Assembly: GCA_016790075.1 (NCBI GenBank)
Contig: JAEUPP010000082.1
Coordinates: forward strand, 1-57,237
Direction of reading: 5' to 3'
Source of the DNA: Rhodanobacteraceae bacterium
GTDB taxonomy: Bacteria > Pseudomonadota > Gammaproteobacteria > Xanthomonadales > Rhodanobacteraceae
Length of the DNA stretch: 57,237 nt
The translations under genes and the position numbers were made by a program. Shown here piece by piece: positions 1 through 57,237 of this stretch (its first letter is position 1; every line of letters starts with the position of its first letter). Below the pieces are notes generated by a model, which saw only the letters and a list, made by a program, of their open reading frames with translations, did no database searches and had not been told where the DNA came from.

Positions 1-3000
1 GAAGCTCCAGCTGCCCTGGTTGGGGTCGCTCGCCTGCGTGCGATGGCCCAGCACGTTGTAGCTCGCGCGTGTGACCTGGCCGCCGGGTATCTGCCCGGGA
101 TACTGGGCATTCGTCCTGGCATCCGCGATGGCCGCCGGACGTCCTGCCGCATCGGCCCAGTAGCGCGTCACCCCGCCCTGCGCATCCTCCGTGCGCATCA
201 GCCCGGCCACGCCGCTGTAGCGCACCACATCGACACAGAGATTGGCCGGCACACACAGCTGGCGGCTGTTGCGCACCCGCACCGTGGTGCGGTTGCCGGC
301 GTAGGCGTAGGTGTGGATCACGTGGCGATTGCCCGGTGCCTGGGTCTGGTCCAGCGCGATTTCGGCATCGGGGCTGGTCTTGCTCGTCAGCCGGCCAGCG
401 CGGTCGTAGGTGAACGTCGACGCAAACGGCGCCGCGGAGGTGCTGCTGGCGAGGAAGAACGGCACGCTCTGCCTGGCCATAAGGCCCAGCCGGTCGTAGT
501 CGCTCAAGCTCGCCACGAAGGTGCCGTCAAAGCCGCGCACGGCGCGCTTGACCTCGCGGCCCAGCAGGTCCTGCCACACCACCCGCGTCGGGCTGCCGTT
601 CTGCACCGTCGTGATGCGGTAGGCCGCCAGCGATTCGGCCGGAACCGTCGTGCCGATACGCACCCCGCCTGCGCCCGTTCCCTCGCATACCCCATTCGTG
701 CACGGGTTCCAGGCCGTGTGCACCGGCTGGCTCAGCAGGGTCTCCACCCCGCCGCTCACCTTCAGCGTGTCGCTGCGGATAGTCCGGCCGAACGCATCGT
801 AGTAGTGGCGCACACGCACCTGCGTCGGCAGTGTGCTTTCCTTCAGCTGGCCGTCGCGCGCGCGGTAGCTCAGCTCGGTGATCGCCCCCGTGGCATCGAC
901 TGTGCTCGTCGGGAAATAGCCCTCACCACCCGTGTAACGCGTCTGCGTGGTGCGGGTCTGGTGGCTGCCGGCGACGCTGTCGTAATAGGTCTCCGCTATC
1001 GCTTCGGGCAGGCCGTAGTTGCTGCCCGACAGCGGATACGTGAACACCTTCTGCGTGCGCAGTAGCGGGTCGTCTTTTTCTACCGTCACCGTCGCCGGCG
1101 TGCGGTCCGGATTCCAGGTGTAGTCGGTATGCCGCGTCTGGGTTGGCAGTGCCACGTCCGCCGGCAGCGGATGGGCGCCTGTGTACTGCACCGGTTCCAG
1201 CGTCTCCTGCGTGGCCCTGAGCTGGCCGGGCCACCAGGTATCCGCATTGATCGTGTTGACGTAGTCCGCGTGGCTCCGGGTCTTGTGCCGGGTCACGAAC
1301 ACCACGGAACCCGGTGCCGCCGCCAGGTCCTGCGCCACGGTGAAGCTGTCGGTGAGGTTGCCGAAGGCATCCCAGCCCGCTTGTGTACCCGCGCCCTCGG
1401 CGTAGTGGCCCTGCGTAACCTCGGCGATCGGGCTCAGCCGGCCGTCTTCGGCCTCGGCCACGTCGTAACGTGTCGTGATCTGCTGGCTCAGGAACGGATA
1501 GTCAAACCGGTTGACCGCCGGGGCACCGTCTGTGACACAGGTGTCGCGGCTGGTGCGGTGGCAGCCCCAGGTGTAACGCACCTCGGTGAACGGACGCACC
1601 CATTCCAGCAGCGGCTGCTTGCCTATCGTGGGCAGCGGCGCTCCCGAACGCGTCCGCTCGATCTTGCCCGTCAGCGGGTATTTCTGGTGGAACTGCGTCA
1701 GCTCGCGCACTCCGCGTGCCGCATCACCACCCGCCAGCACCTGCTCGCGCACAATCGCACGGAACCCCTGGAAACCGCGGCCCATCCGGTTGTACATCGC
1801 CTCGCTATAGCCATAACGCCAGCTGCGGAAGCCCACCAGCGATCCCACGCCCGAGTTTTGCCACATCAGCCCCACGACCGGCAGGGTCGACTGGAAATAG
1901 AAATGGCTGCTGTCGACATAACCTTCGTCTGGCAAGGTATACAAAGGAACCTGTGCCGGCGTGCGGGATGCCTTGCTCGACAGCGGGAAGTATTTCCACT
2001 GCACCTGATCACCCAGCCCGTTCCTGATCTCATGGACCAGTCCCGGCAGCGTCGGCGGACCATTGACCGCTTCGGCAAACCCCACGTTCTCGTTGACGAA
2101 GCTGCGCAGCCCCTGGTTGAAGTCACTCACATTCAGCGTGACAGGAGCCGCCACCGGCACAGGCCCCACCCGCACCACCGCCGGGCCGGTCGTGCCGTTG
2201 CCGACAAAGTGGCACCGCGTGCCATTGAGGCCGGCGTTGTAGCAGCCCACCCGCGTGATCAGGTCGGTCAGGCCATCGCCATACAGGTCCTCAGCGCTGT
2301 TGAGCGAGGTCGCGCTGGCCAGTGTCATCGCCACCCGGTGTGCGCCGCGGTCGCTGCCGGCCGAGGCGTCCAGGCTGAAGCTCTCTGCCACATAGCCCGT
2401 CGACGTGGCGACAAAGCGCAGGCCGGCCATGTAATACAGCGACTGGTCGTTCGCCTCGAAAACAGCCTGGCGCGTGCGCACGCTGTACAGGTTGTCGGTC
2501 GTGATCGCGCGCCCCGGCCCCAGCGACACGGCAGGCATGTCCAGAATCGATGGCAGGGAATACGCGGACGGTTGGCCTGTAATGTCAGCCGCGGGATCGT
2601 TGCTGCACATCCATACCTCGGCCCGGCACGGTTCCGCGGTCCGCCCTCCCGAGTCCGTCTGCCGGCCTTCGTCGTAGGGACACGCACCACTTTCGATACT
2701 CTCGAAATCCACCGTGACTGCCGTGCACTGCCGCGCCGCCAGGGCCACCGGATACAGCAGGTCAGCCTTGCCGTCGCTGTCCAGATCCGCACTCGGCAGC
2801 TGGCCCGCATAACGCAGCCGGTTCTTCTTCATTCCCGTCGTCATCAACAACGCATCGGTATTGCCCTCGATCGGCTGCTCCCCCGCGAAGCCGCGGCCGG
2901 TGGCGATCTGCACCTTCCAGCTGCCGCGTGGGCAGCTTTGGCTGGCAGGAGTGCAGGTGCTCGGCAACGCATACAGCAGGTCACTGAGTCCATCGCCATT

Positions 3001-6000
3001 GACGTCATGCCAGCGCATGGCCGCGCCAACGCTGCGGTAGCCCGTGTCCGTAATCGGCAGGTTCAGCGCTTGCGGCGCACAGGCATACCAGGGCGCCGGA
3101 CTGCTGGCCGCGGTGCAGGTGTCCAGCGCGCGGGCGCCGGGCAGGCGCGACAGCAGCAGCGTGGTGATCGCATCGACCTCGCCACCGGGCTGGGTCGTCC
3201 TCGTCGTGATCACCAGATCCGTGTTGCCGTCGCCGTTGAGATCTCCCACCGGGGACAGGCCGCCTTCCAGCGTCGCATGTGACCAGTGATGCAACGCGAC
3301 ACCCATGGCGAAGCTCGGCGTGCCCGGCACCGTCGTCGTATTGCGGTAGTAGCACAGCACCTGTGCAAACGGCGCCGTGCCCCCCTGCCCGGCCTGCGGG
3401 CCGCCGCAGTCCGTACCGCGGCGGCGCAGCAGCAGATCGGCCTGGCCATCACCGTCGGCATCATCGCTGCCGACCAGTTGGGCACCGGCCGGTACGCTGC
3501 CCAGTGTCACGCTGGCAAAGGTCGCTGCCGGCGTCGCACCGAAGTTCGCGCCCCGCGCCAGACTCCAGCGATACACGCGCAGGCTGCCGCCCTCATCGGC
3601 GGCCAGCAGGTCCGCCCGGCCGTCGCCGTCATAGTCGGTCTGCATCCCTTGTGTGAAGTACGGCAGGGTGCCGGCGATGGCCGTGATGTCCAGCACACCG
3701 GTCACGGCGCGGTCGGCACTCTGCTTGACCAGCCAGGTATGGAACTGCTGGTCGCTCTGGCGCTGATACACCAGCACTTCCCGCACGCCGTCGCCGTCGA
3801 GATCGCCGATGGTCTGGATCTGACGATCGACGAAGGCGCCATTGGCGCCAGCGGCCACGTCCGGCAGACCGGCAAGGGCCTGCGGCCGCAGCACATAGTC
3901 TGGCGGCAGATCGTTCCAGGTGATGAGGGTCTTGGGCAGGCAGACCTGCTGGCCATGGGCGCCGGCACCGGCCGTTTCTTCGCCGCCCGCCGCGCAGTAC
4001 TGCACCGATTGCAGCGCGCTGCGGCCACTGTGCAGATTGCCCGACGCCTGACTCAGCGGATCGGTGTAGTTCAGCAGGTACTGGCTGGTCCAGGTGCCCG
4101 CGACAAACACGGACAGGCCGGTCAGGCGCTGGGTGCGTTCCGTCAGACCGCCGGCCAGATACGAGCGGCTGCGATCGGCGGGGGGCCGGCCGCCATACGA
4201 CAACTCGACAATGCGGTTGCCTTCAACCGCCCCCGTGCCGGTATAGCTGATCCGCATCAGCAACTTTTCGCCTTTTCCAAATTGCTGCTGTGTGCTGTAG
4301 GTATACAGAACGCTGTTGCCCAAGGCGTCCTGATGCCGCTCCAGGTTCCAGCTCAGCGGCACACTGACCCCATCGGGCACCTGGCGCGATCCACCACCCT
4401 GGCAGGCGCCGCCATCGGACACGCCACCGTAGTAGCTGACTTCACCGGACTTGTGCTCGACCTTGAAGCAGGTCGTGCTGCTGGCCAGATCGCCGCCGTA
4501 CTGGGTGATGCGCGCGAAGTTGTTCAGTTCGGTGCGGTAGTACGCCTTGTTGACGCCGTAAGGCAGTGGCGCCTCGTCGGGCCGGGGCACCGCGCCGTTG
4601 ACATCGGTGCGCACCAGGCGCTGTCCGTCCAGACACAGGGCATCGTTGTTGTCCAGGTTCACAGCCGCGGCCTTGCCGGCGCCGTCCTGCGCCATCGTCC
4701 TGGGGCAGCGATGGATCGCGCTCAGCCCCGACAGCGACCAGCCCAGGCCAGCAAGGCCGTTGCCGTTGCGGCTGCTGTAGCTCAGTGCCAGCTGGGGCTC
4801 CATGCCATTGCGGCCCGGCGGCAGGGTGATCGGTATCGAATACTGCGCCGCGCCGCCATCGGTCGAGGCCTCGCCGGGGATGGCGCCGGTGCGGGCATCG
4901 TGCACCGGCCGGTCGCAGCCGTTAGTGCCCGCCGGGGTGCAGGCGATGTTCTCCACGTTCGCATCAGCGATCACGCCCTGGCGCAGCACGCGCACTTCCG
5001 GCGTGCGCAGGGTCGTCAGCACGCCCGTGCCGTTGTAGCGGTAGGTGATCTCGTACTGCACGCGGGCACCGACCCGGTGCGTGTCCGCCAGCACATTGCT
5101 CAGGCCCGACGCAAACAGCGTGCTGGCCCCGCCGTTATTGAGGTCCCGGCGGCGGATCTGCGCATTCGGATCATTCGTGCTCCAGCTCACCTGGAAGGTG
5201 CACGGGTCGTTCTCGCCCGGCACCCGGCAGACGGTCTTGTCCACCACCACGTGGTTGGCATCAAACCGCATCACCGGCACGTTGTCGGGCAGGGCCGGCA
5301 CATTGTTCGGCGGCGGCCAGTCCACCGCCGCTGCCCCGGTCACACTGGCCGGCACATCAGCAACCAGGTACATGCGCCCGTAGGCCGCATCCGTGATCGT
5401 GCGGCCGAAGCGGCCATACGTGTCCGGCCCTGGCGTCGCATCGTGATCGGCGTCCAGGCCGCAGGGCGCGGGAGCCGCGCTGCAGTCGGTGACGGCGGGA
5501 TGCGCGCCGGCCGTGGGCTGGAAGCGGATATAACGCAGGGCACCGCGCGTGGTCGCATTGATGGTGTCATCCGACGGCGCGGTCTTGCCCCAGTCGTCTT
5601 CCGACTGCAGCCAGACCGGGCGGCCGTTGGTATCGAAAATCGCCGCCGCCGCGGTTTCCACATAGTTCTGGCTGTTCGGATCGATATCCACCAGCAGATC
5701 CACGCCCCAGCCCACCAGCGGATCTTCGTTGATCCCGCGGTAGAACCAGTTCGAGGAGAACGCCTGGTTGATCACCCCCGTACCGCGGCGCAGGGCGCGC
5801 TGGTCGCGGAAGGTGTCGAAAATGCATTCGTCATACGTCGCGCTACCGACCGCCGGAATCTGCGCGTTGCGGTCCCAGCGCCAGCGCACCGCAGCCCGCG
5901 TCGTGGTCTGGTTCGGAAACGTCACCGACACCGAGCCCACCGGCGTCAGCACGCGGCCCTGTGTGGTAAAGGTCCAGCGCGCCTCGTACAGGTTCGACTG

Positions 6001-6345
6001 CCAGGTGCGCTCGCCGGTCACGGCGTTGAATTGCAGGGGCTTGTTTTCACCATGCAGCCAGACCGGCCGGCCTGCGGTGTCATAGGTGAACCAGGTCAGG
6101 TACATCGACTGCTGGCCTTCCCCATAGAAGAAATCCCAGCCGATACCGCTGCGCTGCGGATTCCACCAGCGCCCCGGGAACATGTGCACATCACCCGGTT
6201 CCGTCGGCGCCGTCGGCGCCACACAGACCGAGGCCGGCGGTGGTGCCAGCAGTGCTGGCAAGGTCTGCGCCACACCGCTGCTGGCCCAACCGCCGCCGAC
6301 CAGCGCCAGCAGCGCCAGTTCCTTTATTCGCTTAGCTGTACTCAT
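1..6345 (-). CDS. SpvB/Rhs-type giant secreted protein (3' end outside window)
   Basis: One uninterrupted minus frame of 2115 codons runs from an ATG at 6345 (preceded by GGTGGAGC) to the window edge, so the C-terminus is missing. After a signal peptide (about residues 1-28) come two copies of a module ending in GRPVWL, near residues 50-95 (WFTYDTAGRPVWL) and 170-250. A SpvB-type domain follows from about residue 485 (PGEASTDGGAAQYSIPITLP, then LGWSLSG). FG-GAP/VCBS-like Asp-rich loops occur near residues 845, 907, 965, 1040, 1118, 1190 and 1360 (for example DYDGDGRADLL). YD/Rhs repeats begin near 1850 (YYDAFGRTIR) and continue to the edge. This order matches the TcaC/TcdB-Rhs shell family, in which the shell often encapsulates a toxic C-terminal domain; whether a toxin tip exists here cannot be seen. 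The long plus-strand open frames over this region are shadows. Confidence 0.93.
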   Translation of the reverse strand, partial: MSTAKRIKELALLALVGGGWASSGVAQTLPALLAPPPASVCVAPTAPTEPGDVHMFPGRWWNPQRSGIGWDFFYGEGQQSMYLTWFTYDTAGRPVWLHGENKPLQFNAVTGERTWQSNLYEARWTFTTQGRVLTPVGSVSVTFPNQTTTRAAVRWRWDRNAQIPAVGSATYDECIFDTFRDQRALRRGTGVINQAFSSNWFYRGINEDPLVGWGVDLLVDIDPNSQNYVETAAAAIFDTNGRPVWLQSEDDWGKTAPSDDTINATTRGALRYIRFQPTAGAHPAVTDCSAAPAPCGLDADHDATPGPDTYGRFGRTITDAAYGRMYLVADVPASVTGAAAVDWPPPNNVPALPDNVPVMRFDANHVVVDKTVCRVPGENDPCTFQVSWSTNDPNAQIRRRDLNNGGASTLFASGLSNVLADTHRVGARVQYEITYRYNGTGVLTTLRTPEVRVLRQGVIADANVENIACTPAGTNGCDRPVHDARTGAIPGEASTDGGAAQYSIPITLPPGRNGMEPQLALSYSSRNGNGLAGLGWSLSGLSAIHRCPRTMAQDGAGKAAAVNLDNNDALCLDGQRLVRTDVNGAVPRPDEAPLPYGVNKAYYRTELNNFARITQYGGDLASSTTCFKVEHKSGEVSYYGGVSDGGACQGGGSRQVPDGVSVPLSWNLERHQDALGNSVLYTYSTQQQFGKGEKLLMRISYTGTGAVEGNRIVELSYGGRPPADRSRSYLAGGLTERTQRLTGLSVFVAGTWTSQYLLNYTDPLSQASGNLHSGRSALQSVQYCAAGGEETAGAGAHGQQVCLPKTLITWNDLPPDYVLRPQALAGLPDVAAGANGAFVDRQIQTIGDLDGDGVREVLVYQRQSDQQFHTWLVKQSADRAVTGVLDITAIAGTLPYFTQGMQTDYDGDGRADLLAADEGGSLRVYRWSLARGANFGATPAATFASVTLGSVPAGAQLVGSDDADGDGQADLLLRRRGTDCGGPQAGQGGTAPFAQVLCYYRNTTTVPGTPSFAMGVALHHWSHATLEGGLSPVGDLNGDGNTDLVITTRTTQPGGEVDAITTLLLSRLPGARALDTCTAASSPAPWYACAPQALNLPITDTGYRSVGAAMRWHDVNGDGLSDLLYALPSTCTPASQSCPRGSWKVQIATGRGFAGEQPIEGNTDALLMTTGMKKNRLRYAGQLPSADLDSDGKADLLYPVALAARQCTAVTVDFESIESGACPYDEGRQTDSGGRTAEPCRAEVWMCSNDPAADITGQPSAYSLPSILDMPAVSLGPGRAITTDNLYSVRTRQAVFEANDQSLYYMAGLRFVATSTGYVAESFSLDASAGSDRGAHRVAMTLASATSLNSAEDLYGDGLTDLITRVGCYNAGLNGTRCHFVGNGTTGPAVVRVGPVPVAAPVTLNVSDFNQGLRSFVNENVGFAEAVNGPPTLPGLVHEIRNGLGDQVQWKYFPLSSKASRTPAQVPLYTLPDEGYVDSSHFYFQSTLPVVGLMWQNSGVGSLVGFRSWRYGYSEAMYNRMGRGFQGFRAIVREQVLAGGDAARGVRELTQFHQKYPLTGKIERTRSGAPLPTIGKQPLLEWVRPFTEVRYTWGCHRTSRDTCVTDGAPAVNRFDYPFLSQQITTRYDVAEAEDGRLSPIAEVTQGHYAEGAGTQAGWDAFGNLTDSFTVAQDLAAAPGSVVFVTRHKTRSHADYVNTINADTWWPGQLRATQETLEPVQYTGAHPLPADVALPTQTRHTDYTWNPDRTPATVTVEKDDPLLRTQKVFTYPLSGSNYGLPEAIAETYYDSVAGSHQTRTTQTRYTGGEGYFPTSTVDATGAITELSYRARDGQLKESTLPTQVRVRHYYDAFGRTIRSDTLKVSGGVETLLSQPVHTAWNPCTNGVCEGTGAGGVRIGTTVPAESLAAYRITTVQNGSPTRVVWQDLLGREVKRAVRGFDGTFVASLSDYDRLGLMARQSVPFFLASSTSAAPFASTFTYDRAGRLTSKTSPDAEIALDQTQAPGNRHVIHTYAYAGNRTTVRVRNSRQLCVPANLCVDVVRYSGVAGLMRTEDAQGGVTRYWADAAGRPAAIADARTNAQYPGQIPGGQVTRASYNVLGHRTQASDPNQGSWSF

Positions 6346-6902
6346 GCTCCACCCTGTTCTGATCGGTTCCACCGCCTGCGATGCAGGCAGCCACACGCAC
6401 GCCTACGCCGCCGCGCGGCACGCTGCGGTTTTTGTCTTGCTTGGGAATTGGCGCCGATGACTGGCCTGACGCCTGTACTACTGTCGCTTATCCCTGTCTC
6501 ACTACCTGCTACTTGAGGCTGAAACGCAGCAGAAATAGTCGTTCCGCGGGCTCCTGCCCTGGGGCTCCCGACCTTCCTGCATGCACTCGGCGGGAGTGCC
6601 CGAATCTCGCGCAGGTTTCTGACCCCACGATGTGACCGTTGTTGCAAGCCGAAGTACTCATCCCGCCGCTGTGAACCCGCGAGGCTAGCGGGGTTGACAG
6701 CGAAACCGGCGGCTCTCGACAGCCGCGTATTGCAGGCCGGTTCAGCCAGCCGCACCGGGCCCGGAACGGATCAGCTGAGGTCGCCACGTGCTGCATTGCG
6801 GCGTGCACCGCGGCCCGGGCTGCGTAGAGTGACGCGGCCTTTGGCCGTTGCCGGGGCGCGGTATCGGGGGATCCGCTCAATTGTTCGGAAGGGGAGTTGT
6901 AC
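6346..6902. other. Divergent intergenic region, 557 bases
   Basis: This stretch separates the SpvB/Rhs gene (leftward) from the serine protease gene (rightward) and must hold both promoters. I see no convincing coding frame and no clear sigma-70 promoter. An imperfect GCGG/CCGC hairpin lies at about 6857-6876, just ahead of the protease ribosome binding site (GGAAGGGGAG, 6887-6896). Confidence 0.6.
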
Positions 6903-8297
6903 ATGATTCGCACACATCGCCTTGCGGCTGCGGTCGCTGTACTGCTGTCGCTGTCGGTCGCACCAGCCATCGCGCAGAACGCGCGCGGCAGCACGGAAAT
7001 GGATTCAGCACCTGCGACGGAAGCGGCCAGCGAGGCCACAACCGGTCGCGCCGCGTTCCAGACCCTCGCCAATCCACTGACCATCGCCAAGCTGGCACTG
7101 CCGGATCCTATGGATCTGAGCTTGCTCGCCGAACGCCGCCGCCTGCAGGACAAGCGTGGCGAACCGCTGGAACTGGCCTTTGGCCGTGAAACCGGCAGCC
7201 AGGCCATGCCCCTGGAAAAAATGCAGTGGCAACCACTCGCCGGCGGTGCCCTGGGCACCCAGCTGCACGTTCAGTCCGATGGTGCGGTAGCGCTGCGCGC
7301 GGCGCTCGAATTCACCGCACCGGCCAATGGTTCGCGCATCAACTATGACGACATCACGCTGCGCTTCCGCGGTGACGACGGCCAGACCTTCGAGGTCGCC
7401 GGCAAGGATCTCGTCCGTGGTGAAGCGAACTGGTCACCCATCGTCAACGGCCAGTCGCTGACCATCGAAATCGTGCTTGCACCAGGTTCGCGCGCACAGG
7501 CATTGAGCCTGCGCATTCCGCAGCTGTCGCATTTCGATATGAACCCGGCCTCCACGGACCGCGCGATAGGCCGCAAGATCGGTGAAAGCGACTACTGCGA
7601 ACGCGACATCGTCTGCCGCACCAGCCCGCCATCGGGCTTTACCAGCACCGCCAACGCCGTCGCGCGCATGGTCTATACCAAGGGCAGCAGCTCCTACCTG
7701 TGCACCGGCACCCTGCTCAACAACGGCCATAGCCCGAAAAAACGCCTGTTCTGGACTGCGAATCACTGCATCAGCTCGCAGACGGTCGCCAATACACTGC
7801 AGACCTACTGGTTCTATCAGGCGACGACCTGTGATGGTTCTACCGTCAGCTCGTCCGCGCGTACGCTGACCGGTGGCGCCTATCTGCGCCACAACAACCG
7901 CTCACGCGATACCTCGCTGCTTGAACTCAAGACTGCACCGCCAGCAGGCGCGATCTATGCGGGCTGGAGCAGCGCAGCCATTGGCGCCACCGGCACCGCG
8001 ATCGAAGGCATCCACCACCCGGCCGGCGATGTGAAGAAATATTCTCTGGGCTCCGTAACGCTGCTTTCGGGCAGCATTGACGGCCTCGGCCCGTTCTACC
8101 GCGTGCGCTGGACCACGGGTGTCACCGAAGGAGGCTCTTCGGGTTCCGGGCTGTTCACGGTCAGCAGCACCGGCAGCTATCAGCTGCGCGGCGGTCTCTA
8201 TGGCGGCACGTCGTACTGCAGCGCGCCCAGTGACCCCGATTACTACTCGCGCCTGTCCGACGTGTATTCCAGCATTTCCAGCTACCTGACACCGTAA
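6903..8297 (+). CDS. Secreted trypsin-like serine endopeptidase (lysyl endopeptidase type)
   Basis: The protein has 464 residues from the ATG at 6903; a TTG two codons upstream is less likely because GGAAGGGGAG sits six bases before the ATG. It starts with a signal peptide of about 24 residues ending APAIA. A propeptide-like region follows, then a chymotrypsin-fold protease domain with the triad His near 287 (FWTANHC), Asp near 336 (DTSLLEL) and Ser near 413 (GGSSGSGLF). The paired cysteines and the TANHC context resemble bacterial lysyl endopeptidases (Achromobacter protease I group). It is predicted to be exported and self-processed, acting on extracellular protein. It lies next to two polysaccharide monooxygenase genes, suggesting a degradative or predatory secretome. 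Substrate specificity is inferred only from family resemblance. Confidence 0.92.
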   Translation: MIRTHRLAAAVAVLLSLSVAPAIAQNARGSTEMDSAPATEAASEATTGRAAFQTLANPLTIAKLALPDPMDLSLLAERRRLQDKRGEPLELAFGRETGSQAMPLEKMQWQPLAGGALGTQLHVQSDGAVALRAALEFTAPANGSRINYDDITLRFRGDDGQTFEVAGKDLVRGEANWSPIVNGQSLTIEIVLAPGSRAQALSLRIPQLSHFDMNPASTDRAIGRKIGESDYCERDIVCRTSPPSGFTSTANAVARMVYTKGSSSYLCTGTLLNNGHSPKKRLFWTANHCISSQTVANTLQTYWFYQATTCDGSTVSSSARTLTGGAYLRHNNRSRDTSLLELKTAPPAGAIYAGWSSAAIGATGTAIEGIHHPAGDVKKYSLGSVTLLSGSIDGLGPFYRVRWTTGVTEGGSSGSGLFTVSSTGSYQLRGGLYGGTSYCSAPSDPDYYSRLSDVYSSISSYLTP

Positions 8298-8304
8298 CCC
8301 CTCC

Positions 8305-8337
8305 TGCGGGCCGGCCCGACCTGCTGGCCGGCCCGCA
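8305..8337 (+). terminator. Strong hairpin after the serine protease gene
   Basis: A perfect 12-base stem (TGCGGGCCGGCC at 8305-8316 with its complement at 8326-8337) and a nine-base loop begin eight bases after the stop codon. No T run follows, so it is either an intrinsic terminator without a good U tract or a 3'-end stabilising hairpin. Confidence 0.65.
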
Positions 8338-8470
8338 ATACGGCTGCAAACACAGCCGCAAGAACACGAACTGCGCGCTGCCTCACGGCAGCGGATTTGA
8401 CGGCGTAGACAATACGCCGCACTCAATACCGATAAGCCGTACCGCGCCGCGCCCGCCGCCGCGCTTAATC

Positions 8471-8485
8471 GCACGCCTTGCGTGC
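8471..8485. promoter_or_regulatory. Shared palindrome upstream of first LPMO gene
   Basis: GCACGC-CTT-GCGTGC, a 6+3+6 inverted repeat, lies 105 bases upstream of the GTG start. The identical 15 bases occur at 9432-9446 upstream of the second LPMO gene, both preceded by CGCGCTTA. It is a candidate operator for a common regulator or a retained piece of the gene duplication. Confidence 0.6.
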
Positions 8486-8531
8486 ATCGCGCATTCCCTG
8501 TCATCCACCGAAGGACAGGCTCATCAAAGTT

Positions 8532-8569
8532 GCCGCGACCGTCTGCGACACCGCAGCGGCTGTCGCGGC
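8532..8569 (+). promoter_or_regulatory. Leader hairpin before first LPMO gene
   Basis: GCCGCGAC (8532-8539) pairs with GTCGCGGC (8562-8569), and inside it CTGCG (8543-8547) pairs with CGCAG (8552-8556). The hairpin ends about seven bases before the ribosome binding site GGGAAGGAGA (8576-8584), so it would form in the mRNA leader. Confidence 0.5.
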
Positions 8570-8589
8570 GTGCAGGGAAGGAGAATCGT

Positions 8590-9261
8590 GTGAACCAGCG
8601 TTTCCTCACGTGCAGCGCCAGCGTGCTGTTTGCCGTTACGGTGCTCGGAGCACCCCAGCCTGCGTCCGCGCACGGCAGCATGACGACGCCGCCCAGCCGC
8701 ATCTACTACTGCTATCTCAACGGTGCGGAGAACCCCACTGATCCGGGCTGCATCGCGATCAAGCAGAACGGCGGCACCGACGCCGTCTATGACTGGATGA
8801 GTGTCAATCAGGCCAATGCCAACGGCAACCATCAGGCCGTCGTGCCGGACGGCAAACTGTGCAGCGGCAACAACCCCCTGTTTACGACGCTGGACATGCT
8901 GCGATCCGACTGGCATACGACACCGATCACCGCCAGCGGCGACGGCACGTTCCAGTTCGCGTTCCGCGGCACGGCGCCGCACGCAACGCGCGATTGGATC
9001 TTCTACGTGAGCCGCACAGGCTGGTTGCCCACGCAACCGCTACGCTGGGCCGACATGGAGGAGTTCTGCCGCCTCGGCAACGTTGCACTGAACCCCGATG
9101 GCCACTACTACCTGCGCTGCCCATTGCCGGCTGCCACCGGCAAGCGCGTGATCTACTCGGTATGGCAACGATCGGACAGCCCGGAAGCTTTTTATACCTG
9201 TATTGATGTTGATTTCGGAGCTGGCCGCGATGCACTCTTCGCAAACGGCTTCCAGCAGTAA
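8590..9261 (+). CDS. AA10 lytic polysaccharide monooxygenase (chitin-binding type), single domain
   Basis: A GTG start at 8590, following GGGAAGGAGA, gives 223 residues. The signal peptide ends at Ala27 (QPASA) so that the mature protein begins with His28 (HGSMTTPPSR). This His1 plus His131 (TAPHATRDW) form the copper-binding histidine brace of family AA10. The AFYTCIDV segment near the C-terminus matches the family's axial-Phe region. These enzymes oxidatively cleave chitin or cellulose outside the cell. Unlike its neighbour it has no carbohydrate-binding module; instead it ends in DALFANGFQQ, a tail shared with other secreted proteins in this window. A longer in-frame start upstream (8482) would bury the signal peptide and lacks a ribosome binding site. 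Confidence 0.93.
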   Translation: MNQRFLTCSASVLFAVTVLGAPQPASAHGSMTTPPSRIYYCYLNGAENPTDPGCIAIKQNGGTDAVYDWMSVNQANANGNHQAVVPDGKLCSGNNPLFTTLDMLRSDWHTTPITASGDGTFQFAFRGTAPHATRDWIFYVSRTGWLPTQPLRWADMEEFCRLGNVALNPDGHYYLRCPLPAATGKRVIYSVWQRSDSPEAFYTCIDVDFGAGRDALFANGFQQ

Positions 9262-9278
9262 TGCGTTTCGCCACCCAC

Positions 9279-9314
9279 GTTTGCGCTGCCGCCACAGGGT
9301 GCAGCGCGCGAACG
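9279..9314 (+). terminator. Terminator-like hairpin after first LPMO gene
   Basis: CGTT-t-GCGCTGC (9279-9289 region) pairs with GCAGCGC-gcg-AACG (9301-9314), giving a bulged stem with an 11-base loop shortly after the stop codon. There is no T run. Confidence 0.5.
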
Positions 9315-9411
9315 GCAGTGTGCAGCGTCTGAACTGATCCAGGCCGGCACCAGCAACACTACGGCGCCGCAACGCGCGGCGCCGAGGACGACAATAACTA
9401 GCACGGGTGTC

Positions 9412-9446
9412 GCGCGGAATCCGCGCTTACCGCACGCCTTGCGTGC
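9412..9446. promoter_or_regulatory. Two inverted repeats upstream of second LPMO gene
   Basis: GCGCGGA-A-TCCGCGC (9412-9426) is followed by GCACGC-CTT-GCGTGC (9432-9446). The second is identical to 8471-8485 and sits 111 bases upstream of the GTG start, nearly the same distance as in the first LPMO gene. Confidence 0.6.
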
Positions 9447-9487
9447 ACCGCCACCGCCGTCAATCCACCTCCGGACGGCTCTTGCTG

Positions 9488-9529
9488 CGCCGCCTTTGCC
9501 ACCGGCCCTGAAACCGTGGCAGGGCGGCG
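9488..9529 (+). promoter_or_regulatory. Leader hairpin before second LPMO gene
   Basis: CGCCGCC (9488-9494) pairs with GGCGGCG (9523-9529), and TGCCACCGG (9497-9505) pairs with CCGTGGCA (9514-9521) with one bulged C. It ends about 14 bases before the ribosome binding site (CCGGAGA, 9542-9548). Position and size parallel the hairpin at 8532-8569 although the sequence differs. Confidence 0.5.
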
Positions 9530-9556
9530 TACCTTCCTAATCCGGAGAAATTCGCC

Positions 9557-10996
9557 GTGTCACATTCGCTTGCACTACGTAGTTCACTCGCCTTGCTCGC
9601 GCTGGCCGCTGTTTCGCTGCCACAACGCAGCGAGGCACATGGCTCGATGATCGTGCCCGAAAGCCGCATCTACCATTGTTTTCTCAACAACCCCGAAAAT
9701 CCCACTGACCCCGCCTGCCGCGCACTCAAGGAAGCCGGCGGCACCCAGGCGTTCTATGACTGGACGGGCGTCAACCAGGCAGCCGCCAACGGCAACCATC
9801 AGGCCGTAGTGCCGGACGGGAAACTCTGCAGCGGCAACAACCCGACCTTCCGTGGGCTCGATCTGCCGCGCAGCGACTGGTATGCAACACCGATCACAGC
9901 GGGTGCCGACGGCAAGTTCGAGTTCGTGTTCCGCGCCACCGCCCCGCATGCAAGCCGCGACTGGATTTTCTACATCACTCGCAACGGCTGGTCACCGACG
10001 CAGCCGCTGCGCTGGTCCGACCTGTTCGAATTCTGCCGCTACGGCGCTGTGCCGCTGGAAGACGGCAAATACCGTTTCCGCTGCACGCTGCCGGATGTGA
10101 CAGGCAAGCGTACGATCTATGCGGTGTGGCAGCGCTCAGACAGCCAAGAAGCATTTTATACCTGTATAGATGTTGAGATGGGCGGCACAACCAACCCGAC
10201 CTGGACCGATGAGGGCGCACTGACCGCGCAGAACGCACTGCCAGCCGGAACCACCGTGACCTTGCGCCTGTTCAATGCAGCCGGCAACGACGTCGAGACC
10301 GTCCCATTCACGGTCGCCGCCGGCCAGGGCGGCGTAACCGAATGGCCTTACCGTTTCGCACTCGCGGTCAACGCGCAGTCGGTCAACGGCCGCATCGGCG
10401 TGCTCGGTGCAGGCGGCAGCATAGTCCCGCAACAGAGTGCCAGCGCGAACCGCGTCTACACGCTGACCAGCCAGAATCTCAACCACCAGGTTGATATCCG
10501 CCTGCCGACGGGGAACCAGCCGCCAGTCGCGGTGATCGGCGCCAGCGCCCAGACGGTAACCGGGGCTGGCAGTGTCACGCTCTCCGGCTCGGGCTCCAGC
10601 GATCCCGAAGGCCAGGCGCTGAGTTATCAATGGAACGTCGTTGCCGGCAGCGGCGCCAGCCTGAGCAGCACAACCGGGGCACAGACCACGCTGAACCTGA
10701 CCGCGCCAGCGCAAGACCAGACCGTCACCGTGCGGCTGACCGTCAGCGACGGCGCCGCCAGCCATTCATCCACCGTCTCCATCACACACCGGAAGTCGAC
10801 CAGCGGTGGCTACGACTATGTCTACCCGGCGGGTCTGGGCAGCTACATTCCAGGCCAGACCATCGTGCTCGGTAGGGACGGCAACCGCTACCGCTGCAGG
10901 CCACAGCCCGAAGGCGGCTGGTGCAACGTGAACAGCGCCTTCCACTACGCACCGGGCAGCGGTGCAAACTGGCAGGACGCCTGGACGCGACTCTAG
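9557..10996 (+). CDS. Multidomain AA10 lytic polysaccharide monooxygenase with PKD and chitin-binding module
   Basis: The GTG start at 9557 follows CCGGAGA and gives 479 residues. The signal peptide ends ...RSEA at residue 27, leaving His28 (HGSMIVPESR) as the mature N-terminus; His131 (TAPHASRDW) completes the histidine brace, the same numbering as in the upstream paralogue. A linker region resembling the second domain of GbpA-like proteins (about 200-320) is followed by a PKD-like Ig domain (about 320-415, NQPPVAVIGAS to SSTVSITH). A C-terminal CBM5/12-like module rich in aromatic residues (GANWQDAWTRL) would anchor the enzyme on chitin. The two LPMO genes share long identical stretches such as HQAVVPDGKLCSGNNP and clearly arose by duplication. 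This copy lacks the LFxxGF tail. Confidence 0.93.
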   Translation: MSHSLALRSSLALLALAAVSLPQRSEAHGSMIVPESRIYHCFLNNPENPTDPACRALKEAGGTQAFYDWTGVNQAAANGNHQAVVPDGKLCSGNNPTFRGLDLPRSDWYATPITAGADGKFEFVFRATAPHASRDWIFYITRNGWSPTQPLRWSDLFEFCRYGAVPLEDGKYRFRCTLPDVTGKRTIYAVWQRSDSQEAFYTCIDVEMGGTTNPTWTDEGALTAQNALPAGTTVTLRLFNAAGNDVETVPFTVAAGQGGVTEWPYRFALAVNAQSVNGRIGVLGAGGSIVPQQSASANRVYTLTSQNLNHQVDIRLPTGNQPPVAVIGASAQTVTGAGSVTLSGSGSSDPEGQALSYQWNVVAGSGASLSSTTGAQTTLNLTAPAQDQTVTVRLTVSDGAASHSSTVSITHRKSTSGGYDYVYPAGLGSYIPGQTIVLGRDGNRYRCRPQPEGGWCNVNSAFHYAPGSGANWQDAWTRL

Positions 10997-11030
10997 GACG
11001 GCAAACAGGCCAGGCCTCTGAGCCACGGCC

Positions 11031-11055
11031 CCCTCCCCCTTGTGGGGAGGGTTTT
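11031..11055 (+). terminator. Rho-independent terminator after second LPMO gene
   Basis: CCCTCCCC (11031-11038), loop CTTGT, GGGGAGGG (11044-11051), then TTTT. It is a perfect eight-base stem with a T run, 35 bases after the stop codon. Confidence 0.8.
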
Positions 11056-11137
11056 GCTCCCGGCGCTGAAAAACCGCCGCACTTACGGTCAGCACCTCGG
11101 TTTCCCGCTATGCCTCCCGCTCGCGCATACTTGCGCA

Positions 11138-12673
11138 ATGCCCGATATCGTTCTAGCCACACTCAATGCGCGTTACGCGCATGCTTCCCTAGGCCTGCGC
11201 TGCCTGCGCGCCAACCTCGGCGCGCTGCGCGAGCGCAGCGTCATCCGCGAATTCATCATCGGCCAGAAGACCGAAGACATCGCCGAGCGGCTTCTTGCGG
11301 AGAACCCCCGCGTTCTCGGTCTCGGCGTATATATATGGAATATAGAAGAAAGTTCAAAACTTGTCTCACTGCTCAAGACCTTGCGGCCGGATCTGCACAT
11401 TGTTCTGGGCGGCCCCGAGGTCAGCTATGAGACTGCCCAGCAACGCATCGCCGCTGCGGCGGACTACGTCGTAACCGGTTGGGGAGAAGTCAGCTTCGCC
11501 GCACTCGCGGCGCAGTTGCTTGCCGGCGAACAGCCACCCGCGCGCATCATCACCGGCGTGCAGCCGCCGCTGCCCACGCTCGCATCACCGTACGCGGAAT
11601 ACACCGACGAGGATGTGCGGCAGCGCTATCTCTATGTCGAGGCCTCGCGCGGCTGCCCGTTCAAGTGCGAGTTCTGCCTGTCTGCACTGGACAAGACGGC
11701 ATGGCCGTTCCCACTGGAGCCGTTCCTTGCTGATCTCGAAACGCTGTACGCGCGCGGCGCGCGTCAGTTCAAGTTTGTCGACCGCACTTTCAACCTCAAG
11801 GTTGACACTTCGCTCGCCATTCTCGACTTCTTCCTGGCCAAACTCGATGCGGCACCGGAGGATCCGGTGTTCGTGCATTTCGAGCTGATTCCCGATCACC
11901 TGCCCGAACGGCTCAAGAGCGCGATCCAGCGCTTCCCGCCCGGCACGCTGCAGTTTGAAATCGGCATCCAGACCTTCGACCCGGAAGTGCAGACGCGTAT
12001 CTCACGGCGCCAGGACAATGCGCGCGCGGCGACCAATCTGCGCTGGCTGCGCGAACATTGCCATGCGCACCTGCATGTCGACCTGATCGCCGGACTGCCG
12101 GGCGAAGACGTAACGACGTTCGCCCGCGGCTTCGACACGCTGGTAGCACTCGCACCGCATGAAATTCAGTTCGGCATACTCAAGCGCCTGCGCGGCGCAC
12201 CCATTGCAAGGCACACCGAGGCATTCGGCCTGCAGTTCAATCCGGAACCGCCCTACAACATCCTCGCCACGAACGTGATCGACTTCGCGACCATGCAACG
12301 CCTGTCGCGCTTTGCGCGTTACTGGGACCTGATCGCGAACTCGGGCCGCTATCCGCGCACCTTGCCACGCCTGCTCGGCGACAGCCCGTTTGCTCACTTT
12401 CTTGCGTTCAGCGACTGGCTCTACGCAGGTACCGGCCAGACTCATGCGCTTGCCCAGGAACGTATCGTACGGGCGCTCTATGACTTTCTGACCGGCGTGC
12501 GCGCGCTCGACGCGGACGCAACCGGTATCGATCTCGCTGCCGACTACCACGCCGCCGGCGGCCGCAGCCGCCTGCCGTTTGAGCCCGCCGACGCCGCCAT
12601 GCCCGCACCACGCACGCGCAAGAACACGGGCGCAACACCGACGCGGCAGGCGCGGCATTTGCAGCAGTCCTGA
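11138..12673 (+). CDS. B12-binding radical SAM protein (DUF4080 type)
   Basis: The protein has 511 residues from the ATG at 11138 (MPDIVLATLNARYAHASLGL); the longer in-frame start at 11042 would lie inside the preceding terminator. The N-terminal third is a cobalamin-binding Rossmann-type domain (VLGLGVYIWN, IVLGGPEVSYE). It is followed by a radical SAM core with the iron-sulfur motif CPFKCEFC (about residue 175). The C-terminal part resembles DUF4080. Members of this family are predicted B12-dependent radical enzymes, probably methyltransferases, but no substrate is known to me. It appears to be a single-gene unit convergent with the two-component genes. Confidence 0.88.
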   Translation: MPDIVLATLNARYAHASLGLRCLRANLGALRERSVIREFIIGQKTEDIAERLLAENPRVLGLGVYIWNIEESSKLVSLLKTLRPDLHIVLGGPEVSYETAQQRIAAAADYVVTGWGEVSFAALAAQLLAGEQPPARIITGVQPPLPTLASPYAEYTDEDVRQRYLYVEASRGCPFKCEFCLSALDKTAWPFPLEPFLADLETLYARGARQFKFVDRTFNLKVDTSLAILDFFLAKLDAAPEDPVFVHFELIPDHLPERLKSAIQRFPPGTLQFEIGIQTFDPEVQTRISRRQDNARAATNLRWLREHCHAHLHVDLIAGLPGEDVTTFARGFDTLVALAPHEIQFGILKRLRGAPIARHTEAFGLQFNPEPPYNILATNVIDFATMQRLSRFARYWDLIANSGRYPRTLPRLLGDSPFAHFLAFSDWLYAGTGQTHALAQERIVRALYDFLTGVRALDADATGIDLAADYHAAGGRSRLPFEPADAAMPAPRTRKNTGATPTRQARHLQQS

Positions 12674-12685
12674 TAACCCCCAGCA

Positions 12686-12698
12686 CCAAGCGGCTTGG
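12686..12698. terminator. Small palindrome between convergent genes
   Basis: CCAAGC-G-GCTTGG lies between the radical SAM gene and the oppositely oriented response regulator gene. It is a weak candidate for a bidirectional terminator, with no T run. Confidence 0.3.
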
Positions 12699-12741
12699 GA
12701 GAGGTCAAAAGGCCGCAGCAGAGCGATCGCAACCGTTGCAC

Positions 12742-13482
12742 TTACGCGTCAAGCCAAACCAGTGTTTCACGTATGCGCTCGCGATAGTTGCGCGCCGAAA
12801 ACAGTTCATCGCCGTTTTTCAGCACCAGCCTGTAGCGGCCTGATGACTGAGCCTCGACCTGGGCGATCACGGCGACACGGACAATATGCGAACGATGGAC
12901 GCGAACGAATAGCCGCGGGTCCAACTGGCATTCCATCCACGAAATGGACCGGCGAATCACATAGCAGTTGGCACCGGCGCGGATTTCAAGATAGTTCGAC
13001 TGCGCCAGTACACGGTCTATCGTGTCTACCTCGACAAGACGTGTGCGGCGTCCAATCGGAAACGGCATACGCTGAGGAAACGCTGCGGGGTTGGTAACCG
13101 TCCGCGGACTGGCCGACGCTGCCAGGTCCCGCCGCACGCGCTCTACCGACGCCAACAGGCGCTCCTGGGAAACCGGCTTGATCAGATAGTCGGTTGCATC
13201 GATGTCGAACGCCCTGGTGGCGTACTCAGAGTACGCCGTGACGAATACGATGCGGGGCAGCGGGAGCGCAAGCTCGCTGACCAGGGAAAATCCGTCTTTC
13301 TCCGGCATCTCGATGTCGAGAAAGATCACGTCAACAGCAGTGATACGCAATCCTCGCGCCAGCTCCGTCGCATTTTCACAGACAAGGACGACGCGGATCG
13401 ACGGATCAGAAGACAACAGCCGGGCAATCCGCATACGTGCCAGGGGCTCGTCGTCGGCAATGGCAACCCTGAGCACACTCAT
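12742..13482 (-). CDS. LytTR-family response regulator
   Basis: The 246-residue protein has an N-terminal receiver domain with the phosphoacceptor Asp near residue 55 (VIFLDIEMPEKDG) and the conserved Lys in TDYLIKPVSQE. The C-terminal LytTR DNA-binding domain (about 145-246) includes VRVHRSHIVRV. It is the LytR/AlgR/YehT type, a cytoplasmic transcription factor. Its ATG overlaps the stop of the upstream histidine kinase gene (ATGA, 13479-13482), so the two are translationally coupled and form one system. Targets cannot be read from the sequence. Confidence 0.94.
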   Translation of the reverse strand: MSVLRVAIADDEPLARMRIARLLSSDPSIRVVLVCENATELARGLRITAVDVIFLDIEMPEKDGFSLVSELALPLPRIVFVTAYSEYATRAFDIDATDYLIKPVSQERLLASVERVRRDLAASASPRTVTNPAAFPQRMPFPIGRRTRLVEVDTIDRVLAQSNYLEIRAGANCYVIRRSISWMECQLDPRLFVRVHRSHIVRVAVIAQVEAQSSGRYRLVLKNGDELFSARNYRERIRETLVWLDA

Positions 13483-14600
13483 GCGCGCGACCTTGCGGGC
13501 AACGATTTCGTGGCCAACGCAGACGAGGCCGTAGCAGGCACCGGTGTGGTGTTGTACGGAAGCTCAAGCCGTACTCGGGCCCCGCCGCATTCCGTGCGTG
13601 TCAACTCGAATGAATAGTCGTTGCCGTACAGGCACTGCAGTCTGCTCTGGGTGTTGCGCATGCCTACGCCGTTACCGCTGGTTGGTTCGCCAGACGCTTC
13701 ACCGTCGTTCTCGATGAGCAGGATCAGGCGTTGCGAATCACGCTGTGCCTGAATGTGAATGCTGCCGCCCTCTGCCCGGCGCGAAATGGAATGGACGATC
13801 GCGTTCTCGACGATGGGCTGCAGGATCAGCACGGGCACCCGGGCGTTCAGACTTTCGGGCTCTATCGAGCACGATACACGCAGGCGGCGGCCCAGCCTGA
13901 CCTTCTGGATATCGAGATAGTGGTTGAGAACTTCCATCTCCTCGCGCAGGGAGAACTCCTGCTCAGCGGACGAATTCAAGCTGCAGCGGAGCAATGCCGA
14001 CAGGCCGACCAGCATCCGGTCCGCCCCATCGGCATCGTGATGCACAAGTTCTGCAATCGAGTTCAGCGTATTGAACAGGAAGTGCGGATTGAGCTGCGCT
14101 GTCAAGGCATCGAGCCGGGCCGCCGTGAGTTTCGCCTCCATGTCGATGAGCTGCGCCTCACGCTGTCGCGAATGTCTGGCATACAGAATCGCATGAGCGA
14201 CACCGACGACGAGCCAGCAATAAAGAAAATTGGCGCGGATGCTGTCAACGAGCACCCGGGAGAACGCAGGCGGCTGGTCGTACCACTCAAAATAACCGTT
14301 GGTTAAGTACATGTAAGCCGCTTTCGCGAAAATCACGACAAACACGCCGCTGACAAGCAGCGGCATGCTGCGGAGGAATGTGTCGGTACGAAGCGGCCGC
14401 AGCTCAACCAGCCAGATCAGAAGCAGACTGAAAGGCACCCAGGTTATCCAGCCGCTGAAACTGTAGAAAAGCGCCTCGGTATAGCGCATAGGCTTGCCGG
14501 CCGCCGCGCTCCAGTTCATGTAGCTCTCTGCATAAAAGAGCGAGTAGGCCGAAGCGAGCAGCAGCAGATTGAGCCATAACGGCAACTTGATTTTTCGCAT
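13479..14600 (-). CDS. LytS/YehU-family sensor histidine kinase
   Basis: The 373-residue protein has about four hydrophobic transmembrane segments in the first 150 residues. They are followed by the His_kinase (PF06580) motif QLNPHFLFNTLNSIAELV with the phosphoaccepting His near 172. An HATPase domain carries the N box ILQPIVENAIVHSI and a G box (GNGVGMRNTQSRL). The protein has no large periplasmic sensor domain, so the signal is probably perceived in or near the membrane, as in AlgZ/FimS. It is the first gene of a two-gene operon with the LytTR regulator. Confidence 0.94.
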   Translation of the reverse strand: MRKIKLPLWLNLLLLASAYSLFYAESYMNWSAAAGKPMRYTEALFYSFSGWITWVPFSLLLIWLVELRPLRTDTFLRSMPLLVSGVFVVIFAKAAYMYLTNGYFEWYDQPPAFSRVLVDSIRANFLYCWLVVGVAHAILYARHSRQREAQLIDMEAKLTAARLDALTAQLNPHFLFNTLNSIAELVHHDADGADRMLVGLSALLRCSLNSSAEQEFSLREEMEVLNHYLDIQKVRLGRRLRVSCSIEPESLNARVPVLILQPIVENAIVHSISRRAEGGSIHIQAQRDSQRLILLIENDGEASGEPTSGNGVGMRNTQSRLQCLYGNDYSFELTRTECGGARVRLELPYNTTPVPATASSALATKSLPARSRA

Positions 14601-14972
14601 GGGCGCACCGTATCGGAGCCGCCTGCGGTCCGCAACGCCATGTCATCCGCATACCGATTCGTGCTGTCTGCACCAGAACGCTTGAAGCACTGGCAACTCG
14701 TGCACTTCACTTCGCTGCACAGGCTTTACATGACGAGGTGCCCATCAGCCGGAACACTGCCGGAATCACACCGCATCGGGTGCTGATGTTCCTGCGCAGC
14801 CAGGCGACCTTCCACTATCAGTACCGCTCCGCTCATCGCCAGACCCGGCACACACCAGACTGCCGACACGATCTCTGCCTGATTCGAGGCGGAGCGGCCT
14901 CGTGCTGCCCAGCACTGCGGGTGCGGCCGACTGTTTTCCAACCCAACGGACGAAATTTTCAAGGAGTATCGA
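14601..14972. other. Divergent intergenic region, 372 bases
   Basis: The region holds the promoters of the histidine kinase (leftward) and the BNR protein (rightward). A small hairpin GTGCT-GCCC-AGCAC lies at 14902-14915. I see no credible gene. Confidence 0.5.
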
Positions 14973-17804
14973 GTGAAAGAGATGATTTGGAGGTGGCGCC
15001 GGCTGGGATTTCTCGCCAGCCTTGTCTGGCTCCCTGCTGCCGCCTCGACGGCGACAGTATCCGGCAGCGAAGACCGCGGTGAGTCATGGCAGATCGAACA
15101 GCGCCAGCTCTGGTTCGAAAACACGCGCGGATTGAAAGCCTATCCGGAAGCGGCGCGCGAACGCGCAGCAGCGATCGAAACCCAGCGCGCGCAACGGCGC
15201 GGCAGTGATGCCATGCAGATGGCCAACGGCGAGAGCTGGGAATCCATCGGTCCGTCCTCGATGCTCATGGCAGGTTGGGACATGGCCAATGTGTCTGGCC
15301 GCATCAACGCGGTGACGCCGGTTCCGGAAAACGAGAATATCGTGTACGTCGGCAGCGCTTCAGGTGGCGTGTGGAAGACCACCGATGGCGGCGCGAACTG
15401 GACACCGGTGTTCGAGCAGACCGGCACCCAGCCCATTGGTGCCGTGACTCTGGACCCCAGCAACAGCAACACGGTCTGGGTTGGAGCCGGCGACAAGAAC
15501 GGAGGCGCCTGCGCCGGCTATTTCGGGCAGGGCGTGTTTCTCAGCGAGGACGCAGGCGCTACCTGGTCCGCGCGCAACGGCAGCGGCGCAACGGCCATGC
15601 CGCTGTCAGTCGTCAACGCCATTGCGGTCCAGCCTACCGACGGTAACGTGATTCTCGCCGGTGGTTCCGGCAACTGCAGCGCAGCCGGAGCGCTCAGCGG
15701 CGCCGGCGTATTCCGCTCGGCTGACCGTGGTCTGACCTGGACACGGGTGCTGAGCAACAACGTCGAAGACATCGTTTTCGTGCCGGGCAGCAATACCGTC
15801 TACGCCGGGCTGGTTGGCACCGGCGTGTTCAAATCGACTGACGGTGGCACGACCTGGACCAACATCAGCGGCATCATGCTGGTTACCGGTTCACGCATGC
15901 GTCTGGCCATGGCGCCCAGCGACAGCAATACCCTGTACGCACTGATCGGTCAGCGGTTGTACCGCACTACCGATGCCGGCGGCAGCTGGACCCAGGTCAA
16001 CGCCGCATCCTGTGAAGGGCAATGCAGCTACAACCTCGCCCTGGCCGTCAGCCCGACCGACCCCTCGACAGTACTGCTGGGGGCCATCCGCCATCACCGC
16101 TCGACCAATGGCGGCACGTCATTCACGGCGCTGACCAGTCAATGGGGCACGATGCAGAGCGTGCACCAGGACACGCACGTCGTGCGTTATTCGGCAACCA
16201 ATCCGCAGCGTTTCTGGGTTGGCACCGATGGCGGGCTATGGCGCACGGACAATGGCGGGCTGTCCTACGCGAACTTGAACACCCAACTCAGCCTTACGCA
16301 GTTTTATGACATTGCCGTGCATCCGGACGATGCCGACATCGTGTTCGGCGGCTCACAGGACAACAGCTCGATGGGCCGCCGTACCAGTCTGCAGTGGGGC
16401 ATGACCTTCGGTAGCGGCGACGGTTTCATGAACGCCGTGGACCCGACGAATCCCGCCCGGGTATTCCAGACCGGCTATCCCAGCGGCGGACTGCCGGAAA
16501 TCGTGCGCTCCAACGTGTACGGGAGCCCGGACAGTTTCGAAGTCATCCCCACGACCGGACTTACACCGTCGAATTCGTTTCCCTGGGTCACACCCATGGC
16601 AGTGGCGGACAACCAGCTGTTCATCGCCTCCAATACGGTCTACCGCACCGCCACCAACGGCACCAGCTGGACGGCCGTGTCGCCCAACCTCGGCAGTGCC
16701 GCCGCAGTAATCACGCCGCTGCGCATCGGCGTGCTAATGCCGACGTACGTCGGTACTTCGGCGGGCGCCATCTATTTCAGCCCCGATGCGTCGGTCCCGT
16801 CTCCAACCTTCAGCAACGTCACCGGCAACTATCCGGGCGGCCGCGTTTCCGACGCGGCCATGGATCCGGCCAATGCCCAGCGTGTGTTCGTGACACGTTC
16901 GGGGTTTGGCGCATCGCGTCTGTATCGCTCGACCACAGGCGGCACCACCTGGACGCCGGTCGGCACAGGCTTGCCCAATGTTCCGGCCAACAGCGTGGTG
17001 CTGGATCCGCTCAATACGAATCGCGTATTTGTCGGCACGGACGTGGGCGTCTATGAAAGTCTCGACGGCGGCGACAATTTCGCGCCATACGCGGCGGGCA
17101 TGCCGCTGGGGGCAGTCGTCACCGACCTGGAAATCGACGACATGCCGCATGTGCTGACCGCCGGCACCTATGGCCGCGGAGCGTGGCGCTCGGTGCTCAG
17201 CTCCACTGCCGGCAACCTGCGGCCGACTGCCGATATCGCTGCAGCAGTGAATGACCTCACGGTCGCTTTCACCAGCACCTCAACGGACCGTGACGGTACG
17301 CTTGCCAGCTATCTCTGGGATTTCGGTGATGGCAGCGTCACCTCGACTCTGGCCGCGCCCAGCCACACCTACGTCAGTTACGGCAACAAGACCGTCACGT
17401 TGACCGTGACGGATGATGACGGCGCGACGGCCACGTACTCCCGGATAGTGAACGTGCGTGCGCCGCCGGCGCCGCTGCAGAATGGCGTCACCATGCCTGG
17501 CCTGAGTGCTGGCCTGAACGAGGAACTGCGCTTCACCCTCGCCGTCCCCGCGGGAGCAACCAACCTGAGTTTTGCAACGACCGGCGCTGCCGGCGCGTAC
17601 GCGCAACTCACCGTTGCCCTCAATGGCCGCGTGGTTTGCGAAGGCGCCAGCTACACCGCCAACGAATCGTGCACAGTGCCGAATCCGCCGCCAGCGGGCA
17701 CCTATCTCGTGCTGCTGTTTGCATACACACCGCTGAGCAATCAGACCATGGTCGGTCGCTACACCGCGCCGGATCTGATCTTCACCAGCGGTTTCCAGCC
17801 CTAA
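14973..17804 (+). CDS. Secreted BNR/sortilin-like propeller protein with PKD and PPC domains
   Basis: The GTG start at 14973 follows AAGGAG (14961-14966) and gives 943 residues. A signal peptide (WLPAAAS) is followed by a long beta-propeller region (about 85-740) with many BNR/VPS10-type repeats such as GGVWKTTDGGANWT and GVFKSTDGGTTWT. A PKD domain (about 750-830, SYLWDFGDGS) and a PPC-like beta-sandwich (about 835-930, PAGTYLVLLFAY) follow. The last residues, DLIFTSGFQP, belong to the tail shared with three other exported proteins here. The family is extracellular and often a carbohydrate- or protein-binding or glycosidase-like propeller; no catalytic residues can be assigned. It is probably monocistronic. 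Confidence 0.88.
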   Translation: MKEMIWRWRRLGFLASLVWLPAAASTATVSGSEDRGESWQIEQRQLWFENTRGLKAYPEAARERAAAIETQRAQRRGSDAMQMANGESWESIGPSSMLMAGWDMANVSGRINAVTPVPENENIVYVGSASGGVWKTTDGGANWTPVFEQTGTQPIGAVTLDPSNSNTVWVGAGDKNGGACAGYFGQGVFLSEDAGATWSARNGSGATAMPLSVVNAIAVQPTDGNVILAGGSGNCSAAGALSGAGVFRSADRGLTWTRVLSNNVEDIVFVPGSNTVYAGLVGTGVFKSTDGGTTWTNISGIMLVTGSRMRLAMAPSDSNTLYALIGQRLYRTTDAGGSWTQVNAASCEGQCSYNLALAVSPTDPSTVLLGAIRHHRSTNGGTSFTALTSQWGTMQSVHQDTHVVRYSATNPQRFWVGTDGGLWRTDNGGLSYANLNTQLSLTQFYDIAVHPDDADIVFGGSQDNSSMGRRTSLQWGMTFGSGDGFMNAVDPTNPARVFQTGYPSGGLPEIVRSNVYGSPDSFEVIPTTGLTPSNSFPWVTPMAVADNQLFIASNTVYRTATNGTSWTAVSPNLGSAAAVITPLRIGVLMPTYVGTSAGAIYFSPDASVPSPTFSNVTGNYPGGRVSDAAMDPANAQRVFVTRSGFGASRLYRSTTGGTTWTPVGTGLPNVPANSVVLDPLNTNRVFVGTDVGVYESLDGGDNFAPYAAGMPLGAVVTDLEIDDMPHVLTAGTYGRGAWRSVLSSTAGNLRPTADIAAAVNDLTVAFTSTSTDRDGTLASYLWDFGDGSVTSTLAAPSHTYVSYGNKTVTLTVTDDDGATATYSRIVNVRAPPAPLQNGVTMPGLSAGLNEELRFTLAVPAGATNLSFATTGAAGAYAQLTVALNGRVVCEGASYTANESCTVPNPPPAGTYLVLLFAYTPLSNQTMVGRYTAPDLIFTSGFQP

Positions 17805-17813
17805 CCGTACTAC

Positions 17814-17877
17814 TGCGTCCGCAGGATCGGAGTGCGCCGCACTTTGATCCTGCGCATGCAGCAGCTGCACGGACGCA
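17814..17877 (+). ncRNA. Predicted three-way-junction RNA structure
   Basis: The outer stem TGCGTCCG (17814-17821) pairs with CGGACGCA (17870-17877). Inside it are GCAGGATC/GATCCTGC (17821-17828 with 17846-17853), capped by AGTGC-GCC-GCACT (17831-17843), and TGCAGC-A-GCTGCA (17857-17869). It begins ten bases after the stop codon of the BNR gene. It could be a terminator, a 3'-UTR element or a repetitive palindromic element; no T run follows. Confidence 0.45.
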
Positions 17878-19041
17878 CTTCGTAAGACTCACGCAATGCG
17901 GCAGCTCCGGGCGAACCGTATCTTTTCCGGACTCAGATCACGTTTCGCATGCTGGACAAAAACGCATTTCACACCAAATGCCATCCCTTGAAGTTGGCGG
18001 GCTGGCGGCGGCGTTGGCAGCAGATCAATTGAAACCCGTGAAACCTCCGGAAAGTGCGACGAAGAACGGCTCAACTGCCCAGATGCGCGAGACTTCGCGA
18101 CACCTAATATGGACGCCAGAAGGCAAAACGAGTGCGTGCAGAAAAGTGACGTCATACCTGCAAGAACTTTTTTGTTTTCGCCAGATAACCCGCAAGAAAT
18201 TATGTTTTTTGAACGAGTCATTGCTTCCTGCAATCAATTGTTCGCTAGCGCGCCGCGGCACGTGTCACGAATTGGCATCGGGAAATATTATTTGACTGCC
18301 AAAAGGTGCGGTGATCCGCCCCAACCGGATAGCCATGGAAGAGTGCCAGGTACCGACGGGACCGTGCATACGCTCTACGACTAAGCCAGCCACGGGCCCA
18401 GTGACTACCACGTGATCGATGTTTGTCCCGAGCCGGCGTTCCTCTCGCGTAACCGGCCGTCTGCCGAGCGCGCTCGTAGTGCGAAGCAACCACACCGCGG
18501 CGGAACAGCCTTACCGCAGTCACTTGTACCGTCGCCTGCCGGGCAGCGTGCTCCGATACGGGGCGCTGCCATGGCTGGCGATCCCAGCATGAACGAGGAA
18601 CCCGTACTCGCAGCCGCGCTCAACTTATCTCCGGGCGGGGACTCTTGCCAGCATGACGCATTGAAGACTTTTCCAGTCGGCCTGGGGGAATCGTGCCGCT
18701 GGCGCGTCAATATTTGTCGAGCTGGACGCAAATGCCATATGAAACAGCGAAGCGAGTTACCGGCACTGTGCGTTCTGGCTGACTCAGAAAAACGGAGTTC
18801 CGCATCAGGGAGTGATGATCAAGTGATCTTTTCAGAATACATAACGGTTCGTGGCACTCGCGATGCTGTCGAAGCAGAGGATGCCCAAGCAAATAGTCTG
18901 GCAGTGATCACGCTGCACAGCATCACCACCCGTAGTAGCCACAATGACACGTGCCGCAGCCGCGCGGGCTACTCAGGCGATGCGGCCATCGCGGCCGAAG
19001 TCCTCGTAGCAGGAGCACGCCAGGTTCACACCGGACACCGA
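17878..19041. other. Non-coding stretch, about 1.16 kb
   Basis: Open frames here have no recognisable domain, no good ribosome binding sites and no consistent codon bias. The part around 18150-18300 is clearly AT-richer than its surroundings and may contain a promoter. I cannot identify a gene. Confidence 0.5.
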
Positions 19042-20661
19042 TTGCAGCCGCATCCGTTGCTGCAGCCCCTAACGCGCGCTGCCGTATTCGTGGCCATGTT
19101 GGCGCTTGCCATGGCCAGCCCCAACGCTGCCGCAACGGCCGCCTTTTCCCTTGGCGGTCTTGACGGCACGACAGGCGTTCGTCTGGATGGCGCAACCGAT
19201 GACCAATCCGGCATTTCCGTCAGCACGGCCGGTGATGTCAATGGTGATGGAGTCGACGACCTCATTGTCGGAGCCGACATGGCCAACGGTCAGGCAGGTG
19301 ATCGCACGGGTGCCGCCTATGTTGTGTACGGCAAACGCCCCCCCTATTCCGCCACGTTCGCACTGCACACGCTTGACGGCACTAACGGGTTCCGCCTCGA
19401 AGGCGGAGCGTCTGGCGATCAGATCGGACGCAGCGTAGCGGCGGCGGGTGACTTCAACGCTGATGGCATCGACGACCTGGTGGTTGGCACCACCCGGGGC
19501 ACCAGCGCCAGCGGCCGGATTTTTGTCGTGTTCGGCCGCAGCACGGCATTTCCCGCCACAATTTCCGTTGCCAGCCTTGATGGCAGCAACGGCGTAGTGC
19601 TCGACTGCGGACCAGTTCTTTCCGGCTCGGCGGTAGCTGTGGTCGATGGCGCCGGGGATGTCAACGGCGACGGCGTGGACGACATCGTCATCGGCGCCTC
19701 GGGCGCATCTTCCGCGGCACCGGGTTCGGGTTTGGCAATCGTCGTATTTGGCCGGCGCTCACCGTTTCCGCCAACACTGTCCATGGCTGCACTGGACGGC
19801 ACGGACGGGTTCCGCCTCAGCGGCGTTCAGGCGGAAATGATAGGCACGTCGGCCAGCGGTGCCGGCGATATCAACGCCGATGGTTTTGACGACATCGCGA
19901 TCGGCGCGGCCCAACGGTATGTTAGCGGGGTCGGCCCCAGCACTGGCTCGGCCTATGTGGTTTTTGGCAAGAGCACGCCTTACGCCGCCACGACATTGAC
20001 CTCCAGCCTTGATGGCCACAGCGGCTTCCGCATAGACGGTGAAAGTGCTTTCAGCGTTCTGGGCAAGAAAGTCAGTGGCGCGGGTGACATTAACGGCGAC
20101 GGTTTCGATGATCTCGTCATCGGCGCACCGGGCTTCAACGACGGAGCGCAGCAGGCGGCAGGAGCGGCATACGTGATAACCGGCAGGTCAGCCGAATTTT
20201 CTGCACAAATGAACGTTTCCGGCCTTGACGGCGCAAACGGCCTGCAATTGCGCAGTACCGCGTCAAATGGATTTCTCGCAAGCTCGGTAAGCAGTGCCGG
20301 TGACGTCAACGATGACGGCTTCGATGATCTGCTGATCGGCAGCCATCTGGCCAATCCCAATGGCCAACCTCACGCCGGCAGCAGCTATGTCGTGTTCGGC
20401 AAAGGCACGGCGTTCGATGCCGATATGGATCTTGAACAACTCGGCACCCCCGGTGGACTGCGCCTGGATGGCACGGCAGCCAATGAAGTCTCCGGCTCAA
20501 GCATCGGCGCAGCCGGCGACGTCAACGCCGATGGCATCGGCGACCTGATTGTCGGCGCACCGGGCGCTGGCCCCGGCGGTACGTTCGCACCGCGGGGCAG
20601 CAGCTATGTCGTATTCGGCCAGTCTGATCGGCTGATGCGAGATGGTTTTGAGCGACGCTGA
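19042..20661 (+). CDS. Secreted FG-GAP (integrin-alpha-like) propeller protein
   Basis: Seven FG-GAP repeats, each with a calcium-loop-like motif, are visible: AGDVNGDGVDDLIVGA, AGDFNADGIDDLVVGT, AGDVNGDGVDDIVIGA, AGDINADGFDDIAIGA, AGDINGDGFDDLVIGA, AGDVNDDGFDDLLIGS and AGDVNADGIGDLIVGA. Seven repeats should close one complete beta-propeller. The hydrophobic stretch around FVAMLALAMASPNAAATA looks like a signal peptide. The start is uncertain: TTG at 19042 includes a basic N-region, ATG at 19096 gives a shorter leader, and the frame stays open back to 18412 without credible coding sequence. The C-terminus RLMRDGFERR is a variant of the tail found in other secreted proteins here. No enzymatic function can be assigned. 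Confidence 0.8.
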   Translation: MQPHPLLQPLTRAAVFVAMLALAMASPNAAATAAFSLGGLDGTTGVRLDGATDDQSGISVSTAGDVNGDGVDDLIVGADMANGQAGDRTGAAYVVYGKRPPYSATFALHTLDGTNGFRLEGGASGDQIGRSVAAAGDFNADGIDDLVVGTTRGTSASGRIFVVFGRSTAFPATISVASLDGSNGVVLDCGPVLSGSAVAVVDGAGDVNGDGVDDIVIGASGASSAAPGSGLAIVVFGRRSPFPPTLSMAALDGTDGFRLSGVQAEMIGTSASGAGDINADGFDDIAIGAAQRYVSGVGPSTGSAYVVFGKSTPYAATTLTSSLDGHSGFRIDGESAFSVLGKKVSGAGDINGDGFDDLVIGAPGFNDGAQQAAGAAYVITGRSAEFSAQMNVSGLDGANGLQLRSTASNGFLASSVSSAGDVNDDGFDDLLIGSHLANPNGQPHAGSSYVVFGKGTAFDADMDLEQLGTPGGLRLDGTAANEVSGSSIGAAGDVNADGIGDLIVGAPGAGPGGTFAPRGSSYVVFGQSDRLMRDGFERR

Positions 20662-20694
20662 AGGGCACAAGGCGGCGACGCCGCGCTGATGCAA

Positions 20695-20723
20695 GACCTT
20701 GGGACAGTCCCTGGCCCAAGGTC
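20695..20723. terminator. Hairpin between convergent genes
   Basis: GACCTTGGG (20695-20703) pairs perfectly with CCCAAGGTC (20715-20723) across an 11-base loop, between the FG-GAP gene and the convergent AAA+ gene. It probably acts as a terminator, although there is no T run. Confidence 0.6.
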
Positions 20724-20855
20724 ATGAAGATTGGTCGGCTACGGTGATGTCCGTTGCCTCGAACGATTCCTCGAGCATCGATCAATCTGGCGATCAATCC
20801 AGAACAACCACCAGGGGAATTTGTTCGATCGCGCCAATACGTCCCCCGGGAGCTG

Positions 20856-23800
20856 TCACCCCAGCAGATCAAAATCCCCGTCCAGCACCCGGTCCAACCG
20901 CCCGCTGCGCCAGCCCCGCACGGCGTCGCGCACCAGTGGAGTGGGCTGCTCCTGATACCGGCGGCACAGGCGGGATTCAGCCTCAGACTCAGCACTGAAA
21001 CCACTGACACCGTCGGGTGTCACGCGAACACGCACGCGCTGACGCTCCGCCGGATTGGCGTCACCGCGTTCGAGTACATGCAGGCCGCGCTCATCGCGCA
21101 GGATCTGCCAGGCGCCAAATCCAGCGATCAGCAACCGCCGACTGCCCTGCTCGCAGTCCTGCTCGATGGTACGCACACGCATGCCACGAGTATCGGCCCA
21201 TTCGAGATACATCTGCGCGAGGCGGTCAGCCCAGGTGCGCGCTGCTGTGGTGATTCGATCCGCACTCACGAGTTCGAGCTGCGCGTCCTCCGGCTCCTCG
21301 GCGAGCACAGCGCTGATCGCCAGGTCGAGCAGATGCAGGCGCAGAGCAATATGACGCACCACGTCGAGCACGCCACGGCCGCCACCGGTCAGGCGCGCAA
21401 GCAGCGAACGTGCGCCACGCACGCCGTTCTCAATGCGGTCCATGCGTTCGAGGCGGTCGAGCACGCGCTGGCGGTCGGTGCGGCTCCAGAAATCGCGCGA
21501 CTGCATTGCAATCGCAGCCTGGTCCTTGAACGCCAGCCATGCCGGATCTTCCAGGCGCGCTTCGCTGGCGGCGAGCTCGGCCTGCAAGGTCGCCCGGGCC
21601 GTCGCGTCGGCGGACGGATCGAGCGCGAGAGCACGCAGATCGGCGCGCTCCGTTGCCGCCACTGCGGCGGCGGCGCTGGCATCGGGATCGACAAAGCGCA
21701 CCTGCAGCGCATCATGTGCACCCGTCACGAACAGGAACTGCCCGCCGCTGGGCGCACGGTTTTCCACAATGGTGCGTGACAGCGGGGCGAGCAGGTACTG
21801 ATCGATCGCACGGCGCAGCGGTCGGGCGCCCAGGTCCGGCGTGAATCCGCGTTCGAGCAGAAAGTCGACCGCTGATGGCTCCCATTCCACCGCCCAGTCA
21901 CGCGCGCGGAAACCGCGTCTGGCCAGAACGAGTTCGAGTTCCTTGTGCAGTATGTCGCGCATGACCGCACGCGACAGCGGCTGGAAGATCACGATGCGAT
22001 CCAGCCGGTTGAGAAATTCACGGCGAAAGGTCGCAAATAACGCGCGCTCGGCGTCGCCGCGCGCCGATGCGTCGGCCGCCGCCACAAAGGCCGGGCCAGT
22101 GCGACGCGTGACCGTGGAACCGACATTGCTGGTCAGGATGATCAGGCTGTGACGGAAATCCGCCGTATTGCCCTGGCGGTCGGTAAGGCGTCCGTCGTCG
22201 AACAGTTGCAGGAACAGATCCCAGATACGTGCATGCGACTTTTCAAACTCGTCCAGCAGCACGACGGCGAACGGCGTCTGCCGTATGCGCGCGGTCAGCG
22301 AGGCGGCGCGCTCACCGCTGCCGTCATCGATGAGGCGCCAGTAGGCGTCTTCCGACTGGTACTCGCTCATGTCAAAGCGCAGCAGTTTTTCGCGCGAGCC
22401 GAACAGATACTCCGCCAGCGCTTTGGCGAGTTCGGTCTTGCCGGTGCCGGTAGGGCCTGCAAACAGGAATACGCCCAGCGGCCGCTGCGGATCAGTGAGC
22501 CCGGCCTTGAGCATGCTGATGCGATCGACCAGGGCATCGACGGCTTCATCCTGACCGATCACACGCCGGGTAAAGAAGGCGCGCACTTCGGTCAGATCCA
22601 GGCGAGCACCGCCGTCGAGGATGTCCAGCGGCAGCCCGGACTGCAGCGCTAGGGTGGCCAGTATCTGCTCGCGCGTCAGCGGCAGCGTGGGTGGGTCAGC
22701 TTGCAGTGCAGTACGCAGCGTTTCCTGCAGCAGGCGCAGACTGCGCCCTGGCTCGGCGCGATCCGGAAACTGCTGCGCGGCGAGGCTCATGGCTTCGGCT
22801 ATCAGCTCGGCTGAAGCAACGGGACGCTGCTCGCGTTGCTGCGCTTGCAAGGCCCAGGCTTGTGCAAGTTCACGTGTCGCCGCGGCATCGAGCACGTCCA
22901 CGTCGAAGGCGGCGATGAGATGACGGATACGCGGTCGCTGGGTAAGCACCCGGCTCCAAGCATCACGGGAGCTCTCGCCGATCAGCTGGATGTCGTGTTT
23001 CTCCAGATAGGGCAGCAGCAGATCGAGTATTCCGGTCGGATCGCTGGTCGTGCGTCCTTTTTCCAATAGCTGGTGCGCTTCGGGCACGTACCACAGCGTG
23101 CGCGGTGTGGACAGCGCGCGCACGAGCCGCGCGATACGGCCTTCGAGTTCGCCGATGAACTTCTGGCCCGCGAGCACCTGTGCCGGGGACGCTTCGATGA
23201 TACGCCAGCCTTGCGCGGCAAGTTCGCGCAGGCATTGCCGGATCAGCGTGCTCTTGCCACTGCCTTCCGCACCGACGAGCACCGTGCTGGTGCGCGGCTC
23301 GCGACCCAGCAGGGCAAGCACGCGCTGGCGTGCCTCCTCGTCCGTCGCTGCAAGTATTTCGTCGCCCCCTTCATCGGGGCCGATCAGACGGCCGATCTGC
23401 AACAAGGTATCGAGATCGTCCTGCTCACGCAGGTGCTGGGCGATCTGCGCGGCGAAAACTTCGCCGCGCACATGACCACAGTTGCGCAACCAGCCCAGCA
23501 GCGCGCGCAGCCGATCGCGGTCGGCCGCCGCGATATCGGCACCTAGTGCAGCGCTGCCGGGCAGCGCGTCGAAATAGCGCTGCAGACCTGCGCGCGCGAC
23601 CGGATGATCGATCCACCATTCGCTCATGCGCAGCAGCACGCCTTCCAGCGACTGGGGATGCGGATGTGCGGCCAGATAGCCGAATGCATAGTGCAAGGTG
23701 AAATAACCCATGCGATCCAGGGTGCGCACGATGTCGAGTGCGACCACGTCGCCCGCCCGATGCAGCGCCACGAAGGCAGCACTGCTCAGCGGTACACTAC

Positions 23801-24161
23801 GCGACGCAGCGGCTTCAACGCGTTCACGCGCGCTGAACGCGGCACCTGCCAGCAGGTCGACCGCGGCGCTGAATTCGGCCATGGCGGCCAGTTCGTCCGG
23901 ATGCTCGAAACTGTCCAATCGTTCCTGACAAGGCCGCAGCAGCGCATGCAGTTGATCGCGTGGTGACGCCGGTGCGCGGGCGACTTGCGCCTCACCACCA
24001 CTGGCCCGCTCAGATCCGGCGGAAGCCTCGGTCATCGCCTCCTCCGGCGCCGCAGCATCCTGCGGCACGGCCGGCGTTTCGCTCGCTTTGCGCGAGGGCG
24101 TTCTAAGCCACCACGCCGTCATGAACCCCAACACGATGCCGATGAACAGACCGACGCCCAT
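20856..24161 (-). CDS. Membrane-anchored Clp-type AAA+ ATPase with release-factor-like (PCRF) C-terminus
   Basis: The 1101-residue protein starts with one transmembrane helix (about 1-20). A middle region of unknown fold leads to AAA module 1 (about 290-450), with Walker A GAEGSGKST and pore-loop-like KFIGELEGR but Walker B changed to TLWYVPEAH. AAA module 2 (about 555-760) has Walker A GPTGTGKTE and Walker B LLDEFEKSH, followed by a ClpB D2-small domain; the usual GYVG pore loop is missing. From about 885 to 1045 the sequence matches the PCRF domain of RF1/RF2: DFWSRTDRQRVLDRLERM, then ARTWADRLAQMYLEWADTRG and GLHVLERG. The GGQ and SPF/PxT motifs are absent, so it cannot act as a release factor itself. 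A role in remodelling ribosome-associated complexes at the membrane is inference. It appears monocistronic. Confidence 0.85.
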   Translation of the reverse strand: MGVGLFIGIVLGFMTAWWLRTPSRKASETPAVPQDAAAPEEAMTEASAGSERASGGEAQVARAPASPRDQLHALLRPCQERLDSFEHPDELAAMAEFSAAVDLLAGAAFSARERVEAAASRSVPLSSAAFVALHRAGDVVALDIVRTLDRMGYFTLHYAFGYLAAHPHPQSLEGVLLRMSEWWIDHPVARAGLQRYFDALPGSAALGADIAAADRDRLRALLGWLRNCGHVRGEVFAAQIAQHLREQDDLDTLLQIGRLIGPDEGGDEILAATDEEARQRVLALLGREPRTSTVLVGAEGSGKSTLIRQCLRELAAQGWRIIEASPAQVLAGQKFIGELEGRIARLVRALSTPRTLWYVPEAHQLLEKGRTTSDPTGILDLLLPYLEKHDIQLIGESSRDAWSRVLTQRPRIRHLIAAFDVDVLDAAATRELAQAWALQAQQREQRPVASAELIAEAMSLAAQQFPDRAEPGRSLRLLQETLRTALQADPPTLPLTREQILATLALQSGLPLDILDGGARLDLTEVRAFFTRRVIGQDEAVDALVDRISMLKAGLTDPQRPLGVFLFAGPTGTGKTELAKALAEYLFGSREKLLRFDMSEYQSEDAYWRLIDDGSGERAASLTARIRQTPFAVVLLDEFEKSHARIWDLFLQLFDDGRLTDRQGNTADFRHSLIILTSNVGSTVTRRTGPAFVAAADASARGDAERALFATFRREFLNRLDRIVIFQPLSRAVMRDILHKELELVLARRGFRARDWAVEWEPSAVDFLLERGFTPDLGARPLRRAIDQYLLAPLSRTIVENRAPSGGQFLFVTGAHDALQVRFVDPDASAAAAVAATERADLRALALDPSADATARATLQAELAASEARLEDPAWLAFKDQAAIAMQSRDFWSRTDRQRVLDRLERMDRIENGVRGARSLLARLTGGGRGVLDVVRHIALRLHLLDLAISAVLAEEPEDAQLELVSADRITTAARTWADRLAQMYLEWADTRGMRVRTIEQDCEQGSRRLLIAGFGAWQILRDERGLHVLERGDANPAERQRVRVRVTPDGVSGFSAESEAESRLCRRYQEQPTPLVRDAVRGWRSGRLDRVLDGDFDLLG

Positions 24162-24918
24162 AGTTCCTACTCCGTATCAGGCAGCAGTGAAGTTTCCCAT
24201 AGCTCCGTTTGCGCACAATGCCTGCTGACCCGGACTTCAGCCGTGGCCGGCGCGACTACCGGGCGCCAGCAAGGGTATGCAATAAAGGCATAACGCGGCA
24301 GCTTGTGCAGTGCAACGTCATCGATACTCGATAGGCGAAAGAATTGCCGCTTATGGTGCCGTCGTCACTCAACGCGCTGGCAAATCATCACTATTGTCTG
24401 ATTGCGGCGTTGCTGCACCGCAGCCATACGAATGCGAACGGTCGGCGACATGGACCGCATTGTCCAGACATGCCGAAGTGAACGACGTCACATCTGTGAA
24501 AATTGTTCATCATTGACGGTTGCGATGCCCCAGGCGCTGGTGTACACCGTCGACCCGGGAGAGGTGCTCGGCAACGGGCTTGCGACGCTTGCGCCAGCGG
24601 TAATCAGACGATCCGGGACAGTCACGATACGGACCTGCGTACATTCGGTAGCGCAGTCGTATTACCCGGATCTTGCCGCCGCAAAAGTGTCGACGTGGAA
24701 CAGGGGTGGTCCACGACGTTGCAGCGATGGAATCGCGCCATACGGGTACCGCAATACACGACAGGGCCAGCACGGTCGCATCGCGGCCGCGATGCAACGT
24801 TGCGTGTTGCGTGTACTTGTGGGTGCGCATTCCCGCTGCATGACGTGTCGTGCGCTGGTGACACGGAGGTCTGCATGCCGCGTAGCGGCCATTCGTAAAT
24901 CCGGAGGGAGTAAATCGA
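24162..24918. other. Divergent intergenic region, about 0.76 kb
   Basis: The region separates the AAA+ gene (leftward) from the metalloprotease gene (rightward). No credible gene is visible. It contains a perfect 18-base palindrome at 24778-24795, a 7-base tandem repeat at 24799-24812, and a small GCCGC-GTA-GCGGC hairpin at 24877-24889 just ahead of the protease ribosome binding site. Confidence 0.5.
24778..24812. promoter_or_regulatory. Perfect 18-base palindrome followed by a tandem repeat
   Basis: GCATCGCGGCCGCGATGC (24778-24795) is perfectly palindromic. It is followed by GTTGCGT twice in tandem (24799-24812), about 110-140 bases upstream of the metalloprotease start. It is a candidate operator. 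Confidence 0.4.
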
Positions 24919-27051
24919 ATGAACACTGTTAGAAACAATTGCAAAAAATACCTGTGGCGGGCCATGCTGCCCGCCTGCCTGCTGTTTGCGCTGGGTGGCG
25001 GCGTCGGCTACGCGGCTGAAGATGCGCCGGGCGCACGTGCCAGCAGCATGTCGTTGCAAGTCGACACTTATCGCGGCAAGGCTGACGCCTTCCGTGCCGT
25101 TGACCTTTTTTCCGGCACATCGTCGCGTTCGGCTAGCAGCGACGCCATTACTCGGCTCGCGGTCAGCAGCGGCACCTTGCTGGATCTGGACAAGAATGCG
25201 GTCGCGAGCTTGCAGCGCAGCCGCCCCAGTTCGCTGACCCTGCGCCTGCCGACACGCGAACGTGGCCAGGTCGAACTTGAGCTGTTCGAGAACGATATCT
25301 TTGCGCCGGATTTCAAGATCTCGGCCAGCGGCGGCGAAGACACCAGCCGCATCAACCGTGGCCTGCACTATCGCGGCATCGTCAAGGGTGATCCGTCTTC
25401 ATTCGCCGCAGTCAGCGTATTCAACGGTGAAGTGATAGGTACGTTTTCCACGCTGACCGACGGCAACTGGGTCATAGGCAAGCTGGAAGGTGACAACCCG
25501 ACGAACCGCCATATCGTCTACGCCGAGTCGGCGATTCTCGACAAGACGGGCGCGCCGGGCTGCGCGATGGGCACCAATGGTGCACGCGAGAACTTTGCGA
25601 AGTACTGGGAGGATTCATCGGCGAGCAAGAGCGCCGCGCAACCGGAAATGTCGCCGGCCGCCAGTGAGCGCGGTGCGGGCACCGATGCACTGCAGACGGT
25701 CAAGTGCGCCACGGAATGGATGGAAGCCGAGTACGACATCTTCCAGAACCGCGGCAGTCTGCAGGCGGCGACGGACTATGTCACGGCAGTGTTCAACAAC
25801 TCATCGACCCTGTACGCCAATGACGGTATTTCGCTGAAATTGCAACAGGTTCACGTCTGGACCACAGCCGATCCGTACAACGGCTCCAATTCCAGCGCCA
25901 ACCTGTCAGCATTCCAGCAGAATCGCGCCAGCAGCTTCAGCGGCACTATCGCCCAGCTGCTCACATTCCGTTCGCTGGGCGGGGGTGTTGCCGCCGGTTT
26001 CAGCGGCATCTGCAATTCGTCGCGCTCGGCCAGCATGTGTACCAGCGGTGTCAGCGCGGCATTCAATACGGTGCCGACGTATTCCTGGACAGTCAGTGTA
26101 GTCACCCACGAAGCAGGCCATCTGCTCGGCTCGCGCCATACCCATGCCTGCGTCTGGAATGGCAACAATACGGCGATCGACGGCTGTTCGGGCCAGACCG
26201 AAGGCGGCTGTGCACTGCCAGGCAATCCTTCCGGTGGCGGCACGATCATGAGCTACTGCCACCTGACCAATGTAGGCATCAACTTCAATCGTGGCTTTGG
26301 TTCGCAACCAGCGGCCGTAATCCGTAACCGTGTCGAGGGTGGCGGCTGCCTTGCCAACTGTGACGGCGGAGGCGGTGGCGGCGGTGGAACCCTGACGCGC
26401 GGCACGCCGCTCACCAATCAGTCGGCGGCTACCGGTGCGGCACTGGCTTACACCATGGCGGTACCATCGGGCGCAACCAACCTGACCTTTACCACCTCCG
26501 GTGGTACTGGTGACGCCGATCTGTTTGTGCGTTTTGGCAGCGCGCCTACCGATACGGTCTATGACTGCAAGTCAGACGGCTCGACCAATGCCGAAACCTG
26601 CACGATTGCCGCACCCAGCGCAGGGACGTATCACGTACGCCTCAAAGCTTATGCGGCGTACTCGGGTGTCAGCATCGTCGGCAACTACACCACCGGCGGC
26701 GGCGGCGGCGCGCAAACCTACAGCAACACGACGGACTATGCGATTGGCGACAACACAACAGTCGATAGCCCGATTACGGTGTCCGGTCGCACTGGCAATG
26801 CGCCGACGAACGCATCGGTAACGGTCGCCATCGTGCACACCTACCAGGGTGACCTGAAGGTCGACCTCGTTGCACCGGACGGATCGCTCTACAACATCCA
26901 CAACCGCACCGGTGCCGATGCCGACAATGTCAACAAGACGGTCACGCTTGATCTCTCGAGCGAGCCGCTGAACGGAACCTGGAAACTTCGCGTCAACGAC
27001 AACGCAGTCAACGACACAGGCAGGATCGACAGCTGGTCGATCACGTTCTGA
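24919..27051 (+). CDS. Secreted reprolysin-type zinc metalloprotease with PPC and P domains
   Basis: The ATG at 24919 follows GGAGGGAG (24902-24909) and gives 710 residues. A signal peptide (ending near GYAAE) and a propeptide of roughly 220 residues precede the catalytic domain. The zinc site HEAGHLLGSRH lies at residues 397-407 and the Met-turn (TIMSYCH) near 443, the metzincin/M12B pattern. A glycine linker leads to a PPC domain (about 495-590, PSAGTYHVRLKAYAAYSG) and then a proprotein-convertase P/Homo B domain (about 600-710, GTWKLRVNDNAVNDTGRID). This domain order is common in secreted proteases of Lysobacterales. It is predicted to be an exported, self-activated protease and lacks the LFxxGF tail. 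Confidence 0.94.
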   Translation: MNTVRNNCKKYLWRAMLPACLLFALGGGVGYAAEDAPGARASSMSLQVDTYRGKADAFRAVDLFSGTSSRSASSDAITRLAVSSGTLLDLDKNAVASLQRSRPSSLTLRLPTRERGQVELELFENDIFAPDFKISASGGEDTSRINRGLHYRGIVKGDPSSFAAVSVFNGEVIGTFSTLTDGNWVIGKLEGDNPTNRHIVYAESAILDKTGAPGCAMGTNGARENFAKYWEDSSASKSAAQPEMSPAASERGAGTDALQTVKCATEWMEAEYDIFQNRGSLQAATDYVTAVFNNSSTLYANDGISLKLQQVHVWTTADPYNGSNSSANLSAFQQNRASSFSGTIAQLLTFRSLGGGVAAGFSGICNSSRSASMCTSGVSAAFNTVPTYSWTVSVVTHEAGHLLGSRHTHACVWNGNNTAIDGCSGQTEGGCALPGNPSGGGTIMSYCHLTNVGINFNRGFGSQPAAVIRNRVEGGGCLANCDGGGGGGGGTLTRGTPLTNQSAATGAALAYTMAVPSGATNLTFTTSGGTGDADLFVRFGSAPTDTVYDCKSDGSTNAETCTIAAPSAGTYHVRLKAYAAYSGVSIVGNYTTGGGGGAQTYSNTTDYAIGDNTTVDSPITVSGRTGNAPTNASVTVAIVHTYQGDLKVDLVAPDGSLYNIHNRTGADADNVNKTVTLDLSSEPLNGTWKLRVNDNAVNDTGRIDSWSITF

Positions 27052-27066
27052 TGATCCTGGGAGGGC

Positions 27067-27125
27067 GCCGCAGCGCGAGCTGCGGCGGAGTAGGGGGCGC
27101 CGGGCAGCAATGCCCGGCGCTTTTT
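27067..27125 (+). terminator. Tandem GNRA hairpins with T run after metalloprotease gene
   Basis: The first hairpin is GCCGCAGC-GCGA-GCTGCGGC (27067-27086). The second is GCGCCGGGCA-GCAA-TGCCCGGCGC (27097-27120), followed by TTTTT. Both have GNRA tetraloops. The second is a textbook intrinsic terminator. Confidence 0.92.
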
Positions 27126-27191
27126 CTTGAGTGTGGCGCTGGCCGGGTCCGCAACAGACTCTAGCCAGGCCAGGCGTGCTGCGGCGAAAGA

Positions 27192-27569
27192 CTACCTTCT
27201 GCTGCGCGCCGCCTTGGGTGCGATCGCGTCGAGCACGGCCCGGGCCTGTTTGCGCGCAGCGGGTTTCATATGGCGCAGGCGCACGATCCAGTCGATCTCG
27301 TCCGCCGTATAGGCCTCAGGCATTTCACGCAGCCCGCGTAGCCCAGAGCCAGCGCGGCGGTTGACGCTACGCAGACCGGTGCAGACGTACTGGGCGTCGT
27401 AGCCGGTAGTCGTCAACGCGATCAAAGCGTCCAACGGCATGGGAATTTCGGTCTCCCAGCGCCGCACCGTGCGCGTGCTTACGCCGGTGATCTCGGCCAC
27501 GCTCTCGCGGCTCAACTCAAGGCGCAAACGTTCTTCGCGCAATCGTCCGTAAAAGTTCGTCTCTGCCAT
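27192..27569 (-). CDS. XRE-type phage-repressor-like DNA-binding protein
   Basis: The protein has 125 residues from the ATG at 27569 (MAETNFYGRLREERLRLEL); a GTG 17 codons upstream (27620) is an alternative. The N-terminal helix-turn-helix reads SRESVAEITGVSTRTVRRWE. The following YDAQYVCTGLR matches the DVxYVLTGxR segment commonly seen after the HTH in phage-type repressors. The C-terminal part (KPAARKQARAVLDAI) is helical and basic. It is probably an autoregulated repressor: a 37-base element repeated at 28241-28277 covers its upstream edge. No other phage gene is recognisable nearby, so its target is unknown. Confidence 0.75.
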   Translation of the reverse strand: MAETNFYGRLREERLRLELSRESVAEITGVSTRTVRRWETEIPMPLDALIALTTTGYDAQYVCTGLRSVNRRAGSGLRGLREMPEAYTADEIDWIVRLRHMKPAARKQARAVLDAIAPKAARSRR

Positions 27570-27613
27570 ATTGGAAATCCATTCGTATACGGCGACCAGT
27601 GCCGACCTGGCGA

Positions 27614-27650
27614 ATTTCACCTACTGCAAGTCTATTGCGCAAGGGGAAAA
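27614..27650. repeat. 37-base repeated element, copy A
   Basis: The element runs from ATTTCAC to GGAAAA with ACTGCAAG and TTGCGCAA inside. It matches 28 of 37 positions with copy B at 28241-28277, same spacing and orientation. It covers the start region of the XRE-type gene, so an operator role is likely. Confidence 0.55.
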
Positions 27651-28542
27651 TTGTGCTTCCGTAGCCCAGCGGCCGGGCGACAGGGTCCCTCAGCGCCGTC
27701 GGAGCTGCCGTAGCGGCCTGACGCGGCACCGCTCGCCCCCTGGGCGAACACACCCGGAACCAGCGACCCCGCTGCCCAGGCAAGCCGCCGTCCCGGGCAG
27801 GTGGATCGCTTCCCGCCCATCCGCTTGCGTCACGCGCAGCGGCAACCGATGGCAGCGCGGCGGTCATTGTCTGCTGCCGTTTCTGCGCCCGTGCCAAGGC
27901 CTTGGCGCCGCGAGCTCGCGCGGTGCGAGCTGGCCGTACCGGCACGACGCGCAGGGCGCAGAAAATTCCATGACACCACCACTTGACTGTCCGCTCACAC
28001 TGACCCAGAATTTTTCCATCAGGACAGTTATGTCCAAACGGTACCAACTTCCTTTCTTATGCCGCCGCGGTTCAGCGCATCATTCGTCCTGTCGTCACCG
28101 GCCTGCCGGTTATCGACCGATGCCTTCGTTGCCACCACTGTTTGCCGTTACAGCAACGGTCAACTCGTCTTTGTTGCGTGACGGCGACAAGAACAGAGTC
28201 GACACAATTTTCACCACCGCTTGGCAACTGGTTCCGCTGCATTTCACTGACTGCAAGCGGTTTGCACAATAGGAAAAAGCAGCGCCGCACCATCAGAATC
28301 GGCGTAGATAAAAATGGGAAAAAGCCGACGGTGCCGACATATGGCCGCCTCGCGCTTGTGCAACAAGCAAGTTTCTGGTTACCGGCGATTCTTGCGCACG
28401 GAACCGGCACCACCGGAACCTGGCCGTGCGCCGCGGCGCGTGCGACCCGCAGACACAGACCTCCCACGGACGGAAGGTCCGGCATTCCGTGCTGCGCGCG
28501 CGGCGCGCAGCACCCCCACACGGACGAGGGGCGTGCAAACCC
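27651..28542. other. Non-coding region between two regulator genes, about 0.9 kb
   Basis: No open frame here has recognisable content or a good ribosome binding site. The region contains the second copy of the 37-base element (28241-28277) and a GGACA-GTTA-TGTCC palindrome at about 28020-28033. Confidence 0.45.
28241..28277. repeat. 37-base repeated element, copy B
   Basis: The element has ATTTCAC, ACTGCAAG, TTGCACAA and GGAAAA at exactly the same spacing as copy A (27614-27650). Read on the minus strand, both copies end in GTGAAAT, which in copy A is the alternative GTG start of the XRE-type gene. Confidence 0.55.
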
Positions 28543-28845
28543 ATGACTGACGAAAAGTACCTCAATGCAGCGCAACAACGTGCACTGCGCACCCTGCTGA
28601 TGCTTGCCGAGCATGACCTTGACGGGATCTCGCCGGGCGAAATCGCGCGCCATCTGGAAACCCTGCCGAGCAATACCACGCGCGACCTCGCCAACCTGCG
28701 CCTTGCTGGCCTGGCGGAATCTCTCGGCAATGGCCGCTGGCGCATCTCGCCGCGACTGGCAGAACTCGCCATCACGCTGCAACACAACGTCGAAAATGCA
28801 CGCCGCCGCTTCGAGGACGCGCGGCGGCGCTATACGCGCGACTGA
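28543..28845 (+). CDS. Small winged-helix protein (IclR/MarR-like fold)
   Basis: The 100-residue protein starts at the ATG at 28543 after GACGAGGGG. A winged-helix pattern is visible: ALRTLLMLAEHDLDGISPGE, then IARHLETLPSNTTRDLANL as recognition region, and LAESLGNGRWRISP as the wing, followed by a basic helical tail (ENARRRFEDARRRYTRD). This resembles the IclR N-terminal DNA-binding domain without an effector domain. Similar small proteins occur among phage regulators, but that link is only an impression. It lies upstream of the MoaD/BNR pair in the same direction. Confidence 0.7.
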   Translation: MTDEKYLNAAQQRALRTLLMLAEHDLDGISPGEIARHLETLPSNTTRDLANLRLAGLAESLGNGRWRISPRLAELAITLQHNVENARRRFEDARRRYTRD

Positions 28846-28859
28846 ACCCGCGCGGGTTC
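28844..28859. terminator. Perfect 16-base palindrome at the stop codon
   Basis: GAACCCGCGCGGGTTC overlaps the TGA of the winged-helix gene. It may be a short terminator hairpin or a protein-binding site; no T run follows. Confidence 0.4.
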
Positions 28860-28969
28860 GCAGGGCAGCAAGCCGACACGGCACCGGGCACGAGGCAGCC
28901 ACTGACTGACGCAAGGCGGCGTACTGCGCTAGGCTTGCCCAGCTGCATCCCTGCCGCTGGAAATTGCAC

Positions 28970-29257
28970 ATGCCGACTCTGGTGCTTGCTAGTGCCCTCG
29001 CCCGCTGGCTGCCCGCCGCCGCCGGCAGCGAATATCGCATCGATGTCGAGGCAACGAACCTGCACGATGCACTCGGTAGCGCCTTCGCGCAGTATCCGGC
29101 GCTACGCGGTTATGTTCTCGATGAGCAAGGCCGTATTCGGCACCATGTCGCCGTCTTCATTGACGGACAGGCACTGAAAGACAAGTCCGGCCTGTCCGCC
29201 GCCGCACTCGGCGCTCACTCGGAAATCTACCTGCTGCAAGCACTTTCCGGAGGCTAG
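28970..29257 (+). CDS. MoaD/ThiS-family small sulfur-carrier-like protein
   Basis: The 95-residue protein starts at the ATG at 28970. It has the ubiquitin-like beta-grasp pattern of MoaD/ThiS with the C-terminal Gly-Gly (ALSGG) needed for adenylation and thiocarboxylation in that family. The next gene begins two bases after its stop, so they are translationally coupled. No moaE, thiG or activating E1-like gene is nearby, so the partner enzyme must be elsewhere or the family role differs. Pairing of a MoaD-like gene with a BNR-type gene is, to my knowledge, common in bacteria but its function is not established. Confidence 0.82.
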   Translation: MPTLVLASALARWLPAAAGSEYRIDVEATNLHDALGSAFAQYPALRGYVLDEQGRIRHHVAVFIDGQALKDKSGLSAAALGAHSEIYLLQALSGG

Positions 29258-29259
29258 TC

Positions 29260-30357
29260 ATGAATGAACGGCTGCTGGTATCTACGCGCAAGGGGTTGTT
29301 CACGCTTTGCGAGGACGGCGGCGACTGGCGCATCGAGCGGCACTCTTTCCCGGGCGACAACGTCACCCTCGCACTGGCCGATACACGCGACGGGCGCTGG
29401 TACGCGGCCTTGAACCTCGGCCATTTCGGGGTGAAGCTGCAGCGTTCGGAAGATCGCGGCGCCAGCTGGCGCGAAGTCGCCGTACCGGCCTACCCGGCCG
29501 GAGAGATGCTCTCGACCGGCGACGGCAAACCGCCGGTGGCCGCCGGCCTCAGGCTACTCTGGTCGCTGGAGCCCGGCGGCAGCGAGGAGCCTGGACGCCT
29601 CTGGGCAGGTACGATTCCCGGCGGCCTGTTCCGCTCCGACGATGCCGCCGAATCCTGGCTGCGCATTGATTCTTTGTGGAATATTCCTGAAAGGGAAAAA
29701 TGGTTCGGTGGCGGCTACGACCAACCGGGCATTCATTCCATCTGTGTGGATCCGCGCGACTCGCGCCGGCTGCATATCGCCATATCCTGCGGCGGAGTCT
29801 GGCGGACGCTCGACGGCGGCGAACACTGGAGCCTGGCGGCTGACGGCATGTACGCAGCTTACATGCCGCCGGAGCTGCGCAACGATCCGAACATCCAGGA
29901 CCCCCATCGCATGGTGCAGTGCGCCGGCGCACCGGACACCTTCTGGGTGCAGCACCACAACGGCGTGTTTGTTAGCCGCGACGGCGCGCGCAGCTGGCAG
30001 GACATAGCCAACGTCCCCCCTTCCGTGTTCGGCTTTGCGGTCGCGGTACACCCTCACGACCCCGACACGGCCTGGTTCGTGCCGGCGGTAAAGGACGAAT
30101 GCCGCATTCCCGTTGATGCCAAGCTGTCCGTGGCACGCACGCGCGATGGCGGCCGCAGCTTCGACAGCCTACGGGCGGGACTGCCACCGCAGTCCTACGA
30201 TCTGGTCTATCGCCATGGGCTTGCGGTCAGTCGCGACGGCGGGCTGCTCGCCATGGGCTCGACCACCGGGGGACTCTGGCTCAGCGCCGACCAGGGTGAT
30301 AGCTGGCGCACGCTGTCGCTGAACCTGCCGCCGATCTACGCCGTGGCGTTTGCTTGA
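29260..30357 (+). CDS. Cytoplasmic WD40/BNR-like repeat protein (glycosyl-hydrolase-like)
   Basis: The ATG at 29260 follows GGAGG (29249-29253) and gives 365 residues. Starts MNERLLVSTRKGLF, with no signal peptide. BNR/Asp-box-like repeats are visible, such as RSDDAAESWLRI, VFVSRDGARSWQDI and LWLSADQGDSWRTL, typical of a sialidase-type beta-propeller. It is the second gene of an operon with the MoaD-like protein. Database names such as exo-alpha-sialidase are not supported by any visible catalytic set. Its cytoplasmic location separates it from the exported BNR protein at 14973-17804. Confidence 0.82.
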   Translation: MNERLLVSTRKGLFTLCEDGGDWRIERHSFPGDNVTLALADTRDGRWYAALNLGHFGVKLQRSEDRGASWREVAVPAYPAGEMLSTGDGKPPVAAGLRLLWSLEPGGSEEPGRLWAGTIPGGLFRSDDAAESWLRIDSLWNIPEREKWFGGGYDQPGIHSICVDPRDSRRLHIAISCGGVWRTLDGGEHWSLAADGMYAAYMPPELRNDPNIQDPHRMVQCAGAPDTFWVQHHNGVFVSRDGARSWQDIANVPPSVFGFAVAVHPHDPDTAWFVPAVKDECRIPVDAKLSVARTRDGGRSFDSLRAGLPPQSYDLVYRHGLAVSRDGGLLAMGSTTGGLWLSADQGDSWRTLSLNLPPIYAVAFA

Positions 30358-30371
30358 TGCCGGGATCCGAG

Positions 30372-30401
30372 TCGTTGAAAACATCCGTACCGATTCAACG
30401 A
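30372..30401. terminator. Hairpin between convergent genes
   Basis: TCGTTGAA (30372-30379) pairs with TTCAACGA (30394-30401) across a 14-base loop. The hairpin overlaps the stop codon of the minus-strand gene and could end transcription in both directions. Confidence 0.5.
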
Positions 30402-31153
30402 GGCCCGGCCAGCCGGCTGCCATCGGCAAAGACGATCTCGGCAGGCTCCCAGACTAGCCGCAGCTGATCGGCGGGCAGTTCGACCAGTGCACGCTCGGCC
30501 TCGCCCGCACGGCGCATGGCGTTGCCGCAGCGCACATCGATACGCGCGAAGGGCTCGATCCGGTCCCGCTGTTCTATCCAGCACTCGGTGCGGCGCTGGT
30601 CCTGTAGATCGAACACTTCAACACTGCCCTTGGCCGAGGCGATTTCACGGCCGGAGTTGTTGACCAGACGATAGGTCACGACCAGCGTCTGCCCGCTGTC
30701 GCTGCGATCGACCACCGGCTTGGCCGAGCCGATGCCGGTTACCTGCTGCGGCGTCAGCAGTTCGCGCCTGACCAGGCGCAGCTCCAGCGCCTCGCGCAGT
30801 GGAGCGAAACCGCGATCCCGTTCCGCACGCCGCTGCGCCGCAACCGCATTGCGCTCGGCCTGCGTGTGCAGGAACGCCTGCTGCAGCTCGATCGCTTCGC
30901 CGAAGGTGCGTGCGGTCAGCGGCTCGTCCGGATCGGCCAGGGCCGCGGGCAGCACATCGCCATTGCTGCGCTTGAGATAGCCCAACACCAGCTCGCGTTC
31001 GCTCTCGCTCAGCCGGTCAAGCTGCGGCTGTATCTCCGACAGATCGTCAACATCGAGCGGCAGCCGCGTGCCATACGGCTTGCGCAATGCGCCGTAGAGT
31101 CCCAGCCCCGCCATAAGCGCTGCAACCAGCAACAGCCGCGTCGTCGTAGTCAT
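30395..31153 (-). CDS. Membrane-anchored protein of unknown function
   Basis: The ATG at 31153, preceded by AGGGGG on the minus strand, gives 252 residues. One N-terminal transmembrane segment or uncleaved signal (LLLVAALMAGLGLYGAL) is followed by a helical Arg/Glu-rich stretch (about 85-130) and a beta-rich C-terminal part. I recognise no domain. It is probably periplasmic and tethered to the inner membrane. It stands alone, next to an ABC-exporter remnant. Confidence 0.7.
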   Translation of the reverse strand: MTTTTRLLLVAALMAGLGLYGALRKPYGTRLPLDVDDLSEIQPQLDRLSESERELVLGYLKRSNGDVLPAALADPDEPLTARTFGEAIELQQAFLHTQAERNAVAAQRRAERDRGFAPLREALELRLVRRELLTPQQVTGIGSAKPVVDRSDSGQTLVVTYRLVNNSGREIASAKGSVEVFDLQDQRRTECWIEQRDRIEPFARIDVRCGNAMRRAGEAERALVELPADQLRLVWEPAEIVFADGSRLAGPR

Positions 31154-31260
31154 GTGCCCCCTGGCAAATCGGTGCTCGCCGCAAAGCTTTGCCGACGCAT
31201 CGCCAGGCAACCCGTGGGTGTGACCTGTTTCGCTTCAGCCGGCTGCGGCAGTGTGCCAGA

Positions 31261-31605
31261 TCACCCTCGTTGGCGGCGGCGGACTAGGTTCGGGCCGGCA
31301 TCGTGTGCAGCGACTGCCCGGTCGAGAAACTGCAGCTTCGCCAGTTCGGCGTACAGGCCGCCGGCGGCCAGCAGACCCTCGTGCCTGCCTTCGGCAACGA
31401 TACGGCCCTGGTCCAGGACGACGCTGCGATCAGCGCGGAGCACAGTGGCCAGGCGGTGCGCAATGACCAGGGTCGTACGGCCCAGCATCAGCGTCTCCAG
31501 CGCCTGTTGCACGGCACGCTCACTCCGCGCGTCCAGGGCGCTGGTGGCCTCGTCGAGCAGCAGGATAGGCGCGTCCTTGAGCAAGGCGCGGGCGATAGCA
31601 ATACC
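31261..31605 (-). pseudogene. 3' remnant of an ABC exporter ATPase gene
   Basis: Only the end of a nucleotide-binding domain is left: [20 protein letters not shown] carries the Walker B, followed by [12 protein letters not shown] with the switch His and the usual C-terminal tail ([10 protein letters not shown]). The signature LSGGQ that should come directly before IAIARAL is replaced by unrelated sequence. Walker A and the whole membrane domain are absent. This is the family of MsbA-type half exporters, here reduced to about 115 codons. Confidence 0.85.
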
Positions 31606-31678
31606 CCCCACCCGGCACGTGAGGACAACAAGACGAAAGCCCTGCAGGGGTAGCGCGCCCTGCGCAAACCACCCGCGG

Positions 31679-31706
31679 AAAAAGCCGCTGCACAAACTGC
31701 AGCGGC
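31679..31706 (-). terminator. Rho-independent terminator of the small secreted-protein gene
   Basis: On the minus strand GCCGCTGC-AGTTTGT-GCAGCGGC (31706-31684) is followed by TTTTT (31683-31679). It lies about 45 bases after the stop of the gene at 31752-32219. Confidence 0.88.
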
Positions 31707-31751
31707 GGTCGTGTCACGTCCGTGTGATTGAATCCGTTTCCATTCCGATGG

Positions 31752-32219
31752 TCACCACTGCACGATGTCCGAATCGCCGCAGGGCGCCTGTACCGTGGCG
31801 ATGGTGCTCAGTCCGTATGGCGAGGTCACGACGACGGTGATGCTATTGCGCAGGCTGTAAGTACAGCTGATCTGAGCGGACGACAGATTGTTAGCCCCAC
31901 CAAGATACATGTCGCCACGCACAGACCATTGGTAAGTGACTCCACCGAACTGCGGCCAGGCCTCACAGTAGTAGCCGAGTCCCGGATCGAGCACGCACTG
32001 GATCTGCGTGTGCTCAGCCGGCGGCGGTTCGGTGCTTGCGAGGACGATCTGCGCCTTGCCGGTACTGCAATTGGCATTCAGTACCACGGGGCAGTATTTG
32101 TTCACGCTGCCCTGAGGGCAGGCCACGTTGTCGAGTACAGGATCACAGACAACCTGGGCCGCAACGGGCAAGGCAAATAGTGCCGCTGCAAGCGGCATGA
32201 CGAAAGCTATGGGGCGCAC
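31752..32219 (-). CDS. Small Cys-rich secreted protein of unknown function
   Basis: The GTG at 32219 follows GGGAG and gives 155 residues beginning with a signal peptide (PLAAALFALPVAAQ). The mature part of about 130 residues has several cysteines (VVCDPV, VACPQG, KYCPVV, ANCSTG, IQCVLD, YYCEAW, ISCTYS, APCGDS), suggesting multiple disulfides in the periplasm or outside. A longer in-frame start would add an Arg-rich segment that spoils the signal peptide. It is monocistronic with its own terminator. I recognise no family. Confidence 0.72.
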   Translation of the reverse strand: MRPIAFVMPLAAALFALPVAAQVVCDPVLDNVACPQGSVNKYCPVVLNANCSTGKAQIVLASTEPPPAEHTQIQCVLDPGLGYYCEAWPQFGGVTYQWSVRGDMYLGGANNLSSAQISCTYSLRNSITVVVTSPYGLSTIATVQAPCGDSDIVQW

Positions 32220-32351
32220 TATCAATCTCCCTGAAAATCGAAAAGGACGCCAATCGCAACGGTGACGGACCGGCAACGGCAATCGGGATACGCGAGATGG
32301 CGGGCCCGAGTCGATCAAAAAATAGTCACTCATAAAACCATACGGTGTGGA

Positions 32352-34880
32352 TCAGTCTGCTTGCGCCAGCATCGCCTCCACTCGCGCGCAGGCCTCGGCC
32401 AGGCCGGGCACCACACCCGGCGCAGCGTTACAGCCGGCTTCAACGCGTGTGCGGCGCAGCAATTCGGAATAGTCGCGGCGATTGTCGGTCGCTGCGATGG
32501 CAAATCCGGCCCTGGCGCCGGGTGTGGTCAGGACCTCCAGCGCCACCTGCCCTTTCGCATCGGCGAGCAGACAACGCGCATAACCCAGACGGAACAGCAC
32601 CACTGCGTTGCTCTCAAAACCGAAGCGCTGCTCGGCGGCAGCCAGCGTCGCCGCATACAGGGCGAGCGCCTCGGCCCGCGCGGCCGGGTCCTGCGCCAGC
32701 ATTTCGGCCAGGTTATAACTCGCCCGCAAGGTATTGGGGTGGGTGTCACCGATGCTGGCACGGAAGATGGCAACAGCCTCGCGATACGAGACAATCGCCG
32801 CCGACGCCTGCTTCAGCCCCGCCTGCACGTTGCCCAGTACCATGGCGGCGCGCGCCGCGAACGGGCTTCGCGCGCCATAGGCACGCACCGCATCGTCGCG
32901 CACGGCCGTCGCCTCGCTCAGTGCCTCCTCGTGCCGGCCCAGTTGCCGCAGCACGATCACGCGCTGCAAGCGCGTCAGGCCGATGCGTGGGTGCGTGCTG
33001 TCCAGCGTACGGCGCTGCCAGACCAGGGTTGCGTCCAGCACCTCCAGCGCCTCGATCCGCAACTCCCTCTGCCCCAGCAACTCCGCCAACCGCAATCGAG
33101 CCAGATTGGCCCACTCGTCGTCGGCTTCGTGGTCAGCCATCGCCGTGATCGCAGCGCGCAGCAAGCGGATTGCCCCGTCCTTGTCGCCCGCATTGAACAG
33201 CAGGCCGGCCTGCACCACTTGCCAGGAAGGTGTTGGCTGCCGCCCGCTTGCGATGGCCTGCTGCAAACTCTGCCGTGCCCGCTCGAATTCACCGGCCGCA
33301 AACAAGGCGCGAGCACGCAGCACGAACAAGTCAAAGCGTTCCTGCGCATCCACGTTGCCCCGCTGCGCGGCTGCCGCCGCACGCTCGAACAGCTCGGCCG
33401 ATGCAGTGGACAGACCTAACGACAGCTGCACTTCGGCAATACTGCCGGCCAGGCTTGCGTACAACTCGGGCTGCGCCTCAAAACTCGGCTCCAGCGCCGG
33501 CAGCGCCGCATCCAGCACAGCACGCACGGTTACTGCTTCGCCAGCGACACGGGCCGGATCGGCGGACAGGAAGGCCTTGCGCAGTATCGTCAACGCCTGC
33601 TGCGCACGATCACGCTCACGCACGGCAGCCGCATTGCGCGCGAATATCGCAACCAGCGCGCCGGCCACGGCCAACACCGCCAGGGCGCCGAACAGGCATG
33701 GCAACCGATGCCGTGCAACGAACTTGCCCAGCCGGTAGCCGAACTGGGCATCAGCGGCACGTATCGGCCGCCGCGCAAGGAAGTGTGCGATGTCCTCGTC
33801 CAGCTGCTCGACCGTGGTATAGCGAGCAGCCACTTCCTTGCGCAGGCACTTCTGCACGATGCACTCGAGATCGCCGCACAGGCGTTTCTGCAGCATGCTG
33901 AGGCCCGCAAGTCCGCGCCGCTGCGCCAGCGCTTCGTCGCTGCCGCTGATGCGCCGGCTCATCGGCGGCGGCGGCACGCGCAATATCAGCTCTTCGAGTG
34001 CAGCACCACCCAGTCCATCCAGGTCAAACGGCGGCCGGCCGCAAAGCAACTCATACAACACCACGCCCAACGCGTACACATCGCAGGCCACGGTGACCGG
34101 TGCGCCAAGCAACTGCTCGGGCGAGGCGTTGCTGAAACTCAGATAGCGATCCCGCGTTGCGGTTGCATCGACGCCACCGTCAAGTGCCTTGGCGATACCG
34201 AAATCGAGCAGACGGATCTGTCCGGAACTGTCGACCAGGATATTGCTGGCCTTGATGTCGCGATGAACCACCAAGTGCTGATGCGCGTGACTGACGGCAG
34301 CAAGCACTTGCCGGAACAGCTGCAGGCGCTGCTCAAGCGACAGCGCGGCACGCTCGGCATAGGTAACCAGATCGACACCTTCCACCAGCTCCATCACGAC
34401 ATAGGGCGTGCCGTCGACCAAGGCCCCCGCATCGATCAGGCGACAGATTCCCGGATGGTTGAGGCCCGCAAGCAGCCTTCGCTCGGACGAAAAACGGCGC
34501 AGCAGCGAGGGGTTGACCAGCTCCTGCCGCAGCAGCTTGATCGCAACGGTCTGCTGAAAATCCGCATTGCTACGTTCGGCGCGAAATACGCGACCCATGC
34601 CGCCCACACCGATCTGCCCCTGGATCCGGTAGGCGCCGATGCGGCTGCCTTCGTGTACCAGACTGGGCATGGCTGCGGTGATTTGCTGCGCCAGGCTGCC
34701 AAACTGGACCGATGTATCGGTCAGGGCCAGGTTCTGCTCAACGCGCAGCAATTCGCGCAACTGCTCCACTTCCTCGGGGTCGGAGCAATGCTGGCGCAGA
34801 AAATCGTCCCTGTCCGACGGCGGCAACTCGAGCGCCGTGTCGAACAGCTGCTGCATACGGGCGAAGGTTTCCGGTGTCAT
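32352..34880 (-). CDS. Membrane Ser/Thr protein kinase with TPR-like sensor region
   Basis: The ATG at 34880 gives 842 residues. An N-terminal helical domain (about 1-70) precedes the kinase domain (about 75-350), with glycine loop GVGGMGRV, catalytic Lys in VAIKLL, HRD motif VVHRDIKASN and DFG in LLDFGIAK. One transmembrane helix follows (ALAVLAVAGALVAIFA). The C-terminal 430 residues form TPR-like helical repeats. Because the kinase faces the cytoplasm, the repeats are predicted to be periplasmic. Its start overlaps the stop of the upstream ECF sigma gene (ATGA), so the kinase probably works with that sigma factor. It is homologous to the kinase at 42364-45123 and to the broken gene at 51646. 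Confidence 0.95.
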   Translation of the reverse strand: MTPETFARMQQLFDTALELPPSDRDDFLRQHCSDPEEVEQLRELLRVEQNLALTDTSVQFGSLAQQITAAMPSLVHEGSRIGAYRIQGQIGVGGMGRVFRAERSNADFQQTVAIKLLRQELVNPSLLRRFSSERRLLAGLNHPGICRLIDAGALVDGTPYVVMELVEGVDLVTYAERAALSLEQRLQLFRQVLAAVSHAHQHLVVHRDIKASNILVDSSGQIRLLDFGIAKALDGGVDATATRDRYLSFSNASPEQLLGAPVTVACDVYALGVVLYELLCGRPPFDLDGLGGAALEELILRVPPPPMSRRISGSDEALAQRRGLAGLSMLQKRLCGDLECIVQKCLRKEVAARYTTVEQLDEDIAHFLARRPIRAADAQFGYRLGKFVARHRLPCLFGALAVLAVAGALVAIFARNAAAVRERDRAQQALTILRKAFLSADPARVAGEAVTVRAVLDAALPALEPSFEAQPELYASLAGSIAEVQLSLGLSTASAELFERAAAAAQRGNVDAQERFDLFVLRARALFAAGEFERARQSLQQAIASGRQPTPSWQVVQAGLLFNAGDKDGAIRLLRAAITAMADHEADDEWANLARLRLAELLGQRELRIEALEVLDATLVWQRRTLDSTHPRIGLTRLQRVIVLRQLGRHEEALSEATAVRDDAVRAYGARSPFAARAAMVLGNVQAGLKQASAAIVSYREAVAIFRASIGDTHPNTLRASYNLAEMLAQDPAARAEALALYAATLAAAEQRFGFESNAVVLFRLGYARCLLADAKGQVALEVLTTPGARAGFAIAATDNRRDYSELLRRTRVEAGCNAAPGVVPGLAEACARVEAMLAQAD

Positions 34881-35476
34881 TCGGTCTTGGCAGCGTGTCC
34901 GTCCGCACCCAGCCGCGCCGCCATCCAGACCCGCGCGAAGCGCCATTGCCGCCCCACGGTCGCCGTCGAGGAATCACAGACTTCAGCGATCTGTTCAACA
35001 CTGAGCCCGGAGAACAGACGCATTTCCACGACGCGCGCCGACGCCGGATCATGCTGCTCTAGCTGGGTCAGTACCTGATCCAACGCGAGCCAGTCCACGA
35101 CATCGCCAGGGCTGGCCAAGGTATCGGCGTCCGGGTGGTCCAGCGCAACGAAACACACGTCGCCGCCTTGTTTCTCCGTCATGCGCTGGCGAATATGGTC
35201 GATGAGGACGCGGCGCAGCACGGTTGCAGCAATCCCGAAGAAATGTGCGCGGTTCTGCCAGTCGACCGCTTTCTGGTCAGCTATTCGTTCATACGCTTCA
35301 TTGACGAGTTCGGTAGGCCGCAGGGTCACAGCGCCGCTGCGTCCGAACACCTGGCGCCGTGCGATATCACGCAACACTGGGTACACGAGAGTCGCGAGCT
35401 GGTTCTCTACGCCACGATCGCCTTCCTTCCACTTCACCAGCAAGGACGTGATGGCCATCCCCGGAGTGTTCGTCAT
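34877..35476 (-). CDS. ECF-family RNA polymerase sigma factor (TIGR02999-like)
   Basis: The protein has 199 residues from the ATG at 35476 after a G-rich ribosome binding site. Region 2 includes LVNEAYERI and FFGIAATVLRRVLIDHIRQR; region 4 includes SGLSVEQIAEVCDSSTATVG with its recognition helix, ending in WRFARVWMAARL. This pattern is that of the TIGR02999 group. No anti-sigma gene is present; instead it overlaps by four bases with a Ser/Thr kinase gene, the arrangement expected if phosphorylation controls the sigma factor. The target promoters are unknown. Confidence 0.93.
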   Translation of the reverse strand: MTNTPGMAITSLLVKWKEGDRGVENQLATLVYPVLRDIARRQVFGRSGAVTLRPTELVNEAYERIADQKAVDWQNRAHFFGIAATVLRRVLIDHIRQRMTEKQGGDVCFVALDHPDADTLASPGDVVDWLALDQVLTQLEQHDPASARVVEMRLFSGLSVEQIAEVCDSSTATVGRQWRFARVWMAARLGADGHAAKTE

Positions 35477-35552
35477 ACCCCCCCCTTGCCAGCGACACGG
35501 GATGCGCCTGGGATCACTGGACGGGCAGCACGGCGCGATGCGATCGCTCCAT

Positions 35553-36773
35553 TCATGCCGCGCCCTGCTGTTTCTCCCGGCGGCCCATACGCTGCAGTAG
35601 TAGCGCCGCCGCGCCTGCCACAAGCCCCCAGAAAGCAGACTTGATGCCAAACAGGGTAATGCCTGACGCCGTCACAAGAAACGTCAGCAACGCGGCTTCG
35701 CGCTCTTGTTCATTGCCCAGCGCGACGGCGAGGCCATTGCCAATGGTGCCAAGCAAGGCCAGTCCGGCGATCACGACCACAAGTTCGCGCGGAAATGCGC
35801 TGAACAACGCCGCGACGGTCGCGCCGAACACACCGACGATGCAATAGAACACACCCGCCGCGACCGCGGCGACATAGCGCCGTGATGGATCTTCATGGGC
35901 TTCACGCCCCATGCAGATGGCGGCAGTAATCGCCGCCAGATTCAGTGCGAATGCACCGAAAGGCGCGAGCAGCAGATTGGCCGTGCCGGTCCAGCCTATC
36001 AGCGGTGAGATCGGCACCGAATAGCCCGAGGCACGCATGACTGCGACGCCGGGCACGTTCTGCGAGGCCATGGTGACGAGAAACAGCGGAATCGCGACGC
36101 TGACTATCGCGCTCAGGCTAAACACTGGCGTGACCCAGACCGGCTGCGCAAATTCCAGCCGCACCGCTTGCCAGTTCAGCAAGCCGCCAGCCGCCGCCAC
36201 CGTGATACCCAGCAGCAACGTGAAAACCACCGCATAACGCGGCTGCCAACGTCGCAGCACGACATAGGCCACGACCATCGCCAGCGCCAGGCCAAACCGG
36301 GTTTCCAGCGCGAGGAAGGCGTCCAATCCAAAGCGCAACAGCACACCGGCAAGCATGCCGGACGCTATCGCTACCGGCACGCGGTTGATAAGCCGCTCGA
36401 ACAAGCCGGAAAAACCAGCCAGCACGATCAGAACAGCGGATACGACGAAAGCGCCAGTGGCCTGCTCGATATTCAGTCCGGCCGCACCCGCCGTCAGCAG
36501 GGCTGCACCCGGCGTCGACCAGGCGGTCACTACAGGTACGCGATAGCGCAGCGAAAGCACGATGCAGGTCAGGCCCATGCCCAGGCCCAGCGCCCACATC
36601 CAGGAAGCAACTTGCGCCGGTGTCGCACCCGCGGCCTGGGCGGCCTGGAACACGATGGCAGCCGAACTGGTGAAACCGACGAGTACGGTGACCAGGCCGG
36701 CGACGACTGGAGGCAACGACAGATCACGCCACAGAGAGCGTGGCTCGGCAATGGCGGATTCAGTAGCAGACAT
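35553..36773 (-). CDS. benE: BenE-family benzoate/H+ symporter
   Basis: The 406-residue protein has about 12 hydrophobic segments and the BenE-family features SLPPVVAGLVTVLVGFTSSA near the N-terminus and TGTANLLLAPFGAFALNLAA about two thirds along. It is predicted to sit in the inner membrane and import benzoate or a similar aromatic acid. No ben or cat catabolic gene is nearby, so the substrate is uncertain. It lies just upstream of the sigma factor gene in the same direction, but a 76-base gap makes co-transcription uncertain. Confidence 0.92.
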   Translation of the reverse strand: MSATESAIAEPRSLWRDLSLPPVVAGLVTVLVGFTSSAAIVFQAAQAAGATPAQVASWMWALGLGMGLTCIVLSLRYRVPVVTAWSTPGAALLTAGAAGLNIEQATGAFVVSAVLIVLAGFSGLFERLINRVPVAIASGMLAGVLLRFGLDAFLALETRFGLALAMVVAYVVLRRWQPRYAVVFTLLLGITVAAAGGLLNWQAVRLEFAQPVWVTPVFSLSAIVSVAIPLFLVTMASQNVPGVAVMRASGYSVPISPLIGWTGTANLLLAPFGAFALNLAAITAAICMGREAHEDPSRRYVAAVAAGVFYCIVGVFGATVAALFSAFPRELVVVIAGLALLGTIGNGLAVALGNEQEREAALLTFLVTASGITLFGIKSAFWGLVAGAAALLLQRMGRREKQQGAA

Positions 36774-37013
36774 GGCAGCGCCGGATACGGAGTGGATAGA
36801 CGAGCCTAGGCGCGAACGCGGTGCAGTGGAAGAGCATTTCTGACGCCGGGATTACGCCACACCGCTCGAGGGGTCTGTTCGTGACCGGGGTCGCAAAGTG
36901 TCTGCCTAGTTTGTCAACGCCTTCAATGCCTGGCGATGAAACACTCCGAACCCGTGATCCCTGATGCCAACACACTGCGTACGTGCCGACAAGCCCTACC
37001 CGAGGAAGCTCCC

Positions 37014-37841
37014 ATGAAGACGTCACCGCTGCTGTCTGCCCTGTCCCTTGCTCTGGCCGCGAGTGCCGCAACGGCACAGACCGCGCCGGGTAGTTCGGCC
37101 AGTCCGGATTATTCCTACCGGATCGATAGCGTGCCCGGCGCCAGTCACCGCGTGACGATTACGAGCTTCAACGGGCCGTTTCACTATCGCGATATGGCGT
37201 TGACTCCACGCAACTGTGGTAGCAGCCCGGGGGTCCCCGTCCCCCGCGCAGCCGAAATGTTGCTGTTCGTTCCCTCAAACGGGCCGATCCATGCGGAATT
37301 CCGCGTGCCCGCAAGCAGTGGCGGCAGTTGCGAATTCGTTACCGAGTTCGACCTAAAGGCGCAGGACCGCCCGCCTTCGACGAACGAAGTCAATCCGGAA
37401 ACACCGGGCCAGGGCCAGAAACCGCGTATGAAGCTTGTCCCTGAGATTACCGATCTCAGCGCCGCCGACCCACTGCAGATAGGTCGCATAGCGACGCAGT
37501 GGGGTAGTGTCGTAACCCTGCCCGCCTCCCAGGCGGTCGCGCGGAACAACGGCATCTGCTATTTCGCGTATAGCTATCTCAGTATCAACGCCGGTCCAGG
37601 CCATGCCGAGGGCAGCACGAACGCGCTGACGCTGAACCCGCCGAACGGCCCGCTGCTGGCAGTCGATGATCTGCCGGCGCAACTGCCCATGTCAGCCGCC
37701 ACCGTACGTGGCCGCATAGGCCTGCCATCAGGCTTCTCCACGGTCGTGCTCGAAGTCGACGCACCAAACTATGTGCCGGAGACCAATGAAACCAACAATC
37801 TGCGCAACATCAGCATCAACGTACAAGGCAACTGCTACTGA
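37014..37841 (+). CDS. Secreted protein with a CARDB-like C-terminal domain
   Basis: The ATG at 37014 follows CGAGGAAG and gives 275 residues. It has a clear signal peptide (SALSLALAASAATAQ). The C-terminal third carries a motif typical of CARDB adhesion domains (VLEVDAPNYVPETNETNNL). The middle portion has no recognisable domain. It is predicted to be periplasmic or extracellular and monocistronic. Function unknown. Confidence 0.78.
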   Translation: MKTSPLLSALSLALAASAATAQTAPGSSASPDYSYRIDSVPGASHRVTITSFNGPFHYRDMALTPRNCGSSPGVPVPRAAEMLLFVPSNGPIHAEFRVPASSGGSCEFVTEFDLKAQDRPPSTNEVNPETPGQGQKPRMKLVPEITDLSAADPLQIGRIATQWGSVVTLPASQAVARNNGICYFAYSYLSINAGPGHAEGSTNALTLNPPNGPLLAVDDLPAQLPMSAATVRGRIGLPSGFSTVVLEVDAPNYVPETNETNNLRNISINVQGNCY

Positions 37842-37860
37842 GCGTTGAGTCCGCTTTAAG

Positions 37861-37905
37861 CCCGGCATCCAGCTAAACCAAAGCTGCGATGTCGGGTCGC
37901 TTTTT
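37861..37905 (+). terminator. Rho-independent terminator after the CARDB-like gene
   Basis: CCCGGCATC pairs with GATGTCGGG (37861-37869 with 37888-37896, including G-T pairs). The stem extends inward through CAGCT/AGCTG, and TTTTT (37901-37905) follows. Confidence 0.8.
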
Positions 37906-38140
37906 CAGCCCGGCACCACGGCACGACGCCCGAGCCAAACCGGCCGCGAGCCAAACCAGGCCACCCACGACTCGGAAATCCCCTACGCAAGCACGGGGTG
38001 TTTTCCCACGGGCCGAACGCAGAGTTGACATCAATGCGGACAGGCTGAAATTTGACCGGCTTTCCCGCTTTCCCGGCCACCCTCGGCGGGGACAGATCGC
38101 GAATGGCACTGAAACGAATCGCCCCGACCCGCTGCGACAG

Positions 38141-39391
38141 TTACCTCGCAGTCCGCCTCATCGCCTGGCGCGCCGTGTGGCGAACCGGCAACCACAGCGT
38201 GACACGCACCGCACCGTCGCCCCCCACGGCCTCGTCGACTTGCCACCCCAGATGCTCTGCGAAACGAACAAGCAGTGTCGGCGCAAGGTCCAGCCCACTG
38301 AGGTTGGCGACGCGGTCAATCACACGACTGGCCGCCGGCATGAATACGAATTCAATTCGCCCGGCGTCGGCAGTGGCTTGCAAAGTACCCGCTGTCAGCG
38401 GGGGTACCAGGCGGCGCAACAGACCGCGAACAACAATTAGCGCGGGCACATGCGCTAACCAGAGCGTGTCGACCGCGTCTATCCGGATATGCAGCGTATC
38501 CGCCGCGGCACGCGTCGGCGTCAACGCCTCGTCGAGAAACACCGCGGCGTCGATTTCACAGGATTCGTAGTGTTTTCGGCGCGCCAGTCCCAACATCGCC
38601 TCGATCAGATCGGCGAGTTCGTCCACACCGCGCTCCAACCGTGCCAGGCGCCGCCGGAACGCAGTATCGGTCACAGGCTCGTCGACCAGCACGTCCACGG
38701 CTCCCTTGACGACAGCGATCGGCGTGCGCAAGGTGTGGCTTGCGTCAGCGAAGAACGCGCTCTCGGCCGCAGCCGCTTCGACCAGGCGTTGCTGATTCGC
38801 GTCGATTGCCCGCGCTAGCCGGCCAAGTTCATCAGAGCCAACCAGCCGCGACAAATTACTGGGCTCGGCGCGGACCGGCAGTGCATCGACGGCATCCGCA
38901 AGCTGCCGCACCGGCGCAATCGCATGCCCGGCGAGCAGCCAGCCCGTCCAACCGCCCAACACACCACCGAGCACAATGACCACAGCGGAGAATAGCCAGA
39001 GATAATGTTCCAGCGTTTCAATCGTACTGAGGTCGATAACGAACACCAGGCGTCCAGCGGCAACGTCAGACACAACCGCATGCAAGCCTTCGGCATCTAC
39101 CTCGTGAATGCCCGGCGACAGCGCCGCAAGTTCGGGCGGCAGATCACCGCTGCCGTCGGTGCGCCGCAGGTAACCACTAAGCCGCTGAGTCCGCGGCAGC
39201 GCGAGCTGCGGATCGATGCGCAAGCGCTCGATGTAGTCCTTTGCCTGTTCGCGCAGGACTTCGGCAACCATCAGCTCTTCGTAGTCTTCGGCGAGATACA
39301 ATGTTGCCGAAGAAAAAATAATACTAAGCAACACACTCAGCGTCGCACAGGCGTAGGCGATCCGCAGGCGCAGTGATCTGCGCGCCAACAT
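38141..39391 (-). CDS. Sensor histidine kinase with degenerate ATP-binding domain
   Basis: The 416-residue protein has two transmembrane helices (about 10-32 and 133-155) around a periplasmic domain, then a HAMP-like linker (PVRQLADAVDALPV). The HisKA box FFADASHTLRTPIAVVKG carries the phosphoacceptor His. The expected catalytic domain is eroded: the N box Asn is replaced in LLRRLVPPLTAG, no DxGxG motif is present, and the G2 region reads LSGLDLAPTLL. It may therefore work as a phosphatase or scaffold, or be trans-phosphorylated. Its ATG overlaps the response regulator stop by one base (TGATG). Confidence 0.88.
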   Translation of the reverse strand: MLARRSLRLRIAYACATLSVLLSIIFSSATLYLAEDYEELMVAEVLREQAKDYIERLRIDPQLALPRTQRLSGYLRRTDGSGDLPPELAALSPGIHEVDAEGLHAVVSDVAAGRLVFVIDLSTIETLEHYLWLFSAVVIVLGGVLGGWTGWLLAGHAIAPVRQLADAVDALPVRAEPSNLSRLVGSDELGRLARAIDANQQRLVEAAAAESAFFADASHTLRTPIAVVKGAVDVLVDEPVTDTAFRRRLARLERGVDELADLIEAMLGLARRKHYESCEIDAAVFLDEALTPTRAAADTLHIRIDAVDTLWLAHVPALIVVRGLLRRLVPPLTAGTLQATADAGRIEFVFMPAASRVIDRVANLSGLDLAPTLLVRFAEHLGWQVDEAVGGDGAVRVTLWLPVRHTARQAMRRTAR

Positions 39392-40068
39392 CAGTCGACC
39401 TCCAGCCGATAGCCCAATCCGTGCACGCTGCGAATCAGATCTTGCGTCGGCGCCGCGGCAATCAGCTTGCGCAACTCGTAAACATGCGTATGCAGCGCGG
39501 CGCTATCCCCCCCCTCTTCGCCCCAGACTGCAGCAACGAGTTCCGCATGCGGCACGATATGCGGCGCGCGGCGCATCAATACTTCGAGCAGGATCGACTG
39601 GGTGCGCGTCAACATGATGCTGCGTCCGCCACAGATCACGCTCCGGCTGCCGGGTCGATAGCGCAAACGGCCAGCGGCAAGCGCAGTCTCGCGCACACGA
39701 CCTCGACGAAATACAGCCCGAATGCGCGCTTCGAGCTCGCTCAATGCGAACGGCTTCACCAGGTAGTCATCCGCACCCTCAGCGAAACCGCGCAGCTTGT
39801 CGTCGAGTGTGTCTCGCGCCGTCAGCATAATGACCGGCGTAGCGTGGCCAGTCGCGCGCAGGCGCCGGCACAGCAATAAACCGTCGAGCCGCGGCAGGCC
39901 GAGGTCGAGCACGATCACGTCAAAACCTCCACGCACGGCAGCCGCAAGGCCGGCTTCGCCGTCGGCGGCGTGATCGAGCGCATAGCCACGACGCTCCAGG
40001 AAATCCCAGATGTTGGCAGCGATGTCGTGCTGATCCTCAATGAGCAGCACGCGACGGGGTTCACTCAT
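39391..40068 (-). CDS. OmpR/PhoB-family response regulator
   Basis: The 225-residue protein has a receiver domain with the phosphoacceptor Asp in FDVIVLDLGLPRLDG and the conserved Lys in DYLVKPFALSE. A C-terminal winged-helix domain (about 130-225) ends in VHGLGYRLEVD. It is the first gene of a two-gene operon with the kinase at 38141-39391. The direct repeats at 40104-40121, about 36 bases upstream of its start, have the 10-base period typical of OmpR-family binding sites, suggesting autoregulation. Confidence 0.94.
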   Translation of the reverse strand: MSEPRRVLLIEDQHDIAANIWDFLERRGYALDHAADGEAGLAAAVRGGFDVIVLDLGLPRLDGLLLCRRLRATGHATPVIMLTARDTLDDKLRGFAEGADDYLVKPFALSELEARIRAVFRRGRVRETALAAGRLRYRPGSRSVICGGRSIMLTRTQSILLEVLMRRAPHIVPHAELVAAVWGEEGGDSAALHTHVYELRKLIAAAPTQDLIRSVHGLGYRLEVD

Positions 40069-40103
40069 GAGCAGACGATTCGCGTGGAAACAGCGCTAGC
40101 TTG

Positions 40104-40121
40104 CCGCACTTCACCGCACTT
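40104..40121. promoter_or_regulatory. OmpR-family-type direct repeat in divergent promoter region
   Basis: CCGCACTT is repeated exactly ten bases apart (40104-40111 and 40114-40121), between the response regulator gene (leftward) and the LTA-synthase-like gene (rightward). The spacing matches one helical turn, as for OmpR/PhoB dimers. It is a candidate shared operator. Confidence 0.5.
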
Positions 40122-40214
40122 AACACAAAGCTGAGAAATACCTGAGGCGGCATTACATCATCGCCCATAGTTTCGCCGCAGACCGTCGACCCTCTGACCC
40201 GTCAAGGTGATTCT

Positions 40215-42176
40215 GTGTTGCCTTCATCCCTCTGGCCGCGGCTGCGCCCGCTGGCATGGCTTGCAGTGCTGTTCGTGTCAATAGCCACTCTCACGCGCCT
40301 GGTGCTATTCCTCAACGGTGGGGAGGGCGTACCGCCGACCGTACCCAACTGGCTGTATGTATTTGGCATAGGCTTCGCCTACGACCTGGTGACGTTGCTG
40401 TACTTCGCCTGGCCACTGCTGCTATGGCTCTGGCTAATGCCACGCCACTGGCATGCCGGCCCCATAGCGCGATTCGGTCTAGGCACGCTTCTGTTTGCGC
40501 TTGTTTTTACGCTGCTCTTTGTGGCGGCAGCGGAATACGTATTCTGGGACGAATTCCAGACCCGCTTCAACTTTATCGCCGTCGATTATCTGGTCTATAC
40601 AAACGAGGTGATCGGCAATATCCGCGAATCCTATCCAGTCGGCCTGCTGCTCACCGTACTGTCCATAAGCAGTGCAGCCACGCTGCTGATCGCGAGGCGC
40701 TGGCGCGCGGCCCCGGATACGACCTCGACCTTTGCCGGGCGTAGCGCATTCGTCGCACTATGGCTGGCGGTGACTGTTGTTGCCTCGTTCACCGTGCGTA
40801 GCGAGGACAAGCAGCGCAGCGCCAACGAATACCTGAATCAACTCGCCGGAAACGGTATCTACGAATTTTTCGCCGCATTCCGCGCTAGCGAACTGTCGTA
40901 TTCAAAGTTCTATCGCAATCTGCCGCCGGAACAGGCGTTCATGCGCCTGCGTTCCCTGCTAGCGACCCCCGATGCGCAGTTCGTCAGCAGCGACCCCTAC
41001 GACATCACGCGCGATATCGTTGCCGACAAGCCCGAGCGTCACCTCAATGTCGTGCTGATCAGCATTGAAAGCTTGTCTGCGTTCTTTTCCGGTGCCTACG
41101 GCGGCAGCCCCAGCCTGACGCCGGAACTCGATGCGCTGAGTCGTGACAGTCTGCAGTTCACACGACTGTTCGCCTCCGGGACCCGCACCGTGCGAGGCCT
41201 CGAAGCCCTCGCGCTGTCCGTACCACCAACCCCCGGCGAATCGATCGTCAAGCGACCGCGCAACGAGAACCTGTTCAGCCTTGCCGAAGTCTTCAACGGC
41301 AAGGGCTACACATCGGAATTTCTCTACGGCGGATACGGCGCATTCGACAACATGAACTATTTTTTCGGAAATAACGGCTACGTCGTGCGCGACCGTTCGG
41401 ACATCCCTTCCGAGCGCATCCACCAGGCCAACATCTGGGGCGTGGCGGATGAAGATTTGTATACACTTGCGCTCGATGAATTCGACCGAATGCACGCGCA
41501 GCACCGGCCGTTCTTCGCTCACATCATGACGACTTCGAATCACAGGCCTTATACATTTCCAGAAGGACGCATTGACGCACCACAGGGAAAGCGCGAGAGC
41601 GCCGTGCGTTATACCGACTGGGCAATAGGCGATCTGTTGCGACGCGCACGCTTGAAGCCCTGGTTCGACGATACCGTGTTCCTGATTACGGCTGACCACT
41701 GCGCATCCTCTGGCGGCATCGCAAGCCTGCCGACGTTTCGCTATCACATACCTTTATGGATCTATTCTCCGAAACATGTGATGCCAGGGCGTATCGACCG
41801 CATGATGAGCCAGATTGACATCGGCCCTACGGTGCTGGGTCTGCTGGGTTTCAGCTACCGCAGCCGCTTCTACGGCGCGGACCTGCTGCGACTGGAGCCC
41901 GGACGCGAGCGGGCCTTCATCGGAAACTACCAGCGCCTTGGCTATCTGCGCGATGATTCGCTCGTTGAGCTGGCGCCACGCCGCCGTATCAGCAGCGTAC
42001 GACCGGCCTACGACAACGACATGCCACAGCCGGACCTACCGCTAGACCCTGCCATGGCCGACGACGCAACCGCGTACTACCAGAGCGCGAGCTACCTGTT
42101 CTCGCAGGGACTGCTCGGCGCCGGGCTTGCACACCGGACGGCCTTGGCACCAGCAGCCAGTCGCGCGTCGCATTGA
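40215..42176 (+). CDS. LTA-synthase-like sulfatase-family membrane protein
   Basis: The GTG at 40215 follows TCAAGGTGA and gives 653 residues. Five or so transmembrane helices occupy residues 1-190. A periplasmic sulfatase/alkaline-phosphatase-fold domain follows from about 275 (VVLISIESLSAFFSG), with the Thr nucleophile region GTRTVRGLEAL and the metal-binding ITADHCASS. Relatives include lipoteichoic acid synthases and phosphoethanolamine or phosphoglycerol transferases. In a Gram-negative cell the likely substrate is a periplasmic glucan or lipid A head group (inference). It is divergent from, and perhaps controlled by, the adjacent OmpR-type system. Confidence 0.9.
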   Translation: MLPSSLWPRLRPLAWLAVLFVSIATLTRLVLFLNGGEGVPPTVPNWLYVFGIGFAYDLVTLLYFAWPLLLWLWLMPRHWHAGPIARFGLGTLLFALVFTLLFVAAAEYVFWDEFQTRFNFIAVDYLVYTNEVIGNIRESYPVGLLLTVLSISSAATLLIARRWRAAPDTTSTFAGRSAFVALWLAVTVVASFTVRSEDKQRSANEYLNQLAGNGIYEFFAAFRASELSYSKFYRNLPPEQAFMRLRSLLATPDAQFVSSDPYDITRDIVADKPERHLNVVLISIESLSAFFSGAYGGSPSLTPELDALSRDSLQFTRLFASGTRTVRGLEALALSVPPTPGESIVKRPRNENLFSLAEVFNGKGYTSEFLYGGYGAFDNMNYFFGNNGYVVRDRSDIPSERIHQANIWGVADEDLYTLALDEFDRMHAQHRPFFAHIMTTSNHRPYTFPEGRIDAPQGKRESAVRYTDWAIGDLLRRARLKPWFDDTVFLITADHCASSGGIASLPTFRYHIPLWIYSPKHVMPGRIDRMMSQIDIGPTVLGLLGFSYRSRFYGADLLRLEPGRERAFIGNYQRLGYLRDDSLVELAPRRRISSVRPAYDNDMPQPDLPLDPAMADDATAYYQSASYLFSQGLLGAGLAHRTALAPAASRASH

Positions 42177-42190
42177 ATTGTCGGCCCCTT

Positions 42191-42274
42191 GGACGCCTGC
42201 ATGCACTGACGGCCAGTTACTCGTATGCACCGTTACCTGTTCGCAAGCACACCTGCAGCGATCGCCAGGCGTCC
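42191..42274. terminator. Long inverted repeat between convergent genes
   Basis: GGACGCCTG (42191-42199) is perfectly complementary to CAGGCGTCC (42266-42274), 66 bases apart, between the sulfatase-like gene and the convergent kinase gene. It may close a branched terminator structure. Confidence 0.4.
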
Positions 42275-42363
42275 GCTGTCCTGGGTAAGTAACGACACCT
42301 GTTTGCGCTGTGGTCGAAGCGGCCCTCCAACGTGCAGCCCGCCGAACGGCGGCGCCTCGGCCT

Positions 42364-45123
42364 TCAGCGCCCTGCGGCATCGATGCGAGCTTGCACTTCT
42401 CGGCTGCGGGCATCGTCCGCGCCGTAGGTTTTCACACGTATCGCCAGCGCGCGCCGCAATAGCGCGTCGGCTTCGGCTGCCTGCGCCGGCCGGTGCAGAT
42501 TCGCCTCCAGAACCATCAGTACCGGCGCCAGCTGCGCGTCCTCTGCCCCTACGCGAGCTTCATAGTTTTGCAGAGCTTCACGCAGTAGTTTCTGCGCTTC
42601 GTCGCGACGCCCCTGCTTGCCGACAACACGTCCCAAATGCAGCAGATCGATGCCGACAAGCTCATGCTTGTCGCCATAGTGCTTGCGTTGCGCATACAGC
42701 GCCTCGCGATACTGCCGTTCAGCTGCAACAAGCTGGCCACGCGCTTCAAGCACACTGCCGAGATTGAACACCGCGGCCGAGCGCCAAGGATGTGTCAATT
42801 CATAGAGCGCAAGTGCCTGGCGATAGTAGTTTTCCGCTGCCTCGATCTTGCCAGCGCCCTCAGCAACCCAACCCAGATCGCTAAGGTTCATCGCCACCGC
42901 GGAGTGTTTCTCGCCCAGATGTTGGCGGCGAATCGCAAGCGCCTTCAGCAGCAAGGTCTCGGCCTCGTCGTTCTTGTCCTGCGCTTTCAGCGCGCGCGCC
43001 AAATTGTTCATGACCGACGCCACGAACGGATGATCGCTACCGCGCGTCTGCATTACTATCGCCAACGCTTCGCGGTAGTGCGCCTCTGCCTGCTGATAAC
43101 GGCCCAGGCTACGCTCGACAGCCGCAAGACTGGACAGGTCACTGGCGATATGCGGATGGTTAGGCGGCAACAGCTCACGGCGCACAGCAAGCGCCTGGCG
43201 CAACAATGGCTCTGCACCGGCGTAGTCGCCGCGCACATGCAGCACCATACCAACGCGGCCGATGCTGTCGGCCACATCGAGATTGCGTTCACCGAACAAC
43301 CGTTGCCGCATGGCCAATGACTCTCGGAACAGCACTTCAGCTCCGGCGTAGTCGGCACGTTCGTACTGCAGCTGCCCACGGTCGCGCAAAGTTGTAGCAA
43401 TTTCCATATTTTCGTGATTTGTGCCAGCGCGATACAGCGCTTCAGCTTCACGCAACAAACGGTCGGCCTCGTCGAATTTGTCCTGCGCGCCCGACAGAGC
43501 CCCGAGTGCACGCAGTGCCGAAGCGCGCACCTCCGCAGGCAGTTCGGGGTGCGCAGCAACGACATCGCGAGCGCGCAACAACAGCTTTTGCGCATCGTCG
43601 TACTGTCCGAGCTGGTAGTATGTCGCACCAACGGTTGTCAGCAATTCGACCTGCACATCGGGCTGTTCGCCGAGTTCGGTTTCGATCGACTGCCAGCCCG
43701 TATTCAGCAGTTCGCGCGCCGTCAGCTCCTTGCCGAGACTACGCGTCGGATCAGCCCCCTCGAACAGACGCAGGATCAGCGATTTCACCCGATCCGCTTT
43801 CTGCGCCTCGGCCTGGGCACGGTCGCGCTGCAATGTGATGGCGCGCGCCTGCAGGCTGACGGTCAGCGCATAAGCGGCGGTCAGCAAGAAGATCACCGTC
43901 GAAGCGGCAACCGCCCAGGCGTGCCGGCGCACAAAACGTGCCGCGCGATAGCCCCAGGTCTCCGGCCGCGCGAGGACCGGCCGGTGGTGCTGCCAGCGCT
44001 GCAGATCGTCGATGAAATCGCGCGCGCTGGCGTAACGCCGTGCTGGCTCCTTGCGCAGCGCTTTCATGATGATGAGATCAAGATCGCCGCGCAGGCGCCG
44101 CGCCAGAGCAGCCGGTGCGAGTCCGCCTATGCGCGCGGCGGTCGGCGGCGGGACAAGTGCAGCCACAACGCTGGGCAGGGGCGGATCGTCACCGCATACG
44201 GCGCGCTCAAGCGAGGCCTGCGTAATATCCGACGGCTGCTGCGCATGCTGGCCGCAGACCAGTTCATACAGCAACAGACCAAGCTGATAGATATCTGACG
44301 GCATGCCAGCTGGCTGGCCTGTCACCTGTTCCGGCGTTGCATAGTCCGGTGTAAACAGCCGTGTCGCGGTGCGCTCGTGCCGCTCTCGCACGTCCTCGCT
44401 GTCGAGCACCTTGCCGATGCCGAAGTCCAGCAGCTTCACTGTTCCTTCGGCAGTGACCGCAATATTCGACGGCTTCAGGTCGCGGTGTACGACTCGGCGT
44501 GCGTGCGCGTGATCGACAGCTTCTGCAACCTGCAGGAACAAGGCGAGGCGGCTATCGAGATCGAGCTGGCGCTCGTCACACCAGGCATCGATGCGCAGGC
44601 CCTCGACGAACTCCATCACGAGGTAGGGATGACCTTCAGCGGTTTCACCTCCGTCGAGCAAATGTGCGATGCCGGGGTGGTTCAAGGTCGCCAGGATCTG
44701 GCGCTCCAGACCAAAACGAGCCAGGAAGTCGGCAGCGGCATAGTCGCTGCGAATCAGCTTGAGCGCGGCTTTTTGCACGAACGCGCCGTCCTCACGGGCA
44801 ACTTCGTAGACGCTGCCCATGCCGCCGCGGCCAACCTGGCGCAGCAGGCGCCAGGCACCAATGCGCTGGCCGCAGTACTCGCCCTTCGTTGCGGCCTGAT
44901 CACCGAGCGCGGCAAGCGCCTCGGCACGGTCGGTCTTCGCCGTCTGCAGCATGCCTATCGGGCGCTCGGACAGTTCCAGCCACTGCAGCAGGCGCGCATG
45001 CACAGCTGGCCGGGTCGCCAGCAGTTCTGCCAGGAATTGATCGCGCTCCTCGCCCTCGTCGAGCCGAAGCAGGCGCAACAGCAGCGCATCAAGTTCAGCA
45101 TCGTGCACGGAGTGCTCGTTCAT
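42364..45123 (-). CDS. Membrane Ser/Thr protein kinase with TPR repeats
   Basis: The ATG at 45123 (MNEHSVHDAELDALL) gives 919 residues; the frame is open further upstream but that part looks non-coding. The kinase domain (about 80-360) has GRGGMGSV, a Lys in AALKLI, HRD in VVHRDLKPSN and DFG in LLDFGIGK. One transmembrane helix (AASTVIFLLTAAYALTV) precedes about twelve TPR-type repeats (for example GRYQQAEAHYREALAIV) that are predicted to be periplasmic. It shares its overall design with the kinase at 32352-34880 but has no sigma factor gene beside it. Confidence 0.95.
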   Translation of the reverse strand: MNEHSVHDAELDALLLRLLRLDEGEERDQFLAELLATRPAVHARLLQWLELSERPIGMLQTAKTDRAEALAALGDQAATKGEYCGQRIGAWRLLRQVGRGGMGSVYEVAREDGAFVQKAALKLIRSDYAAADFLARFGLERQILATLNHPGIAHLLDGGETAEGHPYLVMEFVEGLRIDAWCDERQLDLDSRLALFLQVAEAVDHAHARRVVHRDLKPSNIAVTAEGTVKLLDFGIGKVLDSEDVRERHERTATRLFTPDYATPEQVTGQPAGMPSDIYQLGLLLYELVCGQHAQQPSDITQASLERAVCGDDPPLPSVVAALVPPPTAARIGGLAPAALARRLRGDLDLIIMKALRKEPARRYASARDFIDDLQRWQHHRPVLARPETWGYRAARFVRRHAWAVAASTVIFLLTAAYALTVSLQARAITLQRDRAQAEAQKADRVKSLILRLFEGADPTRSLGKELTARELLNTGWQSIETELGEQPDVQVELLTTVGATYYQLGQYDDAQKLLLRARDVVAAHPELPAEVRASALRALGALSGAQDKFDEADRLLREAEALYRAGTNHENMEIATTLRDRGQLQYERADYAGAEVLFRESLAMRQRLFGERNLDVADSIGRVGMVLHVRGDYAGAEPLLRQALAVRRELLPPNHPHIASDLSSLAAVERSLGRYQQAEAHYREALAIVMQTRGSDHPFVASVMNNLARALKAQDKNDEAETLLLKALAIRRQHLGEKHSAVAMNLSDLGWVAEGAGKIEAAENYYRQALALYELTHPWRSAAVFNLGSVLEARGQLVAAERQYREALYAQRKHYGDKHELVGIDLLHLGRVVGKQGRRDEAQKLLREALQNYEARVGAEDAQLAPVLMVLEANLHRPAQAAEADALLRRALAIRVKTYGADDARSREVQARIDAAGR

Positions 45124-45539
45124 GGCTGGACGCCGCCTGGCCACAGCCGATGTGGAGCAACGTTGTTCGCCCGTTCTCGACTCACCGCTGCTGCAGTCAT
45201 ACGCCCCCCGGCCGATGCGCTGCGATTGTGGCGGGAATGCGAGGCAGCGGCAATTTACATCGCCATGCCCACCTGTTTTTCGACCGCAGCATTTCAAACC
45301 CGACACGCACACCGGATCTGCAGCCAAACCGGCATACCTCACCGTCGCGATAGCAAAGTCCGGCAGGCTGCTCGAACGGAGCAAACTTCTCCGCGAGACT
45401 CAAAATGTGATTGATGCAACGGCCGGAGCGTCAGACACTTCACAGAATCCGGGACAGTGATTTTACCGGTCATATTTTCCGCAGACAGGAATCACGCCCG
45501 TACTGGGCCGGAAACTGAGGGAAAAGCACACAACAGCAT
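45124..45539. other. Divergent intergenic region
   Basis: The region separates the kinase gene (leftward) from the HELGH-motif protein gene (rightward). No credible gene is visible. Sequence from about 45390 to 45540 is AT-richer and probably holds the rightward promoter. Confidence 0.45.
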
Positions 45540-45604
45540 TGGACTGGCAGCAGCCAGCTCCGTACACCCGGAGCTCCTGTTGCCGGCTGCTATCGAGTAG
45601 TCCA
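45540..45604 (+). promoter_or_regulatory. Structured mRNA leader with two alternative pairings
   Basis: AGCTCCG/CGGAGCT (45556-45562 with 45569-45575) forms a constant inner hairpin. Outside it AGCAGCC (45549-45555) can pair with GGCTGCT (45585-45591) or, as GGCAGCAG (45546-45553), with CTGTTGCC (45577-45584). TGGACT/AGTCCA (45540-45545 with 45599-45604) closes the structure two bases before the ribosome binding site GGGGGA. Confidence 0.5.
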
Positions 45605-45618
45605 GTGGGGGATAAGCA

Positions 45619-47514
45619 ATGCCGCTTCCATACGTCGAAGTAGGTTTAGTGCGCTACTTCTTGGGGTTTTCGCTCGCGCTGGTAAGTTGGATTGCGCCGT
45701 TGCAGGCAGCTGAGCCGATCATGCTGATCAAACCGCCGGTTGCGATCGAGCAGGACTACATCGTGCCCAGCCCAGACATGGATCTGGTACCACAAATCAC
45801 GCCCTACCAGATGAGCGAAGCCGAACAGGCGGCATTCGCCTGCACGATCTATTGCGGCACAACGGTCGAATATACGGCATGGAATGGTACGCGCTATCTG
45901 ATGCAGGAATTTCTTGGACGAAAGATGCGCGTGCTGATCCCACAGAGTTGGTTTGAGGTCGCCAGTTTTTCCGCTGACAGCCGGCGGCGCTTCGTCGACG
46001 CCATCGACCTGAACTATCAGTACGCGATGGAAGTATCAGGCAGCGAGCCCAGTGGGTCGGGGCTGAATACCATTGCTTTCGTCTACCCAACCGGGTGTGG
46101 CACGGGCGCGGCAGGCTGCGGCAACGAAGGCAGCAAAGGAATCGAGATGAATAACTACGATCCGCCTCGCAACAATGCGCACTACTGGGAGGCGACCGAC
46201 AAGGATTCCCTTTACGACCTTATCTCGCACGAGCTGGGACATAACTTCGATACCAATAAGTTCAGCCGCAACGCAAACATGGGGGTCAACACGGACTCCG
46301 CTCATTTTTACGTCTACATGCTTGGTCACGCCACCACCTATGATTACAGCTATGACCCGGGTGACTCGCCCGCGTTGAGTTCGCGCGAGTTCGCGGATCA
46401 ACAGGAAAGCCGCACGCTCTACACCTATCGTGGCATTTCTGGAGCGAACTGGCAGGCTTGCGGTGCAAACGAGACCTGTGGCGTCGGAGCGAACCGCGTA
46501 CTCGCCGGACCGCTGTACCGCGCGCGCCAACTATACGGCCGCGGCGTCTACAAGCGTTTTCTGAGCTTCTACAAGACACGCCTGGCCAGTGGGCAGCCTG
46601 CGACAACACAGGACAAGATGGATCTGATGTTCGAGGCCTACTCAGCCGCGGCCAACAGAAACATGCTGTGCCTGCTGGACACCTTGCAATGGCCGATTTC
46701 TCCCGCCGCGCGCGCGCGGGTCAACACCGCCTACCCGCAAGCCAACCCACACTGCACCACCCTCGGCAGCAACGGCCAGCCGCTGATACTCGGCGACCCG
46801 CTGTACAGCGGCATCAGCAACCCGACGCTGTACAACAACGCCGATGACGAGGAACATTTCTCTGTCCGCGTGCCGGCCCAGATTACCGGGCGAACGATCG
46901 CTGGACGCGCCTCGATGTTCAGAGTTTCCAATGCAAGGAACTCGCGTTTTCGCGTGTTCCACTGCTCCACTGCGGGAACCGGCACGACGGCGGATGTCTG
47001 GTACTGGCCCATGAACGAAAGCGGCAGCGCGTACGACGGTTACCCATTTGCGACGCCAGTACGGGGCGCCTGCGCACTCGGCTTTTTTCACCAGAGGCCG
47101 GTGAATTCGGGCCCATTCTGGCTGGGCTCCCGTTCTGACTTTGTTACTGCGAGTAATGCGGGCTCGTACACCGTGAGTATTGCCGTCGAACCCTATACAC
47201 CTAAGCGCTGGGCTGATCTGAACGTATCGCGAAACCCGACCACCGGTGTGCTTACCTTTTCCGTTGCCAATGTCGATACCAGTCTGGTCGATACCGGGGC
47301 CCAGACTGTGCGCTATTGGGTACAGGGCCGCGGCTGGGTGGCCAACGCCAACTGGAGCGGCAATCGCGTCGCAACCTGGCAACCTGCGTCCAACGAAGAC
47401 GTGTCCGGCCTGGTGATGCGCGCCCAAGTTTACGGCGCAGAAGGCCCGGTCAGCAGCCGCACCAAGTCCGTTGTATATGGCGCAGATGACATTTTTGGAA
47501 ATGGGTACAATTAG
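45619..47514 (+). CDS. Secreted HELGH-motif putative metalloprotease
   Basis: The ATG at 45619 follows GGGGGAT and gives 631 residues with a signal peptide (VSWIAPLQAAEP). A zinc-protease-like motif occurs at residues 204-208 (ISHELGHNFDTNK). It resembles reprolysins up to HNF, but the Gly and third His of HExxHxxGxxH are replaced (D and K), so the third ligand must differ or activity may be altered. The C-terminal part is beta-rich and repeats are not obvious. The protein ends GADDIFGNGYN, a variant of the tail shared by other secreted proteins here. Family assignment uncertain. Confidence 0.82.
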   Translation: MPLPYVEVGLVRYFLGFSLALVSWIAPLQAAEPIMLIKPPVAIEQDYIVPSPDMDLVPQITPYQMSEAEQAAFACTIYCGTTVEYTAWNGTRYLMQEFLGRKMRVLIPQSWFEVASFSADSRRRFVDAIDLNYQYAMEVSGSEPSGSGLNTIAFVYPTGCGTGAAGCGNEGSKGIEMNNYDPPRNNAHYWEATDKDSLYDLISHELGHNFDTNKFSRNANMGVNTDSAHFYVYMLGHATTYDYSYDPGDSPALSSREFADQQESRTLYTYRGISGANWQACGANETCGVGANRVLAGPLYRARQLYGRGVYKRFLSFYKTRLASGQPATTQDKMDLMFEAYSAAANRNMLCLLDTLQWPISPAARARVNTAYPQANPHCTTLGSNGQPLILGDPLYSGISNPTLYNNADDEEHFSVRVPAQITGRTIAGRASMFRVSNARNSRFRVFHCSTAGTGTTADVWYWPMNESGSAYDGYPFATPVRGACALGFFHQRPVNSGPFWLGSRSDFVTASNAGSYTVSIAVEPYTPKRWADLNVSRNPTTGVLTFSVANVDTSLVDTGAQTVRYWVQGRGWVANANWSGNRVATWQPASNEDVSGLVMRAQVYGAEGPVSSRTKSVVYGADDIFGNGYN

Positions 47515-47772
47515 ATATGCGATTGACCGGCCTAACGGACAGCCGAAGTGATGTGCCCGCTGTAGCCGACAATGCGGTACACGCATCCGCGGCTGTTTAT
47601 GCGATTGAAAGGAAACCATTGTCACTGCAGCGCAACTGGACTTCGCTGTTGGATTTATTGCACCACTACCTCAAGGAACCTGCTCGCGGGCGCCTGCCTG
47701 TAGTGCAAGCAGAGATCGTGCGGTAGCATTTTCTGCTCGACCGGACTTACAGGTCCGGCATCTGGATTTCCC

Positions 47773-48765
47773 ATGGCACGTTCTGTTGTCTGCGCTCTGC
47801 TCATCGGCGTCGTACTGGCTGGCTGCCAGCGCGACAAACCGGAACCACCAGTTCCCACCGCAACAGTGGCGGTGCCTGCCGCTCCGCAGCAGGCGCCGCC
47901 GCAACCCGCCAGACCCCAGTCGCTCGCAGAGGCCAGGCAAGCATTCAACAGCTCGCTGCGCAGCCAGTCCTCGCCGCGCACACCGCTCGCCGTCGCACCA
48001 CCCGAGGTGTTCCGTACGATCAGCTACGATTCGGCCGTCGGCAAGCTCGCAGCGTATCTCTCGCCCGATCCGCAGGATGGCAAGAAGCATCCAGCCATCG
48101 TCTGGATTACCGGCGGCGACAGCAACACGATTGGCGATGTCTGGTCTCCCGCACCTGCGAACAACGACCAGACGGCCGCGGCTTACCGCCAGGCCGGCAT
48201 CATCATGATGTTTCCATCACTGCGAGGCGGGAATGAGAACCCCGGCAGGAAGGAGGGATTTCTCGGCGAAGTGGACGACGTCCTGGCAGCCGCGGACTAT
48301 CTGGCACGGCTGGACTACGTCGACCCGGATCGCATCTATCTGGGCGGACACAGCACCGGCGGCACGCTGGCGCTGCTTGTCGCGGAATCATCAGGCCGAT
48401 TTCGCGCGGTGTTTTCCTTCGGGCCAGTCGATGAGATCGATGGCTATGGCAGCGAGCATCTTCCATTCGATACGACTCGGCCGGCAGAACGGGAACTGCG
48501 ATCGCCCGGCCGCTGGATCAGCTCGATCACCTCACCGACCTTTGTGTTCGAAGGCGCGGACCAAGGCAACATGGTGCCGCTCATCCGAATGCAGGCCGCC
48601 TCCACCAATCCCAAGGTGAGTTTTATCGCTGTCGAAAACGCGACCCATTTCAGCGTGCTGGCACCGATCAATCGCCTTGTCGCCAGCAAGATTCTCCAAG
48701 ACACCGGCCCCGCAACCAATCTGACATTCCCCGACAGCGCGATCCGCGCTGCACTAGCACATTGA
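47773..48765 (+). CDS. Alpha/beta hydrolase lipoprotein (prolyl-oligopeptidase-like)
   Basis: The 330-residue protein starts with a lipoprotein signal (ALLIGVVLAGC), so Cys17 is the likely lipidation site. A Pro-rich linker precedes an alpha/beta hydrolase fold with the nucleophile elbow GGHSTGG near residue 196 and a late His in NATHFS. The architecture resembles dienelactone hydrolase/S9-type esterases or peptidases. It is predicted to be anchored in the periplasm or outer membrane. The 258-base gap before it shows no gene. Substrate unknown. Confidence 0.85.
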   Translation: MARSVVCALLIGVVLAGCQRDKPEPPVPTATVAVPAAPQQAPPQPARPQSLAEARQAFNSSLRSQSSPRTPLAVAPPEVFRTISYDSAVGKLAAYLSPDPQDGKKHPAIVWITGGDSNTIGDVWSPAPANNDQTAAAYRQAGIIMMFPSLRGGNENPGRKEGFLGEVDDVLAAADYLARLDYVDPDRIYLGGHSTGGTLALLVAESSGRFRAVFSFGPVDEIDGYGSEHLPFDTTRPAERELRSPGRWISSITSPTFVFEGADQGNMVPLIRMQAASTNPKVSFIAVENATHFSVLAPINRLVASKILQDTGPATNLTFPDSAIRAALAH

Positions 48766-48840
48766 ATGTGCGTACTCGGATCTTGCGGCAAGCCTTCGCT
48801 GGCATAAGTGCGGCCAGTTGCAGGGCTGCACGCCCTCAAC

Positions 48841-49212
48841 TCAGGCTGTGGGCGCCAGATGACAGACAAACTCGATATTGTGGCCATCGGGATCGTGCAC
48901 AAAGCCCGCGTAGTAATGTGGATGAATCCGTTCCAGCACGGCGGGTGCGCCGCTGTCCCGGCCGCCGCTGGCGAGCGCCGCCGCATGCGCCGTATCAACA
49001 GCCGCCCGATCGGCGCACTGGAACGCGACGTGCGGCCTTGGTTCTGACGGCCCTCCGGGCTTGAGCCAGAAATCCAGCATGTCGCTGGCCGTGCCGAAGC
49101 CGTTGCTCGCACCCTGCACCCGCAGCGTATAACCAAGCGGTGCAAGCGCCACTGCGTAAAAGCGTATCGAAGCAGCGGTATCGGCTACCTGCAGTTCAAC
49201 ATGATCAATCAC
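48841..49212 (-). CDS. Glyoxalase/VOC-fold protein
   Basis: The GTG at 49212 follows GAGGAGA and gives 123 residues. IDHVELQVADTAASIRFY and the late YAGFVHDPDGHNIEFVCH are characteristic of the vicinal-oxygen-chelate fold, with His and Glu as probable metal ligands. The family includes glyoxalase I, dioxygenases and resistance proteins; substrate unknown. It follows the PLP dehydratase gene with an 11-base gap and is probably in its operon. Confidence 0.88.
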   Translation of the reverse strand: MIDHVELQVADTAASIRFYAVALAPLGYTLRVQGASNGFGTASDMLDFWLKPGGPSEPRPHVAFQCADRAAVDTAHAAALASGGRDSGAPAVLERIHPHYYAGFVHDPDGHNIEFVCHLAPTA

Positions 49213-49223
49213 GATGCGTCTCC

Positions 49224-50255
49224 TCAATCCTGGGTAAGCCACTCTTGAACGTGCTGCGGGGCGAGGTTGCCGCCGCAGAGCACGCTGGCCACACGTAGCC
49301 CGGCATAGGTTTCGGGCCGCGCGATCAGCGCCGCAATTCCAGCAACGCCAGCCGGTTCGGTGACGAGGCCCGCATGCCGATGGACCAGTTGCATCGCCGC
49401 GATGAGTTGCGTGTCGTCGACTTCGGTCACTTCGTCGACGAGGCCACGCAGATCGGCCACCGCCTCTTCGACCGGCACACGTACTGCTATGCCGTCGGCG
49501 ATGGTCATGACCTGCTCACCGCAAACGGCGTAGCCGGCGCGCCAGCTCTGCGCCATGGCAGGGGCGCCGCGGCTCACCACACCGACCACACGCGTGGCCG
49601 GCGCGTGCACCTTCGACCAGCGTGCCATGCCGCTGAGCAATGCACCGTTGCCTAGCGGGACCAGCAGCGCGTCGAGCGCGGGATCACCGCGCAGCAATTC
49701 CACCGCTATCGTGCCCGCACCTTCGCTGATCGCAACATCACGGCCGTCCTCGACGAACGTGATGCCAGCCTGCGCCGCGTGCTCGCGCGCCGCCTGCTTG
49801 GCCATGTCGAAATCCGTGCCGTGCAGCCGTACATCCGCGCCAAACGCACGCATGCGTTCCAGCTTGAGCGGGTTGGCGTTCGCCGCGGCGAACACCGTCA
49901 GTGCGACACCATGTGCCCGGCAAACATAGGCCAGCGCCTGGCCGAAATTGCCGGCGCTTGCACAGACCAGCGCGCCGTAGTCACCGCGCCCAAGGCGTTG
50001 CTGCAGATACCAGTCGGCACCGCGGCCCTTGAAGCTGCGAATCGGATTGAGCAGCTCGCATTTCAGCAGCAGACGGCAACCCAGCGCTTGCGACAGCGCC
50101 TCGCAGTCGTATTGCGGCGTCTGCGCAAAGACCGGGCTGATCGCCCTTGCCGCGGCAGCGATCGACGCCAGCGACAGCCGATGGGCGGGATGCAACCGGT
50201 CGGCCTGGCGTACGCCGTCGCGGCCTTCTTCATCCGCATCAACCGAATTGCGCAT
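49224..50255 (-). CDS. PLP-dependent threonine/serine dehydratase-like enzyme
   Basis: The ATG at 50255 follows GGAGATGAGAGC and gives 343 residues; a longer open frame upstream is antisense to the divergent regulator. The PLP-binding Lys lies in PIRSFKGRGADW, and the phosphate-binding glycine loop in LGNGALLSGM. It is a fold-type II enzyme that would deaminate threonine, serine or a related hydroxyamino acid in the cytoplasm; no C-terminal ACT regulatory domain is present. The divergent Lrp/AsnC gene is its likely regulator. Confidence 0.9.
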   Translation of the reverse strand: MRNSVDADEEGRDGVRQADRLHPAHRLSLASIAAAARAISPVFAQTPQYDCEALSQALGCRLLLKCELLNPIRSFKGRGADWYLQQRLGRGDYGALVCASAGNFGQALAYVCRAHGVALTVFAAANANPLKLERMRAFGADVRLHGTDFDMAKQAAREHAAQAGITFVEDGRDVAISEGAGTIAVELLRGDPALDALLVPLGNGALLSGMARWSKVHAPATRVVGVVSRGAPAMAQSWRAGYAVCGEQVMTIADGIAVRVPVEEAVADLRGLVDEVTEVDDTQLIAAMQLVHRHAGLVTEPAGVAGIAALIARPETYAGLRVASVLCGGNLAPQHVQEWLTQD

Positions 50256-50360
50256 GCTCTCATCTCCGGTGCAGATGCCGTAGGCTAACCGCCCGACGGC
50301 GTCGCGAAGCCGCATTCGAGGCCGGCCCGCTGCGCCCAAACCGCATCTGTTACGGCTGTC

Positions 50361-50843
50361 ATGCCCAACGACGACGACCCCATGCTTGACGCGTTCGACT
50401 ACCGCATACTCGAACGCTGGCAGCACGACACACGCCTGCCGGCGAAAACCATAGCCGACGCAATCGGGTTGTCGGCTGCGGCGGTGCAGCGACGCCTCAA
50501 GCGCCTGCGCGAACTCGGTGTAATCCGGCGTGAAATCGCCGAACTCGACCCCGGCAAGGTCGAGCGCCGCGTCACCTGCATCGTGAGCGTCGATCTCGAT
50601 CGTGAAGGTGTCGCCGACCTCGATCGCTTCCGCAGGAAAATGCTCGCCAGCCCCGAAGTGCAGCAGTGCTACTACGTCACCGGCCAGAACGACTTCGTTC
50701 TCATCGTCCTCGTCGCGGATATGCAGGCCTACGAGGCTTTCACGCGCCGCAGCCTGCTCGCCGACAGCAACGTACGCAGCTTCACTACACAAGTCGCGCT
50801 GGAGCGGGTAAAAACGGGACTGGCGGTGAACTTGCCCGCATGA
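50361..50843 (+). CDS. Lrp/AsnC-family transcriptional regulator
   Basis: The 160-residue protein has an N-terminal winged HTH (LPAKTIADAIGLSAAAVQRR) and a C-terminal RAM/AsnC effector domain (VTGQNDFVLIVLVADMQAYE). Such proteins bind amino acids and regulate nearby transport or catabolic genes. It is divergent from the dehydratase gene across about 105 bases, so it probably controls that gene and itself. The second Met at residue 8 is an alternative start. Confidence 0.92.
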   Translation: MPNDDDPMLDAFDYRILERWQHDTRLPAKTIADAIGLSAAAVQRRLKRLRELGVIRREIAELDPGKVERRVTCIVSVDLDREGVADLDRFRRKMLASPEVQQCYYVTGQNDFVLIVLVADMQAYEAFTRRSLLADSNVRSFTTQVALERVKTGLAVNLPA

Positions 50844-50888
50844 AGAGACAACTGCGAATCGGCCTTACCTGATGGCTCGTGGATAGCG

Positions 50889-51443
50889 TCACCAGATCAG
50901 GTCATCCGGCACCTTGAACTGAGCGTAGTACGCATCGTCCTCGGAGCTTGCGGCTGAGGGCTCGGTGTCCGCGTTCTGGCCATGATCGAGTACGATCATG
51001 CTGGCGTCGCGCTCCCGCACTTTTTCAGCAGCCGCACGCGGCAGCAGTTCAAAGTGCTGCTGCAGGCGCACGATCACCAGTGCACCGCAGGCCAGTTTAC
51101 GGCGCAGATCGTCATTGACGAGCACACTGCGGATGGCACCGTCAACCGGGAAACGGTATTCGCTTTCACCCGAGCGCGGCACTTTCCGGTCCTGGATGAT
51201 CTGCCGCGCCTGGGCGCGAAGTTCGGCGAGACGGGCCTGGGCCTTGCTCTCTGCCGCAAGCGCGCGGTCGCGCTCGACTTTCTCGGCCCGCGATCGCTCG
51301 GCTTCAAGCTGGATTTCGCTGGGCAAGGACGGCTCTTTGGAATGCCGCTGTTTGTTCTGTTCGCGCACTACTTCGGCCAGCTTGGATTTCTTGACCAGGC
51401 CGGCCTTGAGCAGTTGTTCCTGTAGAGGATTCGCCTTCGCCAT
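50889..51443 (-). CDS. DUF2058-family protein
   Basis: The 184-residue protein starts MAKANPLQEQLLKAGLVKK. A long charged coiled-coil-like helix (about 40-90) is followed by a compact domain (SEYRFPVDGAIRSVLVNDDL). This matches the DUF2058/YaiL family of gammaproteobacteria, which has been called nucleoprotein or polynucleotide-associated. It is convergent with the Lrp-type gene. Confidence 0.88.
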   Translation of the reverse strand: MAKANPLQEQLLKAGLVKKSKLAEVVREQNKQRHSKEPSLPSEIQLEAERSRAEKVERDRALAAESKAQARLAELRAQARQIIQDRKVPRSGESEYRFPVDGAIRSVLVNDDLRRKLACGALVIVRLQQHFELLPRAAAEKVRERDASMIVLDHGQNADTEPSAASSEDDAYYAQFKVPDDLIW

Positions 51444-51645
51444 GTCGTGGTTTCACCGTGAGGAAGTCCGGCGCATCATACCGAGAGCGCTGCCGGCAAC
51501 GGTCTGCGGTGCTGCGAAACGGCCGGTACAGTGAACTACCGCAGGCCAGACGGCTTGCGAAGAGAAAGCGATGTACTGCTGCACCTCAGCGCCCCATAGC
51601 GCGGTCCATCGCTGTCCAGCGTGCGGATAGTCAGCGGACAACCCC

Positions 51646-52008
51646 GTGCCCGAACTCACTCCACAACGCTGGCAGCAAACGCAGCCATTGCTGGAAAAGG
51701 CGCTCGATCTGGATGCCGATTCACGTACGCGATTCGTAGCCGATCAGTGTTTGTCCGATCCAGAACCCGGTGTTGAGCTCAGGGCACTGCTCGCCGACTA
51801 CGCGGAAGAAGGCCTGGCCGGAACACGCTGCTCCCTTTGACTCGTTCGACGATGACTTGACCGATGATGACAACGAAGCTCCGCTGCTCGGCAAACGCGT
51901 AGGCTCGTTCCACGTCAACAAACTGCTGCTGGGGGATGGGTGCGGCCTACCTTGCTGCACGCGACGATGGGGTATTCGCGCTTTTACAGAGTGCAGAAAC
52001 AAACCGGA
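51646..52008 (+). pseudogene. Broken 5' end of a Ser/Thr kinase gene
   Basis: Three frames must be joined to read the N-terminus of a kinase like that at 32352-34880: PELTPQRWQQTQPLLEKALD (frame 1), then APFDSFDDDLTDDDNEAPLL and GKRVGSFHVNKLL (frame 2), then MGAAYLAARDDGVFALL (frame 3). Homology stops after the glycine loop, just before the tRNA-derived attachment site at 52011. The rest of the kinase is missing. Confidence 0.85.
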
Positions 52009-52010
52009 GA

Positions 52011-52056
52011 TGGTGGGCCCACCAGGATTCGAACCTGGAACCAAAGGATTATGAGG
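52011..52056 (-). other. tRNA(CAU) 3' fragment, island attachment site (attL)
   Basis: On the minus strand the sequence contains the anticodon loop CTCATAA, the T arm CCAGGTTCGAATCCTGG (52038-52022) and the acceptor end ending GGCCCACCA at 52011. No matching D arm or 5' acceptor strand lies at higher coordinates, so this is only the 3' part of an elongator-Met-like tRNA. An integrase gene starts about 185 bases further on, as expected for integration into a tRNA gene. The complete tRNA should lie at the other end of the island. Confidence 0.85.
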
Positions 52057-52057
52057 G

Positions 52058-52093
52058 CGAGCCCAGCCAACTTGCAAACCTGGGATGGGCTCG
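52058..52093. repeat. Inverted repeat beside the attachment site
   Basis: CGAGCCCA (52058-52065) is complementary to TGGGCTCG (52086-52093), directly inside the tRNA-derived sequence. It could be an integrase arm-binding site or a terminator. Confidence 0.4.
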
Positions 52094-52241
52094 GGTGACA
52101 GAACTGAAAGTAATTTAGTTTCAGTAGTTTATGGGAACTAGACCGGTGGATCCCGGCATGTCCCGGGAGACAGGGTGACCAAAAACGGGGAGACACGCCG
52201 GAGCCACACAGGGGCCTGATGATCCGGTAGGCTTGGCCCCC

Positions 52242-53747
52242 ATGCGAATCCGATTCACTGCTGATCTTATCCGCTCACTGGTATTCGAGCGGCGACCGGT
52301 TGCCATCGGCAGCGATGGGACCCTGGTCTACGGCCTGCAGCCCTTGCCACCCGGGGTCCGTGACTGGACTCTGCGAGATAGCCAGATCCTCGGTTTCGGC
52401 ATTCGATTGACGAAGGGAAGCAAGACCTATTTCGTCCAGCGTAAACGGGGTGGCAGCACATCCGATCGCTATGTGCTCACCGACCAGCATTCCCTCAAGG
52501 CCGCACGTCGCCAGGCGCAGGAATGGTTGGTTCGTATGGCCCGGGGAGAAGACCCCCGCCAGGACAGAGCCAACACCAATGCGGCCCGCTTTCTGGCGAA
52601 GGCCCGGGCGGAGCTGACGTTCGCGAAGGTATTCGCCGCCTACATGACGGGTGGTGTCGGTCTACGGCCCCGCACCGTCAGTGATCGGGCGATGGCAAGC
52701 CGCTGGATGGCAAAGGAATCGTTGTGGAACGTTCCCTTGTTTTCTCTCGCCAAGTCTCATGTACATGAGGTCTTCGCCCCCATGATGACGGCGGCGGAGG
52801 CAGCACGGGCTGCACGTAAAGCCGCACCCGGCACGCCACGCAAGCGGGGCGGCGGCCCGCATTCGGATGTGGCCAGTGCCTGGAAGGCCTTCCGGCATTG
52901 TGCGGCCGCCTGGACGGCGAGTGAGGCTGACAAACCACTGCAGAATCCCTTTCTGGCGTGGCGGCGAGAGCACCGGAAAACCTTGCCCAAAGTCGAGCGT
53001 CGGGAAACCTCGTTGCCTACTCGGAAAGATGCTGGCATTGCCTGGCTCAAGAAATTACTCGAGCTGCGGGAAGCACCGGAGCACGTCATTTCTGTGGTAG
53101 CAGATTATCTGACGTGCCTACTGCTCTGGGGAACACGCAGGGAAAGCGCTCAGCTACTCCGGTGGGGTGATGTCCTCGAGGATGAGGGTGCGGTGCTGTT
53201 CCGGGCCGATACGTCCAAAACACGGCGAAACTTGTGGCTTCCACTGACCCCGTGGGCCGCTTCGATCCTGCGTGAGCGCCGGGCGCGAAGCCAGGCAGAG
53301 GGCCTGAAGACCGAGCCTGCCGATTGGGTGTTTGCCTCCGTGAAGCCTGGCAAGCACATCGTAGAACTCCGGGAAGTGCAGAAGTTGTTGAAGGAGGCTT
53401 CCGGGCTATGGATCGGGCCGCATGATCTGCGGCGCACACTGGCAGGGGATGTGTTCGGCGATACATTGGACATTCGCACCGTAGGAATGGTGCTTGGGCA
53501 CGCCAAGTCCGACGGTGACGTATCGGCAAGCTACGTGCCTGACAAGGAGCGCCTGCGGGCATTGCGGCCGGTCTATGAGGCCCGGGAACGGGAGCTGAGA
53601 AGGCTGACCGGTGTCGACGTGACTAACGATCCCTTGTCGGGGCTTAGCTCGGAGCAGCGGGCCATTCTGGGGGCGGCAGAGGCGATGCTGCGCAGTGCCG
53701 GCATTTCACCGGATGTGGCTGCAGCGACACTTGGGGCACCGCGCTGA
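52242..53747 (+). CDS. Tyrosine-type site-specific integrase
   Basis: The ATG at 52242 gives 501 residues. The N-terminal arm-binding region (GIRLTKGSKTYFVQRKRGG) resembles DUF4102-type integrases. The catalytic domain has the first Arg in LLLWGTRRES (about 298), HxxR in GPHDLRRTLAG (about 396), the second His in LGHAKSDG (about 420) and the nucleophile Tyr in SASYVPDK (about 431). It would insert the island into the tRNA gene marked at 52011-52056. Intact, so excision may still be possible. Confidence 0.93.
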   Translation: MRIRFTADLIRSLVFERRPVAIGSDGTLVYGLQPLPPGVRDWTLRDSQILGFGIRLTKGSKTYFVQRKRGGSTSDRYVLTDQHSLKAARRQAQEWLVRMARGEDPRQDRANTNAARFLAKARAELTFAKVFAAYMTGGVGLRPRTVSDRAMASRWMAKESLWNVPLFSLAKSHVHEVFAPMMTAAEAARAARKAAPGTPRKRGGGPHSDVASAWKAFRHCAAAWTASEADKPLQNPFLAWRREHRKTLPKVERRETSLPTRKDAGIAWLKKLLELREAPEHVISVVADYLTCLLLWGTRRESAQLLRWGDVLEDEGAVLFRADTSKTRRNLWLPLTPWAASILRERRARSQAEGLKTEPADWVFASVKPGKHIVELREVQKLLKEASGLWIGPHDLRRTLAGDVFGDTLDIRTVGMVLGHAKSDGDVSASYVPDKERLRALRPVYEARERELRRLTGVDVTNDPLSGLSSEQRAILGAAEAMLRSAGISPDVAAATLGAPR

Positions 53748-53971
53748 GCTTCGTTGCCCCAATCTGACCGAGCCCAAAATTCCAGCACTGAGAATTGCCC
53801 CTAAGCCGGCACGAGCCCGCCCAGCTACCTGAGAAACGCAGTCCAATTCAAAGGGCTAAGAGACTACCAATCGAGACCATCATCACCTCAAATAGTAGTC
53901 CGAGATCACGCCTTGAAGAGCGTAAGATCCACCCCGTGGCCGCATGCAGGCCAATGCCCGGGAATACAAAA

Positions 53972-55222
53972 ATGAACAAGAAAGGCAGATTTGGCGAAAT
54001 AGATTGGGTAGCAGAGATTCAAGAACAACTCAGCATGGCGGGTCAAGCACGCCGACTGTTAGAAACGGCGGATGTGAGGTCGCAGCTGTTTCGTGAGTAC
54101 GCCGATACGGCTTTTTCAGCAGCGACACGAATGCAACAAGCACATCAACTCGCCGCTTCACAGATAGGAAACATAACCGCATCGATTAGCGAACAACACT
54201 CGTTTGATCTAATCAAGCGTATCAGGCGCCCAGACCTGAGCTACTTCAGAGAGCTTTCCCAGGCACACACTGCGAATCTTCTGGAAAGACCTGATTACTT
54301 CGACCAGTTACTTCCGAGTGCGTGGAAGAACCTATTAAGCGGGAAAGCAATTTCTTCGCAGTTTCTTGGCGCCAATGCGGCGAGAAGCGCTGCTGAAGAG
54401 CTTACTGAATCCTTACGGGCACGCTTCACCTTGCCTGACTCTGGGCAGTTCGCCGAGCAAGTTACTCACCAGCTAAATGCTCAGCTACGCGGAATTTTCC
54501 CGAGAAACTACTTCGACCAGATTCAGCAGGTTGTCGACAGCATTGACCTTGACTCCATCTACTCCGTCGCCCGGGCAGCAGCGGAACGTATGGCCGAAGA
54601 GGTTGAAGCTGCAGACCCGAAGTCGATCGATGAAGTGTCTCAGGTTGTTGAACGAGCGGATCTCAATGAGCTAAGTGAGATCGTTCAGAAGGCCGTCGCA
54701 GCTGCATTTAGAGATGCTGTTGAAAAAGGGGTAATCGGCGGCGATAGAAGCTTCCAGATCAGGCTATTCGTTTTAAACACTCTGTTCAGCTTGCTCTTCA
54801 CTGTTAGCCAAGTGGTTGGGCAGCCGATATTTGGTCATTGGTATGAGGCCAAAAAGGCACAGGAGGCTGCGACTGGCAAAGATGCGAAAGCTGCGAAGCC
54901 TCAGCAGCGGGCAGCTGAAGATAAGCCCCTACTCGTTTCCGTCAAGTTGATCCGTCTACGGCTAGGGCCAGATACCAAGCAACGCATCGTTGCCACCGTG
55001 CAGCCTGGACAAATCCTGATAAAACGCCGGGTTAAACGTGACTGGACGCTGGTCCAGTTTGTTGATCCCCTGGGCGACGGTGTGTCGGTGGCGGGCTGGG
55101 TGCGTTCTAAAGAAGTTCGTCCCGTAGAGGTCGAAACTCAGCGAATGATTTTCTGTGCCCTTGATGCGCTGTCGGATGAGACCGATGACTGCCTAGACGA
55201 GGATGATGCTGACAACTCGTGA
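53972..55222 (+). CDS. Island-borne membrane protein with SH3-like C-terminal domain
   Basis: The ATG at 53972 (MNKKGRFGEIDWVAEIQEQL) gives 416 residues; an in-frame ATG at 53954 is an alternative. The N-terminal 280 residues are mostly helical and Ala/Gln/Glu-rich, probably coiled coil. One transmembrane segment lies at about 270-290 (VLNTLFSLLFTVSQVVGQPI). A C-terminal SH3b-like beta domain (VKLIRLRLGPDTKQRIVATV to VAGWVRSKEVRPV) ends in an acidic tail. I do not recognise the family. It lies between the integrase and a decayed ATPase unit; a defence or abortive-infection role is only a guess from context. Confidence 0.75.
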   Translation: MNKKGRFGEIDWVAEIQEQLSMAGQARRLLETADVRSQLFREYADTAFSAATRMQQAHQLAASQIGNITASISEQHSFDLIKRIRRPDLSYFRELSQAHTANLLERPDYFDQLLPSAWKNLLSGKAISSQFLGANAARSAAEELTESLRARFTLPDSGQFAEQVTHQLNAQLRGIFPRNYFDQIQQVVDSIDLDSIYSVARAAAERMAEEVEAADPKSIDEVSQVVERADLNELSEIVQKAVAAAFRDAVEKGVIGGDRSFQIRLFVLNTLFSLLFTVSQVVGQPIFGHWYEAKKAQEAATGKDAKAAKPQQRAAEDKPLLVSVKLIRLRLGPDTKQRIVATVQPGQILIKRRVKRDWTLVQFVDPLGDGVSVAGWVRSKEVRPVEVETQRMIFCALDALSDETDDCLDEDDADNS

Positions 55223-55268
55223 AAGCCGATCTTCGAGAAGAAGGAGATGGCACTCAACACCAATCATC

Positions 55269-56066
55269 TCAGTCTTCATCAGCCAGGTCGCCGTACACGT
55301 CAGCGGCTGCAACATCGAAAGGAACATCATGAAGTGCGAGCAGGCCCGCACGCTGAAGCCTGTTTCGAAGCTCTAGAGCCTGCGCCTGGTTGAGCGGCAG
55401 ATGCTCATCTGCTTCCGGCAAGAAAGAAGCGTGAACTATTCCCGCCGCGAAGTCAGCCAACAGCAACAGCGGCTCATCTTGCTCCGTCTTGATTGAGAAA
55501 GGGCGGTCAAGTTCGAATCCGAAATGCTGACTGCTGGCACTCATCGGCTGGTTGAATGCATTACGAAGCGACTGCTCGTTTTCTGCTCCTTGTATGTCGT
55601 TGTCAAAAATCAGCTGGTTTTCAATCTTCAATGGGCTACCGAAGTCTCTTGCTCTATCCAACAATCCTGATGCTCGCAACGCATGCGCGAAAGCGATCGT
55701 GGCGCTACCGGTCATGAGATAGAGGCGGAGAAATGTAGGGCCCGGACGAATTTCGCCGAACGGCCGTCTTGCTTTTGAATTCGCTTCTCTACTCGGCCAG
55801 CATCGACAGCATATGCCGCCCACTCGGGCGTAGCTTTATCGACGCTCATAACTCCGACAACGGCTCCATGCCTGATCAAGAAATCGACCATTCGCTCTGC
55901 TTGGTCGAAATCAGCAGTGGCCCATTTGCCAACATCCGGAAGCTCGGCTCGAACAATATCGACTTTGTCGGATGCAATCACGACAGCCGCTCCGGTCACG
56001 CGGTGGAATGTATCGATCGAATAGCGATACCCGGCCAGCGATATCGATGAAAGAGGTGGCCTTCAT
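55269..56066 (-). pseudogene. DUF3800-like gene with two frameshifts
   Basis: Starting at the ATG at 56066 (MKATSFIDIA), the reading shifts near 56030 to AGYRYSIDTFHRVTGAAVVI. It shifts again near 55735, where the frame ending AKFVR joins PTFLRLYLMTGSATIAFAHA and continues to 55269. LLLLADFAAGIVHASF resembles the late Asp motif of DUF3800 proteins (RNase-H-like fold); the family call is tentative. It starts three bases after the stop of the ATPase gene, so they were one operon. Confidence 0.7.
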
Positions 56067-56069
56067 AGG

Positions 56070-57113
56070 CTAGGTTTTTCTCTTTGCGCGAACAACTTTC
56101 TTTCTCGCATCGACCTCCACTCGCCACTTCTCCAATATCTCTATGTCCTTGCCAAGTTCATGAGGACTAGGAGTTGGCACATTGGCTATTGGTGCTCCGT
56201 CATGGGCGAACTTCGAGCATCGGGTCATCGCCGCAGCTACCGTCCTGTAGTCGTCATCAGAAACTTCGACATCGGACAACTGGTTCGTATGAACTGCTTC
56301 GGCAAAACGATTGACTACGCCGTTGAACAGCACTTCCTCGACCGCACGCTCCCAGGTATCCCTTAGATCGAAATAGATGTACCTAACCATCCTGGCAGAT
56401 GCTTGATGATTCCCTTGCTTCAAGAGGCGAGCGGCGTCGTCCTTGGCATTCTTCAACATTCCAATTCGCTTCGTGGTGGGCGCACCTGCAAACGGGATTG
56501 TGGATTCAGGGACGCCATATCCGTCCGCCGTTCGCTGTAATGACTGAACCAGACACGGCACTTGCGCCTGCTTGGCCTCCTGCTGTAGCAAGACCAGGAA
56601 GTAAAGGTCGTGCGTGAGGATAATGACTTGTCGCTTTGCGGCCTCCTTGACCATGCGGGCTACAACATGCCAACGGCGTACGTGATCCAGTGACGATACG
56701 GGATCGTCGAAAACCATGCCCGCAGTAGTGCCGGAGAGATTGATGTCTGCGAAGAAGGAGGCAATGGCAATCGCACGCTGCTCACCTTCGCTCAGAACCG
56801 CAGCCGGCCGCTGCTGGCCCGGTTTCATCAGTGCGAGCTTGTAGACAGGACTACCCTTGACCCCCACTGCTTTGAGGGCAACCTGCAGCTCCTGAACGGA
56901 GAGTTCGGCAAACTCGGCATTGAGCGCCGCTTCCAACGCCTTCGAAATGATCTGGTCGCTGAGTTCTGTGGACTTGTCTGTAATCGGTCGTGATCTGATA
57001 TCTGCCGTGCAAGCTTGCAGCTTTCTGACGTGTTGGTGACTCTCGATAGCGGCGGCGACCGCTTCCCTCACCTGGCCCAACGACTTGCGCGCAGCTAGTG
57101 GATATTCCGCCCA
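56070..57113 (-). pseudogene. AAA ATPase gene lacking its 5' half
   Basis: About 340 codons of the C-terminal part of a RecF/SMC-like (AAA_13-type) ATPase remain: the signature-like VLSEGEQRAIAIASFFADI, Walker B GMVFDDPVSSLD and the His switch VIILTHDLYF. The N-terminal half with Walker A is missing. Upstream the frame runs for some 30-40 codons through the 23-base repeats beginning at 57113 and hits a TAG at 57204-57206. Full-length relatives pair with nucleases in several defence systems; here the DUF3800-like gene follows directly. Confidence 0.75.
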
Positions 57114-57237
57114 TGAGAAGCCAGCATTCCGGCCGATGGGAAGCCAGCGTTCCGGCGCATGGGAAGCCAGTGACGGAGGCTGGCTGAGCGTGGAAGCCGG
57201 AGTCTAGTCGGCGGGTTGGTTTTTGTCGCCGGCGGCG
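57113..57237. mobile_element. Probable insertion-sequence terminus with tandem repeats
   Basis: Two 23-base units of the form ATGGGAAGCCAGCGTTCCGG (57113-57135 and 57136-57158) and a third partial copy from 57159 (ATGGGAAGCCAGTGACGG) are followed by sequence unrelated to the ATPase family. Multiple short terminal repeats are typical of IS21-family ends; the transposase genes would be beyond the right edge. Confidence 0.55.

Follow-up and report, generated by a model that had tools for sequence, protein, structure and literature searches.

Among the variant bacterial release factors (RFs) outside RF1 and RF2, the RtcB-linked PrfH/RFH is described as having no domain 1 and keeping the GGQ motif (PMC1586002, PMC6514570). 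The catalytic domain of an RF is described as an insertion within the recognition domain (PMC6514570), so that its loss can leave a fold. In plastids, PrfB3 is reported as an RF2 descendant that has lost both SPF and GGQ, has a new job and binds the petB 3' UTR (PMC5897788). In eukaryotic ribosome quality control, Vms1/ANKZF1, an RF-type factor of the structurally unrelated aeRF1 clade, is reported to bind the AAA+ motor Cdc48 via a VIM motif (PMC6514570). For RF2 itself, the ArfA-bound form is described as occupying the A site while its SPF motif stays unbound and its domain 1 lies on the L11 stalk (PMC5378476), which indicates that A-site placement can do without SPF contacts. Ala changes at four stop-codon-contact sites of RF1 are reported to have moved the KD for the ribosome from <3 nM to 0.06-1.3 uM (PMC3974865).

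The gene analyzed here lies in a 57,237-nucleotide stretch of DNA from a Rhodanobacteraceae bacterium (the window) and joins a Clp/Hsp100-type AAA+ protein to an RF2-derived module. The reading frame is open over its full length and encodes 1101 aa. From the N- to the C-terminus, the order is a hydrophobic anchor (residues 2-19), a linker, a region at 62-266, one AAA+ module at about 270-480, another at 560-808 and a C-terminal module of 266 aa. Pfam matches to the whole protein included AAA_2 (2.6e-39), ClpB_D2-small (1.1e-14) and PCRF (29.9 bits), all among the best 25 of 53 families. A whole-genome search together with a contig scan (29 loci) yielded 39 proteins including that of the window; removal of three identical copies left 36 distinct sequences. 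The gene evolves under purifying selection, with dN/dS over seven pairs of 0.19-0.32 for the RF2-derived module and a similar 0.16-0.25 for the rest of the protein. At the sequence level, the fusion is real and conserved, and the architecture, the homology to RF2 and RF1 and the loss of catalytic and codon-reading residues are clear.

Features of the fusion gene, with coordinates on the window
Feature	Residues	Coordinates	Strand	Basis or remarks
Whole gene, encoding a Clp/Hsp100-type AAA+ protein with a membrane anchor and an RF2-derived C-terminal module		20856..24161	(-)	1101 aa; 36 distinct family sequences
N-terminal membrane anchor (predicted), then linker	2-19	24105..24158	(-)	Hydropathy
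N-domain, no recognised family	62-266	23364..23978	(-)	Family-profile searches of PDB and Pfam
D1 ATPase module	~270-480	22722..23354	(-)	Retains Walker A and pore-loop Tyr/Phe; no Walker-B Asp in 36/36
D2 ATPase core (AAA_2)	560-722	21996..22484	(-)	Retains Walker A/B, sensor 1 and Arg finger; lacks GYVG pore loop
ClpB_D2-small domain with sensor 2 GAR	729-808	21738..21977	(-)	Pfam and alignment
RF2-derived C-terminal module	836-1101	20859..21656	(-)	Profile matches and alignment
PCRF match inside module	862-1032	21066..21578	(-)	Pfam PF03462
Arg-rich C-terminal tail, resembling RF2 C-terminal tail (domain 4)	1063-1101	20859..20975	(-)	HMMER, MAFFT

A PCRF-like C-terminus had been proposed from the sequence of this single gene, and the profile searches bore this out with the expected family. 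PF03462 matched residues 897-1032 of the whole protein at 29.9 bits, above the curated cut-off of 24, and matched the C-terminal 266 aa alone at 33.6 bits (4.5e-8). The NCBIfam prfB model also matched residues 945-1032 at 2.5e-7, a score far under its curated cut-off of 370 bits. All 36 distinct C-termini matched PCRF at E<=1, the best at 4.2e-10. When a profile of the 36 C-termini was run against PDB sequences, the 38 distinct sequences found to E=10 were all RF2 or RF1 (best 2.1e-12). These results place the PCRF match far above chance. PF03462 matches three frames of the window's genome, the fusion and two others of release-factor length. With up to six candidates scored per genome, the module profile found matches in 294 of 369 genomes of the class; the fused form (E ~1e-105) occurred only in the window's genome and one of its genus, while the other matches reached 3e-14 at best and were mostly open frames of RF length. 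All 18 of the non-fused matches that were fetched as loci encode a GGQ-bearing protein. The module scored its own genome's RF2 (28.3 bits) slightly over its RF1 (23.5 bits), and E. coli RF2 likewise outscored E. coli RF1. An RF2-like ancestor of the module is thus favoured, though not proven.

The module retains the core of an RF and has lost its active parts. The Trp of QDW, the Met, Tyr and Trp of MYxxW, and the Gly and His of GxH are invariant in all 36 sequences. The Asp of a KD pair and the G, F and last D of GxFD are kept in 35/35 sequences that have the tail, the F standing in place of the Leu in GDLD of RF2. The predicted absence of GGQ and of the stop-codon-reading motifs held throughout the family: in the alignment with RF2, the catalytic GGQ domain 3 is absent, and the SPF/PxT motif is lost across the 36 sequences. 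We also scored the seven stop-codon contacts of RF1 named in PMC3974865. The RF1-identical residue was found at Gly120 in 2/36, Glu123 in 3/36, Arg186 in 5/36 and Thr198 in 8/36, and at Gln185, Thr190 and His197 in none of the 36; the Gln185 column is Val in all 18 RF2 sequences. The stop-codon contacts are thus mostly or wholly lost at these positions. The retained His of GxH was considered as the codon-stacking His and ruled out, since the residue named in PMC3974865 is RF1 His197. Given the cost of the Ala changes in RF1 cited above, the lost contacts mean that ribosome affinity could be gone.

Downstream of the PCRF match, HMMER also aligned the end of the family sequences with the C-terminal tail of RF2. 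This second match is collinear with the first, is weak on its own and goes beyond what had been noticed in the single sequence. MAFFT also set the RDxxRGWRxGRxxxVxxGxFD stretch onto the RF2 tail. A profile of the 39 tail columns alone landed on RF2 columns 318-340 with a score of 17.3. Among 300 column-permuted tails, 11 reached this score anywhere on RF2 and none within the RF2 tail, the best of the 45 permuted tails that fell in the tail region scoring 16.3. The reciprocal RF2-tail HMM gave the family sequences from 1.6 bits at most down to below zero, with the best match in the tail in 19/36. The family-tail HMM was run against 18 single RF2 sequences (partly masked L083 left out), and 15 scored 0.1 to 5.0 bits and three below zero, no better than the best shuffles (best of 3600, 8.1; best unrelated neighbourhood ORF, 7.1); its best match nevertheless lay inside the RF2 tail in 17/18 and elsewhere in one (L076). 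Homology of the family tail to that of RF2 is probable on this evidence. Because the last 39 residues align, more weakly, with the RF2 tail, the module looks like RF2 domains 1, 2 and 4 with the catalytic domain 3 excised, if the tail homology is right. The proposed alignment with PCRF in two parts was thus correct as to homology and understated the extent, which takes in domain 1 and the codon-recognition core of RF2 and probably its tail. The family tail is rich in Arg, with 8.9 per 39 aa in 35 family sequences as compared with 3.1 in 18 RF2. A more degraded form of the RF tail may exist in tandem Clp-like proteins of other Lysobacterales, which is suggestive only. A DUF3686 ATPase was found adjoining the tandem Clp-like proteins of one genome (G011).

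The motor was examined by aligning the 36 sequences with the genome's own ClpB and ClpA and scoring what we take to be the Walker, sensor, pore-loop and docking motifs of Clp proteins. In D1, Walker A and the pore-loop aromatic (Tyr in 32, Phe in 4) are present in all 36, the Walker-B Asp in none and the Walker-B Glu in 11/36. In D2, Walker A, the Walker-B DE, sensor 1 TSN, the Arg of the Arg finger and GAR are all retained in 36/36. As D2 keeps its catalytic motifs and D1 has no Walker-B Asp, the motor is predicted to be D2, with D1 probably a nucleotide-binding scaffold. The GYVG pore loop of D2 was found in 0/36, and in all 36 the shortened loop has no aromatic residue. The first position of the ClpP-docking IGF/IGL tripeptide is Pro in 31, Leu in 2, Ala, Met and Val in one each, and Ile in none of the 36. 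Without the GYVG or aromatic loop and without the docking Ile, classical threading or handoff to ClpP is predicted to be unlikely. Two Clp-like ATPase modules are therefore present as originally predicted, with D1 degenerate and D2 lacking its pore loop, and the label of an unfolding machine needs a caveat, as the D2 threading loop and the D1 Walker-B Asp are each missing in 36/36. The best NCBIfam matches are ClpB and ClpA, at about a quarter of the curated cut-offs (ClpB 292 versus 1232). ClpA, which has no M-domain, matched residues 276-808 as one stretch and ClpB matched in two, an indirect indication that the coiled-coil M-domain of ClpB is not present. Clp proteins are generally hexameric, and a hexamer is expected for the fusion protein.

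The predicted membrane anchor also recurs in the family. A mean Kyte-Doolittle value of at least 1.6 near the start was found in 30/34 sequences possessing the N-terminus, a count that leaves out L009 and L059, in which it is cut. The low-hydropathy exceptions are L008, L038, L041 and L062; a longer frame of L041 has an anchor at its start. The charge following the anchor suggests an N-out topology with the body in the cytoplasm. The N-domain family profile gave no significant match against PDB and Pfam, the best weak PDB match being an artificial alphaRep repeat protein (E 0.14), and none of the best 25 of 53 Pfam families was a Clp N-domain.

A search for the same architecture across Lysobacterales had been suggested, and the fusion is present there in a patchy manner, in 10/200 genomes of the order; in one (G052) the match begins only at residue 286. 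In the genus, 6/8 genomes including that of the window carry the fusion, with only the last 274 residues in G939 and an end at residue 1054 in G942. With up to two candidates scored per genome, 13 of 398 phylum genomes matched the whole protein at 1e-68, and only G000, G012 and G031 matched lengthwise into the C-terminal module. Of 29 named loci, 26 carry Lysobacterales names (order membership of Tahibacter, Luteimonas and Lysobacter was checked), one is from an unplaced gammaproteobacterium and two are Rubrivivax MAG contigs, for which mis-binning is possible. Spread by plasmids was rejected, as tblastn found no plasmid match at 1e-60. The fusion gene usually has mutS as a neighbour: in 19/24 loci with flanks examined, a MutS P-loop motif occurs on the same strand some 0.8 to 1.6 kb upstream, and L044, with a cut mutS fragment upstream, adds one more. 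The one upstream copy tested (L054) matched Pfam MutS I-V. L115 (G031) has mutS upstream too with a long ORF in between, and the motif was not found upstream in L036-L038 (Tahibacter-type relatives) or L057. In the window, the neighbours of the fusion gene encode an FG-GAP protein and a metalloprotease of the M12 family. None of the conserved neighbours in the neighbourhoods examined was recognised as a translation gene. A DUF3686 ATPase is not a consistent partner, being found in 3/10 fusion carriers (G000, G012, G038) and 23/190 others in the order sample of 200. A defence system was also rejected because the PADLOC matches cover AAA regions only.

What, then, might such a protein do? The reading that we favour, tentatively, is a membrane-anchored remodeller directed to the ribosome by its RF2-derived module. 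It would be a single-pass, inner-membrane-anchored AAA+ hexamer of Hsp100/Clp type, with ATP hydrolysed by D2 and probably no more than bound by D1. Each subunit would bear a cytoplasmic RF domain 1 and domain 2/4 core, without domain 3 or the stop-codon-reading tips. This module may still dock in or near the ribosomal A site, with the L11 stalk and the decoding-centre side as candidate contacts, or on a partner that recognises release factors there, in either case with no reading of stop codons or release of peptide. It would then serve as a non-catalytic tether that brings ribosomes, or a factor stuck on them, to the membrane-bound motor, which may remodel what is bound through D2-driven movement in place of classical threading. 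The ground for favouring this reading is that the RF2 regions contacting the L11 stalk and lining the A site appear to be kept in the module, and that ArfA-bound RF2 reaches the A site without SPF contacts; the RF homology, the invariant core, the collinear tail match, the richness of the tail in Arg, purifying selection, the anchor in 30/34 and the intact D2 catalytic motifs are in its favour. The lost codon contacts, mutS rather than any recognised translation gene as the usual neighbour, and the moderate tail statistics count against it. A more specific version, which we consider speculative and rather unlikely, is a ribosome quality-control device, in which a membrane-tethered Hsp100-like ring would present as many as six RF2 decoys devoid of catalytic activity. 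Near the membrane, these decoys would move into the A site of ribosomes that are stalled or idle, and the D2-only motor would extract or rearrange jammed material.

The lost codon-contact residues and the conserved Arg-rich tail would also fit a module exapted as an RNA- or protein-binding adaptor off the ribosome, and the motor would then work at the membrane on an RNP or a different partner. Plastid PrfB3, with its petB target (PMC5897788), is a precedent; however, no RNA partner or linked RNA gene was recognised in the neighbourhoods examined and the RF-like core residues are retained in 36/36, and we regard this adaptor role as possible, if somewhat unlikely. The location of the module directly after the D2 small domain, together with the altered D1 and D2 loop that make the machine non-canonical, would instead suit a purely structural part, in which the RF-like fold would cap the ring on its D2 side, oligomerise it there or regulate the ATPase, with no ligand inherited from RF2. 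That the conserved positions are RF2 invariants, and that the Arg-rich tail looks like a binding surface, makes this quite doubtful. It is highly improbable that the protein is a conventional threading ATPase of the Clp protease or disaggregase kind, passing substrate into ClpP for instance, with an incidental tail: ClpB and ClpA are the closest NCBIfam models, ClpA over nearly the whole AAA+ region, but the low scores, the missing GYVG with its shortened, aromatic-free loop and the replacement of the docking Ile, mostly by Pro, all argue otherwise.

Among the papers listed by full-text searches of open-licence PMC articles, none showed a release-factor module on an AAA+ protein or an RF descendant from which domain 3 is cleanly absent, and the section on bacterial RF diversity of one review (PMC6514570) makes no mention of an AAA+/RF fusion, so the design is apparently undescribed. 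As compared with RF2 (prfB), the fusion shares domain 1, the domain 2 core (QDW..MYxxW, GxH) and probably the C-terminal tail (Asp of KD, GxFD for GDLD), and differs in having no GGQ domain, in the loss of SPF, GGxE, His197 and other codon contacts, and in being joined to a membrane-anchored AAA+ protein. With ClpB and ClpA it shares the D1-D2-D2small order and intact D2 Walker A/B, sensors and Arg finger, whereas the D1 Walker-B Asp and D2 GYVG are lost and the anchor and RF2-like C-terminus are added. PrfH/RFH is likewise a variant bacterial RF derivative outside RF1/RF2, but shows the reverse pattern, as the fusion module keeps domain 1 and loses GGQ. PrfB3 resembles the module as an RF2 descendant and is not described as fused to an ATPase in PMC5897788. 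The fusion suggests that the recognition half of RF2 is separable from peptide release and attachable to a motor. Vms1/ANKZF1 with Cdc48 is an analogue in the way it works rather than in structure, its partners being linked by a binding motif and not by fusion, and the fusion described here offers a testable bacterial counterpart to this eukaryotic pairing of a release factor with an AAA+ motor in quality control.

When the first of the tandem Clp-like genes found in L087 and L088, two loci fetched from other genomes, was used as the query, the window's family ranked with the top-scoring matches from the order Lysobacterales. In L087 the tandem genes lie between a gene for a DUF3686 'DNA repair' ATPase, which precedes them, and one for a GDSL lipase. 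Judging from sequence comparison, two C-termini of the tandem proteins may be more decayed RF-like modules. With two-sequence profiles, hhalign gave P values of 0.0024 to 0.042 for the first C-terminus, and a single sequence against the family's 36-row alignment gave 0.17. The second C-terminus gave 0.031 to 0.18, and in the permutation control, which covered this C-terminus only, its score was reached by 5 of 100 permutations. The HMM scores of the tandem C-termini fell inside the shuffled range.

The fusion gene itself had no match at 1e-100 in two of the eight same-genus genomes (G937 and G941). Since both are 99% complete, it would be dispensable or recently lost there. The fusion is also present on L057 and L059, two MAG contigs labelled Rubrivivax, and these copies may reflect either a real transfer or mis-binning. 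The L057 copy also lies near a LytTR-type regulator/kinase pair similar to that of the window, but on its other side; the presence of such a pair near both copies is probably due to chance.

Features around the fusion gene and in the tandem loci
Feature	Location	Strand	Remark
LytTR-type response regulator and histidine kinase pair	window 12742-14600	-	about 6 kb from fusion gene
Sortilin-Vps10/PKD-repeat protein	window 14973-17804	+	beyond 3' end of fusion gene
FG-GAP-repeat protein	window 18412-20661	+	beyond 3' end of fusion gene
M12/reprolysin-like metalloprotease, PPC and P-domain	window 24919-27051	+	divergent from fusion gene
L087, three tandem Clp-like AAA+ genes	G011:C8:12000-28500		about 1030, 1057, 802 aa
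L088, three tandem Clp-like AAA+ genes	G021:C19:8000-22000		

Among the other neighbours in the window, the Sortilin-Vps10/PKD-repeat and FG-GAP-repeat proteins are perhaps secreted. A homologue of the metalloprotease (cluster C11) lies inside the loci of three near relatives, the Tahibacter-type L036-L038, which carry the fusion.
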